A stretch of DNA of 64,000 bases from contig NZ_QBKB01000002.1 of NCBI RefSeq assembly GCF_004137855.1, positions 553,327-617,326 on the forward strand, in the 5' to 3' direction. The DNA comes from Methanohalophilus profundi. Its GTDB lineage: Archaea; Halobacteriota; Methanosarcinia; Methanosarcinales; Methanosarcinaceae. The position numbers were made by a program, and so were the translations under genes. Within the stretch, counting starts at the first letter, position 1. Each line of letters begins with the position of its first letter. Positions 1-64,000 of this stretch are shown here, one piece after another. Under the pieces are notes generated by a model that was given only the letters and a program-made list of their open reading frames with translations, did no database searches and had not been told where the DNA came from.

Positions 1-17
1 AGTATGTTTCCAGCTCT

Positions 18-860
18 TTAAATTTCAATATCCACCTCATACACTTCTTCAACATTCTTCTTATGAACCTTCCAGAAAACTTCTTCCCCATAGGTTTCAA
101 CAAGTTTTAGGGTTCGCCTGGGAATAGTTTTTGGCCCCAGTACTGCACCGGGACGTTGCGGATCATCAATATAATCCGTCTCCATCATGAAACGACTACC
201 CTGCTTAAGGGCTTCTTCAATTGCTCCTTTGCCGGCAAGTACACCAGGATAAAGGCCTATCCTTTCACAGACATCAACAAGCGGAGGTGCATAATGTTTC
301 ACAACCTTCCCGGGGGGAATACCAACACTCTTTGCCCTGCTGGCAATGTCCTCCAGCTCAGCTTCTCCTACACTTTCGGTATGCAGCTGGACAGCACATC
401 CCAGATCCTTGCCCAGGCAAAAAGCATGAGACATTATTGAGTTGGAGGCTTCCCATACCTCATCCGAAACAGGATAATGAGGACGTCCGCTTTTCAACCC
501 CACGGCAATGCCCTCGTTTACATATTCAGATGCAATTTCCAGACCTGACTTCATAAGAGAAACAGCTTTTTTGATCTCCATTTTTTCACAGAGTCTGGTG
601 ATTTCTGCCGGATGTACGCCAAGCACCGGAAAAGCACCAACCCCGATTTCATTGATCTGGCGGACAATATCCACAGTTTCATCAAATACAGCACGATAGT
701 CATCGGGTTTTACAACTTCGACCCCAAGAGTCCATGTAGGTTTGGAGACCACCATCATATGAGTCCCCCCTGCATTCTGGAATTGCTTTACAGCATCAAT
801 ACCCTTTGCCCGGGGGTCAATATGTATATGCTCATCGGTAATAGGAATATTTGGGGGCAT
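18..860 (-). CDS. TatD-family metal-dependent hydrolase
   Basis: A 280-residue protein with the layout of TatD-related amidohydrolase-fold enzymes, which use two metal ions and are often nucleases or phosphoesterases. Visible metal-ligand motifs are HIH at residues 11-13, GVHP at 81-84, QLHTE at 159-162 and METD at 226-229. The archaeal branch of this family is uncharacterised, so the substrate is unknown. It is transcribed alone on the minus strand, divergently from the isocitrate-dehydrogenase-like gene, with about 190 bp of AT-rich promoter DNA between them. No signal peptide is visible, so a cytoplasmic location is expected. Family assignment is firm; function is inference. Confidence 0.85.
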   Translation of the reverse strand: MPPNIPITDEHIHIDPRAKGIDAVKQFQNAGGTHMMVVSKPTWTLGVEVVKPDDYRAVFDETVDIVRQINEIGVGAFPVLGVHPAEITRLCEKMEIKKAVSLMKSGLEIASEYVNEGIAVGLKSGRPHYPVSDEVWEASNSIMSHAFCLGKDLGCAVQLHTESVGEAELEDIASRAKSVGIPPGKVVKHYAPPLVDVCERIGLYPGVLAGKGAIEEALKQGSRFMMETDYIDDPQRPGAVLGPKTIPRRTLKLVETYGEEVFWKVHKKNVEEVYEVDIEI

Positions 861-1050
861 GAGAGAAAGTATGATTCCCTGTGATATAAAAATACTCAGG
901 AAACGAAATTAATCTAATAAGCCCCAGATATAATCAAAAATATATAAACCATAATTATTGCAATCAACTGGGCAGATAGCATATATATGATGGAGGCATT
1001 AAAGGGGCACAATAGCCGTATTAATACAATTAATTATAGAAGTGATTAAA

Positions 1051-2067
1051 ATGAGTAAAACTGCAGCAGTTATTAAAGGAGATGGAGTCGGGCCGGAACT
1101 TGTCGATGCCATGCTTAAAGTAGCAGAGGCAGCAGGTACGAATGTGGAGTTTGTACCCTGTGAAGCCGGTGCCGCCTGGTGGGAGGAAAACGGAGGAAAT
1201 ACCCTTATTCCCGATGAGACATGGGAAATACTGGAAAACTCCGATGCCTGTTTCAAAGGACCAACTACCACCCCCGGAGGTGCGGGTTCTCCAAAAAGTG
1301 TCGCAGTATCAATCAGACAGAAATACAATCTTTACGCAAATGTCCGACCTACAAAAACATTCCCCAACACAAACACTCCCCTTGGTGATGTTGACTTTAT
1401 CTGCGTACGTGAAGGAACGGAAGGAATGTACATAGGTGAAGAAGTAAAACTGACGGATGATGTGTATATAGCACTGCGTAAGATCACCCGACCGGCCTGC
1501 CGTAGCATTGCAAGGTATGCCTTTGAAGAAGCAAAGAAACGTGGGTATGATACGGTCGTTCCAATCCACAAGAGCAACATCCTCAAACAGACATGTGGAA
1601 CTTTCCTGGAAGAGGTCGAGAATATAGGAAAAGAATATCCTCATATTGACATCTGGGAATACCACATCGACAATATTGCTCAGCAACTTATCAAGAACCC
1701 ACAGCTTTTCAACAAGAAAGTATTGCTTTCCACAAACCTGTTCATGGATGTTATCAGTGAGGAATGCTCCGCTCTTATAGGAAGTATCGGCCTGATATAT
1801 TCTGCAAACATCGGGGACAATTATGCAATGTTTGAACCTGCCCACGGTTCAGCACCTAAATACGCAGGAGAAGACAAAGTAAATCCCGTTGCAACAATTC
1901 TTGCAGGCGCCTGGATGCTTGACTACCTCGGAGAAAAAGACAATGCAAATGCTATTTTCAAAGCAACCGAAGAAGTCATTTCCCAAGGCGAGTATGTAAC
2001 TTACGATATGGGAGGCAGTGCAAAACTCAGTGAAATGACAGACGCTATCATCAGTAAACTTCAGTAA
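1051..2067 (+). CDS. Isocitrate/isopropylmalate-family dehydrogenase, probably isocitrate dehydrogenase
   Basis: A 338-residue beta-decarboxylating dehydrogenase. It shows the N-terminal GDGVGPELV motif, a substrate loop leading to LYANVRP, the catalytic/metal region around NLFMDVISEE, and the cofactor-binding segment GSAPKYAG followed by NPVATILAGAWML. The start ATG at 1051 is preferred because GTGATTAAA before it resembles an archaeal Shine-Dalgarno; a GTG at 1042 would add three residues. It faces a Re-citrate-synthase-like gene tail to tail, which favours isocitrate dehydrogenase of the oxidative partial TCA branch leading to 2-oxoglutarate. Isopropylmalate or homoisocitrate dehydrogenase cannot be excluded by eye. 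Confidence 0.82.
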   Translation: MSKTAAVIKGDGVGPELVDAMLKVAEAAGTNVEFVPCEAGAAWWEENGGNTLIPDETWEILENSDACFKGPTTTPGGAGSPKSVAVSIRQKYNLYANVRPTKTFPNTNTPLGDVDFICVREGTEGMYIGEEVKLTDDVYIALRKITRPACRSIARYAFEEAKKRGYDTVVPIHKSNILKQTCGTFLEEVENIGKEYPHIDIWEYHIDNIAQQLIKNPQLFNKKVLLSTNLFMDVISEECSALIGSIGLIYSANIGDNYAMFEPAHGSAPKYAGEDKVNPVATILAGAWMLDYLGEKDNANAIFKATEEVISQGEYVTYDMGGSAKLSEMTDAIISKLQ

Positions 2068-2100
2068 AAGTAGTAAAAATGTATAAGGTGAATAATTACC

Positions 2101-3429
2101 TTATACATCATTATTTTTTCGTGAAAGGGGATCTGGTACAAATTCACCAGAATAGGCACTTTCCCTGCTCATGTTCTTTTCTACAACTGGTTCAAACAGG
2201 AAATATTTCTCAACGTAACCCTGGATTTCTTCATCAGAGATGCAGGATACACGCTTTTCATTGTCATAGAGTGCCTGGATATCCTTCTGTATGGATTTAA
2301 GCCTGGGATCCTTCTTCTCCACAGTGATCTGTACATCGATCAATTCCCTCAGAGTTTCCTGAATCTTATACCTTAAGACCTCGGTACCTGAAGAATCACC
2401 GATAAGGAATATGCGTTCTCCACCCACAACCTCGGGGGGATATGGTTCGTATGTGAAAGGATTCTTAATAGCACCGGCAGCATGTATACCTGACTCGTGG
2501 GAGAATACATTCTTACCGACCACGGCTTTATTACGAGGTACACGTATACCGATTTCTTTTTGCATGAATTCAGAGAATTCAGTTATGACATCAAGATTGT
2601 ATTTATCGAAACCTTCTACCCTTTGGCCCAGGAACAAAAGCAATTTTTCCATTTCAGCATTTCCGGCCCTTTCACCTATACCCATAAATGTTACATTGGA
2701 CCAGTTTGCACCATACCAGTAAGCAGCCATAGAATTTGTAAATGCGAAACCAAAATCGTCATGACAATGGCTTTCAATGTTCTTGACACCAATCTCATCT
2801 TTGAGATATTTGGTAATTGAGGGAATACCATAGGGTTCGTCCACTCCATCAAAAGGTATTCCATAGCCGATGGTGTCACACACCCTTATGGTACATTCCG
2901 GGTCAATTTCCATTATCTTTTCAATCATTGGATAGACAAAACCATAATTATCAGCACGGGTCATGTCTTCCACATGAGCACGGGTAGCAAGGCCATGATC
3001 TACTGCATACTGAAGGGCTTCAAGGTACCTGTCCTCGGCAGCTTCTCTGCTGGGCAATCCCATCTTTTCCAGAATGTGGACATCTGAGACAGACATCAAT
3101 ATACCGGTTTCATTGAGACCGCCAATCTGCAGTACCTTATCTATGTCTTCTGTTTTTGCACGTGCCCAGCCCGTTACCTCGGGTACTTCATATCCCCTGT
3201 CAAGCATGAGATCAATGGCTTTGCGATCTCGTTCATTATAAACGAACGTTTCCAGTTTTTCAATGCCGATCTCGTGCAGATAGTCATAAATTCGAACCTT
3301 GTGGCCGCTTTTTAAGACAATCCCCGGCATTTGGGCTCCATCCCTGATGGTACTATCACTGATACAAACCTCCTGATCAAGCGGAAGCTTGATTTTTGGC
3401 AGGTCTTCATAATCTTTGTATACCTTCAC
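2101..3429 (-). CDS. Isopropylmalate/homocitrate synthase family enzyme, candidate Re-citrate synthase
   Basis: A 442-residue DRE-TIM metallolyase of the alpha-isopropylmalate synthase family. The signature ISDSTIRDGAQ lies near residues 23-33, and the metal-binding HCHDDFG and GIGERAGNAEMEKLL segments follow. The GTG start at 3429 is chosen because GGAGG lies 6 bases before it, and the longer reading adds 39 unconserved residues. Enzymes of this subfamily in Clostridium kluyveri and some anaerobes are Re-face stereospecific citrate synthases. The adjacent isocitrate dehydrogenase homologue supports that role here. Alternatives are homocitrate, citramalate or isopropylmalate synthase. It lacks the long C-terminal regulatory domain of LeuA. 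Confidence 0.8.
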   Translation of the reverse strand: MKVYKDYEDLPKIKLPLDQEVCISDSTIRDGAQMPGIVLKSGHKVRIYDYLHEIGIEKLETFVYNERDRKAIDLMLDRGYEVPEVTGWARAKTEDIDKVLQIGGLNETGILMSVSDVHILEKMGLPSREAAEDRYLEALQYAVDHGLATRAHVEDMTRADNYGFVYPMIEKIMEIDPECTIRVCDTIGYGIPFDGVDEPYGIPSITKYLKDEIGVKNIESHCHDDFGFAFTNSMAAYWYGANWSNVTFMGIGERAGNAEMEKLLLFLGQRVEGFDKYNLDVITEFSEFMQKEIGIRVPRNKAVVGKNVFSHESGIHAAGAIKNPFTYEPYPPEVVGGERIFLIGDSSGTEVLRYKIQETLRELIDVQITVEKKDPRLKSIQKDIQALYDNEKRVSCISDEEIQGYVEKYFLFEPVVEKNMSRESAYSGEFVPDPLSRKNNDV

Positions 3430-3711
3430 AAAATACCTCCTTTCACACAAATATGATAATCCTAATCCCGTATTTTTAACAATAACACATTGTAAAAGAT
3501 TTGTGTATAACCCCTGAAAGGGATTTTTTTTATTCGTAAAAAGCACATTTAACCAATCAAATCAGATTGTATTATGATGGACTTTATCCTTAAAATGTCT
3601 TTCTTCCTACATATAAAAACAAAATAAGAAGTAACCATATAAACATTGCAAGAGACAACAAAATACCAAAGAACTTAATTCTATTTATAATTTGAATGAA
3701 TAGTGATTTGC

Positions 3712-4215
3712 ATGTGGAAAATGTTACTTGAAAAGTTTGAAAAACATCCTGCCCAACAAAAGGTACTCAAAATATTATTCGAAAGGGGATTTCAGGTAAG
3801 TGAGGACGGGAAAGTGACCTCCGGTAAGATAGAGATTGCACATACCCAGCTTGCAAAAGAGGCAGGCGTGGACCGCCGGGTAGTAGATGCAACTACCGAC
3901 ACAATACTTGAAGATGAAACCCTTAGAAACATATTCCAGAATGTGCGTTCAATTCCTTTCTTAAGGGATGTGGCTCCTGCACTGGGACTTGGAGTAATAA
4001 TAATTACACCTGAAGATGCGGCTACAGTAGGTATTCTTTCAGAAGTATCAGGAGTGATCGCCGCCCACAGTATCAGTATCAGACAGGCAGTTTCAGATGA
4101 TCCGTACTTTACCGATCAGGCTAAAATGACTATTATCACTGATTCAAAGATATCAGGAGATACTGTAAATGAAATCCTTAACATAAAAAGTGTAAAAGGG
4201 GTCAGTATATACTGA
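3712..4215 (+). CDS. Winged-helix/ACT-domain regulatory protein
   Basis: A 167-residue protein with an N-terminal helix-turn-helix-like part (roughly residues 10-65, including the AHTQLAKEAGVDRRVVDATTD stretch) and a C-terminal ACT-like ligand-binding part (about 90-167). ACT domains usually bind amino acids. It matches the archaeal family described as regulators of amino acid metabolism with an ACT domain. It stands alone in its transcription unit, converging on the geranylgeranyl reductase gene 2 bp away. The first ATG at 3712 is used; a GTG at 3703 and an ATG at 3721 are alternatives. Its target and ligand are unknown. Confidence 0.75.
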   Translation: MWKMLLEKFEKHPAQQKVLKILFERGFQVSEDGKVTSGKIEIAHTQLAKEAGVDRRVVDATTDTILEDETLRNIFQNVRSIPFLRDVAPALGLGVIIITPEDAATVGILSEVSGVIAAHSISIRQAVSDDPYFTDQAKMTIITDSKISGDTVNEILNIKSVKGVSIY

Positions 4216-4217
4216 AT

Positions 4218-5413
4218 TCACAGCAGGGTTTTCAAAAAAGCTACAAAAAAACCTTTTAGATGTCTGGAATTTAATGGATTCAGGAATTTACGCAATAATA
4301 TGGAAGGATGATCCATATCCCCATACTTTTCAATTAATGAAAGTACATTCGGTTCTGCCAGGGATGAAAATAATTCATTGAGTTGTTCATCTGATAAACT
4401 ACCCACAAAATCATGTGCCTTCAGTCCAAGATTTAATTCTTTTCCCATAGCCTGTTTCCAGCGAATTTCATATTCTTCCAGCCGGGATTTGGAAGTATCG
4501 TTTTCAAATGCTGCTTTTGCAGCAACTTCACCTGCTATCTTTGCACAGACAGCCCCTGTATAAACACCACCCCCGGATGTTGGTTTTACCTGACCTGCTG
4601 CGTCACCGCAAATTAATACACCATCAGAAAAAGTCCTGGCTGCAACACCTATAGGAATTCCTCCCACTACAAAATCCAGCATACCATCTACTTCCCGCTC
4701 TGTTTTGGAAAGTTTGTCTTTAAGTTCACAGAGATATGATAAAGAATCCCGACTGCCCATATTATCGGTTGCAAGTCCAAACCTTGCAGTACCGTCTGAC
4801 AATGGAATTACCCATGCAAAAAAACCAGGCGCACAGTACCTACGAAAAGTTCCACAAAATCCTGGCGAATTGATTGCATTTGAACTTCAAACTGGATTCC
4901 GGACATAATACGTGAAGGAGCCGGCAGTCCCACCATGGAAGCCACACCATGACGTACACCATCTGCACCTATAACCACAGAGGCTTCGATAACTTCAGGT
5001 TTACCTGCTCTTTGGACATGTAAACTTTTAAAACCAGAATTATTATTTATTGCAACAACCTTTGAGTTCAGGAAAATATCCACACCTTCAGAAGTTGCCA
5101 TGGATGCCAGTTTCCTGTCAAACATCTTGCGTGAGACTACAAAGGCACGGGTGTGCCCGCCATTTACAGGAAGACAGGTCCCCTCCGGAGAATGCACAAA
5201 AGCACCCCTGACACTGTTAATAACCGAAGAGTCATTGGTACTTATCCCACACTCATCCATAGCCCGAACACTCAAAAGGCCCGCACACTGGACCGGACTT
5301 CCCACAGTTGCATGTTCCTCAAAAAGAGCAACCTTTGCCCCGTACAGCGCAGCATACCTTGCAGCAACCGAACCCACAGGGCCGGCTCCCACTACGGCAA
5401 CATCGTATTTCAT
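4218..5413 (-). CDS. Geranylgeranyl reductase family flavoprotein (single-base frameshift)
   Basis: An FAD-dependent oxidoreductase of the geranylgeranyl reductase family, which saturates isoprenoid chains of archaeal membrane lipids. The first part (4808-5413) begins with the Rossmann motif VVGAGPVGSVAARYAA and FEEHATVGSPVQCAG. The second part (4218-4802) carries the second FAD motif GDAAGQVKPTSGGGVYTGA. The reading frame breaks near 4829-4840. Restoring one G (GTGCGCC to GTGGCGCC on the minus strand) rejoins the family segment APGFFAWVIPL. The joined protein would be about 398 residues, normal for the family. It lies 9 bp downstream of aroA. The break may be a consensus error or a real mutation. 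Confidence 0.82.
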
Positions 5414-5422
5414 GGTTCACAA

Positions 5423-6706
5423 TCACTGTTTATTCACAACAACATCAGCGCCCAAAGACCTGACATCATCAAAGAAATTGGGATAGGAGATGAATATCGA
5501 TTCTGCCGTATCCACGGTTGTATCACCCGCAACCATACCGGCAATCGTAAGTGCCATTACGATACGATGATCATGCCAACCGTGCAGGTCGCCTCCTTTA
5601 AGTTTACCCCCTTTTATTGTCAGTTGATCCTGGTCCTCCTTCACAGAAACACCCATCTTCTTGAGTTCCACAGCCATGGCATGTAGCCTGTCAGTTTCCT
5701 TATACCTGACATGCTCGGCATTCTCTATCACGGTTTGTCCTTCAGCAACAGCACCCAAGACGGCTATGGTTGGCACAAGGTCCGGCGTTGCTGCAGCATC
5801 CACCCGTACACCTTTAAGATCACGTCCATTAACCGTTACCACACCGTTTTCTTTATCCCAGGATACTCCCGCACCCATTTGCTTGAGTAGGTCAATTATA
5901 GCCATATCCCCCTGTTGGGAAGGGAACATGTTCTTCACAACTACCCTGGAGCCGGTCATTGCGGCGGCGGCCAGTAAATATGATGCAGATGAAAAGTCTC
6001 CCGGGACCAGGTAATCCCTTAAATTGTAATCCTGATTGGGAGGAATTATGAATTTGATATTATGGTTACTATCTTCAAATATTTCAGCTCCAGCCTCACG
6101 CAGTATTTCGAGAGTGACATTGACATAGGGTTTTGAACGAAGCTCACCCTTTATTGAAAGAGTAGTACTCTGGCTTGTGAGCGGACAGGCTATCAAAAGT
6201 GCAGATATGAACTGGGAACTGATGGACCCATCTATCTTGGCTATTGCTCCCTTCAATCCTCCTTTAACTACAAGGGGAGCGCAACCGTTATTCAGAGTGG
6301 ATATTACTTCCACACCCAGGTCATGCAAAACTTCAATAAGGGGACCGTTTGGCCTGGTTCTCAGGGAATTGTCACCCGTAAGAATCGATACACCGTCTAC
6401 AAGGGATGCCACAGCGGTCATGAAACGCAGTGTTGTACCCGAATTACCCACGTCAATTACATCTTCAGGAATGTGAGGTTTGCCTTTCACTCCCTCGATA
6501 AAAAGATCCCCTTTCTCCTCGTTAATCTGTGCACCAAGCATTTTACATGCACGGATCGTAGCCTTGGTGTCTTCCGAAATAAGTGGCCTGCGAACAACAC
6601 ACTTCTCAGACAGGGAACCAATAGTGATTGCCCTGTGCGTGTAACTTTTTGATGGGGGTGCAAAAACTTCACCCTCCACACTGGTACGACTGATTTTTAC
6701 CCTCAT
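5423..6706 (-). CDS. aroA: 3-phosphoshikimate 1-carboxyvinyltransferase (EPSP synthase)
   Basis: A 427-residue enzyme that condenses shikimate-3-phosphate with phosphoenolpyruvate in the chorismate pathway. Diagnostic segments are PPSKSYTHRA near residues 17-26, VGNSGTTLRFMTA near 87-99, DGSISSQFISALL near 158-170, and the active-site region RYKETDRLHAMA with the nearby DHRIVMAL near the C-terminus. Length is normal. The ATG abuts the end of the upstream thymidylate synthase gene, so the two are probably cotranscribed with the following geranylgeranyl reductase gene. Confidence 0.95.
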   Translation of the reverse strand: MRVKISRTSVEGEVFAPPSKSYTHRAITIGSLSEKCVVRRPLISEDTKATIRACKMLGAQINEEKGDLFIEGVKGKPHIPEDVIDVGNSGTTLRFMTAVASLVDGVSILTGDNSLRTRPNGPLIEVLHDLGVEVISTLNNGCAPLVVKGGLKGAIAKIDGSISSQFISALLIACPLTSQSTTLSIKGELRSKPYVNVTLEILREAGAEIFEDSNHNIKFIIPPNQDYNLRDYLVPGDFSSASYLLAAAAMTGSRVVVKNMFPSQQGDMAIIDLLKQMGAGVSWDKENGVVTVNGRDLKGVRVDAAATPDLVPTIAVLGAVAEGQTVIENAEHVRYKETDRLHAMAVELKKMGVSVKEDQDQLTIKGGKLKGGDLHGWHDHRIVMALTIAGMVAGDTTVDTAESIFISYPNFFDDVRSLGADVVVNKQ

Positions 6707-7360
6707 TTAGCACACTCCTGTTACAATCTTTTCAATGCGATCCCAGTCATGTTCATAAATATGTGCAGATACACTGATAGTTGTAATCGTACCTGTTTCA
6801 TAACCGGTATTCTGTGCCACATATTTTAGAAGCTGTGAAAGACCGTAAAGATTTGCAGGATAGGCTCCTGCGAAATCATGACTGCGGAAAAGAGTGGTCA
6901 TATGAAGCCGATTGTTCCGGACTTTGAAATCATCGAGAATCATACATGGCACTTCATCAACTTCAGTATCAATGTATGGTATCCATGTTACCGCAGTTGC
7001 TCTGCGGGTACTTTTACTGGTTTTGAGTTTGTCAATTACATAGGAGATCTGATCCACTCGCTCATCCCAGTTGCGTAATCGCTGCCCATAAGTATATTCG
7101 AAATCCTGGGGATTATCCCCTGTAATCAGCTGTTTTGCATATTCGTCCAGACGCTCCTGGTTCCAGGCAATGTCAGCAGGTATCTCATTTGTATAAGGAT
7201 CATCGATAACAACCATAAGATTCATGAATTCCCTGATTTTGCTGCCCCTTTCATCAGTTACATTTTCCCCGTGATTCCATATTATATTGAGTCCGCGATA
7301 CCATGCATCGCTAATTGTATCGGCCTTAATTATTCGTCCTATGGGCGTATTGTGAACCAT
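6707..7360 (-). CDS. thyA: Methanogen-type thymidylate synthase
   Basis: A 217-residue protein related to thymidylate synthase but shorter than bacterial ThyA, as is usual for methanogens, which use a methanopterin-type methylene donor. The presumed nucleophile is the cysteine in VPCMILDDF; the downstream RSHDFAGAYPANLYGLSQLLKYVA matches the dUMP-binding region of the family. The start ATG at 7360 is selected because GAGAGGATTTGAC precedes it; a TTG at 7375 overlaps that ribosome-binding site. It is the first gene of the run with aroA. The family is firm; the exact C1 donor is inferred from known methanogen biology. Confidence 0.85.
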   Translation of the reverse strand: MVHNTPIGRIIKADTISDAWYRGLNIIWNHGENVTDERGSKIREFMNLMVVIDDPYTNEIPADIAWNQERLDEYAKQLITGDNPQDFEYTYGQRLRNWDERVDQISYVIDKLKTSKSTRRATAVTWIPYIDTEVDEVPCMILDDFKVRNNRLHMTTLFRSHDFAGAYPANLYGLSQLLKYVAQNTGYETGTITTISVSAHIYEHDWDRIEKIVTGVC

Positions 7361-7481
7361 GTCAAATCCTCTCAAGCTGCAAGGGAATAGAATTTCCTGA
7401 ATATATAATCTTTACCTGAATAGACCCATATATAACAATCCATCGAAATCCTAATAAAATCAGGTAGCAAATAGAGTGTTT

Positions 7482-7925
7482 ATGGAAGACCGGCGGATAT
7501 GCTATACTATTGGTTATGGAAATAGCATTTTTAATGAATTCCTGAATAGGTTACTGGACAACTCCATAAAAATCGTTGTGGACGTGCGTAGTTATCCGCA
7601 ATCACAGCGTCCGGAATTCAATGCAGAAAGCCTGAAAGTTAAACTGCCGGAGAATGAAATTATCTATTGCCACTACCCTTTACTTGGTGGGATGGGTAAG
7701 CGTTCTTATATAGAATATATGAAAAGCGCAGACTTCAGGAAAGGGTTTGCAGACCTATTATATCATATAGACAGGAATGCAGAGAACGGTACAAAGATCG
7801 CTCTTATGTGTGCAGAAAAGAATCCACGCAACTGCCATCGCAGGCATATTGCAGAAAAACTTGAAAAAGAGGGGATAAAGGTGATACACCTGACCGAACC
7901 CGGGCAGGCATCCCTCACCTTTTAA
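7482..7925 (+). CDS. DUF488 family protein
   Basis: A 147-residue protein with the DUF488 hallmarks: the N-terminal YTIGYGN segment, [19 protein letters not shown], and the C-terminal [18 protein letters not shown] motif with spaced cysteines and CHR. The biochemical function of the family is not established. An ATG at 7482 is used; an upstream GTG at 7476 would add two residues. Its stop overlaps the htpX gene end by 4 bp in a convergent arrangement. Confidence 0.85.
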
Positions 7926-8776
7926 TGCATGTTTTCCAGACGTTTAATACGCTCTTCTGTTGTGGGATGCGTGCGGAAAAGGTTTGCAAGCGTACTTTTC
8001 CTTATCGGATTTACAATAAACATGTGAGCAGTACTTTCAGATGCCTTCACATCCTTTGGATTTTGCTCGTAATTGCTTGCACCCTTCTCAAGTTTAGAAA
8101 GAGCACTTGCAAGAGCCCGGGGGTTTCTGGAAATACGGGCACCTTCTGAATCCGCTGCAAATTCACGGGAGCGGGAAATTGCAAGGCGTATAATAGTGGC
8201 TGCAAGGGGAGCAACTATTACAAGGGCCAGGAAGCCTATGATATTATTGCCTTCACCATCACGTCCGCCTAGACCTCCAAATATTGCTGCCCACTGGGCC
8301 CATGTGGCAACCATGGTGATTACACCAGCAATTGTTGCAGCTATTGCACTGATAAGTGTATCCCTGTTTCTGACATGGGCAAGTTCATGAGCCAGAACAC
8401 CTTCGATTTCCTCTGAATTCAGTATATCCATAATACCTGTAGTTACTGCCACAGCAGCATGCTCAGGATTCCTGCCTGTAGCAAAAGCATTGGGCATGGA
8501 TGTCTCCACAATATAAACCCGCGGCATTGGCAGACCGGCATTATATGCAAGGTTATGCACTATCCGGTACAACTGTGGAGCTTGCGCTTCTGTAACTTCT
8601 TTTGCCTTGTACATTTTAAGCACAATCTTGTCACTATACCAGTAGGTACCGAAATTCATGAGGATAGCAAAGGCAAAAGCAATCAGCATTCCCCCTGTAC
8701 CCCAGTATGAACCAACCATTACCAGCAGACCCGTTAGTGTTGCAAGTAATACTGTAGTTTTAAGCATGTTCTTCAT
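7922..8776 (-). CDS. htpX: Membrane zinc metalloprotease HtpX
   Basis: A 284-residue M48-family protease for membrane protein quality control. Two hydrophobic segments occupy residues 8-46, the zinc motif HELAH is at 130-134, a hydrophobic region follows at about 140-200 including 181-198, and the third zinc ligand is the glutamate of SREFAAD near 205. The C-terminal [12 protein letters not shown] is typical. A purine-rich CGAGG sits about 6 bases before the ATG. It is a single-gene unit. Assignment is firm; substrates are inferred from bacterial HtpX. Confidence 0.93.
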
Positions 8777-8869
8777 GATATACCTCGAGCATACTTCGGA
8801 TTATGTCAAAATAAGCTCATATTAGTAAATAAGGATTATTTGTAATTCTATAAAAACGTTGCGGACAAC

Positions 8870-9004
8870 TCAGGTTACTCCTACAATACCTACCAAAAGC
8901 AGGGCCAACAGGAACATAATTACAAGAGCAAAGATAAAGAGTACACTACCTGGATTGTATTGTGCACCTTCTTCTTCGTAAAATTTACTGTGTTGTATAA
9001 TCAT
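8870..9004 (-). CDS. Small single-span membrane protein, 44 aa
   Basis: A short reading frame encoding about 12 charged/polar residues (MIIQHSKFYEEEGAQYNPG) followed by a strongly hydrophobic stretch of about 23 residues (starting VLFIFALVIMFLL) and the end GVT. This is the layout of a single-span membrane peptide. The ATG at 9004 has GGAG directly against it, so an in-frame ATG at 9040 (56 residues) is also possible. It lies alone between htpX and the lipoprotein gene. No family is recognised. The clean membrane segment and conserved-looking charge pattern are the only support. Confidence 0.45.
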   Translation of the reverse strand: MIIQHSKFYEEEGAQYNPGSVLFIFALVIMFLLALLLVGIVGVT

Positions 9005-9078
9005 CTCCTGATGTTGATCATATGTCAGTATATAAATCATTCTATTAATAAATAACCCCTAAAAAAGAAAGAGGATAG

Positions 9079-9402
9079 TCAGATATCCTCTACAATAATA
9101 TCGGATTCATTATCAACACTTTCTAGCATCGATTCAAGTTCTGCGAGATCATCATCCAATGACGATATTTCCTCATCGGTATCTAGCATCGATTCAAGTT
9201 CTGCGAGATCATCATCCAATGACGATATTTCCTCATCGGTAAGAGCTGCTCCTTCCTGTGCGAGTATATCTTCCGCATCTTCCGCAACATCTTCGGATGC
9301 AGTTTCATTTTCTACTTCTGAATCACTCTGGTCTGTACAACCCGAAACCATCAGGGATGATAGCATGAGCAAGACAAGCAGTAATGACATGGACTTTTTC
9401 AT
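9079..9402 (-). CDS. Acidic lipoprotein with a 20-residue tandem duplication
   Basis: A 107-residue lipoprotein. The N-terminus is KK, a hydrophobic core and the lipobox LMVSGC, so it should be lipid-anchored outside the membrane at that cysteine. The mature part is very acidic, with two consecutive copies of the 20-residue unit DEEISSLDDDLAELESMLxx. At DNA level the copies 9121-9180 and 9181-9240 differ at only one base. The ATG at 9402 is preferred because GGAGGA lies 10 bases upstream; an ATG at 9411 overlaps that site. It overlaps or abuts the end of the upstream secreted protein gene and is probably cotranscribed with it. Function unknown. Confidence 0.8.
   Translation of the reverse strand: MKKSMSLLLVLLMLSSLMVSGCTDQSDSEVENETASEDVAEDAEDILAQEGAALTDEEISSLDDDLAELESMLDTDEEISSLDDDLAELESMLESVDNESDIIVEDI
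9121..9240. repeat. Tandem 60-bp direct repeat within a lipoprotein gene
   Basis: Two adjacent 60-bp units, 9121-9180 and 9181-9240, are identical at 59 of 60 positions as read by eye (the first base differs). The unit is a multiple of three and keeps the reading frame, duplicating a 20-residue acidic helix. Near-identity points to a recent duplication or ongoing copy-number change by slippage. Confidence 0.95.
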
Positions 9403-9407
9403 GAGAT

Positions 9408-10601
9408 TCATTCCTCCGCAGAATAGGTTCCTGCCCATTCCATGGTTTCAGAATCCGTGGTATAGGTTCCTTCCCCGGTGAACACCGTGCTACCTGTACC
9501 TGTGGCATCAATGGAGATATTCTCCCCTGAAACCATCATAGTAAGACGGCTGCCATTGATATGAGCATCTCCTGTGAAGTCAAGATATACTGCTGCAGGA
9601 GTGCCTCTACCCATGGATTCTTCGGGAGTGAACCGCTCATATTCCCCGTCCATCTCTATGGTTGCATCACCCGTCAGGTCCTTCACAACAAGTTTTGCAT
9701 CTGTTGCCGAGAGGTTTATATCGAAATTACCGGAAATCACGGCTGTACCATTGCCATTGGCACTGACATTTGTATCTTCTGAAAAGTTAGCAAATCCCTG
9801 CCTGTAATCTTTCAGGAATGTCAGGCTGTCACGGAGTACATCGTTGGCCTGACGTGTAGCATTCACTGACTGTTGCATGTAGGCAAGGGATTCACTGCTG
9901 CCTTGCTCTGCATCAAGGGCCAGTTCACGATATTCTGATGCATTTCCAATCAGCGCATTATACTCCTCAAGCATTAGTTCGACTTCTGTGGTATCCACTC
10001 CACTCTCATTGAGACGCTCTATTTCGGACTCGAGACGCTCGGAAATGGAATCGGCTTTATCAATATAATTTCCAACACCGCCAACACCGTTCAGAAACCT
10101 GAATTTGTATAGGTCCTTTGAAACGTCATGCCAGACCGTACGTACATCCCGTGCAATTTCTGCAAGCTCTTCCTGGTCTTCAGCGCTTTCGAGTTTTTCC
10201 TGCTGCTCTTCAAGTTGGCCGATGTATTCATCGATTCTTTCGATGGAATCCTCGTTATCCTCGAAATCTTCTTTTGTATCGGACAGACGGGTTACCATGT
10301 AGTTGATCGTATCATTGAGATACACACTGGACACATTGCATACAACTTCGGAATTAGCAGAGATTTGCCCCATTTGGACCCTGTCCGTAACATTCAGGAG
10401 ATGTTGCCTGGAATTGTCATAATTAATCTTCATCCGCTCCATTTGTCCCGGGACATCATCAGGAACTGAAGTATTATTAGGACGCATATTGTCCCAATCC
10501 ACATTCATTCTATTATCTGGCTTTGCAACTGCAACCGCTGTAAACATACTTGCACACATTGCAATGACCAGAACAAAAGTCAATATCTTTCTGAAATCCA
10601 T
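9408..10601 (-). CDS. Secreted coiled-coil protein of unknown function
   Basis: A 397-residue exported protein. A Sec signal peptide (DFRKI, then LTFVLVIAMCASMFTAVAVA) ends near residue 28. Residues about 60-260 are helical and rich in E, D and Q with heptad-like spacing, suggesting coiled coil. Residues about 270-397 are rich in G, T, S and alternating hydrophobics and look beta-stranded. Several N-x-S/T sites are present. The ATG at 10601 follows AAGGAGGATTGAG, an excellent ribosome-binding site. The lipoprotein gene follows directly. No family is recognised. The divergent MacB-like transporter suggests an envelope role, which is inference. Confidence 0.8.
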   Translation of the reverse strand: MDFRKILTFVLVIAMCASMFTAVAVAKPDNRMNVDWDNMRPNNTSVPDDVPGQMERMKINYDNSRQHLLNVTDRVQMGQISANSEVVCNVSSVYLNDTINYMVTRLSDTKEDFEDNEDSIERIDEYIGQLEEQQEKLESAEDQEELAEIARDVRTVWHDVSKDLYKFRFLNGVGGVGNYIDKADSISERLESEIERLNESGVDTTEVELMLEEYNALIGNASEYRELALDAEQGSSESLAYMQQSVNATRQANDVLRDSLTFLKDYRQGFANFSEDTNVSANGNGTAVISGNFDINLSATDAKLVVKDLTGDATIEMDGEYERFTPEESMGRGTPAAVYLDFTGDAHINGSRLTMMVSGENISIDATGTGSTVFTGEGTYTTDSETMEWAGTYSAEE

Positions 10602-10768
10602 CTCAATCCTCCTTGTATTTAGCATAATTAGTAAAGCCACATAGGATAGATGAGAATATAAATATACTTTCATATAGAAACCATTTAGAATCTAACAAAA
10701 ATAAGACCTTAATAATAACTTAATATAAAATAAAAGTATTAATGAAGTATTATGCTCGAAAATAAAGT

Positions 10769-10928
10769 CTTATAAAGTTTATTTTTTTTATTAAACTGCT
10801 TTTGGCGCTCAAAAATATAAGCATGTTTAAATTATCACATTTGCTTACACTGTCATTGCTGGAGTACCAAACACTCCAACTCATACCACCACCAAAAGAG
10901 GCATCCTTTTTTGGATGCCTCATATGAG
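10769..10928 (+). promoter_or_regulatory. TATA box and structured leader before the ABC operon
   Basis: A TATA-like CTTATAAAG lies at 10769-10777, about 160 bp before the ATPase start codon. The predicted leader holds two hairpins: TGGAGT/ACTCCA at 10860-10878 with a 7-base loop, and GAGGCATCC/GGATGCCTC at 10898-10921 with a six-T loop. The second overlaps the palindrome CTCATATGAG at 10919-10928 and ends 15 bases before the ATG, where no clear Shine-Dalgarno is visible. A translation-control or RNA-processing role is possible. There is no T-run after the stem, so it is not a simple terminator. Confidence 0.45.
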
Positions 10929-10936
10929 ACAAAAAT

Positions 10937-11650
10937 ATGCCCACCATCGAAACAAATCCTGTTATAAAAATTCATGATGCATGGAAGATCTACCAAATGG
11001 GAGAAGTAGAATTCGCAGCCCTGAAGGCAATCAACCTAAAAATCAACGAAGGAGAATTCATAGTAATTCTTGGCCCCAGTGGAAGTGGAAAAAGTACACT
11101 TATGAATCTCATAGGATGCCTGGACGTGCCTTCAAAAGGTATCGTTTGCCTCAATGGAGAAAATATTTCCACAATGGACGAATCTGAACTTTCAAACATA
11201 AGAGGAAAGACTATTGGGTTTATTTTTCAAAGTTTTAATCTCTTACCCACACTAAACGTCCTAGAAAACGTCCTTTTGCCTCTGGAATTTCAGGAAACTG
11301 ATCCTTCAAAAGCAAGAGAGAGGGCAAAAAAATTGCTTGACATCGTAGGATTAGCAGATAAACTACATAACCTACCATCCCAGCTTTCCGGGGGACAACG
11401 ACAGAGAGTAGCAATTGCCCGTTCCCTTGCAGTCAATCCCCAGATAGTTCTAGCCGATGAACCGACCGGTAACCTTGATACTAAAACAGGATCCTACATA
11501 CTGGAATTTCTTGATAAACTGCATCGCGAAGAAGGTAAGACAATCATAATTGTGACACATGATCGGGAGCCTGTAAAATATGCAACACAGGTGGTACACA
11601 TAAAAGATGGGATACTCGAAAAAATCGAACACATAGAAAAGCAACAATAA
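10937..11650 (+). CDS. ABC transporter ATP-binding protein (MacB/LolD type)
   Basis: A 237-residue ATPase. Walker [10 protein letters not shown] is at residues 46-54, the Q-loop is in [12 protein letters not shown], the signature QLSGGQRQR is near 151-159, Walker [12 protein letters not shown] is near 171-181, and the H-loop is VTHD. This is the subfamily that partners FtsX-fold permeases for efflux or lipoprotein/envelope work rather than import. It is the first gene of a three-gene operon with an exported NEW3/CARDB-like protein and a MacB-type permease. Confidence 0.92.
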
Positions 11651-11664
11651 GGAGAAAGAAATTT

Positions 11665-12909
11665 ATGAATTACAAATACCTGACAGCTGTTTTTTTGATT
11701 CTTATATTTATGAGCAGTGCGACTGCTTATATTAGCACAGCAGCAATCGAAATCAATCTTACTAACCTGAACCCTGATACCGCCCGTCCGGGAGAACCGG
11801 TGGAAATTGTGCTGAGTGCACAGAATGTCGGAAACTCAGACATTGAAGATGTTATTGTGGAAGTTGAACCTGAGTACCCATTCAGCAAAATAGAGGGAGA
11901 ATCACTAACAAGAGAAGTTGCATACCTTGATGCAAGACAGGGTGATGAAGATGCAGCAACCCTCAAGTTTAAACTAATGACAGATCCAGATGCTGCAGAA
12001 GGAGTATATGAAATCGACATCAAGACCTCACTACAATCTGAAGACGATGATCCATACACCATCACTCAAACAGTGGAACTTGAGGTACGTGGAAAGGAAT
12101 ACGCGCAGATTGTAACCATAAACAAGGCAAGTATCAGCCCTGGTTCAGAAGAGGGTTTGGAGTTCATAATCACAAATGTCGGAAACTCACCATTGAAGAA
12201 TATGGTTGTTTCATGGGTAGATCAAGAAGGAGTGATCCTTCCTATATATTCTGACAATACGAGATATATAAACTATCTTGATGCAGGCGAATCTATTAAT
12301 GTGGCGTACTCGGTAATGGCTGATGTGAATGCAGACCCCGGATTATATACTCTGAACATAACCCTTGAATTCGATGATTATGAATCAACATCTGATTCCA
12401 TCGAAACTACAGCCGGTATTTTCGTAGGTGGAGGAACTGATTTTGATGTTTCGTTTTCGGAAAGTGACAGTGGAACCATATCATTATCTCTGGCCAACAT
12501 AGGAAATAATGAAGCGTACTCCGTAAAGGTCTCGATTCCTGAACAGCAGAATTACAAGACTACAGGTAGTTCATCCTCAATTGTGGGTAACCTAGAGAAA
12601 GGTGATTACACCATTGCTTCCTTCAATATCTTATCGGTAAACAATAATACACAAAACAATGACCTACAGGTCATGATAGAATACACAGATTCTCTGGGTA
12701 CGAGACATTCTGTAACAAAAGAAGTTCCAATACAATCTTACTCTACTGGTACCGGAACAATGCCCAATGGAAATTTACCGGACAATAAATCTGGTAGCAA
12801 TGTATTTACAAACCCTTATCTGATCGGGTCTATTTTACTGGTAGTCCTTGTAGGGGCATTTTACTACTGGAAGAAAAAGAAAACGGCACATCAAAATGGA
12901 AATGAGTGA
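11665..12909 (+). CDS. Exported S-layer-like/CARDB-type protein with C-terminal membrane anchor
   Basis: A 414-residue protein with an N-terminal signal peptide (YLTAVFLILIFMSSATAYIS), three or so beta-sandwich repeats marked by the recurring phrases QNVGNSDIEDV, ITNVGNSPLKN and LANIGNNEAYS, and a C-terminal transmembrane helix (about residues 388-404) followed by WKKKKTAHQ. This is the architecture of archaeal COG1361-type proteins next to MacB-like transporters. GGAG precedes the ATG. The beta repeats should face outward and the lysine-rich tail inward. It is probably a periplasmic-like adaptor for the transporter, by context only. Confidence 0.85.
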   Translation: MNYKYLTAVFLILIFMSSATAYISTAAIEINLTNLNPDTARPGEPVEIVLSAQNVGNSDIEDVIVEVEPEYPFSKIEGESLTREVAYLDARQGDEDAATLKFKLMTDPDAAEGVYEIDIKTSLQSEDDDPYTITQTVELEVRGKEYAQIVTINKASISPGSEEGLEFIITNVGNSPLKNMVVSWVDQEGVILPIYSDNTRYINYLDAGESINVAYSVMADVNADPGLYTLNITLEFDDYESTSDSIETTAGIFVGGGTDFDVSFSESDSGTISLSLANIGNNEAYSVKVSIPEQQNYKTTGSSSSIVGNLEKGDYTIASFNILSVNNNTQNNDLQVMIEYTDSLGTRHSVTKEVPIQSYSTGTGTMPNGNLPDNKSGSNVFTNPYLIGSILLVVLVGAFYYWKKKKTAHQNGNE

Positions 12910-12930
12910 ACCAATCGTAGGAGAATTCAC

Positions 12931-14199
12931 ATGAAAAACCGTGCATACTTGAAGATGGCAGTTAATATCCTGTTGCACAGTAAACTTCGCAGTTGGTTAA
13001 CCATTATAGGAATCGTCATCGGAATTGCGGCGGTTGTCAGTATTATTTCCCTTGGTGACAGTATGGAACAGGATGTCCAGTCTCAAATGAATGAGATGGA
13101 CCTGACAAGTATAACGGTCACTCCTGGTTACACAAAAGCGACATCAACAATGCCAGGAGCACGTGGAGGAGCACGTGGAGAAGGTGGTGGGTCCATAACC
13201 AGTTCGATAGCAGACGACACAGAACTTACAGATGATGATGAGGACGCCCTGAAGAATATCGAAGGTATACTATACATATCAGGCCAGGTTTCAGGCAATG
13301 AAGCAATAAACTATACAGGAGAATCAGCAACCCTTTCTATCAATGGTGTTGATTCTCAGGTATGGCAGTACATGACCACTTCAGATTTGGAGACTGGCAG
13401 ATTACTTGAACCTGCTGACAAATATGTGGCCGTTATTGGCAATAGTGTTGCTACAACAATCTTCGACAGGGAAATAGGTGTAAACCAGGTAGTTTCAATT
13501 AATGGTAAATCCATTCGTGTGGTCGGAATCCTTGAGTCTGAAGGAGATAGATCAGATAGCGAAATTGTAATGCCCATAGATGCAGCAGTTGAAGTTATTG
13601 AAGATGCTGAATCTGATGAATTCGACTCGATTGTTGCCAAAACTGAAAATAGTGACATGGTAGATCCAGTAATGGAAGAGATGGAAGAAAAACTGATGCT
13701 TTCAAGAGGTATCTACAATGAAGATGACAGGGATTTCAGTCTTACTTCTTCCGCATCAAATGCAGAAAGTGCTTCCGAGATGATGGAATCCATGACATTC
13801 TTCCTGAGTGGAATAGCAGCAATATCATTACTTGTGGGTGCTGTGGGTATCGCAAATACAATGTTTACATCAGTAATTGAGCGTACCAAGGAGATAGGTA
13901 CAATGAAAGCAATAGGTGCAAAAAATCGTGATATTTTGATGATATTTATCATCAATTCCGCTCTTGTGGGATTTGTAGGAGGTACTTTGGGAGTGATTTT
14001 AGGTTCAATAGCTACTTCAATTTTCCCAATGCTAGGAGTAACTATCATGAGACGCAGTGGCACCTCAGGAGTCGTCCTTTCACCTACACTAATGCTATAT
14101 GGCCTAATTATAGCCGTAGCAATAGGAATGATCTCTGGAGCAATACCTGCATACAAGGCATCGAAAATGAGGCCTGCGGATGCATTAAGATACGAATGA
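12931..14199 (+). CDS. MacB-like ABC transporter permease (FtsX fold)
   Basis: A 422-residue permease. It has one N-terminal transmembrane helix (about residues 20-41, WLTIIGIVIGIAAVVSIISL), a large extracellular domain of about 230 residues, and three C-terminal helices in the FtsX arrangement, beginning near FFLSGIAAISLLVGAVGIANTMF. The motif ERTKEIGTMKAIGAKNRDIL between helices couples to the ATPase. The ending PAYKASKMRPADALRYE is typical of the family. GGAG lies 8 bases before the ATG. With the two preceding genes it forms a complete exporter unit. Substrate unknown. Confidence 0.92.
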   Translation: MKNRAYLKMAVNILLHSKLRSWLTIIGIVIGIAAVVSIISLGDSMEQDVQSQMNEMDLTSITVTPGYTKATSTMPGARGGARGEGGGSITSSIADDTELTDDDEDALKNIEGILYISGQVSGNEAINYTGESATLSINGVDSQVWQYMTTSDLETGRLLEPADKYVAVIGNSVATTIFDREIGVNQVVSINGKSIRVVGILESEGDRSDSEIVMPIDAAVEVIEDAESDEFDSIVAKTENSDMVDPVMEEMEEKLMLSRGIYNEDDRDFSLTSSASNAESASEMMESMTFFLSGIAAISLLVGAVGIANTMFTSVIERTKEIGTMKAIGAKNRDILMIFIINSALVGFVGGTLGVILGSIATSIFPMLGVTIMRRSGTSGVVLSPTLMLYGLIIAVAIGMISGAIPAYKASKMRPADALRYE

Positions 14200-14349
14200 A
14201 ATTCAGACACCGCAGAAGACATGAAAATCCAAATAATTTCATACAATGAGTATAGGATATTTATGCTTTCTGCACAAAATTATTTTTATTCCATTCCTGC
14301 AGAATATTTTCAACAAACAATATATGCAATACAGTATTAAAGTAGGGAT

Positions 14350-15186
14350 ATGAGTAGCAAACATCTTCAAATAGCCACAATTGTTCTTCTGTGCATTCTG
14401 GTATTGAGCAGCTGTGCAGCCGCCGAAGAAACTGCAACAGTTCATGGCTCATTATATAACTGGTACACTTTAGAACCACAGGAAGATGTAATACTCAAAA
14501 TAAACACAACTCCTGCACAAACAATAGTGACCAGCAATGGGATATATGCATTCAACCTGGAGCCAGGATCATATCTTATAGAAGCCAGAGGGTATGAAAA
14601 CGGTACACTCACAGCTTACTCGGAAGAAGAAATTACAATTAAAAGGCAAGGATATTACGTAATCGACATCCTGCTTTATCCGGCCTATGAAGAAGATATT
14701 GAATACCTCAACGATACCGAATTAAACAACCTGACAGCCTCTGTAGAGGAAGGTACTAAAATCGTTGAAGAAACGTCTGATGATAAAGGTAACTACTCCT
14801 ATCTCTTAATACTAATAATTCCACTACTTATCGTTGCAATCTATTTTTATCGGCACAACAGGGAAGATTATAATCAAAAACCTGTTACAACTATTCCAGA
14901 TTTGTCTGATGTTGAACAGACTCCTGATGTAGCACCACCGGATGAAATACCTCATGAAGTAAAGCCAGAAGAAGAGGACAAAAAAGAAGAGGAACTACCC
15001 GCAGACCTGAAGGAAATCCTGACAATAATAAAAAAATCCGGAGGAAGAATCACCCAGAAAGACCTCAGGCAGAAACTTAATTGTTCAGAGGCAAGGGCAA
15101 GCCTGATGATCGCAGATCTGCAGAGAAGAGGACTCATTGACAAGTTCAAAAAGGGAAGAGGAAATATACTGGTATTGAAAGATTAA
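14350..15186 (+). CDS. Membrane-anchored winged-helix regulator with outside domain
   Basis: A 278-residue protein with three parts: an N-terminal signal/anchor (LQIATIVLLCILVLSSCAAAE) and a beta-rich outside domain (about 28-120) resembling the carboxypeptidase regulatory-like fold; a single transmembrane helix near residues 151-168; and a proline/glutamate-rich linker leading to a C-terminal winged helix (about 215-278, with GRITQKDLRQKLNCSEARASLMIADLQRRGLIDKFK spread over it). The winged helix would lie in the cytoplasm, so this looks like a one-component transmembrane transcription regulator. It follows the ABC operon by 150 bp with its own AT-rich promoter. The ligand and targets are unknown. 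Confidence 0.8.
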   Translation: MSSKHLQIATIVLLCILVLSSCAAAEETATVHGSLYNWYTLEPQEDVILKINTTPAQTIVTSNGIYAFNLEPGSYLIEARGYENGTLTAYSEEEITIKRQGYYVIDILLYPAYEEDIEYLNDTELNNLTASVEEGTKIVEETSDDKGNYSYLLILIIPLLIVAIYFYRHNREDYNQKPVTTIPDLSDVEQTPDVAPPDEIPHEVKPEEEDKKEEELPADLKEILTIIKKSGGRITQKDLRQKLNCSEARASLMIADLQRRGLIDKFKKGRGNILVLKD

Positions 15187-15276
15187 AAAGTTCCCGACTA
15201 CCAAAACCTATAATTGTCTATTACCCGTTAAGAATGAAAAACAGATAATCCGAATTATACCAAAAGGAGGTTACCT

Positions 15277-15783
15277 ATGAGAGTTTCAATGGATATAGAA
15301 CTGAAAGACACGCCAGGTCAGCTCCTTTGCGCTCTGACACCCATATCAGAATTACGCGGGAACCTGAAATCAATTGTCCATCACCATGAAGAAAGGACAC
15401 CAAGAGGCACCATTCCAGTACAGCTCGTTTTTGAAGCCGAACCTGATAATCTCGATGCAATTATAGATAAACTTAAAAAAAATGGCATAGGAATCAGCAG
15501 AGTAGATGAAAAAAGATTGATCGAGGAAGGAGCAGTCATCCTGATAGGTCACATTGTCCATACCGATATCCAGGACACTATAGACAGCATTGACAGGACC
15601 GGATATGCAGAAGTTGTGGACATTTCCCTTTCCATGCCCCACATAAACACCACTTCATCTGCTTCCCTGAAGATCTGTGCTGTTGGAATAAAAGAACTGC
15701 ATGAAGCAATCAGCATACTAAAGAATGTTGCAAAGAAAAAAGACCTGCTTGTTGTTGAGCCCATTCGGGCAGAATTTTCCTGA
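15277..15783 (+). CDS. ACT-domain protein linked to homoserine dehydrogenase
   Basis: A 168-residue protein with two ACT-like halves: residues 1-75 begin MRVSMDIELKDTPGQLL, typical of ACT domains, and 85-168 form a second unit. A strong AAAGGAGG lies before the ATG. It sits 12 bp upstream of hom. In methanogens homoserine dehydrogenase often lacks its own ACT domain, and a separate ACT protein is encoded next to it. An allosteric role for threonine or methionine feedback is therefore plausible but inferred. Confidence 0.8.
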   Translation: MRVSMDIELKDTPGQLLCALTPISELRGNLKSIVHHHEERTPRGTIPVQLVFEAEPDNLDAIIDKLKKNGIGISRVDEKRLIEEGAVILIGHIVHTDIQDTIDSIDRTGYAEVVDISLSMPHINTTSSASLKICAVGIKELHEAISILKNVAKKKDLLVVEPIRAEFS

Positions 15784-15795
15784 GGAGTTATACAT

Positions 15796-16794
15796 ATGAA
15801 AATTATTCGTGCATCAATAATCGGTTTTGGTTCTGTTGGACAGGGAGTAGCTCAGGTATTACTCCAGAAAAAAGAGGAGATCCAAAAAAAGGGTTTTGAC
15901 CTGAAAGTTGTTGCTGTGGCTGATTCCAGAAGCGCTGCTATCGATGAAAAAGGCCTTGATCTTGAAAAGGTTCTCAAGAGTAAAAAGGAAAACGGCCGGG
16001 TAGGACCCGAAACCCTTAGCGGTCTGGAAGTTATCAGGAATGTAGAACATGAAGTTGTCATTGAAACCACCCCTACAGACATTGAAACCGGAGGAGTGGG
16101 ACTTGACAACATGTTGACAGCTTTTGAAAAGGGAATGGATGTAGTCACATCCAACAAAGGTCCTCTGGCCCTCAAATACGGGGAACTTGCAGAAACTGCC
16201 CGGAAAAACAATGCTAAATTCAGGTTTGAGGCAACTGTGGGTGGTGCCATGCCGGCAATAAACCTGATACGTGATACTATCGCAGGCAACTCAATTATCA
16301 GTATTGAAGGAGTCCTGAATGGAACCTGCAATTACATCTTAACAAGGATGATGGAAGAGCACGCATCATATGAACAGATGCTTGCAGAATCCCAGGAGTT
16401 GGGGATTGCTGAAACCGACCCAACCTATGATGTGGAAGGAATCGATGCTGCCTGTAAACTTGTAATTCTTGCAAACTATGTATTCGGAATGAAAGCAACA
16501 TACCATGATGTGGATGTAAAAGGAATTACCAGCATTACTCCCGAAGCTCTCTCCCTGGCACAATCCGAAGGATATGTTATCAAGCAGATTGGGGAAGTCA
16601 AGGACGGATGCATCCAAACATCACCACGTCTCGTTCCTGAAAGCCATCCACTTGCTGTTGGAGGAACTCTCAATGTTGTGTCGGTGCAGACCGATCTTGC
16701 AGGCACAGTCACCTCAACTGGCAGAGGTGCGGGTTCTATCGAGACTGCAAGTGCAATCCTGAGTGACATTATATCCATTTACAGGGAAGATTGA
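15796..16794 (+). CDS. hom: Homoserine dehydrogenase
   Basis: A 332-residue NAD(P)-dependent enzyme reducing aspartate semialdehyde to homoserine for threonine and methionine synthesis. The Rossmann motif [13 protein letters not shown] is at residues 8-20, TSNKGPLA near 117-124, the family signature [14 protein letters not shown] near 171-184, and the catalytic-region [18 protein letters not shown] near 203-220. There is no C-terminal ACT domain. GAGG lies shortly before the ATG. It is cotranscribed with the ACT protein upstream and probably with the DNA ligase gene 16 bp downstream. Confidence 0.94.
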
Positions 16795-16810
16795 GAACAG
16801 GTGTTCATAA

Positions 16811-18496
16811 GTGACTTCTTTTGAATATTTTGCAAATACATGTGCGAGTATCGAACAGATCCCAGGTTCACTGGAAATGACCGATGTGATTGCAAAACTC
16901 CTAAAAGAGGTTACCATTGAAGAACTTCCTGTCGTGACCCACTTTGTAATGGGTTCGGTTTTTCCTGCCTGGAGTGACAGGCAGATGGGTGTCGGGAACA
17001 GACTCCTATATACTGCTCTCTCAAAATCTTCAGGGGTTCCAGAGGATGAAATTGAAAATATCATCCGTAAAACCGGGGATATAGGGGAAACAGCAGTGCA
17101 GGCCCTGTCCTCCAATCCTGCCGGGCAGTCCACATTCTCAGCATTTATTGAAGAAAGACCTGGCATGGAAATCAAAGAAGTCTATGAGAGGTTTACCCAT
17201 ATCGCAGATACTGCAGGGAAACGTTCCCAGGGTACTAAAATAAAAAATCTACAGTACCTTTTCAATTCGGCAACCCCGATAGAGGCACGTTACCTGGCCC
17301 GGCTTGCTATCGAGCAACTGCGTATCGGTGTGGGAGAAGGAATTGTCAGGGACGCGATATCCAAAGCTTTTGAAACTGATGTGAACGTAGTCGAGCGAGC
17401 ATTCATGCTGACAAACGACCTGGGGCTTGTAGCCGTTGCGGCCTGCAATGGTGGCAATGAAGAAGTACAGAAACTTGACATTCAGCTGAATCGCCCTGTC
17501 AAAATGATGCTGGCCCAGGTAACACCCAGTATTCAGTCAGCCCTGAATGACCTTGGGGAAGTTGATGTGGAATGGAAGTTTGATGGGGCAAGAGTGCAGA
17601 TACATAAAAAAGGAGATAACATACACATATTCTCCCGCAGACTTGAAAATGTAACATCCTCCCTGCCCGATGTAGTAAAAACAGTGCAGGAAAATGTGAA
17701 CGCAGACACGGCTATTCTGGAAGGAGAAGCCGTGGCAATCGGAGAAGATGGTAAACCCCGGGCATTCCAGGATATACTAAAGCGTTTCAGAAGAAAATAT
17801 GACGTTGAAGCAATTGCCAAAGCAATTCCTCTCAAACTAAACCTCTTTGACGTGCTCTATCTTAACGGGGAAAGCCTGATAGACAATCCCCTCAGGAAAA
17901 GAAGAGAGTTATTGTACCAGAATGTGCAGAGCAGTGACAGGATACTCGTAGACAGGCAAATAATTACTGATAATGAGGAAGAAATACAGGAAATTTATGC
18001 AGATGCCCTCAGTGCAGGCCATGAAGGAATAATGATTAAAAAGCCCGATGCACCTTATTCTCCAGGTAAAAGAGGTAAGAACTGGCTCAAGAAAAAACCA
18101 CTCATGGAAACCCTGGACCTTGTAGTTATCGGTGCCGAGTGGGGATATGGACGACGGGCAAACCTGATTGGTTCCTATGCACTTGGTTGTTATGATCCAG
18201 ACACCGGGAAATTTCCTGCCATTGGAAAGGTAGCCACCGGGATTACAGACGAAAAGCTGGCAGAGCTTACCACTCTTTTTTCTGATTTGATTGTTTATGA
18301 AGCGGGCAGAAAAATAGAATTAAAACCCGAAATTGTCTTTGAGATTGCTTTTGAAGAGATACAAAAGAGTCCCAATTATGAATCAGGATATGCCCTGCGT
18401 TTCCCCAGGCTTGTCAATGTAAGGGATGATAAATCCCCTGAAGAAGCAGAGAGCCTGGAAAGGATAGGGGAGATATATCACTCCCAGAGATCCTGA
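16811..18496 (+). CDS. lig: ATP-dependent DNA ligase
   Basis: A 561-residue archaeal DNA ligase that seals nicks in replication and repair. The N-terminal DNA-binding domain covers about residues 1-215. The adenylation motif WKFDGARVQIHKK places the catalytic lysine at 256. Later motifs are LEGEAVAI, the EGIMIKKPDAPYSPGKRGKNWLKKK segment (motifs IV/V), and the OB-fold end with RFPRLVNVRDDKSPEEA. The start is GTG at 16811, 16 bp after hom; length is normal for archaeal ligases. Confidence 0.95.
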   Translation: MTSFEYFANTCASIEQIPGSLEMTDVIAKLLKEVTIEELPVVTHFVMGSVFPAWSDRQMGVGNRLLYTALSKSSGVPEDEIENIIRKTGDIGETAVQALSSNPAGQSTFSAFIEERPGMEIKEVYERFTHIADTAGKRSQGTKIKNLQYLFNSATPIEARYLARLAIEQLRIGVGEGIVRDAISKAFETDVNVVERAFMLTNDLGLVAVAACNGGNEEVQKLDIQLNRPVKMMLAQVTPSIQSALNDLGEVDVEWKFDGARVQIHKKGDNIHIFSRRLENVTSSLPDVVKTVQENVNADTAILEGEAVAIGEDGKPRAFQDILKRFRRKYDVEAIAKAIPLKLNLFDVLYLNGESLIDNPLRKRRELLYQNVQSSDRILVDRQIITDNEEEIQEIYADALSAGHEGIMIKKPDAPYSPGKRGKNWLKKKPLMETLDLVVIGAEWGYGRRANLIGSYALGCYDPDTGKFPAIGKVATGITDEKLAELTTLFSDLIVYEAGRKIELKPEIVFEIAFEEIQKSPNYESGYALRFPRLVNVRDDKSPEEAESLERIGEIYHSQRS

Positions 18497-19741
18497 TTAT
18501 CTTCCCAATTCAGCATGGGCGCGTGCCAGATGGCCGGCTGCCTGTGCGCCTACAAGAGAGATTTCTCCTGCAAGTACCGCTGATGCTATTATTTCAGCCA
18601 GTTTTTTTGAATTGGCACCGGGCACATCACTTCCACCGGCAACTCCCAGCAAAGCCAGGCATTCTGCCTGCGTACCTATTTTAGTGCCTCCTCCTACAGT
18701 ACCCAGCTGTAATGCCGGCAGGGTCACAGTACAATAAAGGGAACCATATTTTGTGACATCCATTGTAGTTATCGCACTGCTACCCTCAACAACATGAGCG
18801 GGGTCCTGGCCACAGGCAATATACATGGCAGCGATTATATTGGCCGCATGGGCATTGAATCCCAGGGACTGCGCGCGGGCAGAACCCAGAAGATTTTTCC
18901 TGTAATTCACCTCTTCCATTGCTTGCGGAGTGGTCTTTAATTTCTTTTCTACGACTTCAGCAGTTAACTCAGCTTCAACAACCACAGTTTTACCCCGGCC
19001 CTTGATGTTATTGATAGCTGCGGGTTTTTTGTCGGAGCACATGTTTCCGGAAAGTGACACCGGATAAACACCGAACTCATCACTGATCAGGTCCACAATC
19101 GCCTGGGTAGCAATGGTTACCATATTCATTCCCATGGCGTCCTTAGTGTCAAATTCAAAACGCAGGTAAACATTGTTACCCAGTACATATGGTTCAACAT
19201 CGGTAAGTTTACCAAAACGTGTTGTTTCAGAAGCTTTATTTTGAAGTTGGTCAAAAACGTCCCCGTCTTTTATCCAGTCAACAAATTCTTTTGCGTGATT
19301 AATATCATTCATCCTGAACACAGGCGCCCTGGTCATCACTTCATTGAAGACCCTCACTACAGTGCCACCTGAAACAGAAATAGCTGAACAACCACGATTC
19401 ACACTGGCAACCAGAGCTCCTTCTGTAGTGGCAAGAGGAAGATAATATTCCCCTTGCGCAAATTCCCCACCTATTTCAACGGGACCGGCAATTCCCAGAG
19501 GAACCTGCACCGCTCCAATCATATTTTCAATATTGCGCTTACTTGCTTCATTTGCATTTATACTGAAACTACCAATATGTTCCAATTGTACATCTCTGAT
19601 TCTTTCCAGGGCCATTCTGCGAAGGAGCACAGCCCTATCTTTTTCTACATGTTTGTCCAAACGATGCATTGAAAGGTCGCCACTGACAAGTTGGCCCAAT
19701 AATTTCTCTTCTTCCATAGAAAGTTGATTTTCTGGATTCAT
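18497..19741 (-). CDS. hmgA: Hydroxymethylglutaryl-CoA reductase
   Basis: A 414-residue class I HMG-CoA reductase, which makes mevalonate for archaeal isoprenoid lipids. Motifs include ATTEGALVASVNRGC with the catalytic glutamate near residues 108-122, DAMGMNMVTIATQA near 209-222, SDKKPAAINNIKGRGK near 242-257, and the C-terminal GQAAGHLARAH-like end with the catalytic histidine. The ATG at 19741 follows GTGATCACA, a Shine-Dalgarno matching the 16S rRNA tail. It converges with the ligase gene, the two stops abutting. Confidence 0.95.
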   Translation of the reverse strand: MNPENQLSMEEEKLLGQLVSGDLSMHRLDKHVEKDRAVLLRRMALERIRDVQLEHIGSFSINANEASKRNIENMIGAVQVPLGIAGPVEIGGEFAQGEYYLPLATTEGALVASVNRGCSAISVSGGTVVRVFNEVMTRAPVFRMNDINHAKEFVDWIKDGDVFDQLQNKASETTRFGKLTDVEPYVLGNNVYLRFEFDTKDAMGMNMVTIATQAIVDLISDEFGVYPVSLSGNMCSDKKPAAINNIKGRGKTVVVEAELTAEVVEKKLKTTPQAMEEVNYRKNLLGSARAQSLGFNAHAANIIAAMYIACGQDPAHVVEGSSAITTMDVTKYGSLYCTVTLPALQLGTVGGGTKIGTQAECLALLGVAGGSDVPGANSKKLAEIIASAVLAGEISLVGAQAAGHLARAHAELGR

Positions 19742-19750
19742 TGTGATCAC

Positions 19751-20020
19751 TAATGATTTTGTGAATATGTATAATTAGCACATATTGTTACAAGTATTTC
19801 ACGCATAATAATCTTTAGAAATTAAAATCTTAAAACATACTTCCTCATACTAATGATTACTATACAAAACGATGTGGATAACGTTAAATAAGAATAAATA
19901 TAATTTAAAGTTGCTAGTGGTATAGCAGGTGGTACAACAAGAAAGCTTACATTAATAGCGATAGGTTAGGCTATCTGTTGTGCTTCTCTACCTTTATAGC
20001 AGACGTGGTGGTATGAGCTA
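19751..20020 (+). other. Intergenic region with a structured leader candidate
   Basis: AT-rich DNA between divergent hmgA and a frameshifted hypothetical gene. A TATA-like stretch (AATAAATATAATTTAAA) lies at about 19892-19908. Downstream is a foldable segment with GATAG/CTATC arms near 19959-19974 enclosed by ACAACA near 19936 and TGTTGT near 19975. It could be a 5' leader of about 100 bases. No RNA family is recognised. Confidence 0.3.
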
Positions 20021-20555
20021 ATGAAGAGTGGGGATAGCCCAAACGAAGCCCCCGAGACCAGCCAAAATCCCGATTCAGAATTCAATAAATGGAGAAGGGA
20101 ATGGCTGGTCAAAAAGGCAAAGGAAAGAAGTAGCCATGGTACAAGAGAAAGTAATCCTGATATGGACAATGGCTTCTGGTACTGGTACATGGAAAAAAAG
20201 TGCAAAATTGCATCAAAGGTACATGCATCTTTATGATGATATTACTGCAAAAGAATTCAGGGAAAACAAAGAGGGAATTGATGATTCCAGGGATGACATA
20301 GATTATATAAGACAACAATTTCTGAAACAGGATCGAGAAACGGTTAAAGTGCTGGCAGATAATCTTGCCAAGGTGGGTTTGGAAAAAGAATCAAAAGAAT
20401 TCCTATCTTTAAAGCCCATGCACCAGGAAACTATCCAGAAACTTGACCGTTTTTTAGAAGTGTTGCATAGCAAACACTATAATGATCTTGAAATAATCGA
20501 CTTTTATTTATCCCTCTCACCAGAAGAAAGAGTGGAGCTGGGTTGCAAACCCTAA
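20021..20555 (+). CDS. Conserved-looking hypothetical protein (single-base frameshift)
   Basis: Two overlapping reading frames make one protein if one A is removed from the seven-A run at 20193-20199. Frame one gives [14 protein letters not shown] through WYWYMEK; the corrected frame continues [15 protein letters not shown] and runs to [10 protein letters not shown], about 177 residues in all. The N-terminus is polar and disordered; the remainder is charged and helical, without signal peptide or membrane helix. No family is recognised. An alternative is that translation starts inside at 20028 or near 20134 in the second frame. The next gene, TrpB2, starts 121 bp later on the same strand. Confidence 0.55.
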
Positions 20556-20676
20556 AAATTCACAAATATATCTTTTCTTTTGCAACCTTTTCTGGTATGG
20601 TTTCCCGATAGTCTTAAATAAACAACTGTCCGTACAAAATAGTACTAAAGTGTACATTAAATATGAGGGACTTATC

Positions 20677-21978
20677 ATGGAATATACAAAATATATACTC
20701 GATGAAAATGATATGCCAAAGAAATGGTATAATATTTTACCTGACATGCCCACCCCCCTTGAGCCTCCATTGAATCCTGCAACAAATGAACCAATCAAAC
20801 CGGAGGAGCTAGAACCTCTTTTTGCCAGGGAACTTATCAAACAGGAAATGTCTGATAAACCTTACATCGATATCCCCGATGAAATAAAAGATATCTACAA
20901 GCTCTGGAGACCATCACCCCTTTACCGTGCCTCAAGACTTGAAAAGGAACTTGACACACCTGCAAAAATCTACTACAAACACGAAGGTGTGAGCCCTGCT
21001 GGCAGCCACAAACCTAACACCTCAATTGCCCAGGCTTACTACAACATGAAAGAGGGAACTGAAAGGATTACTACTGAAACGGGAGCAGGACAGTGGGGAA
21101 GTGCTCTTTCTCTTGCATGCAACTATTTTGATATTGAATGTAAAGTATACATGGTACAATCAAGTTTCTACCAGAAACCTTACAGGAAGTCCCTGATCAA
21201 CCTCTGGGGAGCAAATGTAATTCCATCCCCGAGCAATGAAACCCAGTTTGGCAGGAAGATCCAGGAAGATTTCCCCGATACAAGCGGAAGTCTGGGTATA
21301 GCCATCAGTGAAGCTGTGGAAGATGCTGCTCTCAATGATAATACCAAGTATGCATTGGGAAGTGTGCTTAACCATGTTATGCATCACCAGACAATAATAG
21401 GACTGGAAACCCAGGAACAGATGAAAATGGCCGAGGATTACCCTGATGTCGTTATCGGCTGCTGTGGTGGCGGTAGTAACCTTGCTGGAATCGGCCTTCC
21501 ATTCATCAAAGATAAAATGGATGGCAAGGATTTGAGAGTAATCGGTGTAGAACCATCCGCATGTCCTACTTTAAGCGCCGGGGAATTCAGGTATGATTAC
21601 GGTGATACTGCAAAAATGACACCGTTGTTGAAAATGCATACTCTAGGATACGATTTTATCCCGCCTGCAATTCATGCCGGCGGACTGCGCTATCACGGTT
21701 GTTCACCAATAATAAGTCAACTTGTCAATGAAGGGCTCCTGGAAGCCACAAACTACCACCAGATCGAAGTATTCAAAGCAGGCGTGACCTTTGCCCGAAC
21801 AGAAGGATTTGTCCCAGCTCCCGAATCATCCCATGCAATCAAATGTGCTATCGATGAGGCAATGAAGTGCAAGGAAACAGGGGAAGAAAAGACAATCCTG
21901 TTCAATCTGAGTGGCCATGGTCATTTTGATATGAGCTCTTATGATAAGTATTTCAACGGGGAACTTGGAAACGAGTGA
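20677..21978 (+). CDS. trpB2: Tryptophan synthase beta-like enzyme, TrpB2 type
   Basis: A 433-residue PLP enzyme of the TrpB2 subgroup, longer at the N-terminus than TrpB1 and often found without TrpA. The PLP lysine is K112 in [11 protein letters not shown]; the aldimine-region [12 protein letters not shown] and the phosphate-binding [11 protein letters not shown] near residues 256-267 are present. The ATG at 20677 follows GAGGGA. No trpA lies nearby, so it probably acts as a stand-alone indole-salvage or serine-utilising enzyme, as proposed for TrpB2 proteins. The MscS gene converges on it. Confidence 0.93.
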
Positions 21979-22030
21979 AAAAAGAAGAGAATATTAAAAT
22001 ATCTCTTCTCCTTCTTTTTGCCCGACATAC

Positions 22031-22972
22031 CTATTTTCGTGTTCTGCAATCAGGTCTTTTTTTGTATACCAGTGTCCTGTATGGGAACGGAATCTCGATT
22101 CCTTCTTTGTCGAAACGCTTTTTAATCGATTCCCTGATGTCACATCCTGTAAGATAGGCAAAACCTCTATCCCGTACCCAAACAAGTAATTTTAGGTTAA
22201 CGGCAAAGTCCCCGAGTTCTGTTAGAAGGACAAGAACATCATCATCACTGAACTTTTTATCATATGTACGGAGTTCAGAAAAAGTCATAGTATTACTATT
22301 TTTGCGCCCTTCTTCGATCATTATCTTACGGGCAAGATCAATATCTGAATCATAGCTTATACCGATATCAATCGGCCAGCATACCGTTGGGTCCTCTATA
22401 GTCCAATTTATAATCGCTTCGTCACTGATTACATGATTGGGGATGATAAGCCTGCGGTTATCCCAGGTTTTAACGACCGTATGACGCAAAGTAATGTCCG
22501 TAATCTTGCCGTAATCATCCCTGATATTAACACGATCTCCTACTCTGAAGGGACGAAATATGGCAAGGGATACACCTGAAATAATATTTGACATTGTGCT
22601 CTGGGCAGCAAGACCAACAACTATACCCAAAAACCCTGCACCTGCAAAGATAGCAAAAGAAAGGTTTTGCAGCGTCGGAAAACGCATTATTATCAAAACT
22701 AAGCCAAATACATAAACAAAGGCTACGGATGTATGCCTGATAATTCGATAAGCCGTTTCATCGACATCCATCCTGCGGCTGGCCATTTCAAATTGATGCT
22801 GAATTATCCTGTCAACTAATTTTGATGCAACAAAAGTAAGTACGATAACAAAAAGTACGAATAGAACATCCAGTCCATTCCAGGAATTCCAGAAATACCA
22901 GGAAGTGTCAGAAAGTACATCTGATGTGTTTGCCATTGGACCTACCATATATACTCTTACTAAAACATCCAA
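22031..22972 (-). CDS. MscS-family mechanosensitive channel
   Basis: A protein of up to 313 residues with three to four transmembrane helices (about residues 35-55, 78-98, 105-130) and the MscS pore and beta domain: GLAAQSTMSNIISGVSLAIFRPFRVGDRV matches the family's TM3b and beta entry. The soluble C-terminal domain ends near FPYRTLVYKK. Such channels release solutes on osmotic downshift, which suits a halophile that accumulates betaine. The start is uncertain: ATG at 22972 sits close to an AT-rich promoter, and the ATG at residue 13 is an alternative. Confidence 0.92.
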   Translation of the reverse strand: MDVLVRVYMVGPMANTSDVLSDTSWYFWNSWNGLDVLFVLFVIVLTFVASKLVDRIIQHQFEMASRRMDVDETAYRIIRHTSVAFVYVFGLVLIIMRFPTLQNLSFAIFAGAGFLGIVVGLAAQSTMSNIISGVSLAIFRPFRVGDRVNIRDDYGKITDITLRHTVVKTWDNRRLIIPNHVISDEAIINWTIEDPTVCWPIDIGISYDSDIDLARKIMIEEGRKNSNTMTFSELRTYDKKFSDDDVLVLLTELGDFAVNLKLLVWVRDRGFAYLTGCDIRESIKKRFDKEGIEIPFPYRTLVYKKRPDCRTRK

Positions 22973-23165
22973 TAAATAATCGTGCTTATAATTTAGTTTT
23001 TACTATTAAATGTCCAGAGCGAGATTTAGACGATGCTTTTACTTTGAAGCAGAATATCTATTTTCAAAATAATATTTATTCCCTTAATAATAAATGCTAT
23101 TAATTGTATTTGTAACTTTCATCAACAAAAGTGTTATCCAAACTCGCCTTTAGATGTGAAATTTC

Positions 23166-25355
23166 ATGAAAATAGAAGAACTGGACCTACCTTCAGAAGC
23201 CATTAACCTATATCTTCAGGCCGGTATAGAAGAACTCTATCCGCCCCAGGCAGATGCTGTAGAAAAAGGATTGCTGAAAGGAGAAAACCTACTTGCAGCA
23301 ATTCCCACAGCATCCGGTAAAACCCTGCTTGCAGAAATGGCTATGCTAAAAGCTATCAAAAAGGGAGGCAAGGCCCTCTACATTGTACCGCTGCGCGCAT
23401 TGGCTTCTGAAAAATTCAGGGACTTTAAACGATTTGAAAGTATGGGAATTAAAACAGCCATATCAACAGGAGATTTTGATTCAAGGGATGAATGGCTCGG
23501 TTCCAATGACATAATAGTTGCTACCTCCGAGAAAACGGATTCTCTTTTGCGTAATTCCACACCCTGGATGAAAGATATCACCGCTGTGATCGTTGATGAG
23601 GTCCATCTGCTGGATTCGGCAAACAGAGGACCCACACTGGAAGTAACCCTGGCAAAACTCAAAAGACTCAACCCTGAGGCACAGGTGGTTGCTCTTTCAG
23701 CTACAGTTGGTAATGCGATGGAAATTGCTCAGTGGCTGGAAGCAAAACTCGTACTAAGTGAATGGAGACCCACTGACTTACATGAGGGGATTTTTTTCGG
23801 GGATGCCATCAATTTCTATGAAGACCAGAAGTTTATCGAAAGACGCCACAAGGAAGATACTGTAAATCTTGTACTGGACACTATTATCGAAGAAGGACAA
23901 TGTCTTGTTTTTGACAGCAGCCGACGAAATTGTGTCGGATTTGCAAAGAAGTGTGCTCCTGTTGCAGGAGAACTTCTCGCCAGGCAAAATCGCAATGAAC
24001 TGGAAGAAGTTGCAAAAGAAGTTCTGGAAAACGGGGAGACTAAGCTTACTGAAACTCTTGCATACTGTATTAAAAAAGGGGTTGCTTTTCATCATGCAGG
24101 ACTTAATTCCGCCCATCGCAGGATCGTAGAAGATGCTTTCCGGAACAATTTAATAAAGATGATCTGTAGCACACCAACACTGGCAGCCGGGTTGAACCTG
24201 CCTGCCCGACGTGTGATTATCCGCAGCTACAAACGCTATGACCCCAATGCAGGAATGCAACCCATTCCTGTGCTTGACTACAAACAGATGGCCGGCAGGG
24301 CAGGCAGGCCACATCTGGACCCCTATGGAGAAGCTGTAGTCATAGTGAAAACATATGAAGAACTAGCCGACGTGCTGGAGAGATATATCAACGCTTCTGC
24401 AGAAGATATCTGGTCCAAACTGGGTACCGAGAATGCACTGCGCACCCACATCCTTTCCACTATTGCAAGCGGTTTTGCACATTGCCACAAGGAGATGCTT
24501 ACCTTTCTGGGTTCAACTTTTTTTGCCCACCAGCAAGAGAGCTGGAATTTCGAAGAACTGCTGGAAGACTGCCTGATATTCCTCAAAAACGAGGGAATGC
24601 TTGAACAGGATAATGAGATCATCCGGCCAACAGAACTGGGAAAAATGATATCCTCGCTATATATTGATCCCCTTTCGGCTTCAAAACTCATCCGCGGACT
24701 GGAAAAAACCACACATGTCACAGATATGACTTTGTTGCAACTGATTTGCAGTACACCGGATATGCGCCTGCTTTACTTGCGCAACAGGGATTATGAAATA
24801 ATAAATGATTATGTGATGAATCATACCGAAGATTTCATAGAAGTGCCCAGTCCATTCAAACAAATAGAATATGAATGGTTTCTTTCAGAGGTCAAGACCG
24901 CTTTGTTACTTCTGGAATGGATCAATGAAAAGAGCCTGGAAAAAATTGTTGATAACTATCAGGTCTCAGAAGGCGACATTTATGCCATCTCTGATATTGC
25001 CGAGTGGCTGATGCATGCCACTTTAAGGATTGCATCCAGGATAAATCCACAACTTGAAAAAGAATGTGCTAAACTTGAAAAAAGGATACATTATGGCGCA
25101 GGAAGTGAACTAATGGAATTGGTGGAAATTCCAGATGTAGGCAGGGCAAGAGCACGCAAACTTTTCAAGAAAGGATATAGCAGCCGTCAGAAACTTGCAA
25201 CAGCAAATGAAAAGCAACTTGCAGGGATAGTCGGGCCAAAGATAGCCCAAAAAATCCTTTCTTACCTGGGCAGGGAAACTGACAGCAATAGTTATGTAGA
25301 GCCGGAAACATTGGAAAATAAGGAACAACAGAAAACATTTCAGGACTTCATCTGA
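23166..25355 (+). CDS. hel308: ATP-dependent DNA helicase Hel308
   Basis: A 729-residue superfamily 2, Ski2-like helicase that acts at stalled replication forks in archaea. Motifs in order: the Q-motif region [14 protein letters not shown], Walker A IPTASGKT near residues 46-53, DEVHLLD near 145-151, SATVGN, the FHHAGL segment, [20 protein letters not shown] and QMAGRAGRP near 375-383. The C-terminal helix-hairpin-helix region ([17 protein letters not shown]) begins near 654. Length and order match the Hel308 family. Monocistronic or followed by hisD 43 bp later. Confidence 0.95.
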
Positions 25356-25398
25356 GATAACTATCTAATACATAAACAAAAATACGGAGACTTACCCC

Positions 25399-26685
25399 AT
25401 GCTTTATAAGAAAATTAAAGACCTCGCCAATGGTGAATTGGAGAATCTTATGGAAAGGGCATCAGACCTGATGGCTGTAAGGGATGCAGTTGAAACAATC
25501 CTTGAGGATGTAAAAAAGGATGGGGATAATGCCCTGCGTCATTATACTGAAAAATTTGACAAAGCCCTAATTGGTGCTATCGAAGTAACTGAAGACGAAA
25601 TTAATGAAGCAATGACAAAAATAGATCCATCTTTGCTGAAACATCTGGATAAAGCTGCATCTAACATCAGGAAATTCCATGAAGCGCAATTACCCCGGGA
25701 CAAATGGTTTATAGAAATTTCCCCGGGAGTTAAAGCCGGACAGAAAACAGTACCCTTAAGATCCGTAGGTGCTTATGTGCCCGGAGGAAGAGCATCATAC
25801 CCTTCAACAGCCCTTATGACAATAATCCCGGCCAAAGTTGCAGGAGTGAAGGACGTAGCCATGTGTACTCCTCCCGGGCCCGATGGAAAGGTAAATCCCC
25901 TGACACTTGCAGCTGCAAAGGTCGCTGGTGCTGACAGGATATACAGACTGGGCGGTGTGCAGGCTGTCGCAGCTCTTGCCTATGGAACTGAAAGCGTTAA
26001 GCCCGTAGACAAGATTGTGGGGCCGGGAAATGTATTTGTGACTACGGCAAAGATGCTTATCCGCACACATGCAGAGATAGATTTCCCGGCAGGGCCCAGT
26101 GAGATCCTGATAATTGCAGATGAAACTGCAAACCCGGATTTTATCGCATCTGACATGCTGGCACAGGCCGAACATGACCCCAATTCAATCTGTGTATTAA
26201 CCACTAACTCTGAGGAAATTGCAGCGAATACACAACAACGCTTAGGGGAACTTGCAGATACTACACCCAGGTCAGAAATAGTGAAAGAAGCCCTTCAAAA
26301 TGCGGCCATCCTTATAGGTGCTTCCCTTGATGAGTGTATTGAATTATCCAATCGTTTCGGACCCGAACATCTTGAGATAATGACAGCAGATGATGAGACA
26401 GTCCTGGACAGAATTGATAGTGCCGGATCGATTTTTATGGGAAAATATGCTCCCGTTTCAACCGGCGATTATGCTTCAGGAACAAATCATGTTCTCCCTA
26501 CAGCAGGATATACAAGACTCTACTCAGGATTAAACATCAATCATTTCCTGAAATATTCCACAATACAGCAGCTGGACAGGAAAGGCTTGCAATCCCTGAG
26601 TGATACAATAATCACACTTGCAGAAGAAGAAGGGTTGTACGCTCATGCTGATGCCGTAAGGTTGCGTTTGAAGAAAAATGAATGA
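25399..26685 (+). CDS. hisD: Histidinol dehydrogenase
   Basis: A 428-residue zinc enzyme catalysing the last two oxidations of histidine synthesis. The signature [13 protein letters not shown] near residues 208-220, the [10 protein letters not shown] motif, the [12 protein letters not shown] segment with zinc/substrate residues, [10 protein letters not shown] and [14 protein letters not shown] are all present. Length is normal. It lies 43 bp after hel308, with no other his gene in the window. Confidence 0.95.
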
Positions 26686-26770
26686 GTCCTCACTCGATAA
26701 TTATTTAAGAGGTTAGAATTAATAATAATTTATTGAGTTATACATCGAGCTTAACATCAGGAGTGGAATC

Positions 26771-27169
26771 ATGAAAATCAGAGTTGTCAGTAAAAGGAAA
26801 GAAATTGAAACACTCGATGAAGGGGAAAGGGTGATTCATCTGGCTTTCCGTCCGTCCAACAAGGACATATTTGATCTCGTTAAAAGATGTAGGAATGTGG
26901 AAGTGATCCAGATACCTTCATCTTACAGGAAAACTGTATCAAAATCGATTGAAATGTTCCTTGAGATGGAAGGAATCAGACTTATAGAGGGAGATGTGTG
27001 GGGCCACCGGAAAGACATAAATGAGTATTACAGCATCTCACCTTCTGTTAATGAAAGGATAAAGGAATTGAAATCTGAGGGCATGTCAGACGAAGAAATT
27101 GCCAGAAAAATAGAAAGAGAAGGAAAACTCAACAAGGACATTTTATTATATATACTCGATAATCAATGA
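26771..27169 (+). CDS. DUF1699 family protein
   Basis: A 132-residue soluble protein matching the methanogen-restricted DUF1699 family as I recall it: IRVVSKRKEIETL at the start, HLAFRPSNKDIFDLVKRC in the middle, and a C-terminal charged helical part resembling a helix-turn-helix (LKSEGMSDEEIARKIERE). GGAGTG precedes the ATG. The function is unknown. It lies just before the siroheme/heme genes on the same strand but with its own 107-bp gap. Confidence 0.75.
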   Translation: MKIRVVSKRKEIETLDEGERVIHLAFRPSNKDIFDLVKRCRNVEVIQIPSSYRKTVSKSIEMFLEMEGIRLIEGDVWGHRKDINEYYSISPSVNERIKELKSEGMSDEEIARKIEREGKLNKDILLYILDNQ

Positions 27170-27276
27170 GTATATTTTTCACTTTTTTCTTCCCTCCAAT
27201 TCCTATCCAGTACATATAACCTTTTTAACCAATCAATTCCTTAGTTCCCCAAACACGTCAATCGAGGATTAATATC

Positions 27277-28042
27277 ATGAATAGTGGATACGGGAAAGTA
27301 TATCTTGTTGGGTCCGGCCCCGGAGATCCGGAACTGCTCACAATAAAAGCAAGAAATTTAATAGACAATGCAGAGGTCATAGTCTATGACCAGTTGCCAG
27401 GAGAAGCAATCCTGCAGAGCATGCCCGAAACGGCAGAAAAAATAGATGCAGGAAAATATGCAGGTAATCATAAACTAACCCAGGCAGAAATCAACGACCT
27501 GATAGTGAAAAAGGCAGAAGAAGGAAAAAGCGTCGTTCGATTAAAGGGCGGAGACCCCTATATGTTCGGCAGGGGAGGTGAAGAGGCTGAAAAACTTGTA
27601 CAGGCAGGGATCTGTTTTGAGGTTGTACCCGGTATCACCTCTGCAATTGCAGCACCTGCTTATGCCGGAATCCCTGTAACCCACAGGGACCATGCTTCAA
27701 TGGTTACATTCATCACCGGCCATGAAGACCCGACCAAAAAGGAAACGGGCCTTGATTGGGAAAACCTGGCTCGATTCCCCGGCACCCTGGTCATTTTTAT
27801 GGGAGTGAAAAGGCTGGAGGAGAATATGAATGCACTGAAAAAATACGGCAAATCGCCATCAACTCCGGTAGCAATTATCGAAAAAGGGACCCGACCCGAT
27901 CAGAGGATCACCACAGGAAATATTGAGAACATAGCAGAAAAAGCAAAAAAAGGCCGGTGTAAAGGCCCCTGCAATAACAATTGTGGGTGATGTGGTTTCC
28001 GTACATGATATCCTGGGTATGCAAAAGGTCTTATGGGGATAA
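27277..28042 (+). CDS. cobA: Uroporphyrinogen-III C-methyltransferase (single-base frameshift near the end)
   Basis: A SAM-dependent methyltransferase making precorrin-2 for siroheme, heme (Ahb route) and corrinoids. Motifs: VGSGPGDPELLT near residues 10-21, VVRLKGGDPYMFGRGGEEA near 87-105, and the VVPGITSAIAAPAYAGIPVTHR region. The frame ends early at 27990. Dropping one A from the seven-A run at 27945-27951 restores a C-terminus with APAITIVGDVVSVHDIL and a stop at 28042, one base before the hemD start. The corrected length is about 254 residues, normal for the family. Most likely a consensus error. Confidence 0.88.
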
Positions 28043-28043
28043 T

Positions 28044-28832
28044 ATGGATAAAAAAAATAATACCATAGCAATAATGAGACCTCGCAATTACCTTGCAAAA
28101 TCCCGTGAGATGGCACAATCCATGGGATATGAGGTGTTCGAGGCCCCAATGATCGAGCTGACGGATATGAAAGATGACATGTTCGATACATTCAAAGACC
28201 ATGTCCTTTCTGGAAAAAGCGACTATGTGATATTTACCAGTGCCAATGGTATCGACTATACCCTGGACAAGGTAGATGACAGGAATGAATTCACCAATGC
28301 CCTGAACAGGACAAAAGTAATAGCCATCGGCCCAAATACAAAAAAGAGGCTTGAAGAACTTGATATTGGAGTCCTTGGAATGCCGGGCGTCTACAGCTCA
28401 GAAGGACTGGTTGAATATCTCTGCCCTGATGTTAAGGGAAAGATAGTGGATACCGCGCGCAGTGCCTATGGTTCAATCCTGCTTATAGAAGGGCTTGAAA
28501 AGTGTGGTGCATCAGTTCTGGAAACACAGGTATATACACTCGTGCGGCCCGAAGGAGACAAACAGAGAGAACTTATTAAAAGGGCGGCAGCAGGGGATAT
28601 TACAATTTTTGCCTTCACAAGTTCCATGATGGTACGCAATTTCTTCAGCCTGGCAGAAGAGATGGGAAAAACCGATGATCTAAAGGAAGTGATGAAAAAG
28701 TCTATCGTGGCTGCAATTGGTACTCCTACGGCAAATACCATTCAGGAATATGGTGTGGAAACAACTATAAAACCCTGCAAGTACACCTTCGATGAAATGC
28801 TAAAGACCATTAAAGAAGAATACCTTGACTGA
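28044..28832 (+). CDS. hemD: Uroporphyrinogen-III synthase
   Basis: A 262-residue HemD-family protein, which closes the tetrapyrrole ring with inversion of ring D. Family-type segments are IAIMRPRNYLAKS at the start, FTSANGIDYTLD near residues 68-79, AIGPNTKKRLEE, and FTSSMMVRNFF followed by AAIGTPTANTIQEYG near the C-terminus. Sequence conservation in HemD is low, so the call rests on these phrases plus position between cobA and ahbC. The ATG at 28044 follows GGGG and lies one base after the restored cobA stop. Confidence 0.86.
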   Translation: MDKKNNTIAIMRPRNYLAKSREMAQSMGYEVFEAPMIELTDMKDDMFDTFKDHVLSGKSDYVIFTSANGIDYTLDKVDDRNEFTNALNRTKVIAIGPNTKKRLEELDIGVLGMPGVYSSEGLVEYLCPDVKGKIVDTARSAYGSILLIEGLEKCGASVLETQVYTLVRPEGDKQRELIKRAAAGDITIFAFTSSMMVRNFFSLAEEMGKTDDLKEVMKKSIVAAIGTPTANTIQEYGVETTIKPCKYTFDEMLKTIKEEYLD

Positions 28833-28845
28833 AGAAGGTTTAGAA

Positions 28846-30038
28846 ATGATCGGTATTTCAAAGCTTTATTGCGGAACTGTCGAACCATCGGATGCCCTGA
28901 GATATGGACGACATTCCTCCAGATTACCTTCCCACCTACTCCAGTTCTCAAAGGACAAGAAACCTGTTGTAGTATGGAATGTCACCCGCAAATGTAACCT
29001 CAAATGCATTCACTGTTATGCCCAGGCAGACGATAAGGATTTTGAGGGAGAACTGTCCACAGAAGAAGGAAAAAGACTCATCGATGACCTGGCAGAATTC
29101 AAAACGCCTGTCATACTTTTTCCGGAGGGGAGCCTCTTGTCAGGAAAGATCTGCCCGAATTGGCCGAATATGCAGTCTCAAAGGGCCTAAGAGCAGTAAT
29201 TTCCACAAATGGAACACTAATAGATATGGACATGGCAAAAAAACTAAAGGAAATCGGCCTGTCCTACGTTGGAATATCCATTGATGGCACAGAAGAGACA
29301 AATGACAGGTTCCGAGGACAACAGGGGGCTTTCAAAAAAGCACTTGAAGGTGTCCACAACTGCATGAAAGCAGGAATCAAGGTTGGACTGCGTTTTACAA
29401 TCAATAAAAGTAATTTCCGGGAAATCTCTGCAATATTCGACCTGCTGGAAGAAGAAGGAATTCCACGGATTTGTTTCTATCATCTTGTGTATGCAGGCAG
29501 AGGCAGCGACCTCATAAAACAGGACCTCACACATGAAGAAAGCCGGGAAACCGTAGATTTGATTCTGGATCGTACAAAACAGCTTTATGAGAAGGGAATT
29601 AAACCGGAGGTACTCACCGTGGACAATCATTGTGATGCCCCCTACCTCTACATGAAATTGAAGGACGAAGAACCCGAACGTGCGGCTGAGGTACTCGATC
29701 TTATGAAAATGAACGGAGGCAATTCCACCGGTGTAGGAATTGGTTGTGTGTCCTGGGACGGAACAGTGCACCCGGACCAGTTCTGGCGCCACTACACCAT
29801 CGGGAATATCAGGGAAAGACCTTTCAGCGAGATCTGGACAGATCTCAGTGACGATTTACTTGCAGGCCTGAAAGATCGCAAACCCCTCTTGAAGGAACAT
29901 GCAAAAAGATGTGGCCAATGCAAGTGGCTGGACATCTGTAACGGAAATTTCCGTGTCCGTGCAGAAGCTGTTTATGGCAATATCTGGGCAGATGACCCGG
30001 CCTGTTATCTTACAGATGAAGAGATCGGCCTGGAATAA
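28846..30038 (+). CDS. ahbC: Radical SAM enzyme AhbC-like, heme pathway (single-base frameshift)
   Basis: A radical SAM protein with CNLKCIHC (the CxxxCxxC cluster motif) near residue 51 and a C-terminal SPASM-like cysteine group ending CGQCKWLDICNGN. It begins MIGISKLYCGTVEPSDALRYGR, which I associate with AhbC, the 12,18-didecarboxysiroheme deacetylase of the siroheme-to-heme route; AhbD is the main alternative. The frame breaks at the five-T run 29117-29121. Adding one T restores FSGGEPLVRKDLPELAEY and joins the parts into about 397 residues. It ends a cobA-hemD-ahbC run. Confidence 0.85.
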
Positions 30039-30263
30039 TTATTTTTTTGCGGTATTGATGCCCAGATAATGGTAGGGCGTACAGTGCCTTGTCATTGCCG
30101 TAAATAATCCAGCCAAAGCCACGAGTGCAACCAGCCAGTTCCAGGGAGAAGTTTCCACCAGATCCATGGCCAGGGCAATCATTGCCATCGAACCTATAAG
30201 GGCCCTGAAAACCAGATCAAATCCGCCAACATTTTCCTCGAGCAATATGTCTTTGAAAGTCAT
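30039..30263 (-). CDS. DUF2892 family small membrane protein
   Basis: A 74-residue protein beginning MTFKDILLEENVGGFDLVFR, with two hydrophobic helices (about residues 21-38 and 44-60). The NVGGFDLVFRALIGSMAMI pattern is typical of DUF2892/YgaP-like inner membrane domains. The ATG at 30263 follows AGGTGGCCT; a longer reading to 30341 overlaps the peroxiredoxin gene and is not needed. It is the last gene of the oxidative-stress run. Function unknown. Confidence 0.78.
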   Translation of the reverse strand: MTFKDILLEENVGGFDLVFRALIGSMAMIALAMDLVETSPWNWLVALVALAGLFTAMTRHCTPYHYLGINTAKK

Positions 30264-30298
30264 AGGCCACCTAGAAAAGAAAGCAGGGCTGTGCCTGC

Positions 30299-30979
30299 TT
30301 ATTTCTCTCCTTTCTTGAAACACATGAACCAGTCGAGACAATACTTGCCCTCTTCTTTCGCCTCAACCCGCTCCTTTGCCATACCGCATGAACCGGGTGG
30401 CGGTATTATAACGTCATCCCCGGGTTGCCAGTTTGCAGGAGTTGCTATCTGTTCGGCATCCGATTTCTGCATGGCAATTACCATCCGTTTGATTTCCTGC
30501 ATGTTACGACCGTTGCTGAGCGGATAGTAGAGGATTGCACGTACCTTGTTCTTGGGGTCGATGATAAACACGGCACGTACCGCCTGAGTATCCGATGCAC
30601 CCAGTTGGACCATACCGAATTTCTTTGCTACTTCCATCTTGATATCCGCAATTACAGGGAAATTGACCTCTACATCTTTCATTCCCTTGTACTCGATTTT
30701 CTCTTTAATGGTCCGCAGCCAGGCAATATGGGCATGAATACCATCAATGGAAAGTCCAATGAGTTCGGTATTCAATTCCCTGAATTCATCCTCCATTGTA
30801 GCAAAGGTCATGAACTCGGTGGTACAGACGGGTGTGAAATCCGCAGGATGGCTGAACAGGACTACCCATTTGCCTTTGTAATCCTTTGGGAAGTTTATTT
30901 CTCCCTGTGTGGTTGTTGCTTTAAAACTCGGTGCTTCATCGCCTATCAAAGGCATTCTTATTGGTTCTGTTTCTTCCAT
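30299..30979 (-). CDS. Peroxiredoxin (Prx6-like)
   Basis: A 226-residue thiol peroxidase that reduces hydrogen peroxide and organic hydroperoxides. The peroxidatic cysteine is in HPADFTPVCTTEF near residues 45-57; the length and the C-terminal extension with WQPGDDVIIPPPGSCGMA and further cysteines place it in the archaeal Prx6-like group with resolving cysteines near the end. GAGGGTTAATT precedes the ATG. It is in one strand-wise run with ferritin, superoxide reductase and a CMD protein. Confidence 0.93.
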   Translation of the reverse strand: MEETEPIRMPLIGDEAPSFKATTTQGEINFPKDYKGKWVVLFSHPADFTPVCTTEFMTFATMEDEFRELNTELIGLSIDGIHAHIAWLRTIKEKIEYKGMKDVEVNFPVIADIKMEVAKKFGMVQLGASDTQAVRAVFIIDPKNKVRAILYYPLSNGRNMQEIKRMVIAMQKSDAEQIATPANWQPGDDVIIPPPGSCGMAKERVEAKEEGKYCLDWFMCFKKGEK

Positions 30980-30998
30980 AATTAACCCTCACTTTATT

Positions 30999-31358
30999 TC
31001 AAAATTCCAATTTATCCATCTGCTTTAATACCTGCCTGCTGAAATCAGTGAAATTCTGGATACCACCCGTCCAGGCAGCTATCATCATGCAATCCGTAAT
31101 CTCAGTGCGGGTCGCTCCAAATTTCTTGAGTCTTTCAAGAATCTTTACAGCACTTTCACTGTTATTGTTGGAACATGCTATGGAAAATACAAGAAGGTGT
31201 TTTTCCTTCATGGAGAGACCGTTGTCCCTGTCCTCCCACACAGCAGTGTAAAAGGATGCAAGGGCCTCGGAAAACCCTTCATCGATATCCTGTGCATACT
31301 TAATGGAACGCGGCAGGAAACCTTTTACTTCCTTCACCTTATCTGCATTTGTACCCAT
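30999..31358 (-). CDS. Carboxymuconolactone decarboxylase-fold protein lacking the CxxC pair
   Basis: A 119-residue AhpD/CMD-fold protein. The core LLVFSIACSNNNSESAVKILERLKKFGATRTEI contains the conserved helix, but the usual CxxC of AhpD is replaced by C-S-N-N; a second cysteine occurs 26 residues later in TDCMMIAAW. It therefore may not be a disulfide reductase. The ATG at 31358 is used; a longer reading would overlap the superoxide reductase gene. Placement between superoxide reductase and peroxiredoxin suggests a redox role. Confidence 0.78.
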   Translation of the reverse strand: MGTNADKVKEVKGFLPRSIKYAQDIDEGFSEALASFYTAVWEDRDNGLSMKEKHLLVFSIACSNNNSESAVKILERLKKFGATRTEITDCMMIAAWTGGIQNFTDFSRQVLKQMDKLEF

Positions 31359-31372
31359 GGATTCATCAGACC

Positions 31373-31759
31373 TTAAAGTTCGGTGATGTTTTGCCACAGA
31401 CCATGTATATTGCAGTAGGAAATCGCAAACAAAGCACTGAAATCTGCAACATTTACCTTAAACCTTGCAAGAGGTTCGGTGAATGAAGGGCCAAATTCTG
31501 CACGGCCCAGATCCACGATCTGACCATATTTATCCCCGCCGTAGTTGGAACCTGCGGCATGTTCTCCCTTTTTCACACCATACAACTCAAGCCATACAAT
31601 ATGATGTTCAATCGTATTGGGATGGGCAACTTCCTTTCCCACATGAACCGTCACAAGGTCTTCCACATCTGAACCATGGGACTTGCCGATTGAAATGTCA
31701 GGTACATGTTTCTCTTTGCCTTCCGATACTTTTCCTTTGATTAATTCTTCAATATCCAT
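31373..31759 (-). CDS. Superoxide reductase (neelaredoxin type)
   Basis: A 128-residue one-iron superoxide reductase. The iron ligands are visible: a histidine in KEKHVPDI, HPNTIEHHIVW, and the C-terminal CNIHGLW with the axial cysteine and fourth histidine. The N-terminal desulforedoxin domain is absent, so this is the neelaredoxin form. AGGAGG lies before the ATG. It reduces superoxide to peroxide, which the neighbouring peroxiredoxin can remove. Confidence 0.94.
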   Translation of the reverse strand: MDIEELIKGKVSEGKEKHVPDISIGKSHGSDVEDLVTVHVGKEVAHPNTIEHHIVWLELYGVKKGEHAAGSNYGGDKYGQIVDLGRAEFGPSFTEPLARFKVNVADFSALFAISYCNIHGLWQNITEL

Positions 31760-31780
31760 ATCAAATCCTCCTTTAACTGA

Positions 31781-32296
31781 TTACTGTCCTTCCTGTGCCG
31801 GCGGGGTGAACACCCTTGCACCGAGTTCCTTGTCAATCATGAACAGGCCATTGCCCTCTTCACCTGCAAGCTGGAGTTTGCTGATTATTTCATTATCATT
31901 GCTCTCTTCTTCGACCTGTTCGGTGACAAACCACTGGAGGAAGATATTTGTTGCATAATCCTTCTCATCATTTGCAAGAGTGACAAGTTCATTGATCGAT
32001 CTTGTGATGAACTGCTCATGTTCAAGGGTAGCCTTGAACATCTCAAGAGGAGTACCAAATTCCTTTGGTGGCTGCTCTATTGCCTTAAGCTGGATCTGTG
32101 CTCCCTGTCCATTCAAGTAATCATATATGCGTATGGCATGAGTCATTTCTTCCTGATACTGCACCATGAACCAGTTCGAAAAGCCGTCAAGTCCTTTATA
32201 GGAACTTGCAGCTGACATTGCCATATAAAGATAGGCAGAATACATTTCCCTGTTTATTTGCTCGTTCAGCGCATCGGTCATCTTTTCACTTAACAT
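31781..32296 (-). CDS. ftn: Ferritin
   Basis: A 171-residue non-heme ferritin storing iron as a mineral core. Ferroxidase ligands are in NREMYSAYLYMAMS near residues 15-28, the paired WFMVQYQEEMTHAIRIYDY near 42-60, and the FLQWFVTEQVEEE segment. The ATG at 32296 is chosen because GGAGG lies six bases before it; the longer reading starts inside that site. It is the first gene of the oxidative-stress run. Confidence 0.95.
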   Translation of the reverse strand: MLSEKMTDALNEQINREMYSAYLYMAMSAASSYKGLDGFSNWFMVQYQEEMTHAIRIYDYLNGQGAQIQLKAIEQPPKEFGTPLEMFKATLEHEQFITRSINELVTLANDEKDYATNIFLQWFVTEQVEEESNDNEIISKLQLAGEEGNGLFMIDKELGARVFTPPAQEGQ

Positions 32297-32396
32297 ATTT
32301 TCCTCCAAATATCAACTCAAAAAAGACAACGACAGTTAAAACTGCACCCACCTGTTCTCCATCTGTAAAACTCCCGTTATCCATAGAAGAGAAGAT

Positions 32397-32460
32397 CGAT
32401 AACTATAAATTTTATCGTTAGACAGTTTTATGTTTTAGTTATATTATAAAAGAACGATAA
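32397..32460. promoter_or_regulatory. CGATAA/TTATCG dyads between ferritin and cca
   Basis: Between the divergent ferritin and cca genes the hexamer CGATAA occurs at 32397-32402 and 32455-32460, with its complement TTATCG at 32412-32417. The first two form a dyad around an AT-rich core resembling a TATA element for the ferritin direction. This is the expected placement for a repressor of an iron or redox operon. The protein is unknown. Confidence 0.4.
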
Positions 32461-32557
32461 AAGAAACAGTATATAGCTTCAAAGGATATATAGTAAAAAA
32501 CAGCTGAAAAAGCCATACATAACATAACTAAAAAACACAGAACTCAAAAGGATTTAC

Positions 32558-33895
32558 ATGCTGGCTCTTGAACAAAAGGTACTGGAACGTATCAAACCTT
32601 CATTGGAAGAAAAAGAAAAACTGGAAAAAACTGCCGGTTATCTGATGAGAAGAGCAATCCAGATAGCCAAAAAAGAACGTATTACCGATGTGAAGGTCCA
32701 GCTGGTAGGCTCAGCTGCTCGCAATACATGGATCACCGGAACACATGATCTTGATATATTCATAAGTTTTGACCCATCCCTTCCACGGGAAAAACTTGAA
32801 GAGTATGGTTTGTTCATAGGCCACGAACTTGCAAAAGAAGGCCGATCCTGGGAGGAAGGTTATGCAGAACACCCCTACACCAAACTAAACTATGCCGGAT
32901 TTGATGTAGATATTGTTCCCTGCTACCGTATAACCGATGCTTCCAGAATAATCTCAGCTGTTGACAGGACACCTTTTCACAACCGCTTCATAAAAGAAAG
33001 AATCGAAGGTCTCGAGGATGACGTGCTTTTACTCAAACAGTTCATGAAAGCCGGAGGAACATATGGCTCAGAACTGAAAACCCGGGGTTTCTCAGGCTAT
33101 CTCACTGAACTGCTCATAATCCATTACGGCTCTTTCAAAAACGTACTTGAAGCCGCAGCAGAATGGGAGCCGTATCAGAAAATTGAGTTCCTGAAGCCTG
33201 CAAAGGAATTTAGCGAGCCTCTTCAGGTGATTGACCCCACAGATGCAGGAAGAAACGTAGCCGCTGCTCTATCACTTGACAAGTTTTGCCTTTTCATTAA
33301 TCTCTGCCGCCAATACCTCGAAGAGCCAAAGGAATCCTACTTTTCAAAGAAGATTGCACCCCCGCTATCTGATGGTGAAATAATCCAGAGAATGAATAAA
33401 AGAACAAGCTCCATTATTGCGCTGAAGTTCCATACTCCTGAAGTTGTAGAAGATATATTGTATCCCCAGCTTTTCAAAATGCAAAAGTCAGTGGAAGCAT
33501 TACTTGAAAAACAGGATTTTCACCCCATAAAAAGTGGTATATGGGTAGGCAAGGACGTCGTACTTATCATTGAACTTGAAAATGCCCAAATTGCAACGGT
33601 CAAAAAACACAGAGGTCCACCGGTATGGGTTAAGCAACATGCTGAAATGTTCAGGGAGAAATACACCGACAGAACAGATGTGTTTGCATTCTACATAGAA
33701 GACGGGAAATATGTAGCTGAAGTCCCGCGCAAATATACAACTGCCTCTTCATTAATTGAAAATGAAATTCACAACTGTTCCCTGGGAAAACAGGTTTCAA
33801 AGAGCCTTAAAAACGAATATGAAATCCTGTCCGGGAAAAATATCCTGCAAATAAAGGATCCCGACTACAGAGCTTTCCTCAATGAATTCCTTTAA
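32558..33895 (+). CDS. cca: CCA-adding tRNA nucleotidyltransferase, archaeal class I
   Basis: A 445-residue enzyme that adds CCA to tRNA 3' ends; the two tRNA genes in this window lack encoded CCA. The nucleotidyltransferase signature VGSAARNTWITGTHDLDIFISF near residues 50-71 carries the catalytic aspartates, with the third in YAGFDVDIVP. Central and tail domains typical of class I enzymes follow, including the ARGxE-like region KTRGFSGYLTELLI. The 4-bp overlap with the convergent glycosylase gene is normal for this window. Confidence 0.94.
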   Translation: MLALEQKVLERIKPSLEEKEKLEKTAGYLMRRAIQIAKKERITDVKVQLVGSAARNTWITGTHDLDIFISFDPSLPREKLEEYGLFIGHELAKEGRSWEEGYAEHPYTKLNYAGFDVDIVPCYRITDASRIISAVDRTPFHNRFIKERIEGLEDDVLLLKQFMKAGGTYGSELKTRGFSGYLTELLIIHYGSFKNVLEAAAEWEPYQKIEFLKPAKEFSEPLQVIDPTDAGRNVAAALSLDKFCLFINLCRQYLEEPKESYFSKKIAPPLSDGEIIQRMNKRTSSIIALKFHTPEVVEDILYPQLFKMQKSVEALLEKQDFHPIKSGIWVGKDVVLIIELENAQIATVKKHRGPPVWVKQHAEMFREKYTDRTDVFAFYIEDGKYVAEVPRKYTTASSLIENEIHNCSLGKQVSKSLKNEYEILSGKNILQIKDPDYRAFLNEFL

Positions 33896-34740
33896 TCCAT
33901 TCCACTACCCAGTTTACCTTCAAGCCTGTGCTGATAGAAAAGATACTGCTGGGCATAACCACAGTAAGGTCCAAAATAGGATCTTGCCCACTCAGCCATT
34001 TTAGGTTTGGTATAAGGTCCTTCAAAACTATCGGAATAATAATTTCGGATGACCTTGTCAACATGGGTATCTACAGGAAAAGCTTCCATTTTCCCATAGG
34101 AGAAAAGGAGGATACAATCAGCCACCTTATCCCCGATTCCTTCTATGTTCATCAATTGCTGTTTGGCCTGAAAATAATCCATAGCATACAGCCCGTACAG
34201 GTCTAACTCCCCTGATTCTATCATCCTGGCAGCTTTGACCAGCCGGCGTGCCCTGAAACCCAGACTGCAGTCACAAAGATCCTCACCACAGCAAGCTGCA
34301 AGGGCAGATACTTCAGGAAAAGCGTAAATCCCATCAACAATTTCCTCCCCCAGCAACCGGGACAGTTTCTCGATGGATTTCATTATACGGGGAATATTCG
34401 AAGCAGTTGCTATCATATAAGATACAAGGCATTCCCAGGGATCCTGCCTAATCAGGCGCAATCCACTGTATTTTGATATTGCTTCATGTACGTAAAGGTC
34501 ATGATCGATTGAGGAAAAGATATAGGGCAGGTCATCATCCAGCCTGAAGTACTTAACAAAAAACTCAACAGGGAGACGGGAATCAATGTAAAGAGTCCCG
34601 GGCTCCTGTTCATAGAAGGCATGTACATAATCTCCCTGTACCACACCGTGCCACCAGTCATCTTCTTTTGACCAGCGAAATACCTGACCACAATCCAGAG
34701 TGTAGTCAAGATCAAAACATGAAACCGGTATACTGTACAT
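33892..34740 (-). CDS. 8-oxoguanine DNA glycosylase/lyase (OGG1 type)
   Basis: A 282-residue HhH-GPD glycosylase excising oxidised guanine. The N-terminal OGG domain begins with FDLDYTLDCGQVFRW, as in OGG1. The helix-hairpin-helix NIEGIGDKVADCILLFSYG holds the catalytic lysine in GDKVAD (about residue 211), and the catalytic aspartate is in FPVDTHVDKV. Length is normal for archaeal OGG1-like enzymes. It follows iorB by 10 bp on the same strand, an unrelated operon partner. Confidence 0.9.
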   Translation of the reverse strand: MYSIPVSCFDLDYTLDCGQVFRWSKEDDWWHGVVQGDYVHAFYEQEPGTLYIDSRLPVEFFVKYFRLDDDLPYIFSSIDHDLYVHEAISKYSGLRLIRQDPWECLVSYMIATASNIPRIMKSIEKLSRLLGEEIVDGIYAFPEVSALAACCGEDLCDCSLGFRARRLVKAARMIESGELDLYGLYAMDYFQAKQQLMNIEGIGDKVADCILLFSYGKMEAFPVDTHVDKVIRNYYSDSFEGPYTKPKMAEWARSYFGPYCGYAQQYLFYQHRLEGKLGSGMD

Positions 34741-34750
34741 GGTAATGTTG

Positions 34751-35344
34751 TTACTGTCTTGTTGTTTCCCTGCCCAGCCTGAATGCCTTCAGGTTGGTAT
34801 CAATGGTATTTGAAGGTACCATATTCCTTATACATTCCACCAGTGTTTCCTCGGGGATTGGAAGATAAGAGGATATTGCCCCCAGCATCACGACATTCAG
34901 GGTTTTCATATTCCCGGCCTGCCTGGCAAGGGCCACAGCATCAAAGGCCACAACCCTGTAATCCTTCTCAAGTCTGGCAACAATTTCCTGCGGGTCAGGG
35001 TAGGTGCATTGTCCCGATGTAACGGTTACCGGATAAATCGGGGAGGTATTCATCACCACTATTTTGTCCTTTGCAACATCATGAATGTAGCGCATTGCTT
35101 CTACCGGCTCCAGTGCCAGCATACCGTGGGCACTGCCGCAGGGTATAAGAGAACCAAGATCGCAACCAAGTCTTACATAGTTCACAACAGAACCGCCACG
35201 CTGGGCCATCCCGTGGGTCTCTGCTGCCCGGACATTCATCCCTTCAGAAACCGCTGCCTTGCCTATTATATCTGAAACCTTGACAGCACCCTGACCTCCC
35301 ACACCGACTATCACAAGATCAAAATTTGATGAATCGGAAGTCAT
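34751..35344 (-). CDS. iorB: Indolepyruvate:ferredoxin oxidoreductase, beta subunit
   Basis: A 197-residue gamma-type subunit. The N-terminal VGVGGQGAVKVSDIIGKAA is the family glycine motif, and TAETHGMAQRGGSVVNYVR near residues 44-61 is typical. With IorA it oxidatively decarboxylates aryl pyruvates to acyl-CoA using ferredoxin, or runs in reverse to make aromatic amino acids. The ATG at 35344 overlaps the iorA stop (ATGA) and follows GGAGGTGAA, showing translational coupling. Confidence 0.92.
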   Translation of the reverse strand: MTSDSSNFDLVIVGVGGQGAVKVSDIIGKAAVSEGMNVRAAETHGMAQRGGSVVNYVRLGCDLGSLIPCGSAHGMLALEPVEAMRYIHDVAKDKIVVMNTSPIYPVTVTSGQCTYPDPQEIVARLEKDYRVVAFDAVALARQAGNMKTLNVVMLGAISSYLPIPEETLVECIRNMVPSNTIDTNLKAFRLGRETTRQ

Positions 35345-37145
35345 TTTTTCACCTCCATGATAGCATTGAAAGTGCATATTTCAACACACAATCCACAACC
35401 ACTGCACATTGAATTTATGGAGGCTTTTTTGGACACCTCATCAAATTCAATTGCAGGGCAGCCAAATTTCAAGCATTTCCGGCAACCTTTACAGAGATCT
35501 GTATCAACCATAAACGGAGTGTACCTTATACCTTCCCTTGCCGCGGAAATAACACAGGCACGTTTGGCTATCACAACTGAAACCCCTTCATGTGCTTTTG
35601 CTCTCTCAAGTACATCCTCTGTGGCGGCCATGTCGTAGGGGTCAACCACTTCCACGAATTCAGCACCCATTGCACTGCACAATTTATCAAACGCAACCTC
35701 CACGGTTGGTTCACGGGTTGCTGTCTTACCCATACCCGGATTGGGTTGATGACCGGTCATTGCCGTAGTCCTGTTATCAAGTATAAGTACAGTGATATCG
35801 GATTTATTGTAGATAGCATTCATTAAACTGTTAATCCCGGTGTGGAAAAAGGTAGAATCACCGATTGTACAGCATATGGGTTTTTTCTCACCGGCATCAT
35901 AGATTCCCGAAGCAACACTGATACTGGCCCCCATGCAGAGAGTGGTATCCACCGTCCCGTGCTGGATACCGAGAGTATAACAACCGATGTCACTGGGAAA
36001 TACCGCATCTTCACCAAATACTTTTTTCATGATATGGAAAGTACCCCTGTGGGAACAACCCGGACACATAGCAGGCGGCCTTACAGGCAGTTCCATATCC
36101 TGCTTTGCAGGTTTACATTCACATGAATCAATTCCAAAGGCTTTAGCTATACCCTCAATGCAAATATCAACATTGAATTCCCCTGTACGGGGTAGAAAGC
36201 CATCTGCTTTGCCGAAGATTTCAGTTTCAAACCCTACATCTCTTGCAATTACCTTGCACTGGTCCTCAATAACAGGTTCAAGTTCCTCTATCACAATTAC
36301 CTGTTCTGTTTTCGCGAGAAATTGACGAACACTGTCTTCTGGAATTGGATACGTCCCTATCTCCAAAAAGAAGCGGTAATACCAAGCCTGTCAAGCGCTT
36401 CTTTTGCATAAACTGCAGCTGTTCCACAAGCAATGATACCAACAGTACTTTCTGCTTCTATGGTAAGTTCATTCCAGCCGGAAACTTCAAACTCGCCGCG
36501 AATATCCTGCTGTATCGAAAGCAGATGAGGATGTCGTACCCTTGCATTTTTAGGAACCATTACCCAGCGGTCAGGATTTTTTTCAAATTTAATTTCACCT
36601 GTCTTTTGCCTGACAGGAGCAAGTTCGATATCCGACTTGCCATGGGATATACGTGTTGTGGAGCGAAAGATTACCGGTATTTCATATTTTTCAGATAATT
36701 CAAAGGCATAAGGAATCATATCCTTGGCCTGCTGGGGAGTTGATGGCTCAAGGCAGGGAATCTGTGAGAACACGGAATACCTGCGGGTATCCTGCTCATT
36801 CTGGGAAGAATGGCAGGAAGGGTCATCAGCCACAATAATAACCATGCCTCCTTTGACACCCATGTATGCCAGAGTCATCAGAGGGTCAGCAGCTACATTC
36901 AGACCTACGTGTTTCATGGTAACCACGGAACGAGCTCCTGCCATAGAGGCACCGGAAGCCACTTCCATTGCAACCTTTTCATTTACGGACCACTCAATAT
37001 AGAAGTCCCTTTCTTTCATAGAAGCCAGAGTATCCACTATTTCAGAAGAAGGGGTCCCTGGGTAACCGGACACAACGTCCACAGCCCCTTCTACAATACC
37101 GCGGGCAATGGCAACGTTGCCTAGCATATATTCACGACCGCTCAT
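35341..37145 (-). CDS. iorA: Indolepyruvate:ferredoxin oxidoreductase, alpha subunit (single-base frameshift)
   Basis: Two frames together encode about 601 residues, normal for IorA. The N-terminal part (36357-37145) has the pyruvate-domain SGYPGTPSSEIVDTL and MKHVGLNVAADPLMTL. The C-terminal part (35341-36366) has CPGCSHRG and the TPP region IGDSTFFHTGINSLMNA, then two ferredoxin clusters, CKGCRKCLKFGCP and CSGCGLCVEIC. The break is in a five-T run (minus strand) at 36365-36369; one more T gives SFLEIGTYPIPEDSVR. Probably a consensus error. First gene of the iorA-iorB-glycosylase run. Confidence 0.9.
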
Positions 37146-37204
37146 GGTAATCGCCTGCTAATTCATAATATACATTATTGATAAATATATCTCGTAATAT
37201 TATG

Positions 37205-37280
37205 AGTACTGCTGTTTTTTGGCAATGGATGGCAGTTGTTAAAAGCATATAAATATGCTGTGACTAATAAACAGTACTGC
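37205..37280. promoter_or_regulatory. Divergent promoter with TATA-centred palindrome and repeated AGTACTGC
   Basis: Between iorA and the small regulator gene, the 16-bp dyad AGCATATAAATATGCT (37244-37259) encloses a TATA box, and AGTACTGC occurs at 37205-37212 and again at 37273-37280, 68 bp apart. The second copy is near the predicted start of transcription for the regulator. This suggests operators for a winged-helix protein, perhaps the one encoded next. Confidence 0.45.
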
Positions 37281-37300
37281 ATCTAATGAGAGGTATTGAA

Positions 37301-37648
37301 ATGATAGACTTTGCCTGCAAAGAATTCCGTTTAAACGATGTCATCAAATGTGCCCTGGACCTTACAAGAGCCGATATGAAGGTTATTGAGTTATTCTTTG
37401 ATACTCCGGAAAAATGGGTAAATACCGAAGATATTGCAAATGATACCGGGCTTGACCTATCGACTGTCCAGAGATCCGTTAAAAAATTACATGAAAAAGA
37501 AATCCTTACCAAATCCCAAACAAACCTGGATCGTGGAGGATACACCTATATCTATAAACTGAAGGAAAAAAACGAAATAAAGGAAATTATTATGCAAATT
37601 GTACATAAGTGGGTAAACAAAGTCGATAAAGAACTGGAGGCATGGTGA
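37301..37648 (+). CDS. Small winged-helix transcriptional regulator
   Basis: A 115-residue DNA-binding protein. The middle WVNTEDIANDTGLDLSTVQRSVKKLHEKEIL (spread over about residues 42-73) reads as a MarR/TrmB-like winged helix, followed by a wing with GGYTYIYKL and a C-terminal helix for dimerisation. The ATG at 37301 follows GAGAGGTATTGAA. The gene is one base from the membrane ferredoxin gene, so it may regulate it or itself. Confidence 0.82.
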   Translation: MIDFACKEFRLNDVIKCALDLTRADMKVIELFFDTPEKWVNTEDIANDTGLDLSTVQRSVKKLHEKEILTKSQTNLDRGGYTYIYKLKEKNEIKEIIMQIVHKWVNKVDKELEAW

Positions 37649-37649
37649 A

Positions 37650-38267
37650 ATGTTGAATATAACACGTTATTTGTGGCTGCTCGTCCTGGTAGTCTCATTG
37701 GGTGGATTGTGGTATCCTTATCTTGGATATCTGATGGCAGTTGTAATGATCACCCTGTTGGCTACATCTGTATTAAGAGGACGCTGGTTCTGCGGCAACC
37801 TATGTCCGCGTGGAAGCCTGTATGATTTCGTACTCAGTAAAGTATCAAGAAAACAGGACATACCGGATATTCTCAAAAGTTTCTGGCTGAGAATCCCTCT
37901 CTTGGTACTTATGATGACAGTAATGATATACAGGATATCAGTGATATTTGCCACACAGAATATGTTCGAAAAAATCGGAGTCGTACTAGTGTCAATGTGT
38001 ATTGTAACAACTACACTGGCAATCATGCTGGGAGGATTTTACAATTCCAGGGCCTGGTGTACGGTATGCCCGATGGGAACTGCACAAAGAATAATCGGAG
38101 GAGACCGCTACCATCTTAAAATGGCACATGAACTTTGTATAGATTGCAAGAAATGCGAAAAAGTTTGCCCTATGGAACTGACGGTCAGGGATATAGGCAA
38201 TAATCCCGACTGCATAAAATGTGGCCGGTGTGTAGAAGCCTGTCCAAAAGATGCCCTGTACTTTTAA
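37650..38267 (+). CDS. Membrane-bound 4Fe-4S protein (NapH/CcoG-like)
   Basis: A 205-residue polytopic iron-sulfur protein. Transmembrane helices lie near residues 6-24, 26-42, 86-105 and 113-135. Two short motifs, FCGNLCPRG and CTVCPMG, follow helices as in NapH-type proteins. The C-terminal bacterioferredoxin domain has CIDCKKCEKVCP and CIKCGRCVEACP for two [4Fe-4S] clusters. It probably passes electrons across or along the membrane. The partner is unknown; it starts one base after the regulator's stop. Confidence 0.88.
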   Translation: MLNITRYLWLLVLVVSLGGLWYPYLGYLMAVVMITLLATSVLRGRWFCGNLCPRGSLYDFVLSKVSRKQDIPDILKSFWLRIPLLVLMMTVMIYRISVIFATQNMFEKIGVVLVSMCIVTTTLAIMLGGFYNSRAWCTVCPMGTAQRIIGGDRYHLKMAHELCIDCKKCEKVCPMELTVRDIGNNPDCIKCGRCVEACPKDALYF

Positions 38268-38271
38268 GCAA

Positions 38272-38727
38272 TCAAAACAACAGGCTTTCCAATTCCCGGG
38301 GGTCGTTGACCGGAGGAGTGCAGCTTTGTCCCTTGCAGACATAAGCTTGTAGTTCTCCCTTCTTTTACATCCATATCAAGTGTATAAGGAGCAATCCTGG
38401 CCAGATCTCTGGCAGATTCGGGATTTTTCAATAACAATATTGTTTTGGGAAGATAATTTTTCCTTACAACACCCATCATTTCCTTAAGCCCGATTTTATC
38501 AGAATCTGTAACGGTTACGACAAGAGTCACCTCTACTCCAAGCATAAGACCGGTTAACATATAGCTATAGGCCGGTGGAGAACGCTTCAGCATTCCACCA
38601 AAAGATTGGCAATGTGGACATCTTCAAAAGCTTCTTCTGACCATGGATACCAATCAACAGGATTTGTGGAATGCTGTCTCAGGTAGGGACTGCTTTGCCG
38701 GGTAAGCCTGTTGGTTTTGGAATTCAT
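38272..38727 (-). pseudogene. Remnant of a YyaL/DUF255 thioredoxin-domain protein, internally deleted
   Basis: Reading from 38727, about 37 residues match the N-terminus of the DUF255/YyaL family ([20 protein letters not shown] then WYPWSEEAF). The catalytic CHWCH thioredoxin motif and several hundred following residues are missing. The text resumes in another frame with the family's C-terminal part ([20 protein letters not shown] through LARIAPYTLDM). A further one-base insertion near 38346-38350 separates the terminal AYVCKGQSCTPPVNDPRELES. Full-length members are near 690 residues. This is therefore a decayed gene or an assembly collapse. Confidence 0.75.
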
Positions 38728-38734
38728 GATGCCC

Positions 38735-39589
38735 TCAGGAAAAATTCTCAAAAACACTGTCCATCTTTGCGGAATCGTATTGATCTTTTATAAGTGGTCC
38801 CTTTTTCAGTATATCCAGTTTGGACTCGAATGTTTCTGAATCCCGTTTATAGAACACACCTGTGGGTATCCGGTCACCCCATTCAAGAGCTTTTTCAAAG
38901 GCTGCCATCCTGTTTGCAGGATCATGCCCATTGTATTCCATTTTATAAACTCTGTCCCGGTACCACTTGTATGTATTGAGTTTATTGAAGGTAACACAGG
39001 GCTGAAGAACATCCACAAGGGAAAATCCCTTGTGGGAAATCGCCTGTGTGATCAGCGATGAAAGGTGCTCGACATCCCCGGCAAAACCTCTGGCCACGAA
39101 GGGGCAATCCAGGGATATGGCAACTGCAAGAGGATTGAAAGGGGTATGGAGAACACCATGCGTCTGCACCTTGGTCTTCATGCCCAATTCACTTGTAGGG
39201 GAAGCCTGGCCTTTGGTCAAACCGTATATCTGGTTGTCATGTGCTATCAGGGTAATATCGGGATTGCGGCGTATGGCATGTATGAAGTGGTTTCCTCCCT
39301 CACCATAGGAATCCCCGTCACCACCTACTGCAATCACAGTGAGTTCAGGATTGGCAACCTTTGCTCCAGTAGCCGGAGGCAGGGTCCTGCCATGAAGGCT
39401 GTTGAATGTATTGCATTTCAGGTAATGTGGTAATTTACCCGACTGGCCGATTCCTGATACCATCAAAACTTCGTGGGGCTTTTTACCGAGGCCCACAAGA
39501 GAGCGTTTCACAGCCTCAAGTATGTTGAAATTACCACACCCGGGACACCATTCCGTTTCACCGTCTTTATAATCGTCCATTGTTACCAT
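38735..39589 (-). CDS. 2-oxoacid:ferredoxin oxidoreductase, beta subunit
   Basis: A 284-residue TPP-binding subunit. It has the cluster-type CPGCG near residues 15-19, [31 protein letters not shown], and the TPP motif [13 protein letters not shown] near 89-101, then [16 protein letters not shown]. This is the two-subunit type known for 2-oxoglutarate or broad-range 2-oxoacid oxidoreductases; the substrate cannot be read from sequence. The ATG follows GGTGATC, and the gene overlaps the alpha gene region closely, so the pair is coupled. Confidence 0.92.
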
Positions 39590-39590
39590 T

Positions 39591-41300
39591 TCAGATCACC
39601 CCCATTCCTTTAAGCTCCCTGATAACCGATTGTGGTGTAAAGGGCAAGCCATCATATCTTAACATCTTTTTTGAAACTTCAAATCCTAATTCAGCCCGCA
39701 GCAGGCGTGCAAATTGGCCTGTTGCATTATTTTCCACGCATATAGTGGTGTTCAACCCATCCAGTAAACTGACAGTATCATGAGAAAATGGATAAATATC
39801 ACTAAAATGAATCAAATTTATGGATACTTCATCACGATTCAGGATGTCAACTGCCTCTGCAAGGGGACCATAGGTAGATCCCCAGCCTATCAGGGAAATA
39901 TCTGCTCCGTCTATACCATGAATAGCTGGCATCTGCATTTCATCCGTAAGTCCATCTACCTTGCGCAGACGTTTTTCATTCATACGAATGCGGTTACCAG
40001 TAGTCTGATCGATATGACCTGCTTCGTTGTGTTCATCACTGTCTGCAACCACCAGTGCACCGTTCTGGCCGGGTATAGCCCTCGGTGATATACCTGATTC
40101 GGTAATTGTATATCTCTGGTAGTCACTTCCCACAAACCGGTCTTCCAGAAGATGCCTGTTAATCTTCAGGTCGGATGTATCGAACCTCTCATAGGTAAAA
40201 AGACCATCTGCAAGATGCTGGTCACTCAATATCAGGACCGGGATCTGGTATTTGTCAGCTATGTCAAATGCCCGTATTGTCTGGTTGAAGGCATCCTTTG
40301 CCGTACGAGGGGCAAGTACACAACGGGGAAATTCCCCCTGTGCAGCATGAAGCACAAAATTAAGGTCCCCCTGTTCAGTCATTGTGGGAAGGCCGGTAGC
40401 GGGCCCGGGACGCTGGCCCAGAAAGATGACAACCGGTGTCTCAGTGATGCCAGCGAGACCCAGTCCTTCTGTCATCAGGCAGAAACCTCCACCTGAGGTA
40501 GTGGTCATGGCACGCACCCCTGCAAAGGATGCTCCGATGGCCATATTTATGGCAGCGATCTCATCCTCGGCCTGCTCCACAACAGCATTGAAATCATCTG
40601 CATGTGCTGCCACACGGGTCATGACACCAGTTGAAGGGGTCATGGGATATGCCGAAAGGAATTGCACTCCTGCAGCAAGGGCACCCACTCCCACACTGTC
40701 ATTGCCATTTATCAAAATCCGCCTGTTAGTCGGTTGTGGGCTGAGATTATAGTTACAAATCCCTTCAAATTTACCATTTTTTACATAATCATAACCTGCT
40801 TGTGCTGCCTTTATGTTTTTCTCTACAACCTCATCCCCTTTCCTTTTGAAAGTCTCGGAAAGGAACCTTTTAAGTGTTGCAAGATCATAGCAAAGCAGGC
40901 CAAATACAGCTCCTACAGCAACGGTATTTGAAAATAATTTTTTACCACTTACATCCTTTGATATTTCTGTGAAAGGAACAGATATGATCTTTTCATCTAC
41001 ATTGTCCCCTACAATGGATTCATCGGCAAGCACAAAGCCTTCTTTGACCTCATCAATATGCTCAGGAATTGTCTGGGTGTCAAGGGCCACCAATATATCT
41101 ATCTTTTCATCCAGTGCATATACAGGATGATCACTCACCCTTATCTGGAAATAATTATGTCCACCCCGTACTCTGGAAAGATAGAATTGATTTCCATAAA
41201 CATAGAAACCATCCCTTACCAATGTTCTTGAAAGAACCGATCCTATGGTTTGTATGCCCTGACCGGCTTCTCCACCTATTTTTATGTTTATATCAACGAT
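39591..41300 (-). CDS. 2-oxoacid:ferredoxin oxidoreductase, fused gamma-alpha subunit, apparent ATC start
   Basis: A fused gamma-alpha chain. From 41300 the frame reads VDINIKIGGEAGQGIQTIGS, the conserved gamma-domain start, then LSRVRGGHNYFQIR. The alpha domain begins near NGNDSVGVGALAAGVQFLSAYPMTPSTG. Counting from the ATC gives 569 residues. No ATG, GTG or TTG occurs in frame between the upstream stop and this conserved start; ATC at 41300 lies 7 bases after GGGGGA. The first conventional start, TTG at 41225, would remove the conserved glycine motif. Either a rare start codon or a base error for ATG. Confidence 0.88.
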   Translation of the reverse strand: MVDINIKIGGEAGQGIQTIGSVLSRTLVRDGFYVYGNQFYLSRVRGGHNYFQIRVSDHPVYALDEKIDILVALDTQTIPEHIDEVKEGFVLADESIVGDNVDEKIISVPFTEISKDVSGKKLFSNTVAVGAVFGLLCYDLATLKRFLSETFKRKGDEVVEKNIKAAQAGYDYVKNGKFEGICNYNLSPQPTNRRILINGNDSVGVGALAAGVQFLSAYPMTPSTGVMTRVAAHADDFNAVVEQAEDEIAAINMAIGASFAGVRAMTTTSGGGFCLMTEGLGLAGITETPVVIFLGQRPGPATGLPTMTEQGDLNFVLHAAQGEFPRCVLAPRTAKDAFNQTIRAFDIADKYQIPVLILSDQHLADGLFTYERFDTSDLKINRHLLEDRFVGSDYQRYTITESGISPRAIPGQNGALVVADSDEHNEAGHIDQTTGNRIRMNEKRLRKVDGLTDEMQMPAIHGIDGADISLIGWGSTYGPLAEAVDILNRDEVSINLIHFSDIYPFSHDTVSLLDGLNTTICVENNATGQFARLLRAELGFEVSKKMLRYDGLPFTPQSVIRELKGMGVI

Positions 41301-41557
41301 AATTATTCCCCCTTAAATAATACCATTAATCAAAAAGTCGTTGTAATAATGTTGAAACCGGAAATATAAAAAATGAGGGTTCAAGGAGACTTTCGTCTAT
41401 AGCAAAGTTCAACTTACACAAAATCAATATTTAAATACCCTATATAGACACGTTTATTTTGAGTTTCCCTAAAGACTTCCATTTGATCTTCTATACATAA
41501 TTAAAAGGAACCAGGCTACTAATCAGCTTAATTGTGTTTAAGTAGTAGGGATGAAAT
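41301..41557. other. Intergenic region upstream of korA-like operon
   Basis: About 260 bp of AT-rich DNA between the 2-oxoacid oxidoreductase genes (leftward) and a possible small membrane protein gene (rightward). It holds TATA-like sequences, for example CCCTATATAG near 41438-41447. I see no other gene or strong hairpin. Confidence 0.4.
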
Positions 41558-41695
41558 GTGGATATATATTTAATTGTAGTAATAATTTCAACAATAATTG
41601 TCACCATTCTTTGTACAAAGGTGATTTATGGCACATACCGTATACTCAGATCTAAAAGTTACTTGGCTGACGAAGAATTAGATGAAAATGAATAA
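41558..41695 (+). CDS. Possible small single-span membrane protein, 45 aa
   Basis: A GTG-started reading frame giving an N-terminal hydrophobic helix (DIYLIVVIISTIIVTILC), then TKVIYGTYRILRSKSY and an acidic tail ADEELDENE. The layout, outside N-terminus, helix, positive patch, acidic tail, is typical of small archaeal membrane proteins. GGGATGA precedes the GTG at a suitable distance. Another frame at 41551 gives only a 34-residue unconvincing peptide. No homologue is recognised. Confidence 0.4.
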   Translation: MDIYLIVVIISTIIVTILCTKVIYGTYRILRSKSYLADEELDENE

Positions 41696-41982
41696 AATAT
41701 ATTTTTTATTAATAATAGGCCTATTCTATTTGGACGTATGGTTAAGAAATCATAAGTTGTTTCTTCCCTGTTATGACTATTATTGAAACTTTTCTCTGGA
41801 AAACGATATATTCTGCATTTATAATATGAACAACTAAAGTAAAAAGGCGGTTTGTCACCCAGAAGCCAAATCGGGCTTCAAAACAGTAAGATTTATGTGC
41901 TTTTCCCTGATTGAGTTAAGAAATACTTATACTGCATAAAACACAAACCTCATATAAAGAAAAAGAAGAACGAGGGAACAAT
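41696..41982. other. Intergenic region with a stable hairpin
   Basis: About 290 bp of AT-rich DNA. A hairpin GAAGCC-AAATCG-GGCTTC lies at 41862-41879 without a following T-run. A TATA-like CTTATACTG near 41929-41937 probably serves the gene at 41983. I see no open reading frame worth reporting. Confidence 0.4.
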
Positions 41983-42384
41983 ATGGAAGAAATTGACCTT
42001 TATCTGAATAAAATCAATGATTGCACGATAACTCCTTCTGATATAGATCTGGTTATCAAAATGCTCAAAGAAGATACCAAGAAGGGAAGGATAAAAGCCA
42101 CCAAGGAAGATATTCAATGGTTTGAAATATACAAGTTTGGTCTGGAAGAACTCGAACTTGAAAAAAGTGGCGAATCTAAGATGCAGGTTGGGGACTGGAG
42201 AAATAACCTCAATTACAGCAAGGCCAGATTCTTTGTGGATGAAATGGATGATCTGGGTCTGATTGAAAACGTATCATGGCATACCCAGGGAGTGGTCATA
42301 TTCGACATCAAGAATACGGATGTCTACAGGATACACCTTTTCAATAAAATGAAAAATCATCTCTGTAAACTCTACAGCCTGTGA
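41983..42384 (+). CDS. Hypothetical protein, 133 aa
   Basis: A soluble, charged protein of unknown family. Residues 1-60 are helical with many lysines and glutamates. The second half (NYSKARFFVDEMDDLGLIENVSW through VVIFDIKNTDVYRIHLF) alternates helix and strand and resembles a winged-helix-like fold, but no specific motif is visible. CGAGGGAACAAT precedes the ATG, a good ribosome-binding site. It converges on tRNA-Arg. Confidence 0.65.
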   Translation: MEEIDLYLNKINDCTITPSDIDLVIKMLKEDTKKGRIKATKEDIQWFEIYKFGLEELELEKSGESKMQVGDWRNNLNYSKARFFVDEMDDLGLIENVSWHTQGVVIFDIKNTDVYRIHLFNKMKNHLCKLYSL

Positions 42385-42408
42385 AAAATTACAAGCATCA
42401 TTTTTTAA

Positions 42409-42479
42409 GGACCTGCCGGGAATCGAACCCGGGTCCTAAGCTCCGGAGGCTAAAGTGATATCCTCTACACTACAGGTCC
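42409..42479 (-). tRNA. tRNA-Arg (anticodon CCG)
   Basis: A 71-base cloverleaf on the minus strand: acceptor GGACCTG/CAGGTCC, D-arm GTG...CAC, anticodon loop CTCCGGA with anticodon CCG, a 4-base variable region and T-arm CCGGG-TTCGAAT-CCCGG. One T-T mismatch is seen in the anticodon stem. CCA is not encoded. A TATA-like TTTATATCC lies about 30 bases upstream, and a T-run follows the 3' end. Confidence 0.95.
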
Positions 42480-42595
42480 AACAGATTTGCTTTTATTGAG
42501 TAAAGATGGATATAAAGTTTGTCCTGATAAATAAGTGAGATTTCTGTTCGGACAGTACAAGGGCACATGGCCTGAACTTATGCTTGGGAAAGCAA

Positions 42596-42796
42596 TCATT
42601 CCTCAGACACAGAGTAATAACACCTTTTAGGGGAACATACAAGTCCTTTTTTTTTAAGTTTGGTTATTGTCTTGCTGACTACTTTCTTATCAATGTCTGC
42701 AGCTTCGGCAACTTCACCTGATCGCAGTGGTTTGCCGCTTTCTTTTAATGCATTATAGACCTTACTTTCAGTTTCATCCTCTATTTTTTCTGACAT
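42596..42796 (-). CDS. Small winged-helix DNA-binding protein
   Basis: A 66-residue protein that is essentially a single winged helix: ESKVYNALKESGKPLRSGEVAEAADIDKKVVSKTITKLKKKGLVCSPKRCYYSVSEE over its length. The recognition helix is around DKKVVSKTITKLKK. The ATG at 42796 follows GGGTGATC, a near-perfect archaeal Shine-Dalgarno. It lies between rps10 and tRNA-Arg, separated from rps10 by a terminator. Targets unknown. Confidence 0.8.
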   Translation of the reverse strand: MSEKIEDETESKVYNALKESGKPLRSGEVAEAADIDKKVVSKTITKLKKKGLVCSPKRCYYSVSEE

Positions 42797-42872
42797 ATAG
42801 ATCACCCAGGGTAAGAAGTAAATTTAATAAACAGTGTGAAAATGTACAGGAATCGAGAATTAACAATTAATT

Positions 42873-42902
42873 AAAAACAAAAAAAGGAGAGGGAAACCCC
42901 CC

Positions 42903-42904
<2 letters not shown>
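42873..42904 (-). terminator. Intrinsic-type terminator after rps10
   Basis: On the minus strand a hairpin with arms GAGGG and CCCTC (plus coordinates 42889-42904) overlaps the rps10 stop codon and is followed by TCC and a run TTTTTTTGTTTTT. This marks the end of the long transcription/translation operon. Confidence 0.65.
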
Positions 42905-43213
<309 letters not shown>

Positions 43214-43249
43214 TATTCATTTTCCCCCTAAAAAGGGTAAATTGAGTGT

Positions 43250-44518
43250 TTACTGTTTCTCTTTAACACTCATGCACATACCGGCAGCGATGGTCATACC
43301 CATATCACGGATAGCGAACCTTCCGAGCTGTGGGATTTCCTTGACAGGTTCAATGACCATTGGCCTTGTTGGCTTGACTGTTATGATTGCTGCGTCACCA
43401 GCCTTGATGAAGGTTGGGTTTTCTTCTTTGACCTGACCGGATTTTGGATCCAGTTTCTTGTCAATGGACATCAGTGTACAGGCAGTCTGGGTTGTGTGGC
43501 AGTGGAATACAGGTGTGTACCCGATTGTGATTGCGGACGGGTGCTGGAGCACAACAACCTGACCTGTGAATTCATCAGCGACTGTTGGTGGATTCTTGGA
43601 TTCACCACAGACATCCCCACGCCTGACATCGGCTTTACCGACACCTCTGACGCTCCATCCGATATTGTCACCAGGTCTGGCTTCGTTTGCTTCTTCGTGG
43701 TGCATTTCAATAGACTTTACTTCACCGCTTGCTCCACTTGGCATGAAAGTGACCATCTGGCCTTTCTTCATTACACCGGTTTCTACACGACCTACAGGTA
43801 CTGTACCGATTCCGGAAATTGTGTATGCATCCTGTACAGGTACACGGAGAGGCAAATCGTCTGGAGCTTCTGGAAGTTTCAGACTATTCAGGCACTCAAG
43901 GATAGTTGGACCGTTGTACCATGGAGTGTTGGAACTGTTCTTAGATATATTGTCACCTTCAAAGGCAGAGGTTGGAATGAATGGGACATCTGCAGCCTTG
44001 AAACCAACCATACCCAAAAGTTCGGATACGTCCTTTTTGACCTGGTTGTACTTGTCCTCACTGTAGTCAGTTGCATCCATCTTATTGACAGCGATAATGA
44101 GCTGATTGATACCGAGGGTCCTGGAAAGGAAAACGTGTTCCTTTGTCTGTGCCATTACACCGTCTGTTGCTGCTACCACAAGGATTGCGGCATCTGCCTG
44201 GGATGCACCGGTGATCATGTTCTTAACGAAGTCACGGTGACCTGGACAATCCACGATTGTAAAGTAGTACTTGTCGGTGTCAAACCTCTTGTAGGCGATA
44301 TCAATAGTGATACCCCTCTCACGTTCTTCTTTGAGAGAGTCCATTACCCATGCGAAGGCAAAGGATTCTTTTCCTTTCTCTTTTGCTTCTTCCTTGAATT
44401 TGTCGATAACGTGCGGTGGAATAGCACCGGTTTCGTACATAAGCCTACCGACAAGGGTGGACTTTCCGTGGTCGATGTGACCGATAACTGCTAAATTCAT
44501 ATGTGGTTTGTTTGCCAT
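43250..44518 (-). CDS. tuf: Translation elongation factor 1-alpha
   Basis: A 422-residue GTPase delivering aminoacyl-tRNA to the ribosome. G-motifs: GHIDHGKST near residues 13-21, DCPGHRDF near 89-96, NKMD near 144-147, and the SAF motif. The switch I segment [12 protein letters not shown] is intact. The two beta-barrel domains follow, ending [14 protein letters not shown]. It sits between fusA and rps10, the usual archaeal order. Confidence 0.97.
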
Positions 44519-44630
44519 ATATCGATTCTCCTTCTAATTTGATGTAATTATAGGGTTTTTTGTCTGTAATAGTCGTTAATAGGTTTAAATCTTTCTAACG
44601 ACATTATAAAGTAAGAAGGGAATTCCCCCC

Positions 44631-46823
44631 TCACATACTAAGGAAATCTTCAGGCTGCGGGACGCCTGCCTTGAGACCTTTCCTTTCTCTTATCTCATTA
44701 ACTATCTCTGCAACCATATTGGCAGGCAGAGACTCAAATCCTGCAAATTCAGTACTCCACATGGCACGTCCTTCGGTTGCAGAACGTATATCACCTGCAA
44801 AGCCGAAAAGTTCTGATACCGGAGCCTTGGATTCGATCACTGTAGTGTCACCTTCAGATGTCATGTTCAATATGATTCCACGACGACCCTGTATTTCTTT
44901 GGTTGCGCCGCCCATCTGTTCCTGTGGCACCTGGATAAATACTTTCTGGTACGGTTCAAAGAGAACATCTCCTGCCAGAAGCATTGCTGCCTGGATGGCC
45001 TGTCTTGATGCAGGAATTACCTGTGCAGGACCACGGTGAACAGCATCTTCGTGAAGTTTGGCATCCATGAGTTTGACTTTTACACCCATGCATGGCTCCC
45101 TGGCAAGAGGACCTTCTTTCATAACCTCTGTGAAACCTTCAAGAATTAATTCCATTGTTTCGTTGAGGTACTGAATACCCTTGGTCATGTCAAGGAAGAT
45201 ATTACTCTCATAGATGTCAACAAGACCTTTAGCCTCTTCCTTGCTCATACCGGCATTCATAAGCAGTTCCCTTCTTTCAAGCTCGGGCATCCTCATGTTG
45301 ATTTCGCCGTCCTTGATAAGCTTGATTATTTCAGGGTCAAGTGGCTCAATCTCGATATAGAACCTGTTATGCCTGTTAGGGGATTTTCCTTCAACAGGAC
45401 CTGCATGAGATTTTACAGATTCACGGTAAACAACGATTGGAGGGGTGGTAGTGATTTCTACACCCTTATCACGTTCAATCCTGTGACCTATGACTTCAAG
45501 GTGTAACTCACCCATTCCTGCAAGAAGATGCTCACCGGTTTCTTCATCAAGTTTTATTTGAAGAGTTGGATCCTCTTTAGCTACCTGACGCAAGACCTCT
45601 ACCAATTTTGGAAGATCCTTCATATGTTTGGCTTCAACAGCCACTGTTACTACAGGTTCACTTGCATGCTGGATGCTTTCAAATGGCATCATATCTTCCA
45701 GGGTTGTGACAGTAGAACCTACGATAGCATCTTTGAGACCAGTTACAGCAGCAATGTTGCCTGCGGGAATCGTTTCCACTTCCAGCCTTTCAGGACCCAT
45801 AAACACACCAACCTGCTGGATTCTGTTTTTAGCGGTTATTCCTGAAATATTAACCTCCATACCTCTGGATAAAGAGCCACTGAAGAGCCTTCCTGTAGCA
45901 ACTTCACCTGCATGTGGATCCATTGCAATATCGGTAACCATGAAAGCAAGATCTCCATTTGCATCGGCATCCTTCATTGACTTGCCTATTTCAGAGGTCT
46001 TATCGCCATGCCAGATGGCACCGACACGTCCTTCCTGTGCCTCGATCGGACTTGGAAGATGCCTGATTACCATATCATTAACTGCTTCATGGAGAGGACA
46101 TTTTTCAGCAAGTGTCTTCATATCTTCATTGCGGCAGTATTCATAAACGTCATTGAAACTTACACCAGTCTTCTGCATCATTGGAACACTGATTGCCCAG
46201 TTATAAAGAGCAGAACCAAATGCAACAGTACCGCCTGCAGCATCGACTTTCCAGCCGGCCTTATAACGTTCCTCATTCATACCTTTAATGAGTTTGTTAA
46301 CAAGATCAATAAGCTTCCCGAGACGCATCTGCATCTCCTGTCCGCCTTCCTGAAGTTCATTAATCAGGCGGTCAACTTTGTTTATGAAAAGTACAGGTCT
46401 TACGTGTTCCTTAAGTGCCTGTCTCAGAACAGTCTCAGTCTGTGGCATTGTGCCTTCAACAGCATCTATTACAACAACAGCACCATCCACTGCACGCATG
46501 GCACGTGTAACATCGCCACCGAAATCAACGTGGCCCGGGGTGTCTATGAGGTTAATGAGGTATTCATTATCGTCATATTCGTGCACCATTGAAACGTTAG
46601 CTGAATCAATGGTAATACCTCTTTCCTGTTCTTCCTCATCAGAGTCCATGAAAAGTTGCCTTCCGGCAAGGTCCTGGGAAATCATCCCTGCGCCTGCCAG
46701 CAGATTATCTGATAAAGTGGTTTTACCATGATCGATGTGTGCTACAATACCGATATTTCTTATCATATCGGGATCACTCATAAGCGCTTTTACACGCTCT
46801 ACCATTTTTTTCCTTCGTCCCAT
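44631..46823 (-). CDS. fusA: Translation elongation factor 2
   Basis: A 730-residue translocation GTPase. [15 protein letters not shown] lies near residues 28-42, [12 protein letters not shown] near 68-79, [10 protein letters not shown] near 94-103 and NKVDR near 148-152. Domain IV contains the region around [15 protein letters not shown] where archaeal EF-2 carries the diphthamide histidine (the H of HRGP). The C-terminal half [15 protein letters not shown] is typical. Normal length. Confidence 0.97.
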
Positions 46824-46856
46824 AACTACAACCTACGCAGTAATTATAATATTAGA

Positions 46857-47417
46857 TTAACGTGCAGCCTTTGCAACCCTTTCTTTTGCATCTTTCCTGT
46901 TCACAGAGAAGCACTTTGCATCCCCATTGGATGCTGCTATAAGTTCTGTTGCAAGGCAGCTGGCAAATGAACGTTTGGATTTGAAAGATGTCTGTTTGGT
47001 ACCCATAGCAATATACCTCAGTGCAGAGTCTACTCTTCTCTGAGGTGCGGTGTCCACAGCTTTTGGTACAGAGATTCCACCGTATTTAAGACGTACTACC
47101 TCTTCCCTTGGACCAGTATGGGAAATTGCCTCAACAAGTACCTGAACAGGATTTTTGTCCGTTTTGGAATGGATAATATCAAAAGCATCTTTTACAGCAG
47201 TCATTGTGCACTGCTTCTGACCTGTATTCTCCTCTCCGCGCATCAGACTGGTAATAAGTCTTTCAACAATTGAAAGATCGGACTTATTGAACTGCTGTCT
47301 TGCGTGCCTGCCCCCTGTGTTGGGAATTGCAATTGGATCGACATTCACATACCTTCTGAGACCTGGGTCTGGCACCTCAACCTCAGTCATATCCCATTTA
47401 CCGAATAATTTATTCAT
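46857..47417 (-). CDS. rps7: Ribosomal protein uS7
   Basis: A 186-residue archaeal S7. It has the rRNA-binding segment [18 protein letters not shown] near residues 51-68, [22 protein letters not shown] near 99-120, [25 protein letters not shown] near 129-151 split over that range, and the basic end [14 protein letters not shown]. Located between rps12 and fusA as expected. Confidence 0.97.
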
Positions 47418-47422
47418 AAGAA

Positions 47423-47851
47423 TTATCTCCTTGGCTTCTCCTTTTTGCCGATGACCATCTCATTCAAACTGACGTTATTAACAGCTGTGACCTTAAAGCG
47501 CACACCGGGAATATCACCCTTTGCACCACCCATGCGTCCACCAATTCTTTCCACTGTTATTTCGTCATGTTCATCAATGAAATTGATGGCACCGTCTCCG
47601 GGACAGAAAGCAGTTGCCTGTCTACCGTTCTTGATTAATTGAATCCTTACACATTTCCTGATTGCAGAGTTGGGCTGTTTGGCTTCAATACCTACCTTTT
47701 CCAGCACAATACCGCGCCCCTGGGGAGCTCCTGATAAAGGATCAGACTTTACATTAAGTCCAAGGGTTCGCCTGCTGTAACGAGTATCTTTCCACCTTGC
47801 ATTTTTACGTGCCGCTTTAAGTCTATGAGCTGCATATTTTCCATTTGTCAT
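47423..47851 (-). CDS. rps12: Ribosomal protein uS12
   Basis: A 142-residue archaeal S12 of the decoding centre. Features are the KAPQ-like segment [19 protein letters not shown] near residues 53-71, [16 protein letters not shown] near 83-98, and the C-terminal [13 protein letters not shown]. It starts at 47851, with GGAGG in the upstream gap, and lies between nusA and rps7. Confidence 0.97.
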
Positions 47852-47893
47852 ATAGTATCCTCCAATAGATGAGTTAAATATTTGAAACCCGGA

Positions 47894-48319
47894 TTATTGT
47901 AATATCAAATCTTCGATATCATGATGACGGTTTACAATCCTTTTTATCTTATCAATATTTCGACCGCTTTTCCCGATGGCCAGACCTTTATTCATACTGG
48001 AAACCTCAACATAGGCAACCTTTTTGTCGTTTTTATCGCTGATTTCTACAGATTTTGTAGGAATCGTGCCAAATGCGTTCTTGATGAAGGTTACCGGATC
48101 ATCGGAATACTCTATTAAATCCACGTGTTTGTCGACTGCTTTTTTGAAGCGGTTAATATTATCTCCATGCTTCCCGATTGCAGCACCCATATCGCCATTG
48201 TTGACCACGCAGATAATTCGATCATCGCCTATAAGACAATCCTTGATAGGTGCCCCGGTCATACTTTCAAACAGGGCTATATACCTGATAGCGTCTGTTG
48301 AAAGTTTGATATCACTCAA
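47894..48319 (-). CDS. nusA: Archaeal NusA-like transcription factor
   Basis: A 141-residue protein with two KH-type RNA-binding domains: NNGDMGAAIGKHGDNINRFKK near residues 54-74 and NKGLAIGKSGRNIDKIKRI near 108-127. It lacks the N-terminal and S1 domains of bacterial NusA, as all archaeal homologues do. It lies between rpl30e and rps12, the conserved archaeal position. Confidence 0.95.
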   Translation of the reverse strand: MSDIKLSTDAIRYIALFESMTGAPIKDCLIGDDRIICVVNNGDMGAAIGKHGDNINRFKKAVDKHVDLIEYSDDPVTFIKNAFGTIPTKSVEISDKNDKKVAYVEVSSMNKGLAIGKSGRNIDKIKRIVNRHHDIEDLILQ

Positions 48320-48338
48320 AAATAAAACACCCTCTATT

Positions 48339-48626
48339 TTAAACTAATCCTATAATATCAGATTCACCAGCATCAACGATTGCCATGGTGGTGATAGTAT
48401 ACGGTTTACCACAAACAGTTCCAAGATCCATACTTGAGCCTGCGTATTTAAGTACTGGTAAATCTGTTTCCTCGATCTTTTCCCTGATGTATGCCGGGCA
48501 GTTTGCAGAAACTACTACCATTTTTGCATCTCCGTTTGTAGCTACATCAATGGTCCTGTTTGCCCCGACCACAACATCTCCTGTCCTAATGACTTTCAGC
48601 AATGCCTTATCAACATTAATATCCAT
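48339..48626 (-). CDS. rpl30e: Ribosomal protein eL30
   Basis: A 95-residue archaeal L30e-family protein. It carries [16 protein letters not shown] near residues 13-28 and [15 protein letters not shown] near 37-51, with a C-terminal [16 protein letters not shown]. The ATG at 48626 follows GGTTGATCT; a longer reading would include that site. Located between rpoA'' and nusA as usual. Confidence 0.95.
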
Positions 48627-48700
48627 ATAGATCAACCCTTTTGAATTTAAGATTGGTACTTTAATACCTGATTCCTTATATCTAGTTTCTGGTTACAGTT

Positions 48701-49858
48701 TCATCCCTGCAGAGGATTTCTGGAAACGAGATGAACATCTCCTGTTCCGAGTTTGATTGGCTGGCCGACAATAATATTCTCAGTAACACCATTCAATTCA
48801 TCGACCTCTCCACGCAAACCTGCATCAAGCAAATGATTTACAGTTACTTCGAAAGCCGCACGTGCAAACACACTGGCTTTTTCACCGGATATTCCATGTC
48901 GACCTATCTGTTTTACTTCGCCGTCACAGGACATTATATCCGCCACCAGCATAATATGCCTCACATCAACTTCAAGACCCTGTTCACGCAGGGTATCTGT
49001 AGCCTCTTTGATTATTGCATTTCTTGCAGCTTCGATTCCAAATACCTCATAGATTTCCCCGATGTTATTGGTGCTTGTCCTTGTGGGATCTATACCATCA
49101 ATTTCAAGGACTTTCTTGAGTTCGGAACCTTCTGTATAGAGCCTGTATTCACCATCCTCTTTTCTGACAACTACTCTCTTGATGCCATCAATGCCCTTCA
49201 ATGTGATGGTATTGATCTTCTTTGCAAGCTGTAATAACTCACGATAGGAAGGTTCTTTCAGTTTTATGAGAAGCTGGTTGGAAACTTCACTGGCCTGAAC
49301 AACGGAAACACCAAGGCCGTGCTCAAGTTTCTCCATTACCGATTCAATAGCTACTTCCCTTTTATTCATGGCCTTTTCATTCAAATCAATAACAAGCTGC
49401 ATGTTAGAAAGATCAGTAGTGACATCAGCAAGATGCTCAACATGTGTAGCTTCAATCATCCAGGCAATCTTATTTGCAAAATCCCTGTCTTCGAGATACT
49501 CTTTGTCAAGATGGAGGGTCATCATTGGTGTACTGGGACGTTTACGTGCATCAACAATCTCAATCAACCTGGGCAAACCCAGTGTAACATTGATCTCAGC
49601 CACACCAGCATAGTGGAAAGTACGCATTGTCATCTGTGTACCTGGCTCACCAATCGATTGTGCAGAAATAACACCTACAGCTTCACAGGGTTCCACGCAG
49701 GATTTATCATAAGTTTCCAGGAGTTTTTCAATAATCTCCTCCATCTGTTTCTTATTTACACTCGCTTTAACCGAATCACTGATAAGAGTCTGCTTTACAT
49801 CACTGGGAAGAGGTAAGTCTTTGACCATACCTTCAATTGTTGCTTCTTGAAGTACCAT
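48701..49858 (-). CDS. rpoA2: RNA polymerase subunit A''
   Basis: The C-terminal part of the largest subunit, 385 residues. The trigger-loop/bridge-proximal region is seen in [32 protein letters not shown] (residues about 56-87, read across), followed by [20 protein letters not shown]. The C-terminal [21 protein letters not shown] and [15 protein letters not shown] are typical. The start ATG directly abuts the rpoA' stop. Confidence 0.97.
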
Positions 49859-52504
49859 TTATTTCACCTCCTTACCAGTAACAGAACTTACTATGTTATG
49901 TACCGTATCCTCACTGTTATAATCGCTCTTGGTGGAATCTATACCATCCTCTCCGTACTTGAACTGCACGATAACACCACGTGTTTCACGTACCGATCGA
50001 TCATATTGTACTTCGAGATCCTGAAGAGCATTTACAAGACGACGTTGAAGATAACCGGACTGGGATGTACGCACCGCAGTATCAACAAGACCTTCCCTAC
50101 CTCCCACTGCATGGAAGAAGTATTCCGTAGGGTTTAAGCCACTCTTATAGCTGGACTTTACGAAACCATGTGCATCAGCACCAAGGTCACCTCTATCAAA
50201 GTGTGGCAGTGTACGGCCTTCATAGCCCCTCCTTATACGTTCACCACGTACAGCCTGCTGACCCACACAGCCTGCCATTTGTGTCAGGTTCAGCATAGAA
50301 CCACGTGCACCGGATTTTGCCATAATCACAGCAGAATTTTCCAGACCCAGGTGGTTTCCTGCAATGGTACCGGCATGGTCCCTTGCCTTACCCAGAGACT
50401 GCATGATCTTAAGCTCGATGGTTTCAGCGAGAGTTCTACCCGGGAGGGGTTCAAGTTCTTTTGCCTCATAAGCTTGAATAAGTTCTGCAACTTCGTTTTC
50501 AGCACGTTCAAGTTCCTCATCGATATTCAGTCTTGCTTCACGGGGAATATCCTCATCACTGATACCAAAACTAAGGCCAGTACGCATCACACCACGAATC
50601 GCAAGCCTAGTCACATCGTCCACAAACTGAGCAGCCTCAGTTGAACCATATCTTTTCACAATGGAGTCAAGTATCTTGCCCTTAAAAGCACCGATTGCTT
50701 TCTCATCGATAGTTCCGGCCACCAGTTCACCATTTTCAACCACCACATAAGAATCATACTCACAATCCCTACCCTTGCATACATCACACTTGAAACATAC
50801 ATTGGCTTTAAATTCAAGATTGAGATCATTTGGAAGAATCTGGCTGAAAATCTGTTTACCCGTCCAGAAAGGATCTCCTGCATCATTATAACCTGCAGGC
50901 TCCGGAAGCTCACGTACTTCTGATTTACGTAAAAGTTCCAGAGCATCGTTCTTACTGATCATCTTTTCATTACGCGTCAGCAGGAACATACCTGAAATAT
51001 GGTCATGAATACCACCTATAATAGGACCGCCAAAACGAGGAGACAGGATGTTTTCCTGAACCTGCATCAAAATGCTTGCTTCTGCACGGGATTCTTCCGT
51101 CTGCAGAACATGCATATTCATTTCATCACCGTCAAAGTCCGCATTGTAAGGAGGACAGACAGATGGATTAAGTTTGAACGTCTTATTTGGCAAAACCTTG
51201 ACCTTATGTGCCATTATACTCATTTTATGAAGAGAAGGCTGCCTGTTAAAGAGAACAATGTCCCCATCCTGCATCTGCCTTTCAACTGTCCAGCCAGGTT
51301 CAAGTTTTTCAGCAAGTTCTTCCTTGTTGTCTTCAGTGATCTTGAGTCTGCGCCCATCTTCACGGAATACATAATTAGCACCAGGATGAGTTTCTCCCCC
51401 TCTTGCAACATATGCACGCATCATTTCAAGGTTTCTGGAGATAACCCTTACAGGAATTGTCATTCGCCTGGCAATTGCATAGGGTACACCCACCTCATTG
51501 ATACTAAGGTTGGGATCTGGAGATATAACCGTACGTGCAGAGAAATTCACACGTTTACCGGAAAGACTTCCCCTGAAACGTCCCTCTTTTCCTTTAAGAC
51601 GCTGTGTAAGAGTCTTTAGAGGACGGCCAGACCTATGCCTTGCCGGAGGAACGCCTGAAACTTCGTTGTCAAAGAACGTAGTAAGGTGATACTGCAACAG
51701 TTCCCAGAGATCCTCTATAATAAGTTGTGGTGCACCTGCATCACGATTTTCCTGAAAACGCTGATTTATACGAATAATATCCACAAGTTTGTGAGTTAGA
51801 TCATCTTCACTACGCTGACCTGATTCCAGAGTGATAGAAGGACGAACTGTTACAGGAGGAACTGCTAGCACTGTAAGAACCATCCATTCAGGTCTTGCAG
51901 AAACAGGATCCATACCCATGACCTTTAGGTCATCATCCGGGATATGTTCAAGACGATCACGGATTTCAGTAGGTGTCAACTTGTAATCATTCTCTATGTA
52001 ATCCGAGGGTTTTTCGAATTTTATCTCAAGTTGCTCTTCACCACAATAAGGGCAAATCTTGGTCTTTCGTGCTTCTTTGAATACATTATTAATCAAATCA
52101 TCAGGCAGATGACTCATTACATTCAGTTTGGCAAACTGATTAAGATAGGCCTTCTTCTGTTTATCCTCAAGAAGAAGATGGCTGCAGTTACGACAGGTCG
52201 AACGTAGTACTTTTCTTATTATCTTATTAAATCCTACGTGTAGTACCGGTGCCACAAGTTCAATATGACCGAAGTGGCCCGGACATTCACCGGCCCTGCC
52301 TCCACAGGTCTTACACCTCAAACCCGGATCTATAACACCCAGTCTAAGGTCCATTAAACCCATGTCAATAGGATAACCATCGTCGTCATATGTGTCAGCA
52401 GTAATAATTGAAGTAACACTCATTTTACGGATTTCCCGTGGAGACAGGAGACCGAATCTGATTGCACCGATTCTCTGGGGAATAGAGGGTATAGTATTAT
52501 CCAT
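49859..52504 (-). CDS. rpoA1: RNA polymerase subunit A'
   Basis: The N-terminal part of the largest subunit, 881 residues. It has the zinc-binding C-x2-C regions RCKTCGGRAGECPGHFGH near residues 62-79 and CRNCSHLLL, RLKGKEGRFRGSLSGKRVNFSARTVISPDPNL across about 300-331, and the catalytic NADFDGDEMN near 451-460, whose aspartates hold the active-site magnesium. The ATG at 52504 follows GGTGATATCA. Split A'/A'' is the normal archaeal state. Confidence 0.97.
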   Translation of the reverse strand: MDNTIPSIPQRIGAIRFGLLSPREIRKMSVTSIITADTYDDDGYPIDMGLMDLRLGVIDPGLRCKTCGGRAGECPGHFGHIELVAPVLHVGFNKIIRKVLRSTCRNCSHLLLEDKQKKAYLNQFAKLNVMSHLPDDLINNVFKEARKTKICPYCGEEQLEIKFEKPSDYIENDYKLTPTEIRDRLEHIPDDDLKVMGMDPVSARPEWMVLTVLAVPPVTVRPSITLESGQRSEDDLTHKLVDIIRINQRFQENRDAGAPQLIIEDLWELLQYHLTTFFDNEVSGVPPARHRSGRPLKTLTQRLKGKEGRFRGSLSGKRVNFSARTVISPDPNLSINEVGVPYAIARRMTIPVRVISRNLEMMRAYVARGGETHPGANYVFREDGRRLKITEDNKEELAEKLEPGWTVERQMQDGDIVLFNRQPSLHKMSIMAHKVKVLPNKTFKLNPSVCPPYNADFDGDEMNMHVLQTEESRAEASILMQVQENILSPRFGGPIIGGIHDHISGMFLLTRNEKMISKNDALELLRKSEVRELPEPAGYNDAGDPFWTGKQIFSQILPNDLNLEFKANVCFKCDVCKGRDCEYDSYVVVENGELVAGTIDEKAIGAFKGKILDSIVKRYGSTEAAQFVDDVTRLAIRGVMRTGLSFGISDEDIPREARLNIDEELERAENEVAELIQAYEAKELEPLPGRTLAETIELKIMQSLGKARDHAGTIAGNHLGLENSAVIMAKSGARGSMLNLTQMAGCVGQQAVRGERIRRGYEGRTLPHFDRGDLGADAHGFVKSSYKSGLNPTEYFFHAVGGREGLVDTAVRTSQSGYLQRRLVNALQDLEVQYDRSVRETRGVIVQFKYGEDGIDSTKSDYNSEDTVHNIVSSVTGKEVK

Positions 52505-52515
52505 TGATATCACCA

Positions 52516-54333
52516 TCACACAGCATCATCAAGTCTGAGCCTCGGAGCTACTCCAAGGGATTTGATTTCATCCAGCAAAAGCTTGAATGCATAGCTCATT
52601 TCTACACGGTGGATGTCCGTTTCTGATCCACAGTTTGAACAGTACCTCACATTACGCCTGCGGTCAAAGGTCGCGATCATGCCACAATTACTACAGACAA
52701 GCTCTTCAACCTTATCAGATTCATCAAGCAATCTTTCCTTAAGGGTCATCGCTGCACCATGACCAATAAGTACATCCCTTTCCATTTCACCAAATCGCAG
52801 ACCACCTTCACGGGCACGTCCTTCGGTTGGCTGGCGTGTGAGAACCTGAACTGGACCACGGGACCTTGCATGCATCTTGGATGCTACCATGTGGTGCAGT
52901 TTCTGATAAAGAATAACACCAACAAAGATATCGGCCTGGACCTTTTTACCGGTCACACCATCGTAAAAGACTTCTTTACCGGTGTGTGAAAAACCATGTT
53001 TCTGTAAACCTGAACGCAGGTCATCTTCCTTTTCTCCGGAAAAGGCAGTTGCATTGATACGTCTGCCTTCTACAGATCCTACTTTACCACCGATCATTTC
53101 CAGAACATGTGCAACTGTCATACGTGAAGGGATTGCATGAGGATTGATTACCAGATCAGGAACCATTCCGGATTCTGTGAAGGGCATATCGTGATATGGA
53201 ACTATAAGTCCGATTACTCCTTTCTGACCGTGCCTTGAAGCAAACTTGTCACCGATCTCAGGAATCCTCTGATCCCTGACCTTTACCTTGGTGAGCCTGG
53301 TACCGTTAATGGATTCTGTAAGCAGGACAGTATCAACCACACCCCTTTCATTGGAACGCATGGTGATTGCACTTTCCCTTCTCTGTTCTACGGTGATACC
53401 GAAATCCGTTTGTTCTTCAAGGAAACGAGGAGGACTGGTCTTACCGATCAATACTGAATTAGGCCCAACTGTGGTCTCCGGATTGACAAGCCCGTCAACA
53501 TCCAGGTTCGCATAGGCTTCCGCACTACGTGCACCCCTGTATTCCGAATCAGGAATCTCAAATTTATCTTCCTGCCCACCGGGATAACGACGTTCTTCGC
53601 CCTCAAAAGTCCTGAGGAAGTGGCTTCTACCAAGGCCTCTTTCAATGGATCCTTTGTTGAAAACCAGTGCATCTTCAATATTATAACCTTCATAGGACAT
53701 TACAGCCACAACGAAGTTCTGACCCGCAGGCCTTTCATCAAAGTTAATTGATTCGCATGTCTGCGTGCGTGTGAGTGCTTTCTGGGGGTAATGTAACACG
53801 TGTGCACGGGTATCAGGCCTGAGTTTCAGGTTGGAAGTGGACACACCAATACATTGTTTGATCATAGCCGAACCCATGGTAATCCTGGGGGATGCATTAT
53901 GTTCCGGATAAGGGACCATACCTGCACAGATACCCAGAATCAGAGAGGGATCTATTTCAAGGTGTGTGTGTTTGGGAGTGATGTCACTCTCGTAGAGAGC
54001 CACATATGAATTTTCTTCTTCTTCGGCATCCAGGTATTCAATACGACCCTGCCTGATGAGATCTGCACTCGTCAAATCTCCGCTTTTGAGTTTATCAATA
54101 TGGTCTTCAGTAACAAGAGGCAGGCCGTTTTCTACTACTACAAGTGCCCTTCTTGCCCTACCTATATCGGAATTGATGATCACTTCATGAATATCTTCAT
54201 AAAGAGCTACATTTACCTGCCTGGAAAGCATACCGGCCCTTCTTTGCTTGCGAATATCTTCCACAAGATTGACAGGATCAGGATGCGTGCCTATTAATTC
54301 ACCATTCAGGAATACTTTGGCATCAGTCACCAA
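52516..54333 (-). CDS. rpoB1: RNA polymerase subunit B'
   Basis: The C-terminal half of the second-largest subunit, 605 residues, the normal split in methanogens. Diagnostic segments are [22 protein letters not shown] across about residues 214-235, [13 protein letters not shown] near 365-377, the [13 protein letters not shown] region, [14 protein letters not shown]-like [18 protein letters not shown], and the C-terminal zinc ribbon [23 protein letters not shown]. It overlaps the rpoB'' gene by 11 bp. Confidence 0.97.
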
Positions 54334-55963
54334 GAATCACCCCCCCATTACCGAGAGATTTCTTACCACTATCATCAGTAATATCCTGATAACCAGGGGA
54401 TTTTATCAAATCATCTACTGGCATTTCATGTTCCTCTACATCAGTTCCTAGCTCATTGGAATACTTAAGGATCTTTTCAGGCATATGAAGCTGCGCCGGT
54501 GCCACACCAAGACCATAAAGCACATTTTTCACTTTATCGAAATCATCCGCCCCTGTGGATAGTTCCACCATCTGGGCAAAATTTTTCACCAAACCACAGT
54601 TGGGACCTTCTGGTGTTTCTGAAGGACACAATCTGCCCCACTGAGTAGAGTGCAGATCACGGGCTTCAAAGTGAGGTTGTGCTCTGGAAAGTGGAGATAT
54701 TACTCGTCTCAGGTGAGAAAGTGTAGAAATATAATCAGTACGATCAAGCAACTGGGATACACCACTCCTTCCTCCAACCCAATTACCTGTTGCAAGTGGG
54801 TGCTGGAGGCGGTCTGTAAGGACATCTGCCCTGACCAATGTGGAAACATTCAATTCCCTGTTCCTCATGTTTGCTCTTTCAAGCTGGTATTTGACATCAC
54901 GTGTCAGGCGGTTGAAAGCCACCCTGAAGAGATCTTCCAGCAAGTCACCTGTTAGTTTCAGGCGCTTGTTGGAATAGTGATCCTTATCATCCGCACTACG
55001 ACGGTCAAGAGCCAATTCAAAGCATGATTCGGCCATGCGACCCAGGAAATGGGCTTTTGCCACCCTGTCCTCTGGTTCATTACCAAGATGAGGAAGCAGA
55101 TACCTGTCAATAACATAATTTGCCCTCTTGACCTGATACTCGCTTGCCTGACCGGAGGCCACCCTCATACCAATCTTCTCAACCGCTTCTTCTACTGTAT
55201 CTACTTCAGACTCTTCGAGGTTTTCGAACATGAACTTCATTATTTCAGGATCTGTTGAAACCGTCTTGACGACATCTTCATCTGTTTCAATACCAAGAGC
55301 CCTGAGAAGAGTGATGAAATTAATCCTTCCGGAGATGGAGGGGAAAGAAACTTCCAGCAGGGCTTTCCTGCCTCTTTCAACCACCACAAGTGCCCTGTAG
55401 CCTCTGCGCTGGGAGAAAACCTTTGCAACTTCTATGCGATCCCCGTAACGCTCTCCGATTTCGGCCAGTATCTTGTTGGGTGCAAGATCCTCAAGGGTCA
55501 TAACTACCCTTTCGGTACCATTAACGATAAAGTAGCCTCCTGGATCAAGCGGATCCTCGCCGTGTTCGATCATTTCCTCATCATCGATTCCAACAAGATT
55601 ACATATCTCGGATTTGATCATAACCGGTAGTTGTCCAATTTTGGCTTCCCTTGGTTCGGATTCTTCTCCACCTTTGACCACGGACATTTCGAGGAAAAGA
55701 GGAGCAGAATAAGAAAGGTTTCGGAGTCTGGCCTCATTGGGGTAGAGGTTTTCAATTGCACCATCCGCCTCCTTGACAACCGGTTTTTCAACTCTGATGC
55801 GGCCTAACTTGACGTATATATCCTCAATGTCAGTCTCGATGAGACGTTGTTCATCGATAACTTTCTGAAGACCGCTGTTTAAGAACTTGTTATATGAATC
55901 GATATGGTGTTGTACGATTTTATCCCTTGTAAAATAGGCTTCCGACAGAAAACTGGTATCCAA
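54323..55963 (-). CDS. rpoB2: RNA polymerase subunit B''
   Basis: The N-terminal half of the second-largest subunit, 546 residues. It contains [19 protein letters not shown], the protrusion/lobe text [23 protein letters not shown], and the C-terminal [46 protein letters not shown], read across the last 150 residues. The start is TTG at 55963; no ATG is available nearby, and AAGGTG lies 12 bases upstream. It follows rpoH. Confidence 0.96.
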
Positions 55964-56090
55964 AGCGATGCTAGCACCTTCTTTTAAGTTAATATAGAAT
56001 ATTCAGGCAAACAACGTAGCGCATGCGAATGTAAGCGTAAGAACAAAATCAATGAACGGGACAGAACCCGGCGAATATGAGTTATGCATG

Positions 56091-56327
56091 TCATTCAATT
56101 ACATACCGATAATAGGGGGCCTCTCCTGCAGTCTGGCTTTTGCGGGTAATTTTCACTACGTCTCCCACTTCAGCACCAATTTCTTTAATAACAGGATCTT
56201 CTATCTTGATTTTAGGTAGCTGTTCCCTACCAATATTATACTCTTTAAGAACAGATTTTATTTCATCCTCATCAATAATTTCATGACGGGGAATGAATTC
56301 ATGATCAAGCAGGCTGAACTTACTCAA
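56091..56327 (-). CDS. rpoH: RNA polymerase subunit H
   Basis: A 78-residue archaeal Rpb5-like subunit. It reads SKFSLLDHEFIPRHEIIDED at the start, EQLPKIKIEDPVIKEIGAEVGDVVKITRKS in the middle and APYYRYVIE at the end, all typical. The TTG start at 56327 is supported by AGGAGG seven bases upstream, one of the best Shine-Dalgarno sites in the window. The longer open frame runs into tRNA-Lys and is not coding. It heads the polymerase operon. Confidence 0.95.
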   Translation of the reverse strand: MSKFSLLDHEFIPRHEIIDEDEIKSVLKEYNIGREQLPKIKIEDPVIKEIGAEVGDVVKITRKSQTAGEAPYYRYVIE

Positions 56328-56379
56328 ATAATATCCTCCTAAAAAATCTGCAGGTAAATGTTTCCCATAATTTTGTGGC

Positions 56380-56452
<73 letters not shown>

Positions 56453-56477
56453 ACAATGTTTGCCGCATACACCATTC

Positions 56478-56525
56478 ATGCCACCCTTAGGCAGCGCCAA
56501 TACATGAGTGGCATTGTATATAAGG
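56478..56525 (-). promoter_or_regulatory. TATA box and dyad upstream of tRNA-Lys
   Basis: A TATA-like CTTATATACA (minus strand) lies at about 56516-56525. Directly downstream, an inverted repeat with 7-bp arms ATGCCAC/GTGGCAT at 56478-56514 encloses a smaller stem TTGGC/GCC(T)AA. The predicted start point falls inside the dyad, so it may be an operator or a transcript-end structure. Confidence 0.4.
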
Positions 56526-56671
56526 TTTATTGTAGAGGGCACTTCTACCGAAAACCAAATGCCTCCAACGCATGAAAATGAACCATAATTGCGGAAAATA
56601 AAGAAGCAGTAGAACACTACTCCAAACAAGGTATATATAGCATCATTTTCCGACTTTACAAAGTTATCTGT

Positions 56672-57907
56672 TTATGTCCCACATTCCCAGCCACCCATAT
56701 ATTCTGCCTGTTTGGGAGAATACGAGTCTATTTCGACATCAAGAGATTCCAGTTTGAGCCTGGCCACACGCATATCCAGATCAGGAGGTACCGCATGCAC
56801 CCCTACATCAAGTTTATTCTCGGCAATATAACGCGCACATTGGGCCTGGTTAGCAAAACTCATATCCATCACTTCAGCCGGATGACCATCGCCTGCAGCA
56901 AGATTTACCAACCTCCCATCGGCAAGAACATTAATGTGTTTACCGCCTACCGTATATTCTTTGATATTTTTCCTGACATCCCTTACTGAAGAAGACAATG
57001 CAACAAGATCTTCCAGATTTATTTCCACATTGAAGTGTCCGGAATTGGCAAGTATGGCACCATCTTTCATCACCTCAAAATGACCCCTGTTCAGTACATC
57101 AGTATTTCCAGTGGTCATCACAAAGATATCACCATATAGAGCGGCCTTTTGCATAGGCATGACCCTGAAGCCATCCATTTTTGCTTCAAGAGCACGTATT
57201 GGATCCACTTCTGTCACAATGAGATTTGCACCCAGGCCTGAAGCCCGCATGGCAGCACCACGACCACACCAGCCATAGCCACCAATGACAACGGTCTTAC
57301 CCGCCACTAACAGGTTGGTAGTCCTCATAATCGCATCCCAGGAAGATTGCCCCGTACCATAACGGTTATCAAAAAGGAATTTGGTCATAGCATCATTTAC
57401 GGCAATTACCGGCATCTTCAGGGCCCCTTCCGCTTCCATTGCCTTGAGACGATGGATCCCTGTGGTAGTTTCCTCACACCCACCCTGTATTGAATCAAGA
57501 AGTTCGGTCCTTTCCGTATGAAGTTTAAAAATCAGATCCGCACCGTCATCGATGGTTATATCCGGACCAATATCAAGTACCCTGTCGATAGATCCATAAT
57601 ATTCCTTGCTGGAACAATCATATTTTGCAAAACAATCGATATTATCCTTCATATCCAGAGCCATAGCCACATCATTCTGCGTACTCAGAGGATTACAACC
57701 GGTAATAGCAACTTCGCCCCCTCCTGCAGCAAGGGTTTCTACCAATACGGCAGTCTTTGCCTCTACATGAAGTGCCATTGCTATCCTGTGACCTTTCAGA
57801 GGTTTTTCATCTTCGAATTCCTTCCTGATTATAGAAAGAACAGGCATATGATTCCTGGCCCACTCAATTTTTTGTTCACCAGATTCAATAATTTCCTCAT
57901 CGATCAT
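56672..57907 (-). CDS. Archaeal-type adenosylhomocysteinase family protein (SAH or S-inosylhomocysteine hydrolase)
   Basis: A 411-residue member of the SAH hydrolase family. It shows KPLKGHRIAMALHVEAKTAVL, DDGADLIFKLHTER, GCEETTTGIHRL near residues 146-157, NDAMTKFLFDNRYGTGQS, the NAD motif VIGGYGWCGRGAAMRASGLGA near 213-233, and the ending QAEYMGGWECGT. It is the short archaeal form. The MJ1388 homologue in Methanocaldococcus acts on S-inosylhomocysteine, so that substrate is possible. A second, bacterial-type paralogue lies at 61118-62524. ATG at 57907 follows GAGGTATTGT. Confidence 0.92.
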   Translation of the reverse strand: MIDEEIIESGEQKIEWARNHMPVLSIIRKEFEDEKPLKGHRIAMALHVEAKTAVLVETLAAGGGEVAITGCNPLSTQNDVAMALDMKDNIDCFAKYDCSSKEYYGSIDRVLDIGPDITIDDGADLIFKLHTERTELLDSIQGGCEETTTGIHRLKAMEAEGALKMPVIAVNDAMTKFLFDNRYGTGQSSWDAIMRTTNLLVAGKTVVIGGYGWCGRGAAMRASGLGANLIVTEVDPIRALEAKMDGFRVMPMQKAALYGDIFVMTTGNTDVLNRGHFEVMKDGAILANSGHFNVEINLEDLVALSSSVRDVRKNIKEYTVGGKHINVLADGRLVNLAAGDGHPAEVMDMSFANQAQCARYIAENKLDVGVHAVPPDLDMRVARLKLESLDVEIDSYSPKQAEYMGGWECGT

Positions 57908-58280
57908 ACAATACCTCATTTGATAATGACTCTATTAAAAAATACTTAAAATTTCTAATTCTTCACAATCCCACACAATGGAATACAACGACAATGTTTG
58001 GGAAAAACAAAAAGCTGACGAATGAATATGCTTTGTCTGTAAAATACTTAAACCTTATTAATGCAACCATAAAGGTCACGACAAATTGCAATATTACAAC
58101 CCGCACTTGTAAAGCAACCAAAAATGCAAATAATCCCAAAATTTTCAATTCATTTGCATATGTGATTGCAACATAAGCAACCCCATCAATACAAATTCAA
58201 ATAGCTCCATATAAACAAAATAAGAAGAAATTATGGTTTAATGCACCAGAATTTCTTCCACCTGAGATTTGTCCTATTTT
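57908..58280. other. AT-rich intergenic region
   Basis: About 370 bp between the SAH-hydrolase-family gene and the nucleoside kinase gene, both leftward. The right part includes a T-run (minus strand TTTTAAAAAATAGG) soon after the kinase stop; the left part has the promoter of the hydrolase gene. Short frames on both strands are low-complexity and lack ribosome-binding sites. Confidence 0.4.
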
Positions 58281-59216
58281 TTAAAAGACCGTACCGAAGG
58301 CTTCCTTGAAACGTCTCTTGAAATCCGCTAGCTTAAAGTGATGGTTCTGGGTTCCCTGGTGTTCAATTTTTATAGCACCCATCAAAGATGCAATCCGTCC
58401 TGTGGTTTCCCAATCCAGGTCATTTGTTAGACCATAGAGCAAGCCAGCACGATATGCATCCCCACAACCCGTGGGATCCTGTAAAGCAGCTGGTTTGGCG
58501 GCAGGAATCTGGATTACTTCACCGTCTTTATAGATCAATGAACCTTCCGGACCTTTTGTAACTATAAGAGCTTTGAGCTTTGCAGAGATCTCCTCCTGAC
58601 TCTTGCCAGTCCTCTCTTGAATCAATTGCCACTCATAGTCGTTAACTGTCAACCAGGTAGCCTGCTCTATGAATTCCATTAATTCATCACCATCAAACAT
58701 AGGCAGGCCCTGACCGGGATCAAAGATGAAAGGTATACCCGCACTCACAAATTCCCGGGCGTGCTGAATCATACCTTCCCTGCCATCCGGTGCTACAATG
58801 CCCACTGCAGGATCATTTACATCAAGTACTGAATAATTATGGGAATAATTCATTGCCCCGGGATGGAAGGCAGTTATCTGGTTGTCATCCATATCTGTTG
58901 TAATGAAAGCCTGTGCTGTAAAAGTGTCATCAACCACATTCACATGTTCCCGGTTGATACCCTTCTCATCCATCCATTTTGCATAATTCTCAAAATCGGT
59001 ACCAACTGTTCCCATTGGGAGAGGATTACCACCAAGTAACTTGAGATTGTAGGCTATGTTTCCTGCACAACCTCCAAACTCACGACGCAGTTCAGGTACA
59101 AGGAATGACACATTTAATATATGCACTTTATCCGGTAAAATATGATTCTTGAACTGGTCATTAAAAACCATGATATTATCAAAAGCGAAAGATCCACAAA
59201 TTAAAGCTTTGTCCAT
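58281..59216 (-). CDS. PfkB-family nucleoside kinase, probable adenosine kinase
   Basis: A 311-residue ribokinase-fold kinase. The N-terminal GGCAGNIAYNLKLLGGNPLPMGTVG read near residues 52-76 is the sugar-binding signature, and PTGCGDAYRAGLLYGL near 254-269 is the PfkB catalytic motif with the base aspartate. It lies downstream of GSMT and SDMT in the betaine cassette, where phosphorylating the adenosine released by SAH hydrolase would pull the methyl cycle forward. Adenosine as substrate is inferred from that context; other nucleosides or sugars are possible. Confidence 0.85.
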   Translation of the reverse strand: MDKALICGSFAFDNIMVFNDQFKNHILPDKVHILNVSFLVPELRREFGGCAGNIAYNLKLLGGNPLPMGTVGTDFENYAKWMDEKGINREHVNVVDDTFTAQAFITTDMDDNQITAFHPGAMNYSHNYSVLDVNDPAVGIVAPDGREGMIQHAREFVSAGIPFIFDPGQGLPMFDGDELMEFIEQATWLTVNDYEWQLIQERTGKSQEEISAKLKALIVTKGPEGSLIYKDGEVIQIPAAKPAALQDPTGCGDAYRAGLLYGLTNDLDWETTGRIASLMGAIKIEHQGTQNHHFKLADFKRRFKEAFGTVF

Positions 59217-59296
59217 TTATATGTACTCCTAAATTATGATTCTAGTTTGAATTATAGACCATCCATATGAAAATAAAAAAAAGGTAATTATTCCAA

Positions 59297-60133
59297 TTAT
59301 TTTTTACGTAAATGGAATATACCCCAGGTCAGATATCCGTTATTGCCACCGTTTACCCAGTGGTTGAGGCCCTGTTTCATATTATTGATGTAGTTCTGAC
59401 TGACTACTTTGGAGAGCTCATCTTCCTGACCTTCAGTTTCTTTCAACACTCTTCCATAATGGGTCGGCAGCTGGGAAGCATGTTCCTCAAATTCAATTTC
59501 CTTCATACCATACTTTTTGGCAGATTCCCGATAAAAACCGGGTGAACCGAGGGTTTCCAGATGGATACGGTCCAGTATTGGTTGTAAGACCCCTTCCGGA
59601 CAATCGTCAGTCTGCATCGGATCAGTAAATACAAAATCTCCGCCACTTTTCAGCACACGAGCAACTTCTTTGATAACCTGTTCACGATTACCACTATGAA
59701 GGATTGCATCCTGGGACCATACCACATCGAAAGAGAAATCGGGATAGGGAATTTCTTCAAAGCTACCATCCAAAACTGTTATAAGATGGTTAAGACCCTG
59801 GTCCTCATTCATTTTTCGGTCGCGTTCATTTTCTACTTCACTCAAATTAAGGGCAACTACCTGACAGCCATATTTTTTGGCCAGATACCTGGCAGCTCCA
59901 CCATAACCAGCTCCGATATCCAGAATCTTACTATCCTTATCCAGATTACTTATTTTTGATGCCATCCTTTCAATCGTACGTCGACTGGCGTCAAATATTG
60001 GTTCATCTTCTGAATTATAGAGACCGACATGGATATCCTCGCCGCCCCAGATGGTAAAGTAAAAATTGTCGGCGTCATCGCTATTGTAGTATTCCTGTGC
60101 TTTATCTACTGCGGTTTTTTGGTTTTCAGACAT
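59297..60133 (-). CDS. sdmt: Sarcosine/dimethylglycine N-methyltransferase
   Basis: A 278-residue class I SAM methyltransferase. The SAM motif ILDIGAGYGGAARYLAKKYG lies near residues 69-88, with GSFEEIPYPDFSFDVVWSQDAILHS near 123-147 and VARVLKSGGDFVFTDPM near 158-174. This is the enzyme type that performs the last methylations, from sarcosine or dimethylglycine to betaine, in halophiles. It lies 24 bp downstream of the glycine/sarcosine methyltransferase gene and is surely cotranscribed. Confidence 0.92.
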   Translation of the reverse strand: MSENQKTAVDKAQEYYNSDDADNFYFTIWGGEDIHVGLYNSEDEPIFDASRRTIERMASKISNLDKDSKILDIGAGYGGAARYLAKKYGCQVVALNLSEVENERDRKMNEDQGLNHLITVLDGSFEEIPYPDFSFDVVWSQDAILHSGNREQVIKEVARVLKSGGDFVFTDPMQTDDCPEGVLQPILDRIHLETLGSPGFYRESAKKYGMKEIEFEEHASQLPTHYGRVLKETEGQEDELSKVVSQNYINNMKQGLNHWVNGGNNGYLTWGIFHLRKK

Positions 60134-60157
60134 GTTGATTCCATCTTCCCATATTTG

Positions 60158-60955
60158 TTAATTTTTTTCTGCAACATGGAGGAAGAAATCAGGCTCATCC
60201 TCTTTGTAGGTCTCTTTAAAGTCCCCAAGGGTGTTTATTTCCTGAAAACCAACTTCATGCAGAAGTTGCCTGGTGTAATCTTTTCTCAAGGGGAACATAT
60301 TGAGATTGTAGACTGAACCATCCGAGAATTCATATCTGAAGCGGGCAAGCCCCTCATCAACATGTTCCGGATAGACTGATACAGTATCCCCACAGTAATA
60401 ATGGGCATGCTTGCTGGAATAACCATCATCCAGTATGGCATCATAGTTACGCTGGTCAAGAAGCAATACACCATCATGTTTCAGCAGCGCATAGAACTCA
60501 GCCAGAGTTTTTCTGCGGTCGCCTTCATCGAAAAGGTGTGTAAATGAATTACCCAGACATACAATAGCATCGAATTTGTCATGGATGTCCTTATTCATCC
60601 ATCTCCAATCAGCCTGAACGGTCCTCATCAAATACCCATGATCACGGGCATTATCGAAGGCCTTGGCAAGCATTTCGGCACTGCCATCTGCACTTACGAC
60701 ATCAAAACCTGCCTGAAGTAAACGAACAGAATTAAAACCGGTGCCTGTTGCCACATCGAGTATTTTCTCAACACCTCTCTTTTTCAGGATGTTTATGATA
60801 GTATCTCCTTCGCCCTTGGCACGGCTTTCCCAGTCGATGAGTTCGTCCCATTTATCAACAAATCCAGGAACATACTCTTCCTCATAATGGTCCGATTCCC
60901 TTACTTCTATTGGATTATCTCCAAAATCCTGTTCTTCTTCTTCTACTTGGTTCAT
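60158..60955 (-). CDS. gsmt: Glycine/sarcosine N-methyltransferase
   Basis: A 265-residue SAM methyltransferase starting NQVEEEEQDFGDNPIEVRES, close to the GSMT known from Methanohalophilus portucalensis as I remember it. The SAM motif ILDVATGTGFNSVRLLQAGF is near residues 61-80, FDAIVCLGNSFTHLF near 123-137, and LLDQRNYDAILDDGYSSKHAH near 161-181, the latter with substrate-binding residues. It makes sarcosine and dimethylglycine from glycine. GGAGG lies six bases before the ATG. High acidity suits a salt-rich cytoplasm. Confidence 0.93.
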   Translation of the reverse strand: MNQVEEEEQDFGDNPIEVRESDHYEEEYVPGFVDKWDELIDWESRAKGEGDTIINILKKRGVEKILDVATGTGFNSVRLLQAGFDVVSADGSAEMLAKAFDNARDHGYLMRTVQADWRWMNKDIHDKFDAIVCLGNSFTHLFDEGDRRKTLAEFYALLKHDGVLLLDQRNYDAILDDGYSSKHAHYYCGDTVSVYPEHVDEGLARFRYEFSDGSVYNLNMFPLRKDYTRQLLHEVGFQEINTLGDFKETYKEDEPDFFLHVAEKN

Positions 60956-61066
60956 GTAGATCCTCCTATTGTTATTTAATGTAGTATATTTACAAATACA
61001 TTCGATTGTTGCTATTCGCCTGGCTCATGCATTCATGAATCCAGAATAGATTAAGCGAAATTAATG

Positions 61067-61092
61067 AAGGGCCCCCACCCCGGGGAGCCCTT
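61067..61092 (-). other. Strong GC hairpin between sahH and gsmt
   Basis: A near-perfect inverted repeat, AAGGGC-TCCCC facing GGGG-GCCCTT, in otherwise AT-rich DNA. On the transcribed strand it is not followed by a T-run, so it fits an RNA-stabilising or processing element, or a weak terminator, between the first and second parts of the betaine cassette. Confidence 0.6.
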
Positions 61093-61117
61093 ATCCAAAA
61101 ATCCATAATTTAATTAT

Positions 61118-62524
61118 TCAGTATCGGTAATGTTCTGGTTTGTAAGGTCCTCCAACAGGGACACCGATGTATTCAGCCTGTTCTTGTGACATTTCGGTCA
61201 ATTTAGCACCAAGTTTTTTGAGGTGCAACTTTGCAACCTCTTCATCCAGTACTTTTGACAATCGATAAACGCCAACTTCCTTTGGACTCTCCCAGAGATC
61301 GATCTGCGCAAGTGTCTGGTTTGTGAAACTGTTTGACATGACAAAACTCGGGTGGCCTGTTGCAAGGCCCAGATTGACAAGTCTACCTTCTGCCAGCACA
61401 TATATGGAATGTCCATCAGGGAACTGGTATTCATCTACTTGTGGCTTGATATTGATCCTTTTAACAGTATCCATATTGTTAAGTGCATCAACCTGGATCT
61501 CATTATCAAAATGGCCTATGTTACAGACAATTGCCTGGTCTTTCATGTTAGACATGTGTTCGGTCGTAAGTACATCACAGTTGCCTGTTGTGGTAACATA
61601 AATATCACCATAGGGCAGTGCATCCTCAACAGTCATAACATCATAGCCTTCCATCAATGCCTGCAGTGCGCAGATTGGATCGGTTTCTGTAATAATCACT
61701 CTTGCCTTGTGATTAGCCAGTGCTTCTGCTGAGCCTTTACCAACATCACCATAACCACAAACAACTGCAACCTTACCTGCAATCATCACATCAGTACCAC
61801 GTTTTATGGCATCTACAAGGGATTCCCTGCATCCGTAGACATTGTCGAATTTACTCTTGGTTACAGAGTCATTGACATTTATAGCAGGTGTAAGAAGATC
61901 TCCCTTCCTTTCCCAGTGATACAATCTGTGCACACCGGTGGTTGTTTCCTCGGACACACCCTTCCAATCAGCAACCGCTTTATGCCAGAATTGAGGATCT
62001 TCCTTCAGGGATTTTTTAAGCACTTCATTCTGGGCTATAAGTTCCTTGTTGTCTGTAGGTTCATCAAGGATGGAAGGGTCATCTTCTGCTGCATACCCAC
62101 GATGCATCATCAGAGTGGCATCTCCACCATCATCCACAATGAGATTTGGACCTTTACCATCCGGCCAGGTCAATGCCTTTTTGGTGCACCACCAGTAATC
62201 ATCAAGTGTTTCACCCTTCCATGCAAAAACCGGAACACCTGTTTCTGCTATTGCAGCTGCTGCTTCATCCTGGGTTGAGAATATATTACATGATGCCCAG
62301 CGCACATCTGCACCGAGTTCAACCAGTGTCTCAATAAGAACTGCAGTTTGAACAGTCATGTGAAGACTGCCACTTATACGTGCTCCTTTAAGTGGTTTCA
62401 TAGGCCCGTACTTTTCACGTGTGGCCATAAGACCCGGCATTTCCTGTTCAGCTATATTTAACTGCTTGCGACCGGAGTCAGCAAGTCCGATATCTTTAAC
62501 TTTATAATCCTTATTTGTAACCAT
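61118..62524 (-). CDS. ahcY: Adenosylhomocysteinase, bacterial type
   Basis: A 468-residue SAH hydrolase splitting SAH into homocysteine and adenosine. It has [22 protein letters not shown] near residues 52-73, [29 protein letters not shown] near 188-202, [13 protein letters not shown], and the NAD motif [18 protein letters not shown] near 254-271, ending PYKPEHYRY. The insertion around residues 135-180 marks the long bacterial/eukaryotic form, unlike the 411-residue archaeal paralogue at 56672. It removes the SAH that inhibits the two methyltransferases. Confidence 0.96.
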
Positions 62525-62549
62525 ATTTTCACCAATAATTAATCATCTT

Positions 62550-62580
62550 CTTAGCAACGCTAAGATTCCAAATATACTTC
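62550..62580 (-). promoter_or_regulatory. Promoter of ahcY with a palindrome at the predicted start
   Basis: A TATA-like AGTATATTTGG (minus strand) lies at about 62569-62579. Twenty to thirty bases downstream is the perfect palindrome CTTAGC-GTT-GCTAAG at 62550-62564. This gives ahcY a likely promoter of its own apart from metK, with a possible operator or leader hairpin. Confidence 0.45.
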
Positions 62581-62630
62581 TAAATACCTAGTACCAATCT
62601 AAATAGCGACTATTGTGATTTAGACAAAAA

Positions 62631-63830
62631 TCATTTCACTACGTTGAGATTGAATTTTCCTTTGAGGCTATCCACCTTGTCAAGTTGTTCCCATGGGAAA
62701 ATATTCCTGCCAAAATGACCATAAGAAGATGCCTGCCTGTATGACCAACCTTTAGGATGCAGTAAATTCAGATCTTCTATCAAGGCTGCCGGTCTGAAAT
62801 CAAATATTTCACCGGATTCAAGTACATCCTGAATTTCCTGGTCTTCTATTACACCTGTACCATAGGTATCAACATTGATACTGAGAGGCTTTGAGACACC
62901 AATAGCATAAGCTACCTGGATTTCACATTTATCGGCAAGACCTGCTGCAACTATGTTTTTGGCGACATATCTTGCATAGTATGCTGCTGAACGGTCAACC
63001 TTGGAAGGATCTTTACCCGAGAAAGCTCCCCCACCATGGCTGCCTACTCCTCCATAGGTATCCACGATGATCTTACGTCCGGTAAGTCCTGCATCTGCAT
63101 AGGGACCTCCTAGAACGAATCCTCCTGTTGGGTTTATGTAATACTCGGTATCTGACCTCAACATGCCGGTTGGCTCAAGGACTTCATTGATAAATCCTAC
63201 CATGTCATTACGAACTGTTTCAAGTGGGATGTCGTCAGTCTGCTGTGATATAACTACAGCTGTTATGTGGTCAGGTTTTCCATTTACATATTTCACTGAG
63301 ACCTGTGATTTGGCATCCGGTCTTAAGTAGGACACCCTACCTTCCTGACGGATAGAGTCCAGGTACCGGAGTAGCCTGTGACTAAACGCAATTGGAGCAG
63401 GCATGTACTCATCTGTTTCATTGGTAGCATAACCAAACATCATACCCTGGTCCCCTGCACCCTGCTCTTCATATAACCCTGTACCCTCGGTAACTCCCAT
63501 AGATATGTCAGGGGATTGTTCATGGATTTTTGATATGTATTCAAAGGATTTGTCCCAGAAAAGAAGGTCCTTATGATCATACCCTATATCACGAATAACT
63601 TCACGTGCTATATTCTCTGTATCAATCTGTTCCATACCTTTACAGGTAATTTCACCTGCATTTACCACAAGGTCATGGGCTACAAGTGTTTCACATGCCA
63701 CACGACTGTCAGAATCAGCTTCCAGACATGCATCCAGAACTGCATCAGATACCTGATCACATATCTTATCTGGATGTCCTGCACCGACCGCTTCTGAAGT
63801 AAATACGTGGTCATATTTGAGTTTACTCAT
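62631..63830 (-). CDS. metK: S-adenosylmethionine synthetase, bacterial type
   Basis: A 399-residue enzyme making SAM from methionine and ATP. It has [22 protein letters not shown] near residues 13-34, [28 protein letters not shown] near 124-144, [10 protein letters not shown], the glycine loop [18 protein letters not shown] near 238-255, and [19 protein letters not shown]. This is the bacterial/eukaryotic MetK; archaea normally use a different, MAT-type enzyme, so lateral transfer is likely. The ATG at 63830 follows AGGAG. It leads the betaine cassette and lies directly behind the tandem repeats. Confidence 0.96.
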
Positions 63831-63855
63831 TTTCACACTCCTGTTTTATCTTAAA

Positions 63856-63951
63856 GGTCCGATTGAACGGATACGCTAGAGGTCCGATTGAACGGATACG
63901 TTATAAGGTCCGATTGAACGGATACGTTAAAGGCCCGGATGAACGGACATA
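63856..63951. repeat. Four tandem 20-bp units upstream of metK
   Basis: Three identical copies of GGTCCGATTGAACGGATACG start at 63856, 63881 and 63907, and a diverged fourth copy starts at 63932 (GGCCCGGATGAACGGACATA). Spacers are 5-6 bp, so the period is 25-26 bp, about 2.5 helical turns. Each unit contains TCCG-n6-CGGA, a dyad. The array begins 26 bp upstream of the metK ATG, next to its Shine-Dalgarno, where it would be in the promoter or the 5' leader. Confidence 0.92.
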
Positions 63952-64000
63952 CATTTGGATCTGAATTCGCAATCAAATGTCAAGAATGGATAATTCCACA

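What the first reader, a model, noticed from the sequence alone, without database searches (positions are those of the whole stretch)
58281..63830. Self-contained glycine-betaine synthesis and SAM-recycling cassette
Five leftward genes encode SAM synthetase, SAH hydrolase, glycine/sarcosine methyltransferase, sarcosine/dimethylglycine methyltransferase and a PfkB nucleoside kinase. Seen: the motifs and order. Known: GSMT and SDMT make betaine from glycine with three SAM in halophiles, and SAH inhibits such enzymes. Inferred: the kinase removes adenosine, so the block covers SAM supply, product formation and both by-products. Packaging the kinase with the rest is the less described part.
Basis: partly seen in the sequence, partly recalled or inferred. 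Interest (0 to 1): 0.8.

Follow-up and report, generated by a model that had tools for sequence, protein, structure and literature searches.

The report
Bacterial betaine cassette inside methanogen locus
A salt-loving methane-producing archaeon carries a five-gene block of bacterial type that makes the osmoprotectant betaine and clears its by-products; the block itself is already described, but it sits between the archaeon's own two genes for the same clean-up job and has an unusual repeat array in front of it.

Summary
In detail: metK, sahH, gsmt, sdmt and a PfkB nucleoside kinase run leftward at 58281-63830. The block is not new: four genes were published for Methanohalophilus in 2011, and all five, kinase included, are named in a 2016 paper (PMC5201303). 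The adenosine-removal reading is supported: the kinase resembles adenosine kinases, and three PfkB lineages were found at bacterial betaine loci only where metK and sahH are also present (11 of 19 such loci, 0 of 59 others). 'Self-contained' overstates it: homocysteine remethylation is absent. Added here: in 88 of 104 family genomes the native genes of the alternative route (dadD, then sihH) are neighbours; in seven genomes, this one included, the cassette lies between them, so two SAH-clearing routes (adenosine and inosine) share one locus. The same gene order occurs in two Desulfuromonadia, which are also nearest in metK, sahH and kinase trees of the sampled loci; block transfer is likely, not proven. 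A 25-bp hairpin-like repeat before metK, at 4 to 8 copies in seven genomes and one copy in two others, is a candidate control element for which I found no report.

The parts
62631..63830 (-). metK, bacterial-type SAM synthetase; a second enzyme beside the native archaeal MAT (PF01941, G000:C2:1471588)
   Evidence: native MAT; bacterial metK in 9 of 111 family genomes; tree
61118..62524 (-). sahH, bacterial-type SAH hydrolase, 468 aa, HxTxQ motif (H55-MTVQ) typical of SAH-preferring enzymes
   Evidence: motif rule from PMC10978960 section 9
60158..60955 (-). gsmt, glycine/sarcosine N-methyltransferase
   Evidence: NF051855 487.7 bits against cut-off 350; 10 differences in 258 positions from 5gwx
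59297..60133 (-). sdmt, sarcosine/dimethylglycine N-methyltransferase, 278 aa
   Evidence: NF041675 489 bits full length, cut-off 550; nearest solved chain 2o57, 250 bits
58281..59216 (-). PfkB nucleoside kinase, most likely acting as adenosine kinase
   Evidence: Nearest solved chains 3b1r/3b1n (381 bits, deposited as 'Ribokinase, putative'; recalled to be a broad nucleoside kinase), then adenosine kinases 4o1g, 2pkf (204 bits)
63851..63947 (-). Tandem array in front of metK: four 25/26-bp units, core TCCG-TTCAAT-CGGA, cores at 63856-63871, 63881-63896, 63907-63922 (exact) and 63932-63947 (3 differences)
   Evidence: copy numbers in nine genomes; variants
56672..57919 (-). sihH, native archaeal SAHH homologue, probable S-inosylhomocysteine hydrolase (HxExK motif, H51-VEAK); one border of the insertion
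   Evidence: nearest solved chain 7r3a, S-inosyl-L-homocysteine hydrolase; in 107 of 111 family genomes. Its partner dadD lies just beyond the window end, L042:14319-15653

Best explanation
The block is a dedicated, bacterially derived transmethylation cassette for making glycine betaine. MetK makes SAM; GSMT and SDMT put three methyl groups on glycine, giving three SAH; the bacterial-type SAHH splits SAH to homocysteine and adenosine; the kinase turns adenosine into AMP, which pulls the reversible SAHH reaction forward and keeps SAH low. Homocysteine is remethylated by enzymes outside the block. In an ancestor of most of the Methanohalophilus genomes searched the cassette entered between dadD and sihH, the native genes that clear SAH through S-inosylhomocysteine and inosine, so the locus now holds both routes. 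Shown here: gene content, order, motifs, co-occurrence, insertion site, tree positions among sampled loci. Shown by others for relatives: GSMT/SDMT activity, SAH inhibition, SAH preference of the Methanohalophilus and Methanohalobium SAHH tested. Inferred: kinase substrate, co-expression, direction and unity of transfer, and any role of the repeat array.
For: Families and motifs. Co-occurrence in the same 9 of 111 genomes. Native set also present: PF01941 in 110 of 111, sihH in 107 of 111, dadD in 105 of 111. Insertion: of 104 genomes with both dadD and sihH, 88 have them adjacent (8-678 bp, dadD first and same strand in all 88); the 7 with 6.4-11.3 kb between them on one strand are cassette genomes (map); same-genus G033 and G037 have the empty site. 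Kinase logic: at 78 bacterial gsmt loci, PfkB kinases of three lineages were found at 11 of the 19 that have metK and sahH and at 0 of the other 59. Same gene order in two Desulfuromonadia. Trees: methanogens with Desulfuromonadia 100/100 for metK, 99/96 for sahH, 98/94 for the kinase. Biochemistry of relatives: PMC3176816, PMC10978960 Table 1.
Against: No assay of this kinase was seen. 8 of the 19 bacterial metK+sahH loci show no kinase with the three queries used, and the 11 that do are three lineages, not 11 independent events. The kinase occurs without gsmt in 6 of 7 Desulfuromonadia genomes that have it and unlinked in seven gammaproteobacterial gsmt genomes, so it is a general nucleoside kinase by origin. 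The metK and sahH trees hold only genes beside gsmt, so a closer relative elsewhere could be missed. gsmt falls next to Spirochaetaceae (89) and sdmt support is weak (83). Lai and Lai place a TATA box before gsmt, so the five genes need not be one transcript.
Confidence: 0.82

Rival explanations
1. The kinase serves both routes or mainly the native one: it phosphorylates inosine from DadD/SIHH as well as adenosine, acting as a general purine nucleoside salvage enzyme for this locus.
For: Inosine-route genes flank the cassette in 7 genomes; the nearest solved relative, 3b1n, is recalled to have a broad range; the same kinase lineage is found away from sahH and gsmt elsewhere.
Against: In G029 the kinase goes with the SAH-type sahH and no dadD or sihH lies in the 20 kb around. 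In two Desulfuromonadia it also follows sahH-gsmt-sdmt (dadD and sihH were not searched there). Other lineages have adenosine kinases at the same kind of locus.
Confidence: 0.3
2. The kinase is a passenger that came with the transferred DNA and has no role in betaine synthesis.
For: 8 of 19 bacterial metK+sahH loci show no kinase; 50 of 78 loci show only gsmt and sdmt of the genes searched.
Against: Present in all 9 methanogen cassette genomes and in none of the other 102 family genomes at E 1e-40; different kinase lineages recur at equivalent loci.
Confidence: 0.1
3. The cassette was assembled piecemeal from several donors rather than transferred as one block.
For: The gsmt tree puts methanogens beside Spirochaetaceae (89) rather than Desulfuromonadia, and sdmt support is weak (83); trees are limited to the loci fetched.
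Against: Holding methanogens with the two Desulfuromonadia is not rejected for gsmt (p-AU 0.57) or sdmt (0.37), nor for the kinase with L128 alone (0.11); same gene order in both.
Confidence: 0.15
4. The repeat array before metK is neutral slippage DNA with no function.
For: RNA folding of the leader is no better than shuffles (z -0.49); tandem arrays change by slippage; copy number differs between genomes.
Against: One copy is kept at nearly the same distance from the start codon in G029 and G030 (-44 and -46 against -41); all 39 copies keep the 4-bp stem if G-U counts; exact or one-mismatch copies occur only at this site in the 16 genomes searched.
Confidence: 0.4

Closest known systems
Betaine-synthesizing gene cluster (sams1-sahh1-gsmt-sdmt-adk) of Methanohalophilus portucalensis (PMC3176816, sections read; PMC5201303, passages read)
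   Same: Same genus-level locus: same genes as listed there, 468-aa SAHH, 278-aa SDMT, second SAHH gene downstream
   Different: No difference in gene content seen. Not stated in the passages I read: that sahh2 is of the SIH type, that dadD lies on the other side, that the cassette splits a native gene pair, the Desulfuromonadia twin, or the repeat array
DadD / SIHH route for SAH in methanogens (PMC10978960, sections 7, 9, 10 read)
   Same: Flanking genes dadD and sihH (HxExK) fit it. Its SAH-preferring MeSAHH and MhSAHH, alone among its archaeal enzymes in having the 40-residue segment, fit the cassette enzyme type (their sequences were not compared here)
   Different: The paper notes further isoforms in these species but, in the sections read, gives no gene neighbourhood; here the SAH-type gene belongs to a bacterial-type cassette placed inside the native pair
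Desulfuromonadia loci L110 (Desulfuromusa sp. GH17 MAG) and L128 (LH_M60 MAG)
   Same: metK-sahH-gsmt-sdmt-nucleoside kinase in the same order and strand
   Different: A metF match precedes metK; dadD/sihH not searched there; the kinase of L110 is cut after 38 residues by the contig end
Other bacterial betaine loci: Spirochaetaceae, Phytoactinopolyspora, Roseinatronobacter plasmid
   Same: SAM-cycle genes and a PfkB adenosine-type kinase beside gsmt-sdmt
   Different: Different gene order and kinases of other lineages (3ubo type, M. tuberculosis AdoK type)
Halorhodospira halophila gsmt-sdmt operon (PMC7042295, passages seen)
   Same: Methyl-supply genes packaged with the two methyltransferases
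   Different: Three tetrahydrofolate genes upstream; no sahH or kinase mentioned in the passages seen

Membership tests
Glycine-methylation betaine pathway (GSMT + SDMT) | GSMT over the curated family cut-off | tested here: met
   NF051855 487.7 bits, cut-off 350; nearly identical to 5gwx
Glycine-methylation betaine pathway (GSMT + SDMT) | SDMT over the curated family cut-off | tested here: not met
   NF041675 covers 1-277 of 278 positions, but 489 bits lies under the cut-off of 550. A 278-aa SDMT of the same genus is enzymatically proven (PMC3176816), so the function stays likely
Glycine-methylation betaine pathway (GSMT + SDMT) | Betaine made from glycine by this organism | not testable with these tools
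   Shown by others for M. portucalensis (PMC3176816)
SAH-preferring SAH hydrolase (bacterial type) | HxTxE(Q) motif | tested here: met
   H55-MTVQ
SAH-preferring SAH hydrolase (bacterial type) | About 40-residue extra segment | tested here: inconclusive
   Inferred from length only: 468 aa against 415 aa of the native paralogue
S-inosylhomocysteine hydrolase (flanking gene) | HxExK motif and best match to a solved SIHH | tested here: met
   H51-VEAK; 7r3a best at 540 bits. Substrate itself not testable
DadD (5'-deoxyadenosine/SAH deaminase) | Curated equivalog model for DadD | tested here: not met
   NF005557 5'-deoxyadenosine deaminase 411.5 against 522; of the 25 families shown only NF004701, named N-ethylammeline chlorohydrolase, is over its cut-off (776 against 609). 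The name dadD rests on neighbourhood and family knowledge
Adenosine kinase (PfkB) | PfkB family membership | tested here: met
   PF00294 E 2.3e-39
Adenosine kinase (PfkB) | Over an adenosine or nucleoside kinase equivalog cut-off | tested here: not met
   Best NCBIfam NF041164 nucleoside kinase 113.5 against 450; 'adenosine kinase' is a functional inference
Adenosine kinase (PfkB) | Preference for adenosine | not testable with these tools
   No assay; sequence relatives and gene context only

The most novel reading that the evidence does not exclude
An interdomain-transferred methyl cycle was spliced into the archaeon's own SAH-clearing gene pair, creating a single locus with two parallel SAH exits (adenosine/AMP and inosine), which is passed between methanogen genera with dadD as one unit (G052), and is set in strength by a copy-number-variable array of small hairpins in the metK leader, a tunable osmolyte control element not described before.
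Probability: 0.25. Interest if true: 0.65.

Novelty: already known. Interest (0 to 1): 0.42.

Why it matters
The five-gene block is known, but its setting adds a gene-neighbourhood explanation to an observation in PMC10978960: the SAHHs tested from Methanohalophilus and Methanohalobium prefer SAH although these genomes encode DadD. Those enzymes fit the cassette type, and a native SIH-type gene lies next door (Methanohalophilus) or elsewhere in the genome (putative Methanohalobium). The locus lets one test how a cell divides SAH between two routes under a heavy methylation load. The presence of adenosine-type kinases of three lineages beside sahH suggests that adenosine removal, not just SAH hydrolysis, matters for betaine synthesis, which is useful for engineering salt tolerance.

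Tried and rejected
A known RNA element before metK: Rfam at gathering thresholds gave only two tRNAs in the window. RNA structure of the metK leader: no better than shuffles. Print records of the array, of the insertion between dadD and sihH, or of cassette transfer: the listings showed no paper that I recognised as reporting them; I opened only the passages and sections named here, so this is a limited search of open papers. PMC10742547 (passages) reports gsmt transfer among bacterial groups. Papers on the Burkholderia thailandensis nucleoside kinase: the one hit is about nucleoside diphosphate kinases. No structure prediction was run. The idea that the repeat hairpin mimics a tRNA T-arm was dropped: its loop is six bases, one short (recalled), and nothing tested it.

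Limits of the counts. metK, sahH, metF and metH were sought with one query each, kinases with three; other kinase types could be missed. Only 51 of the 78 hold 5 kb on both sides (there: kinase at 6 of 12 with metK+sahH, 0 of 39 without). For one search I gave 30 of the 80 loci's genomes. Tree rows needed at least 70% of the query, so the 38-residue kinase of L110 is not in the kinase tree; L186 and L065 were left out of the gsmt and sdmt trees; L186, L194 and L195 duplicate L128, L154 and L152. The class searched is a sample of 244 genomes.
Full report
WHAT IS THERE. [quoted passage not shown] The metK start is best placed at ATG 63830 behind AGGAG. metK, sahH and gsmt pass their NCBIfam cut-offs; sdmt does not (489 of 550 bits, full length), nor does the kinase. 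GSMT differs from the solved enzyme 5gwx at 10 of 258 aligned positions, by my count on the printed alignment. The genome groups with Methanohalophilus: same-genus G036 has a contig of the same length (181842) as the named record NZ_RDSK01000014.1, Methanohalophilus sp. RSK.

THE BLOCK IS A UNIT. In the 111 genomes of the family that were searched, gsmt at E 3e-22 or better is found in 9 (the next match is 1.4e-11), the kinase at E 1e-40 in the same 9, bacterial metK in the same 9, and the bacterial-type sahH appears as a second, weaker match in the same 9. The genes are neighbours in the same order in 8; in G030 they are split over contig ends. The native archaeal SAM synthetase (PF01941) is in 110 of 111, including this genome, so the cassette is a second set and not a replacement. 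In a phylum sample of 392 genomes, gsmt at E 1e-40 was found in 9: eight of the cassette genomes and one other, G209, below the cut-off.

ALREADY IN PRINT. Lai and Lai 2011 (PMC3176816; section 16 and part 1 of section 21 read) described sams-sahh-gsmt-sdmt in M. portucalensis and the same arrangement in M. mahii, showed gsmt-sdmt co-transcription, and measured SAH inhibition.

WHAT THE KINASE DOES. Its nearest solved relatives are 3b1r/3b1n (381 bits; deposited as 'Ribokinase, putative', recalled to be a broad nucleoside kinase of Burkholderia thailandensis) and adenosine kinases (204 bits). Gene context gives a further test. At 78 bacterial gsmt loci (best 80 of 569 confirmed, two archaeal), metK and sahH are both nearby at 19; a PfkB kinase was found at 11 of these 19 and at 0 of the other 59 (Fisher p 1e-8, ignoring relatedness). 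With 5 kb held on both sides the figures are 6 of 12 and 0 of 39. The kinases belong to three lineages: the nucleoside kinase seen here (two Desulfuromonadia), an M. tuberculosis AdoK type (two Phytoactinopolyspora; one tested, best chain 2pkf, 339 bits) and a 3ubo-type adenosine kinase (seven Spirochaetaceae; one tested, 191 bits). The Roseinatronobacter plasmid locus L053, outside the 78, carries a gene annotated adenosine kinase. Separate recruitment beside sahH is what one expects if adenosine must be removed. Against: 8 of 19 show no kinase, the 11 are three lineages only, and this kinase lineage also lives apart from gsmt (6 of 7 Desulfuromonadia that have it, of 244 searched; seven gammaproteobacterial genomes).

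WHERE IT SITS. Just beyond the window end is a 444-aa amidohydrolase, dadD-like (L042:14319-15653). It passes the cut-off of a model named N-ethylammeline chlorohydrolase and not that of 5'-deoxyadenosine deaminase, so the name is partly by neighbourhood. On the other side is a 415-aa native SAHH homologue with H51-VEAK, whereas the cassette enzyme has H55-MTVQ. PMC10978960 (sections 7, 9, 10 read) found that HxExK enzymes prefer S-inosylhomocysteine and HxTxE(Q) enzymes prefer SAH. The best solved match of the 415-aa protein is the S-inosylhomocysteine hydrolase 7r3a. Of 104 family genomes holding both dadD and sihH, 88 have them next to each other, 8-678 bp apart, dadD first and on the same strand in all 88. 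Twelve have them further apart on one contig: seven are cassette genomes with 6.4 kb between them (11.3 kb in RSK, which has a further insertion), and five are others. Four have them only on different contigs. Two same-genus genomes, G033 and G037, show the empty site with neighbours conserved. In G029 and G030 (taken to be Methanohalobium, an inference) the cassette is elsewhere and the pair is intact. The simplest reading is that the cassette was inserted between the two native SAH-clearing genes in the Methanohalophilus lineage.

MOVEMENT. Its dadD is 93-95% identical to Methanohalophilus and its cassette proteins 93-97% to this genome, while its sihH is 79-83% like five genomes of its own group and 75% like this one; dadD of others in its group is about 63-66% like this genome's. 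The two genes upstream of dadD are 60-78% like Methanohalophilus; their counterparts in its own group were not held. dadD plus cassette looks to have crossed genera as one piece. Between domains, metK and sahH of the methanogens join the two Desulfuromonadia (100/100 and 99/96), and the kinase is next to those of seven Desulfuromonadia genomes, apart from the gammaproteobacterial ones (98/94). The metK and sahH trees hold only genes beside gsmt, so closer relatives elsewhere are not excluded. The gsmt tree puts methanogens beside Spirochaetaceae (89) and sdmt is weak (83, with one Chloroherpetonaceae row), but holding methanogens with the two Desulfuromonadia is not rejected for gsmt or sdmt, nor for the kinase with L128 (p-AU 0.57, 0.37, 0.11). 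gsmt is rare in that class (2 of 244). Direction bacteria to archaea is inferred from the spread of relatives.

LEADER ARRAY. Directly before metK lie units of 25-26 bp with core TCCG-TTCAAT-CGGA (window 63851-63947). Copies, counting a degenerate first one where present: 4, 6, 6, 4, 8, 5 and 4 in G000, G031, G032, G034, G035, G036 and G052; one in G029 and G030 at nearly the same distance from the start codon. Away from this site, the 16 genomes searched hold only nine two-mismatch matches, against ten for the reversed control. All 39 copies keep the four-base-pair stem if G-U counts (11 have one G-U), with variation in the loop and at two arm positions; copies within an array are not independent, so this is weak. 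Folding of the leader is ordinary (z -0.49). By eye no TATA-like site lies between array and start codon, so it is probably transcribed; that is inference. A perfect 10-bp inverted repeat lies further upstream in G000 (231 bp before the start), with imperfect counterparts in the other six genomes aligned.

VERDICT. Observation confirmed; interpretation mostly right in mechanism, wrong on self-containment and on novelty. The new parts are the setting, the kinase comparison and the repeat array.

Noticed in passing
L042:17140-18221 (about 3.1-4.2 kb beyond the window end): A URO-D-family gene appears as two overlapping ORFs in different frames, matching the first and second parts of the profile: a frameshift or assembly error.
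   Followed up: no
L055:6467-8520 (G029 second gsmt copy): A solitary second gsmt in the putative Methanohalobium genome lies directly beside DDE_3 and HTH transposase-like ORFs, with none of the other cassette genes searched for in 19 kb.
   Followed up: partly
L054:16224-19220 (G029): In the putative Methanohalobium the cassette stands next to a pylD gene and ATP-grasp and radical-SAM genes that may be pylC and pylB; an MFS transporter gene follows the kinase.
   Followed up: partly
L060:13166-18461 (G036, RSK): About 5 kb extra between kinase and sihH, holding a PGF-CTERM protein with an ethylbenzene-dehydrogenase domain.
   Followed up: partly
G029 C1:747975-750521 and 766537-769086: The dadD-sihH pair is duplicated in the putative Methanohalobium genome.
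   Followed up: no
L065 (G209, another family of the phylum), gsmt at 9369-10091: A divergent gsmt (42% identical, below the family cut-off) with none of the other cassette genes searched for in 20 kb.
   Followed up: no
G000:C2:484226-489523 (L002, L003): Two neighbouring PfkB paralogues, 30-32% identical to the cassette kinase, could also act on nucleosides.
   Followed up: no
window 56376-56452 and 56091-56468: tRNA-Lys lies inside the apparent 5' extension of the rpoH (Rpb5 C-domain) ORF, so the gene's real start is probably further downstream.
   Followed up: no
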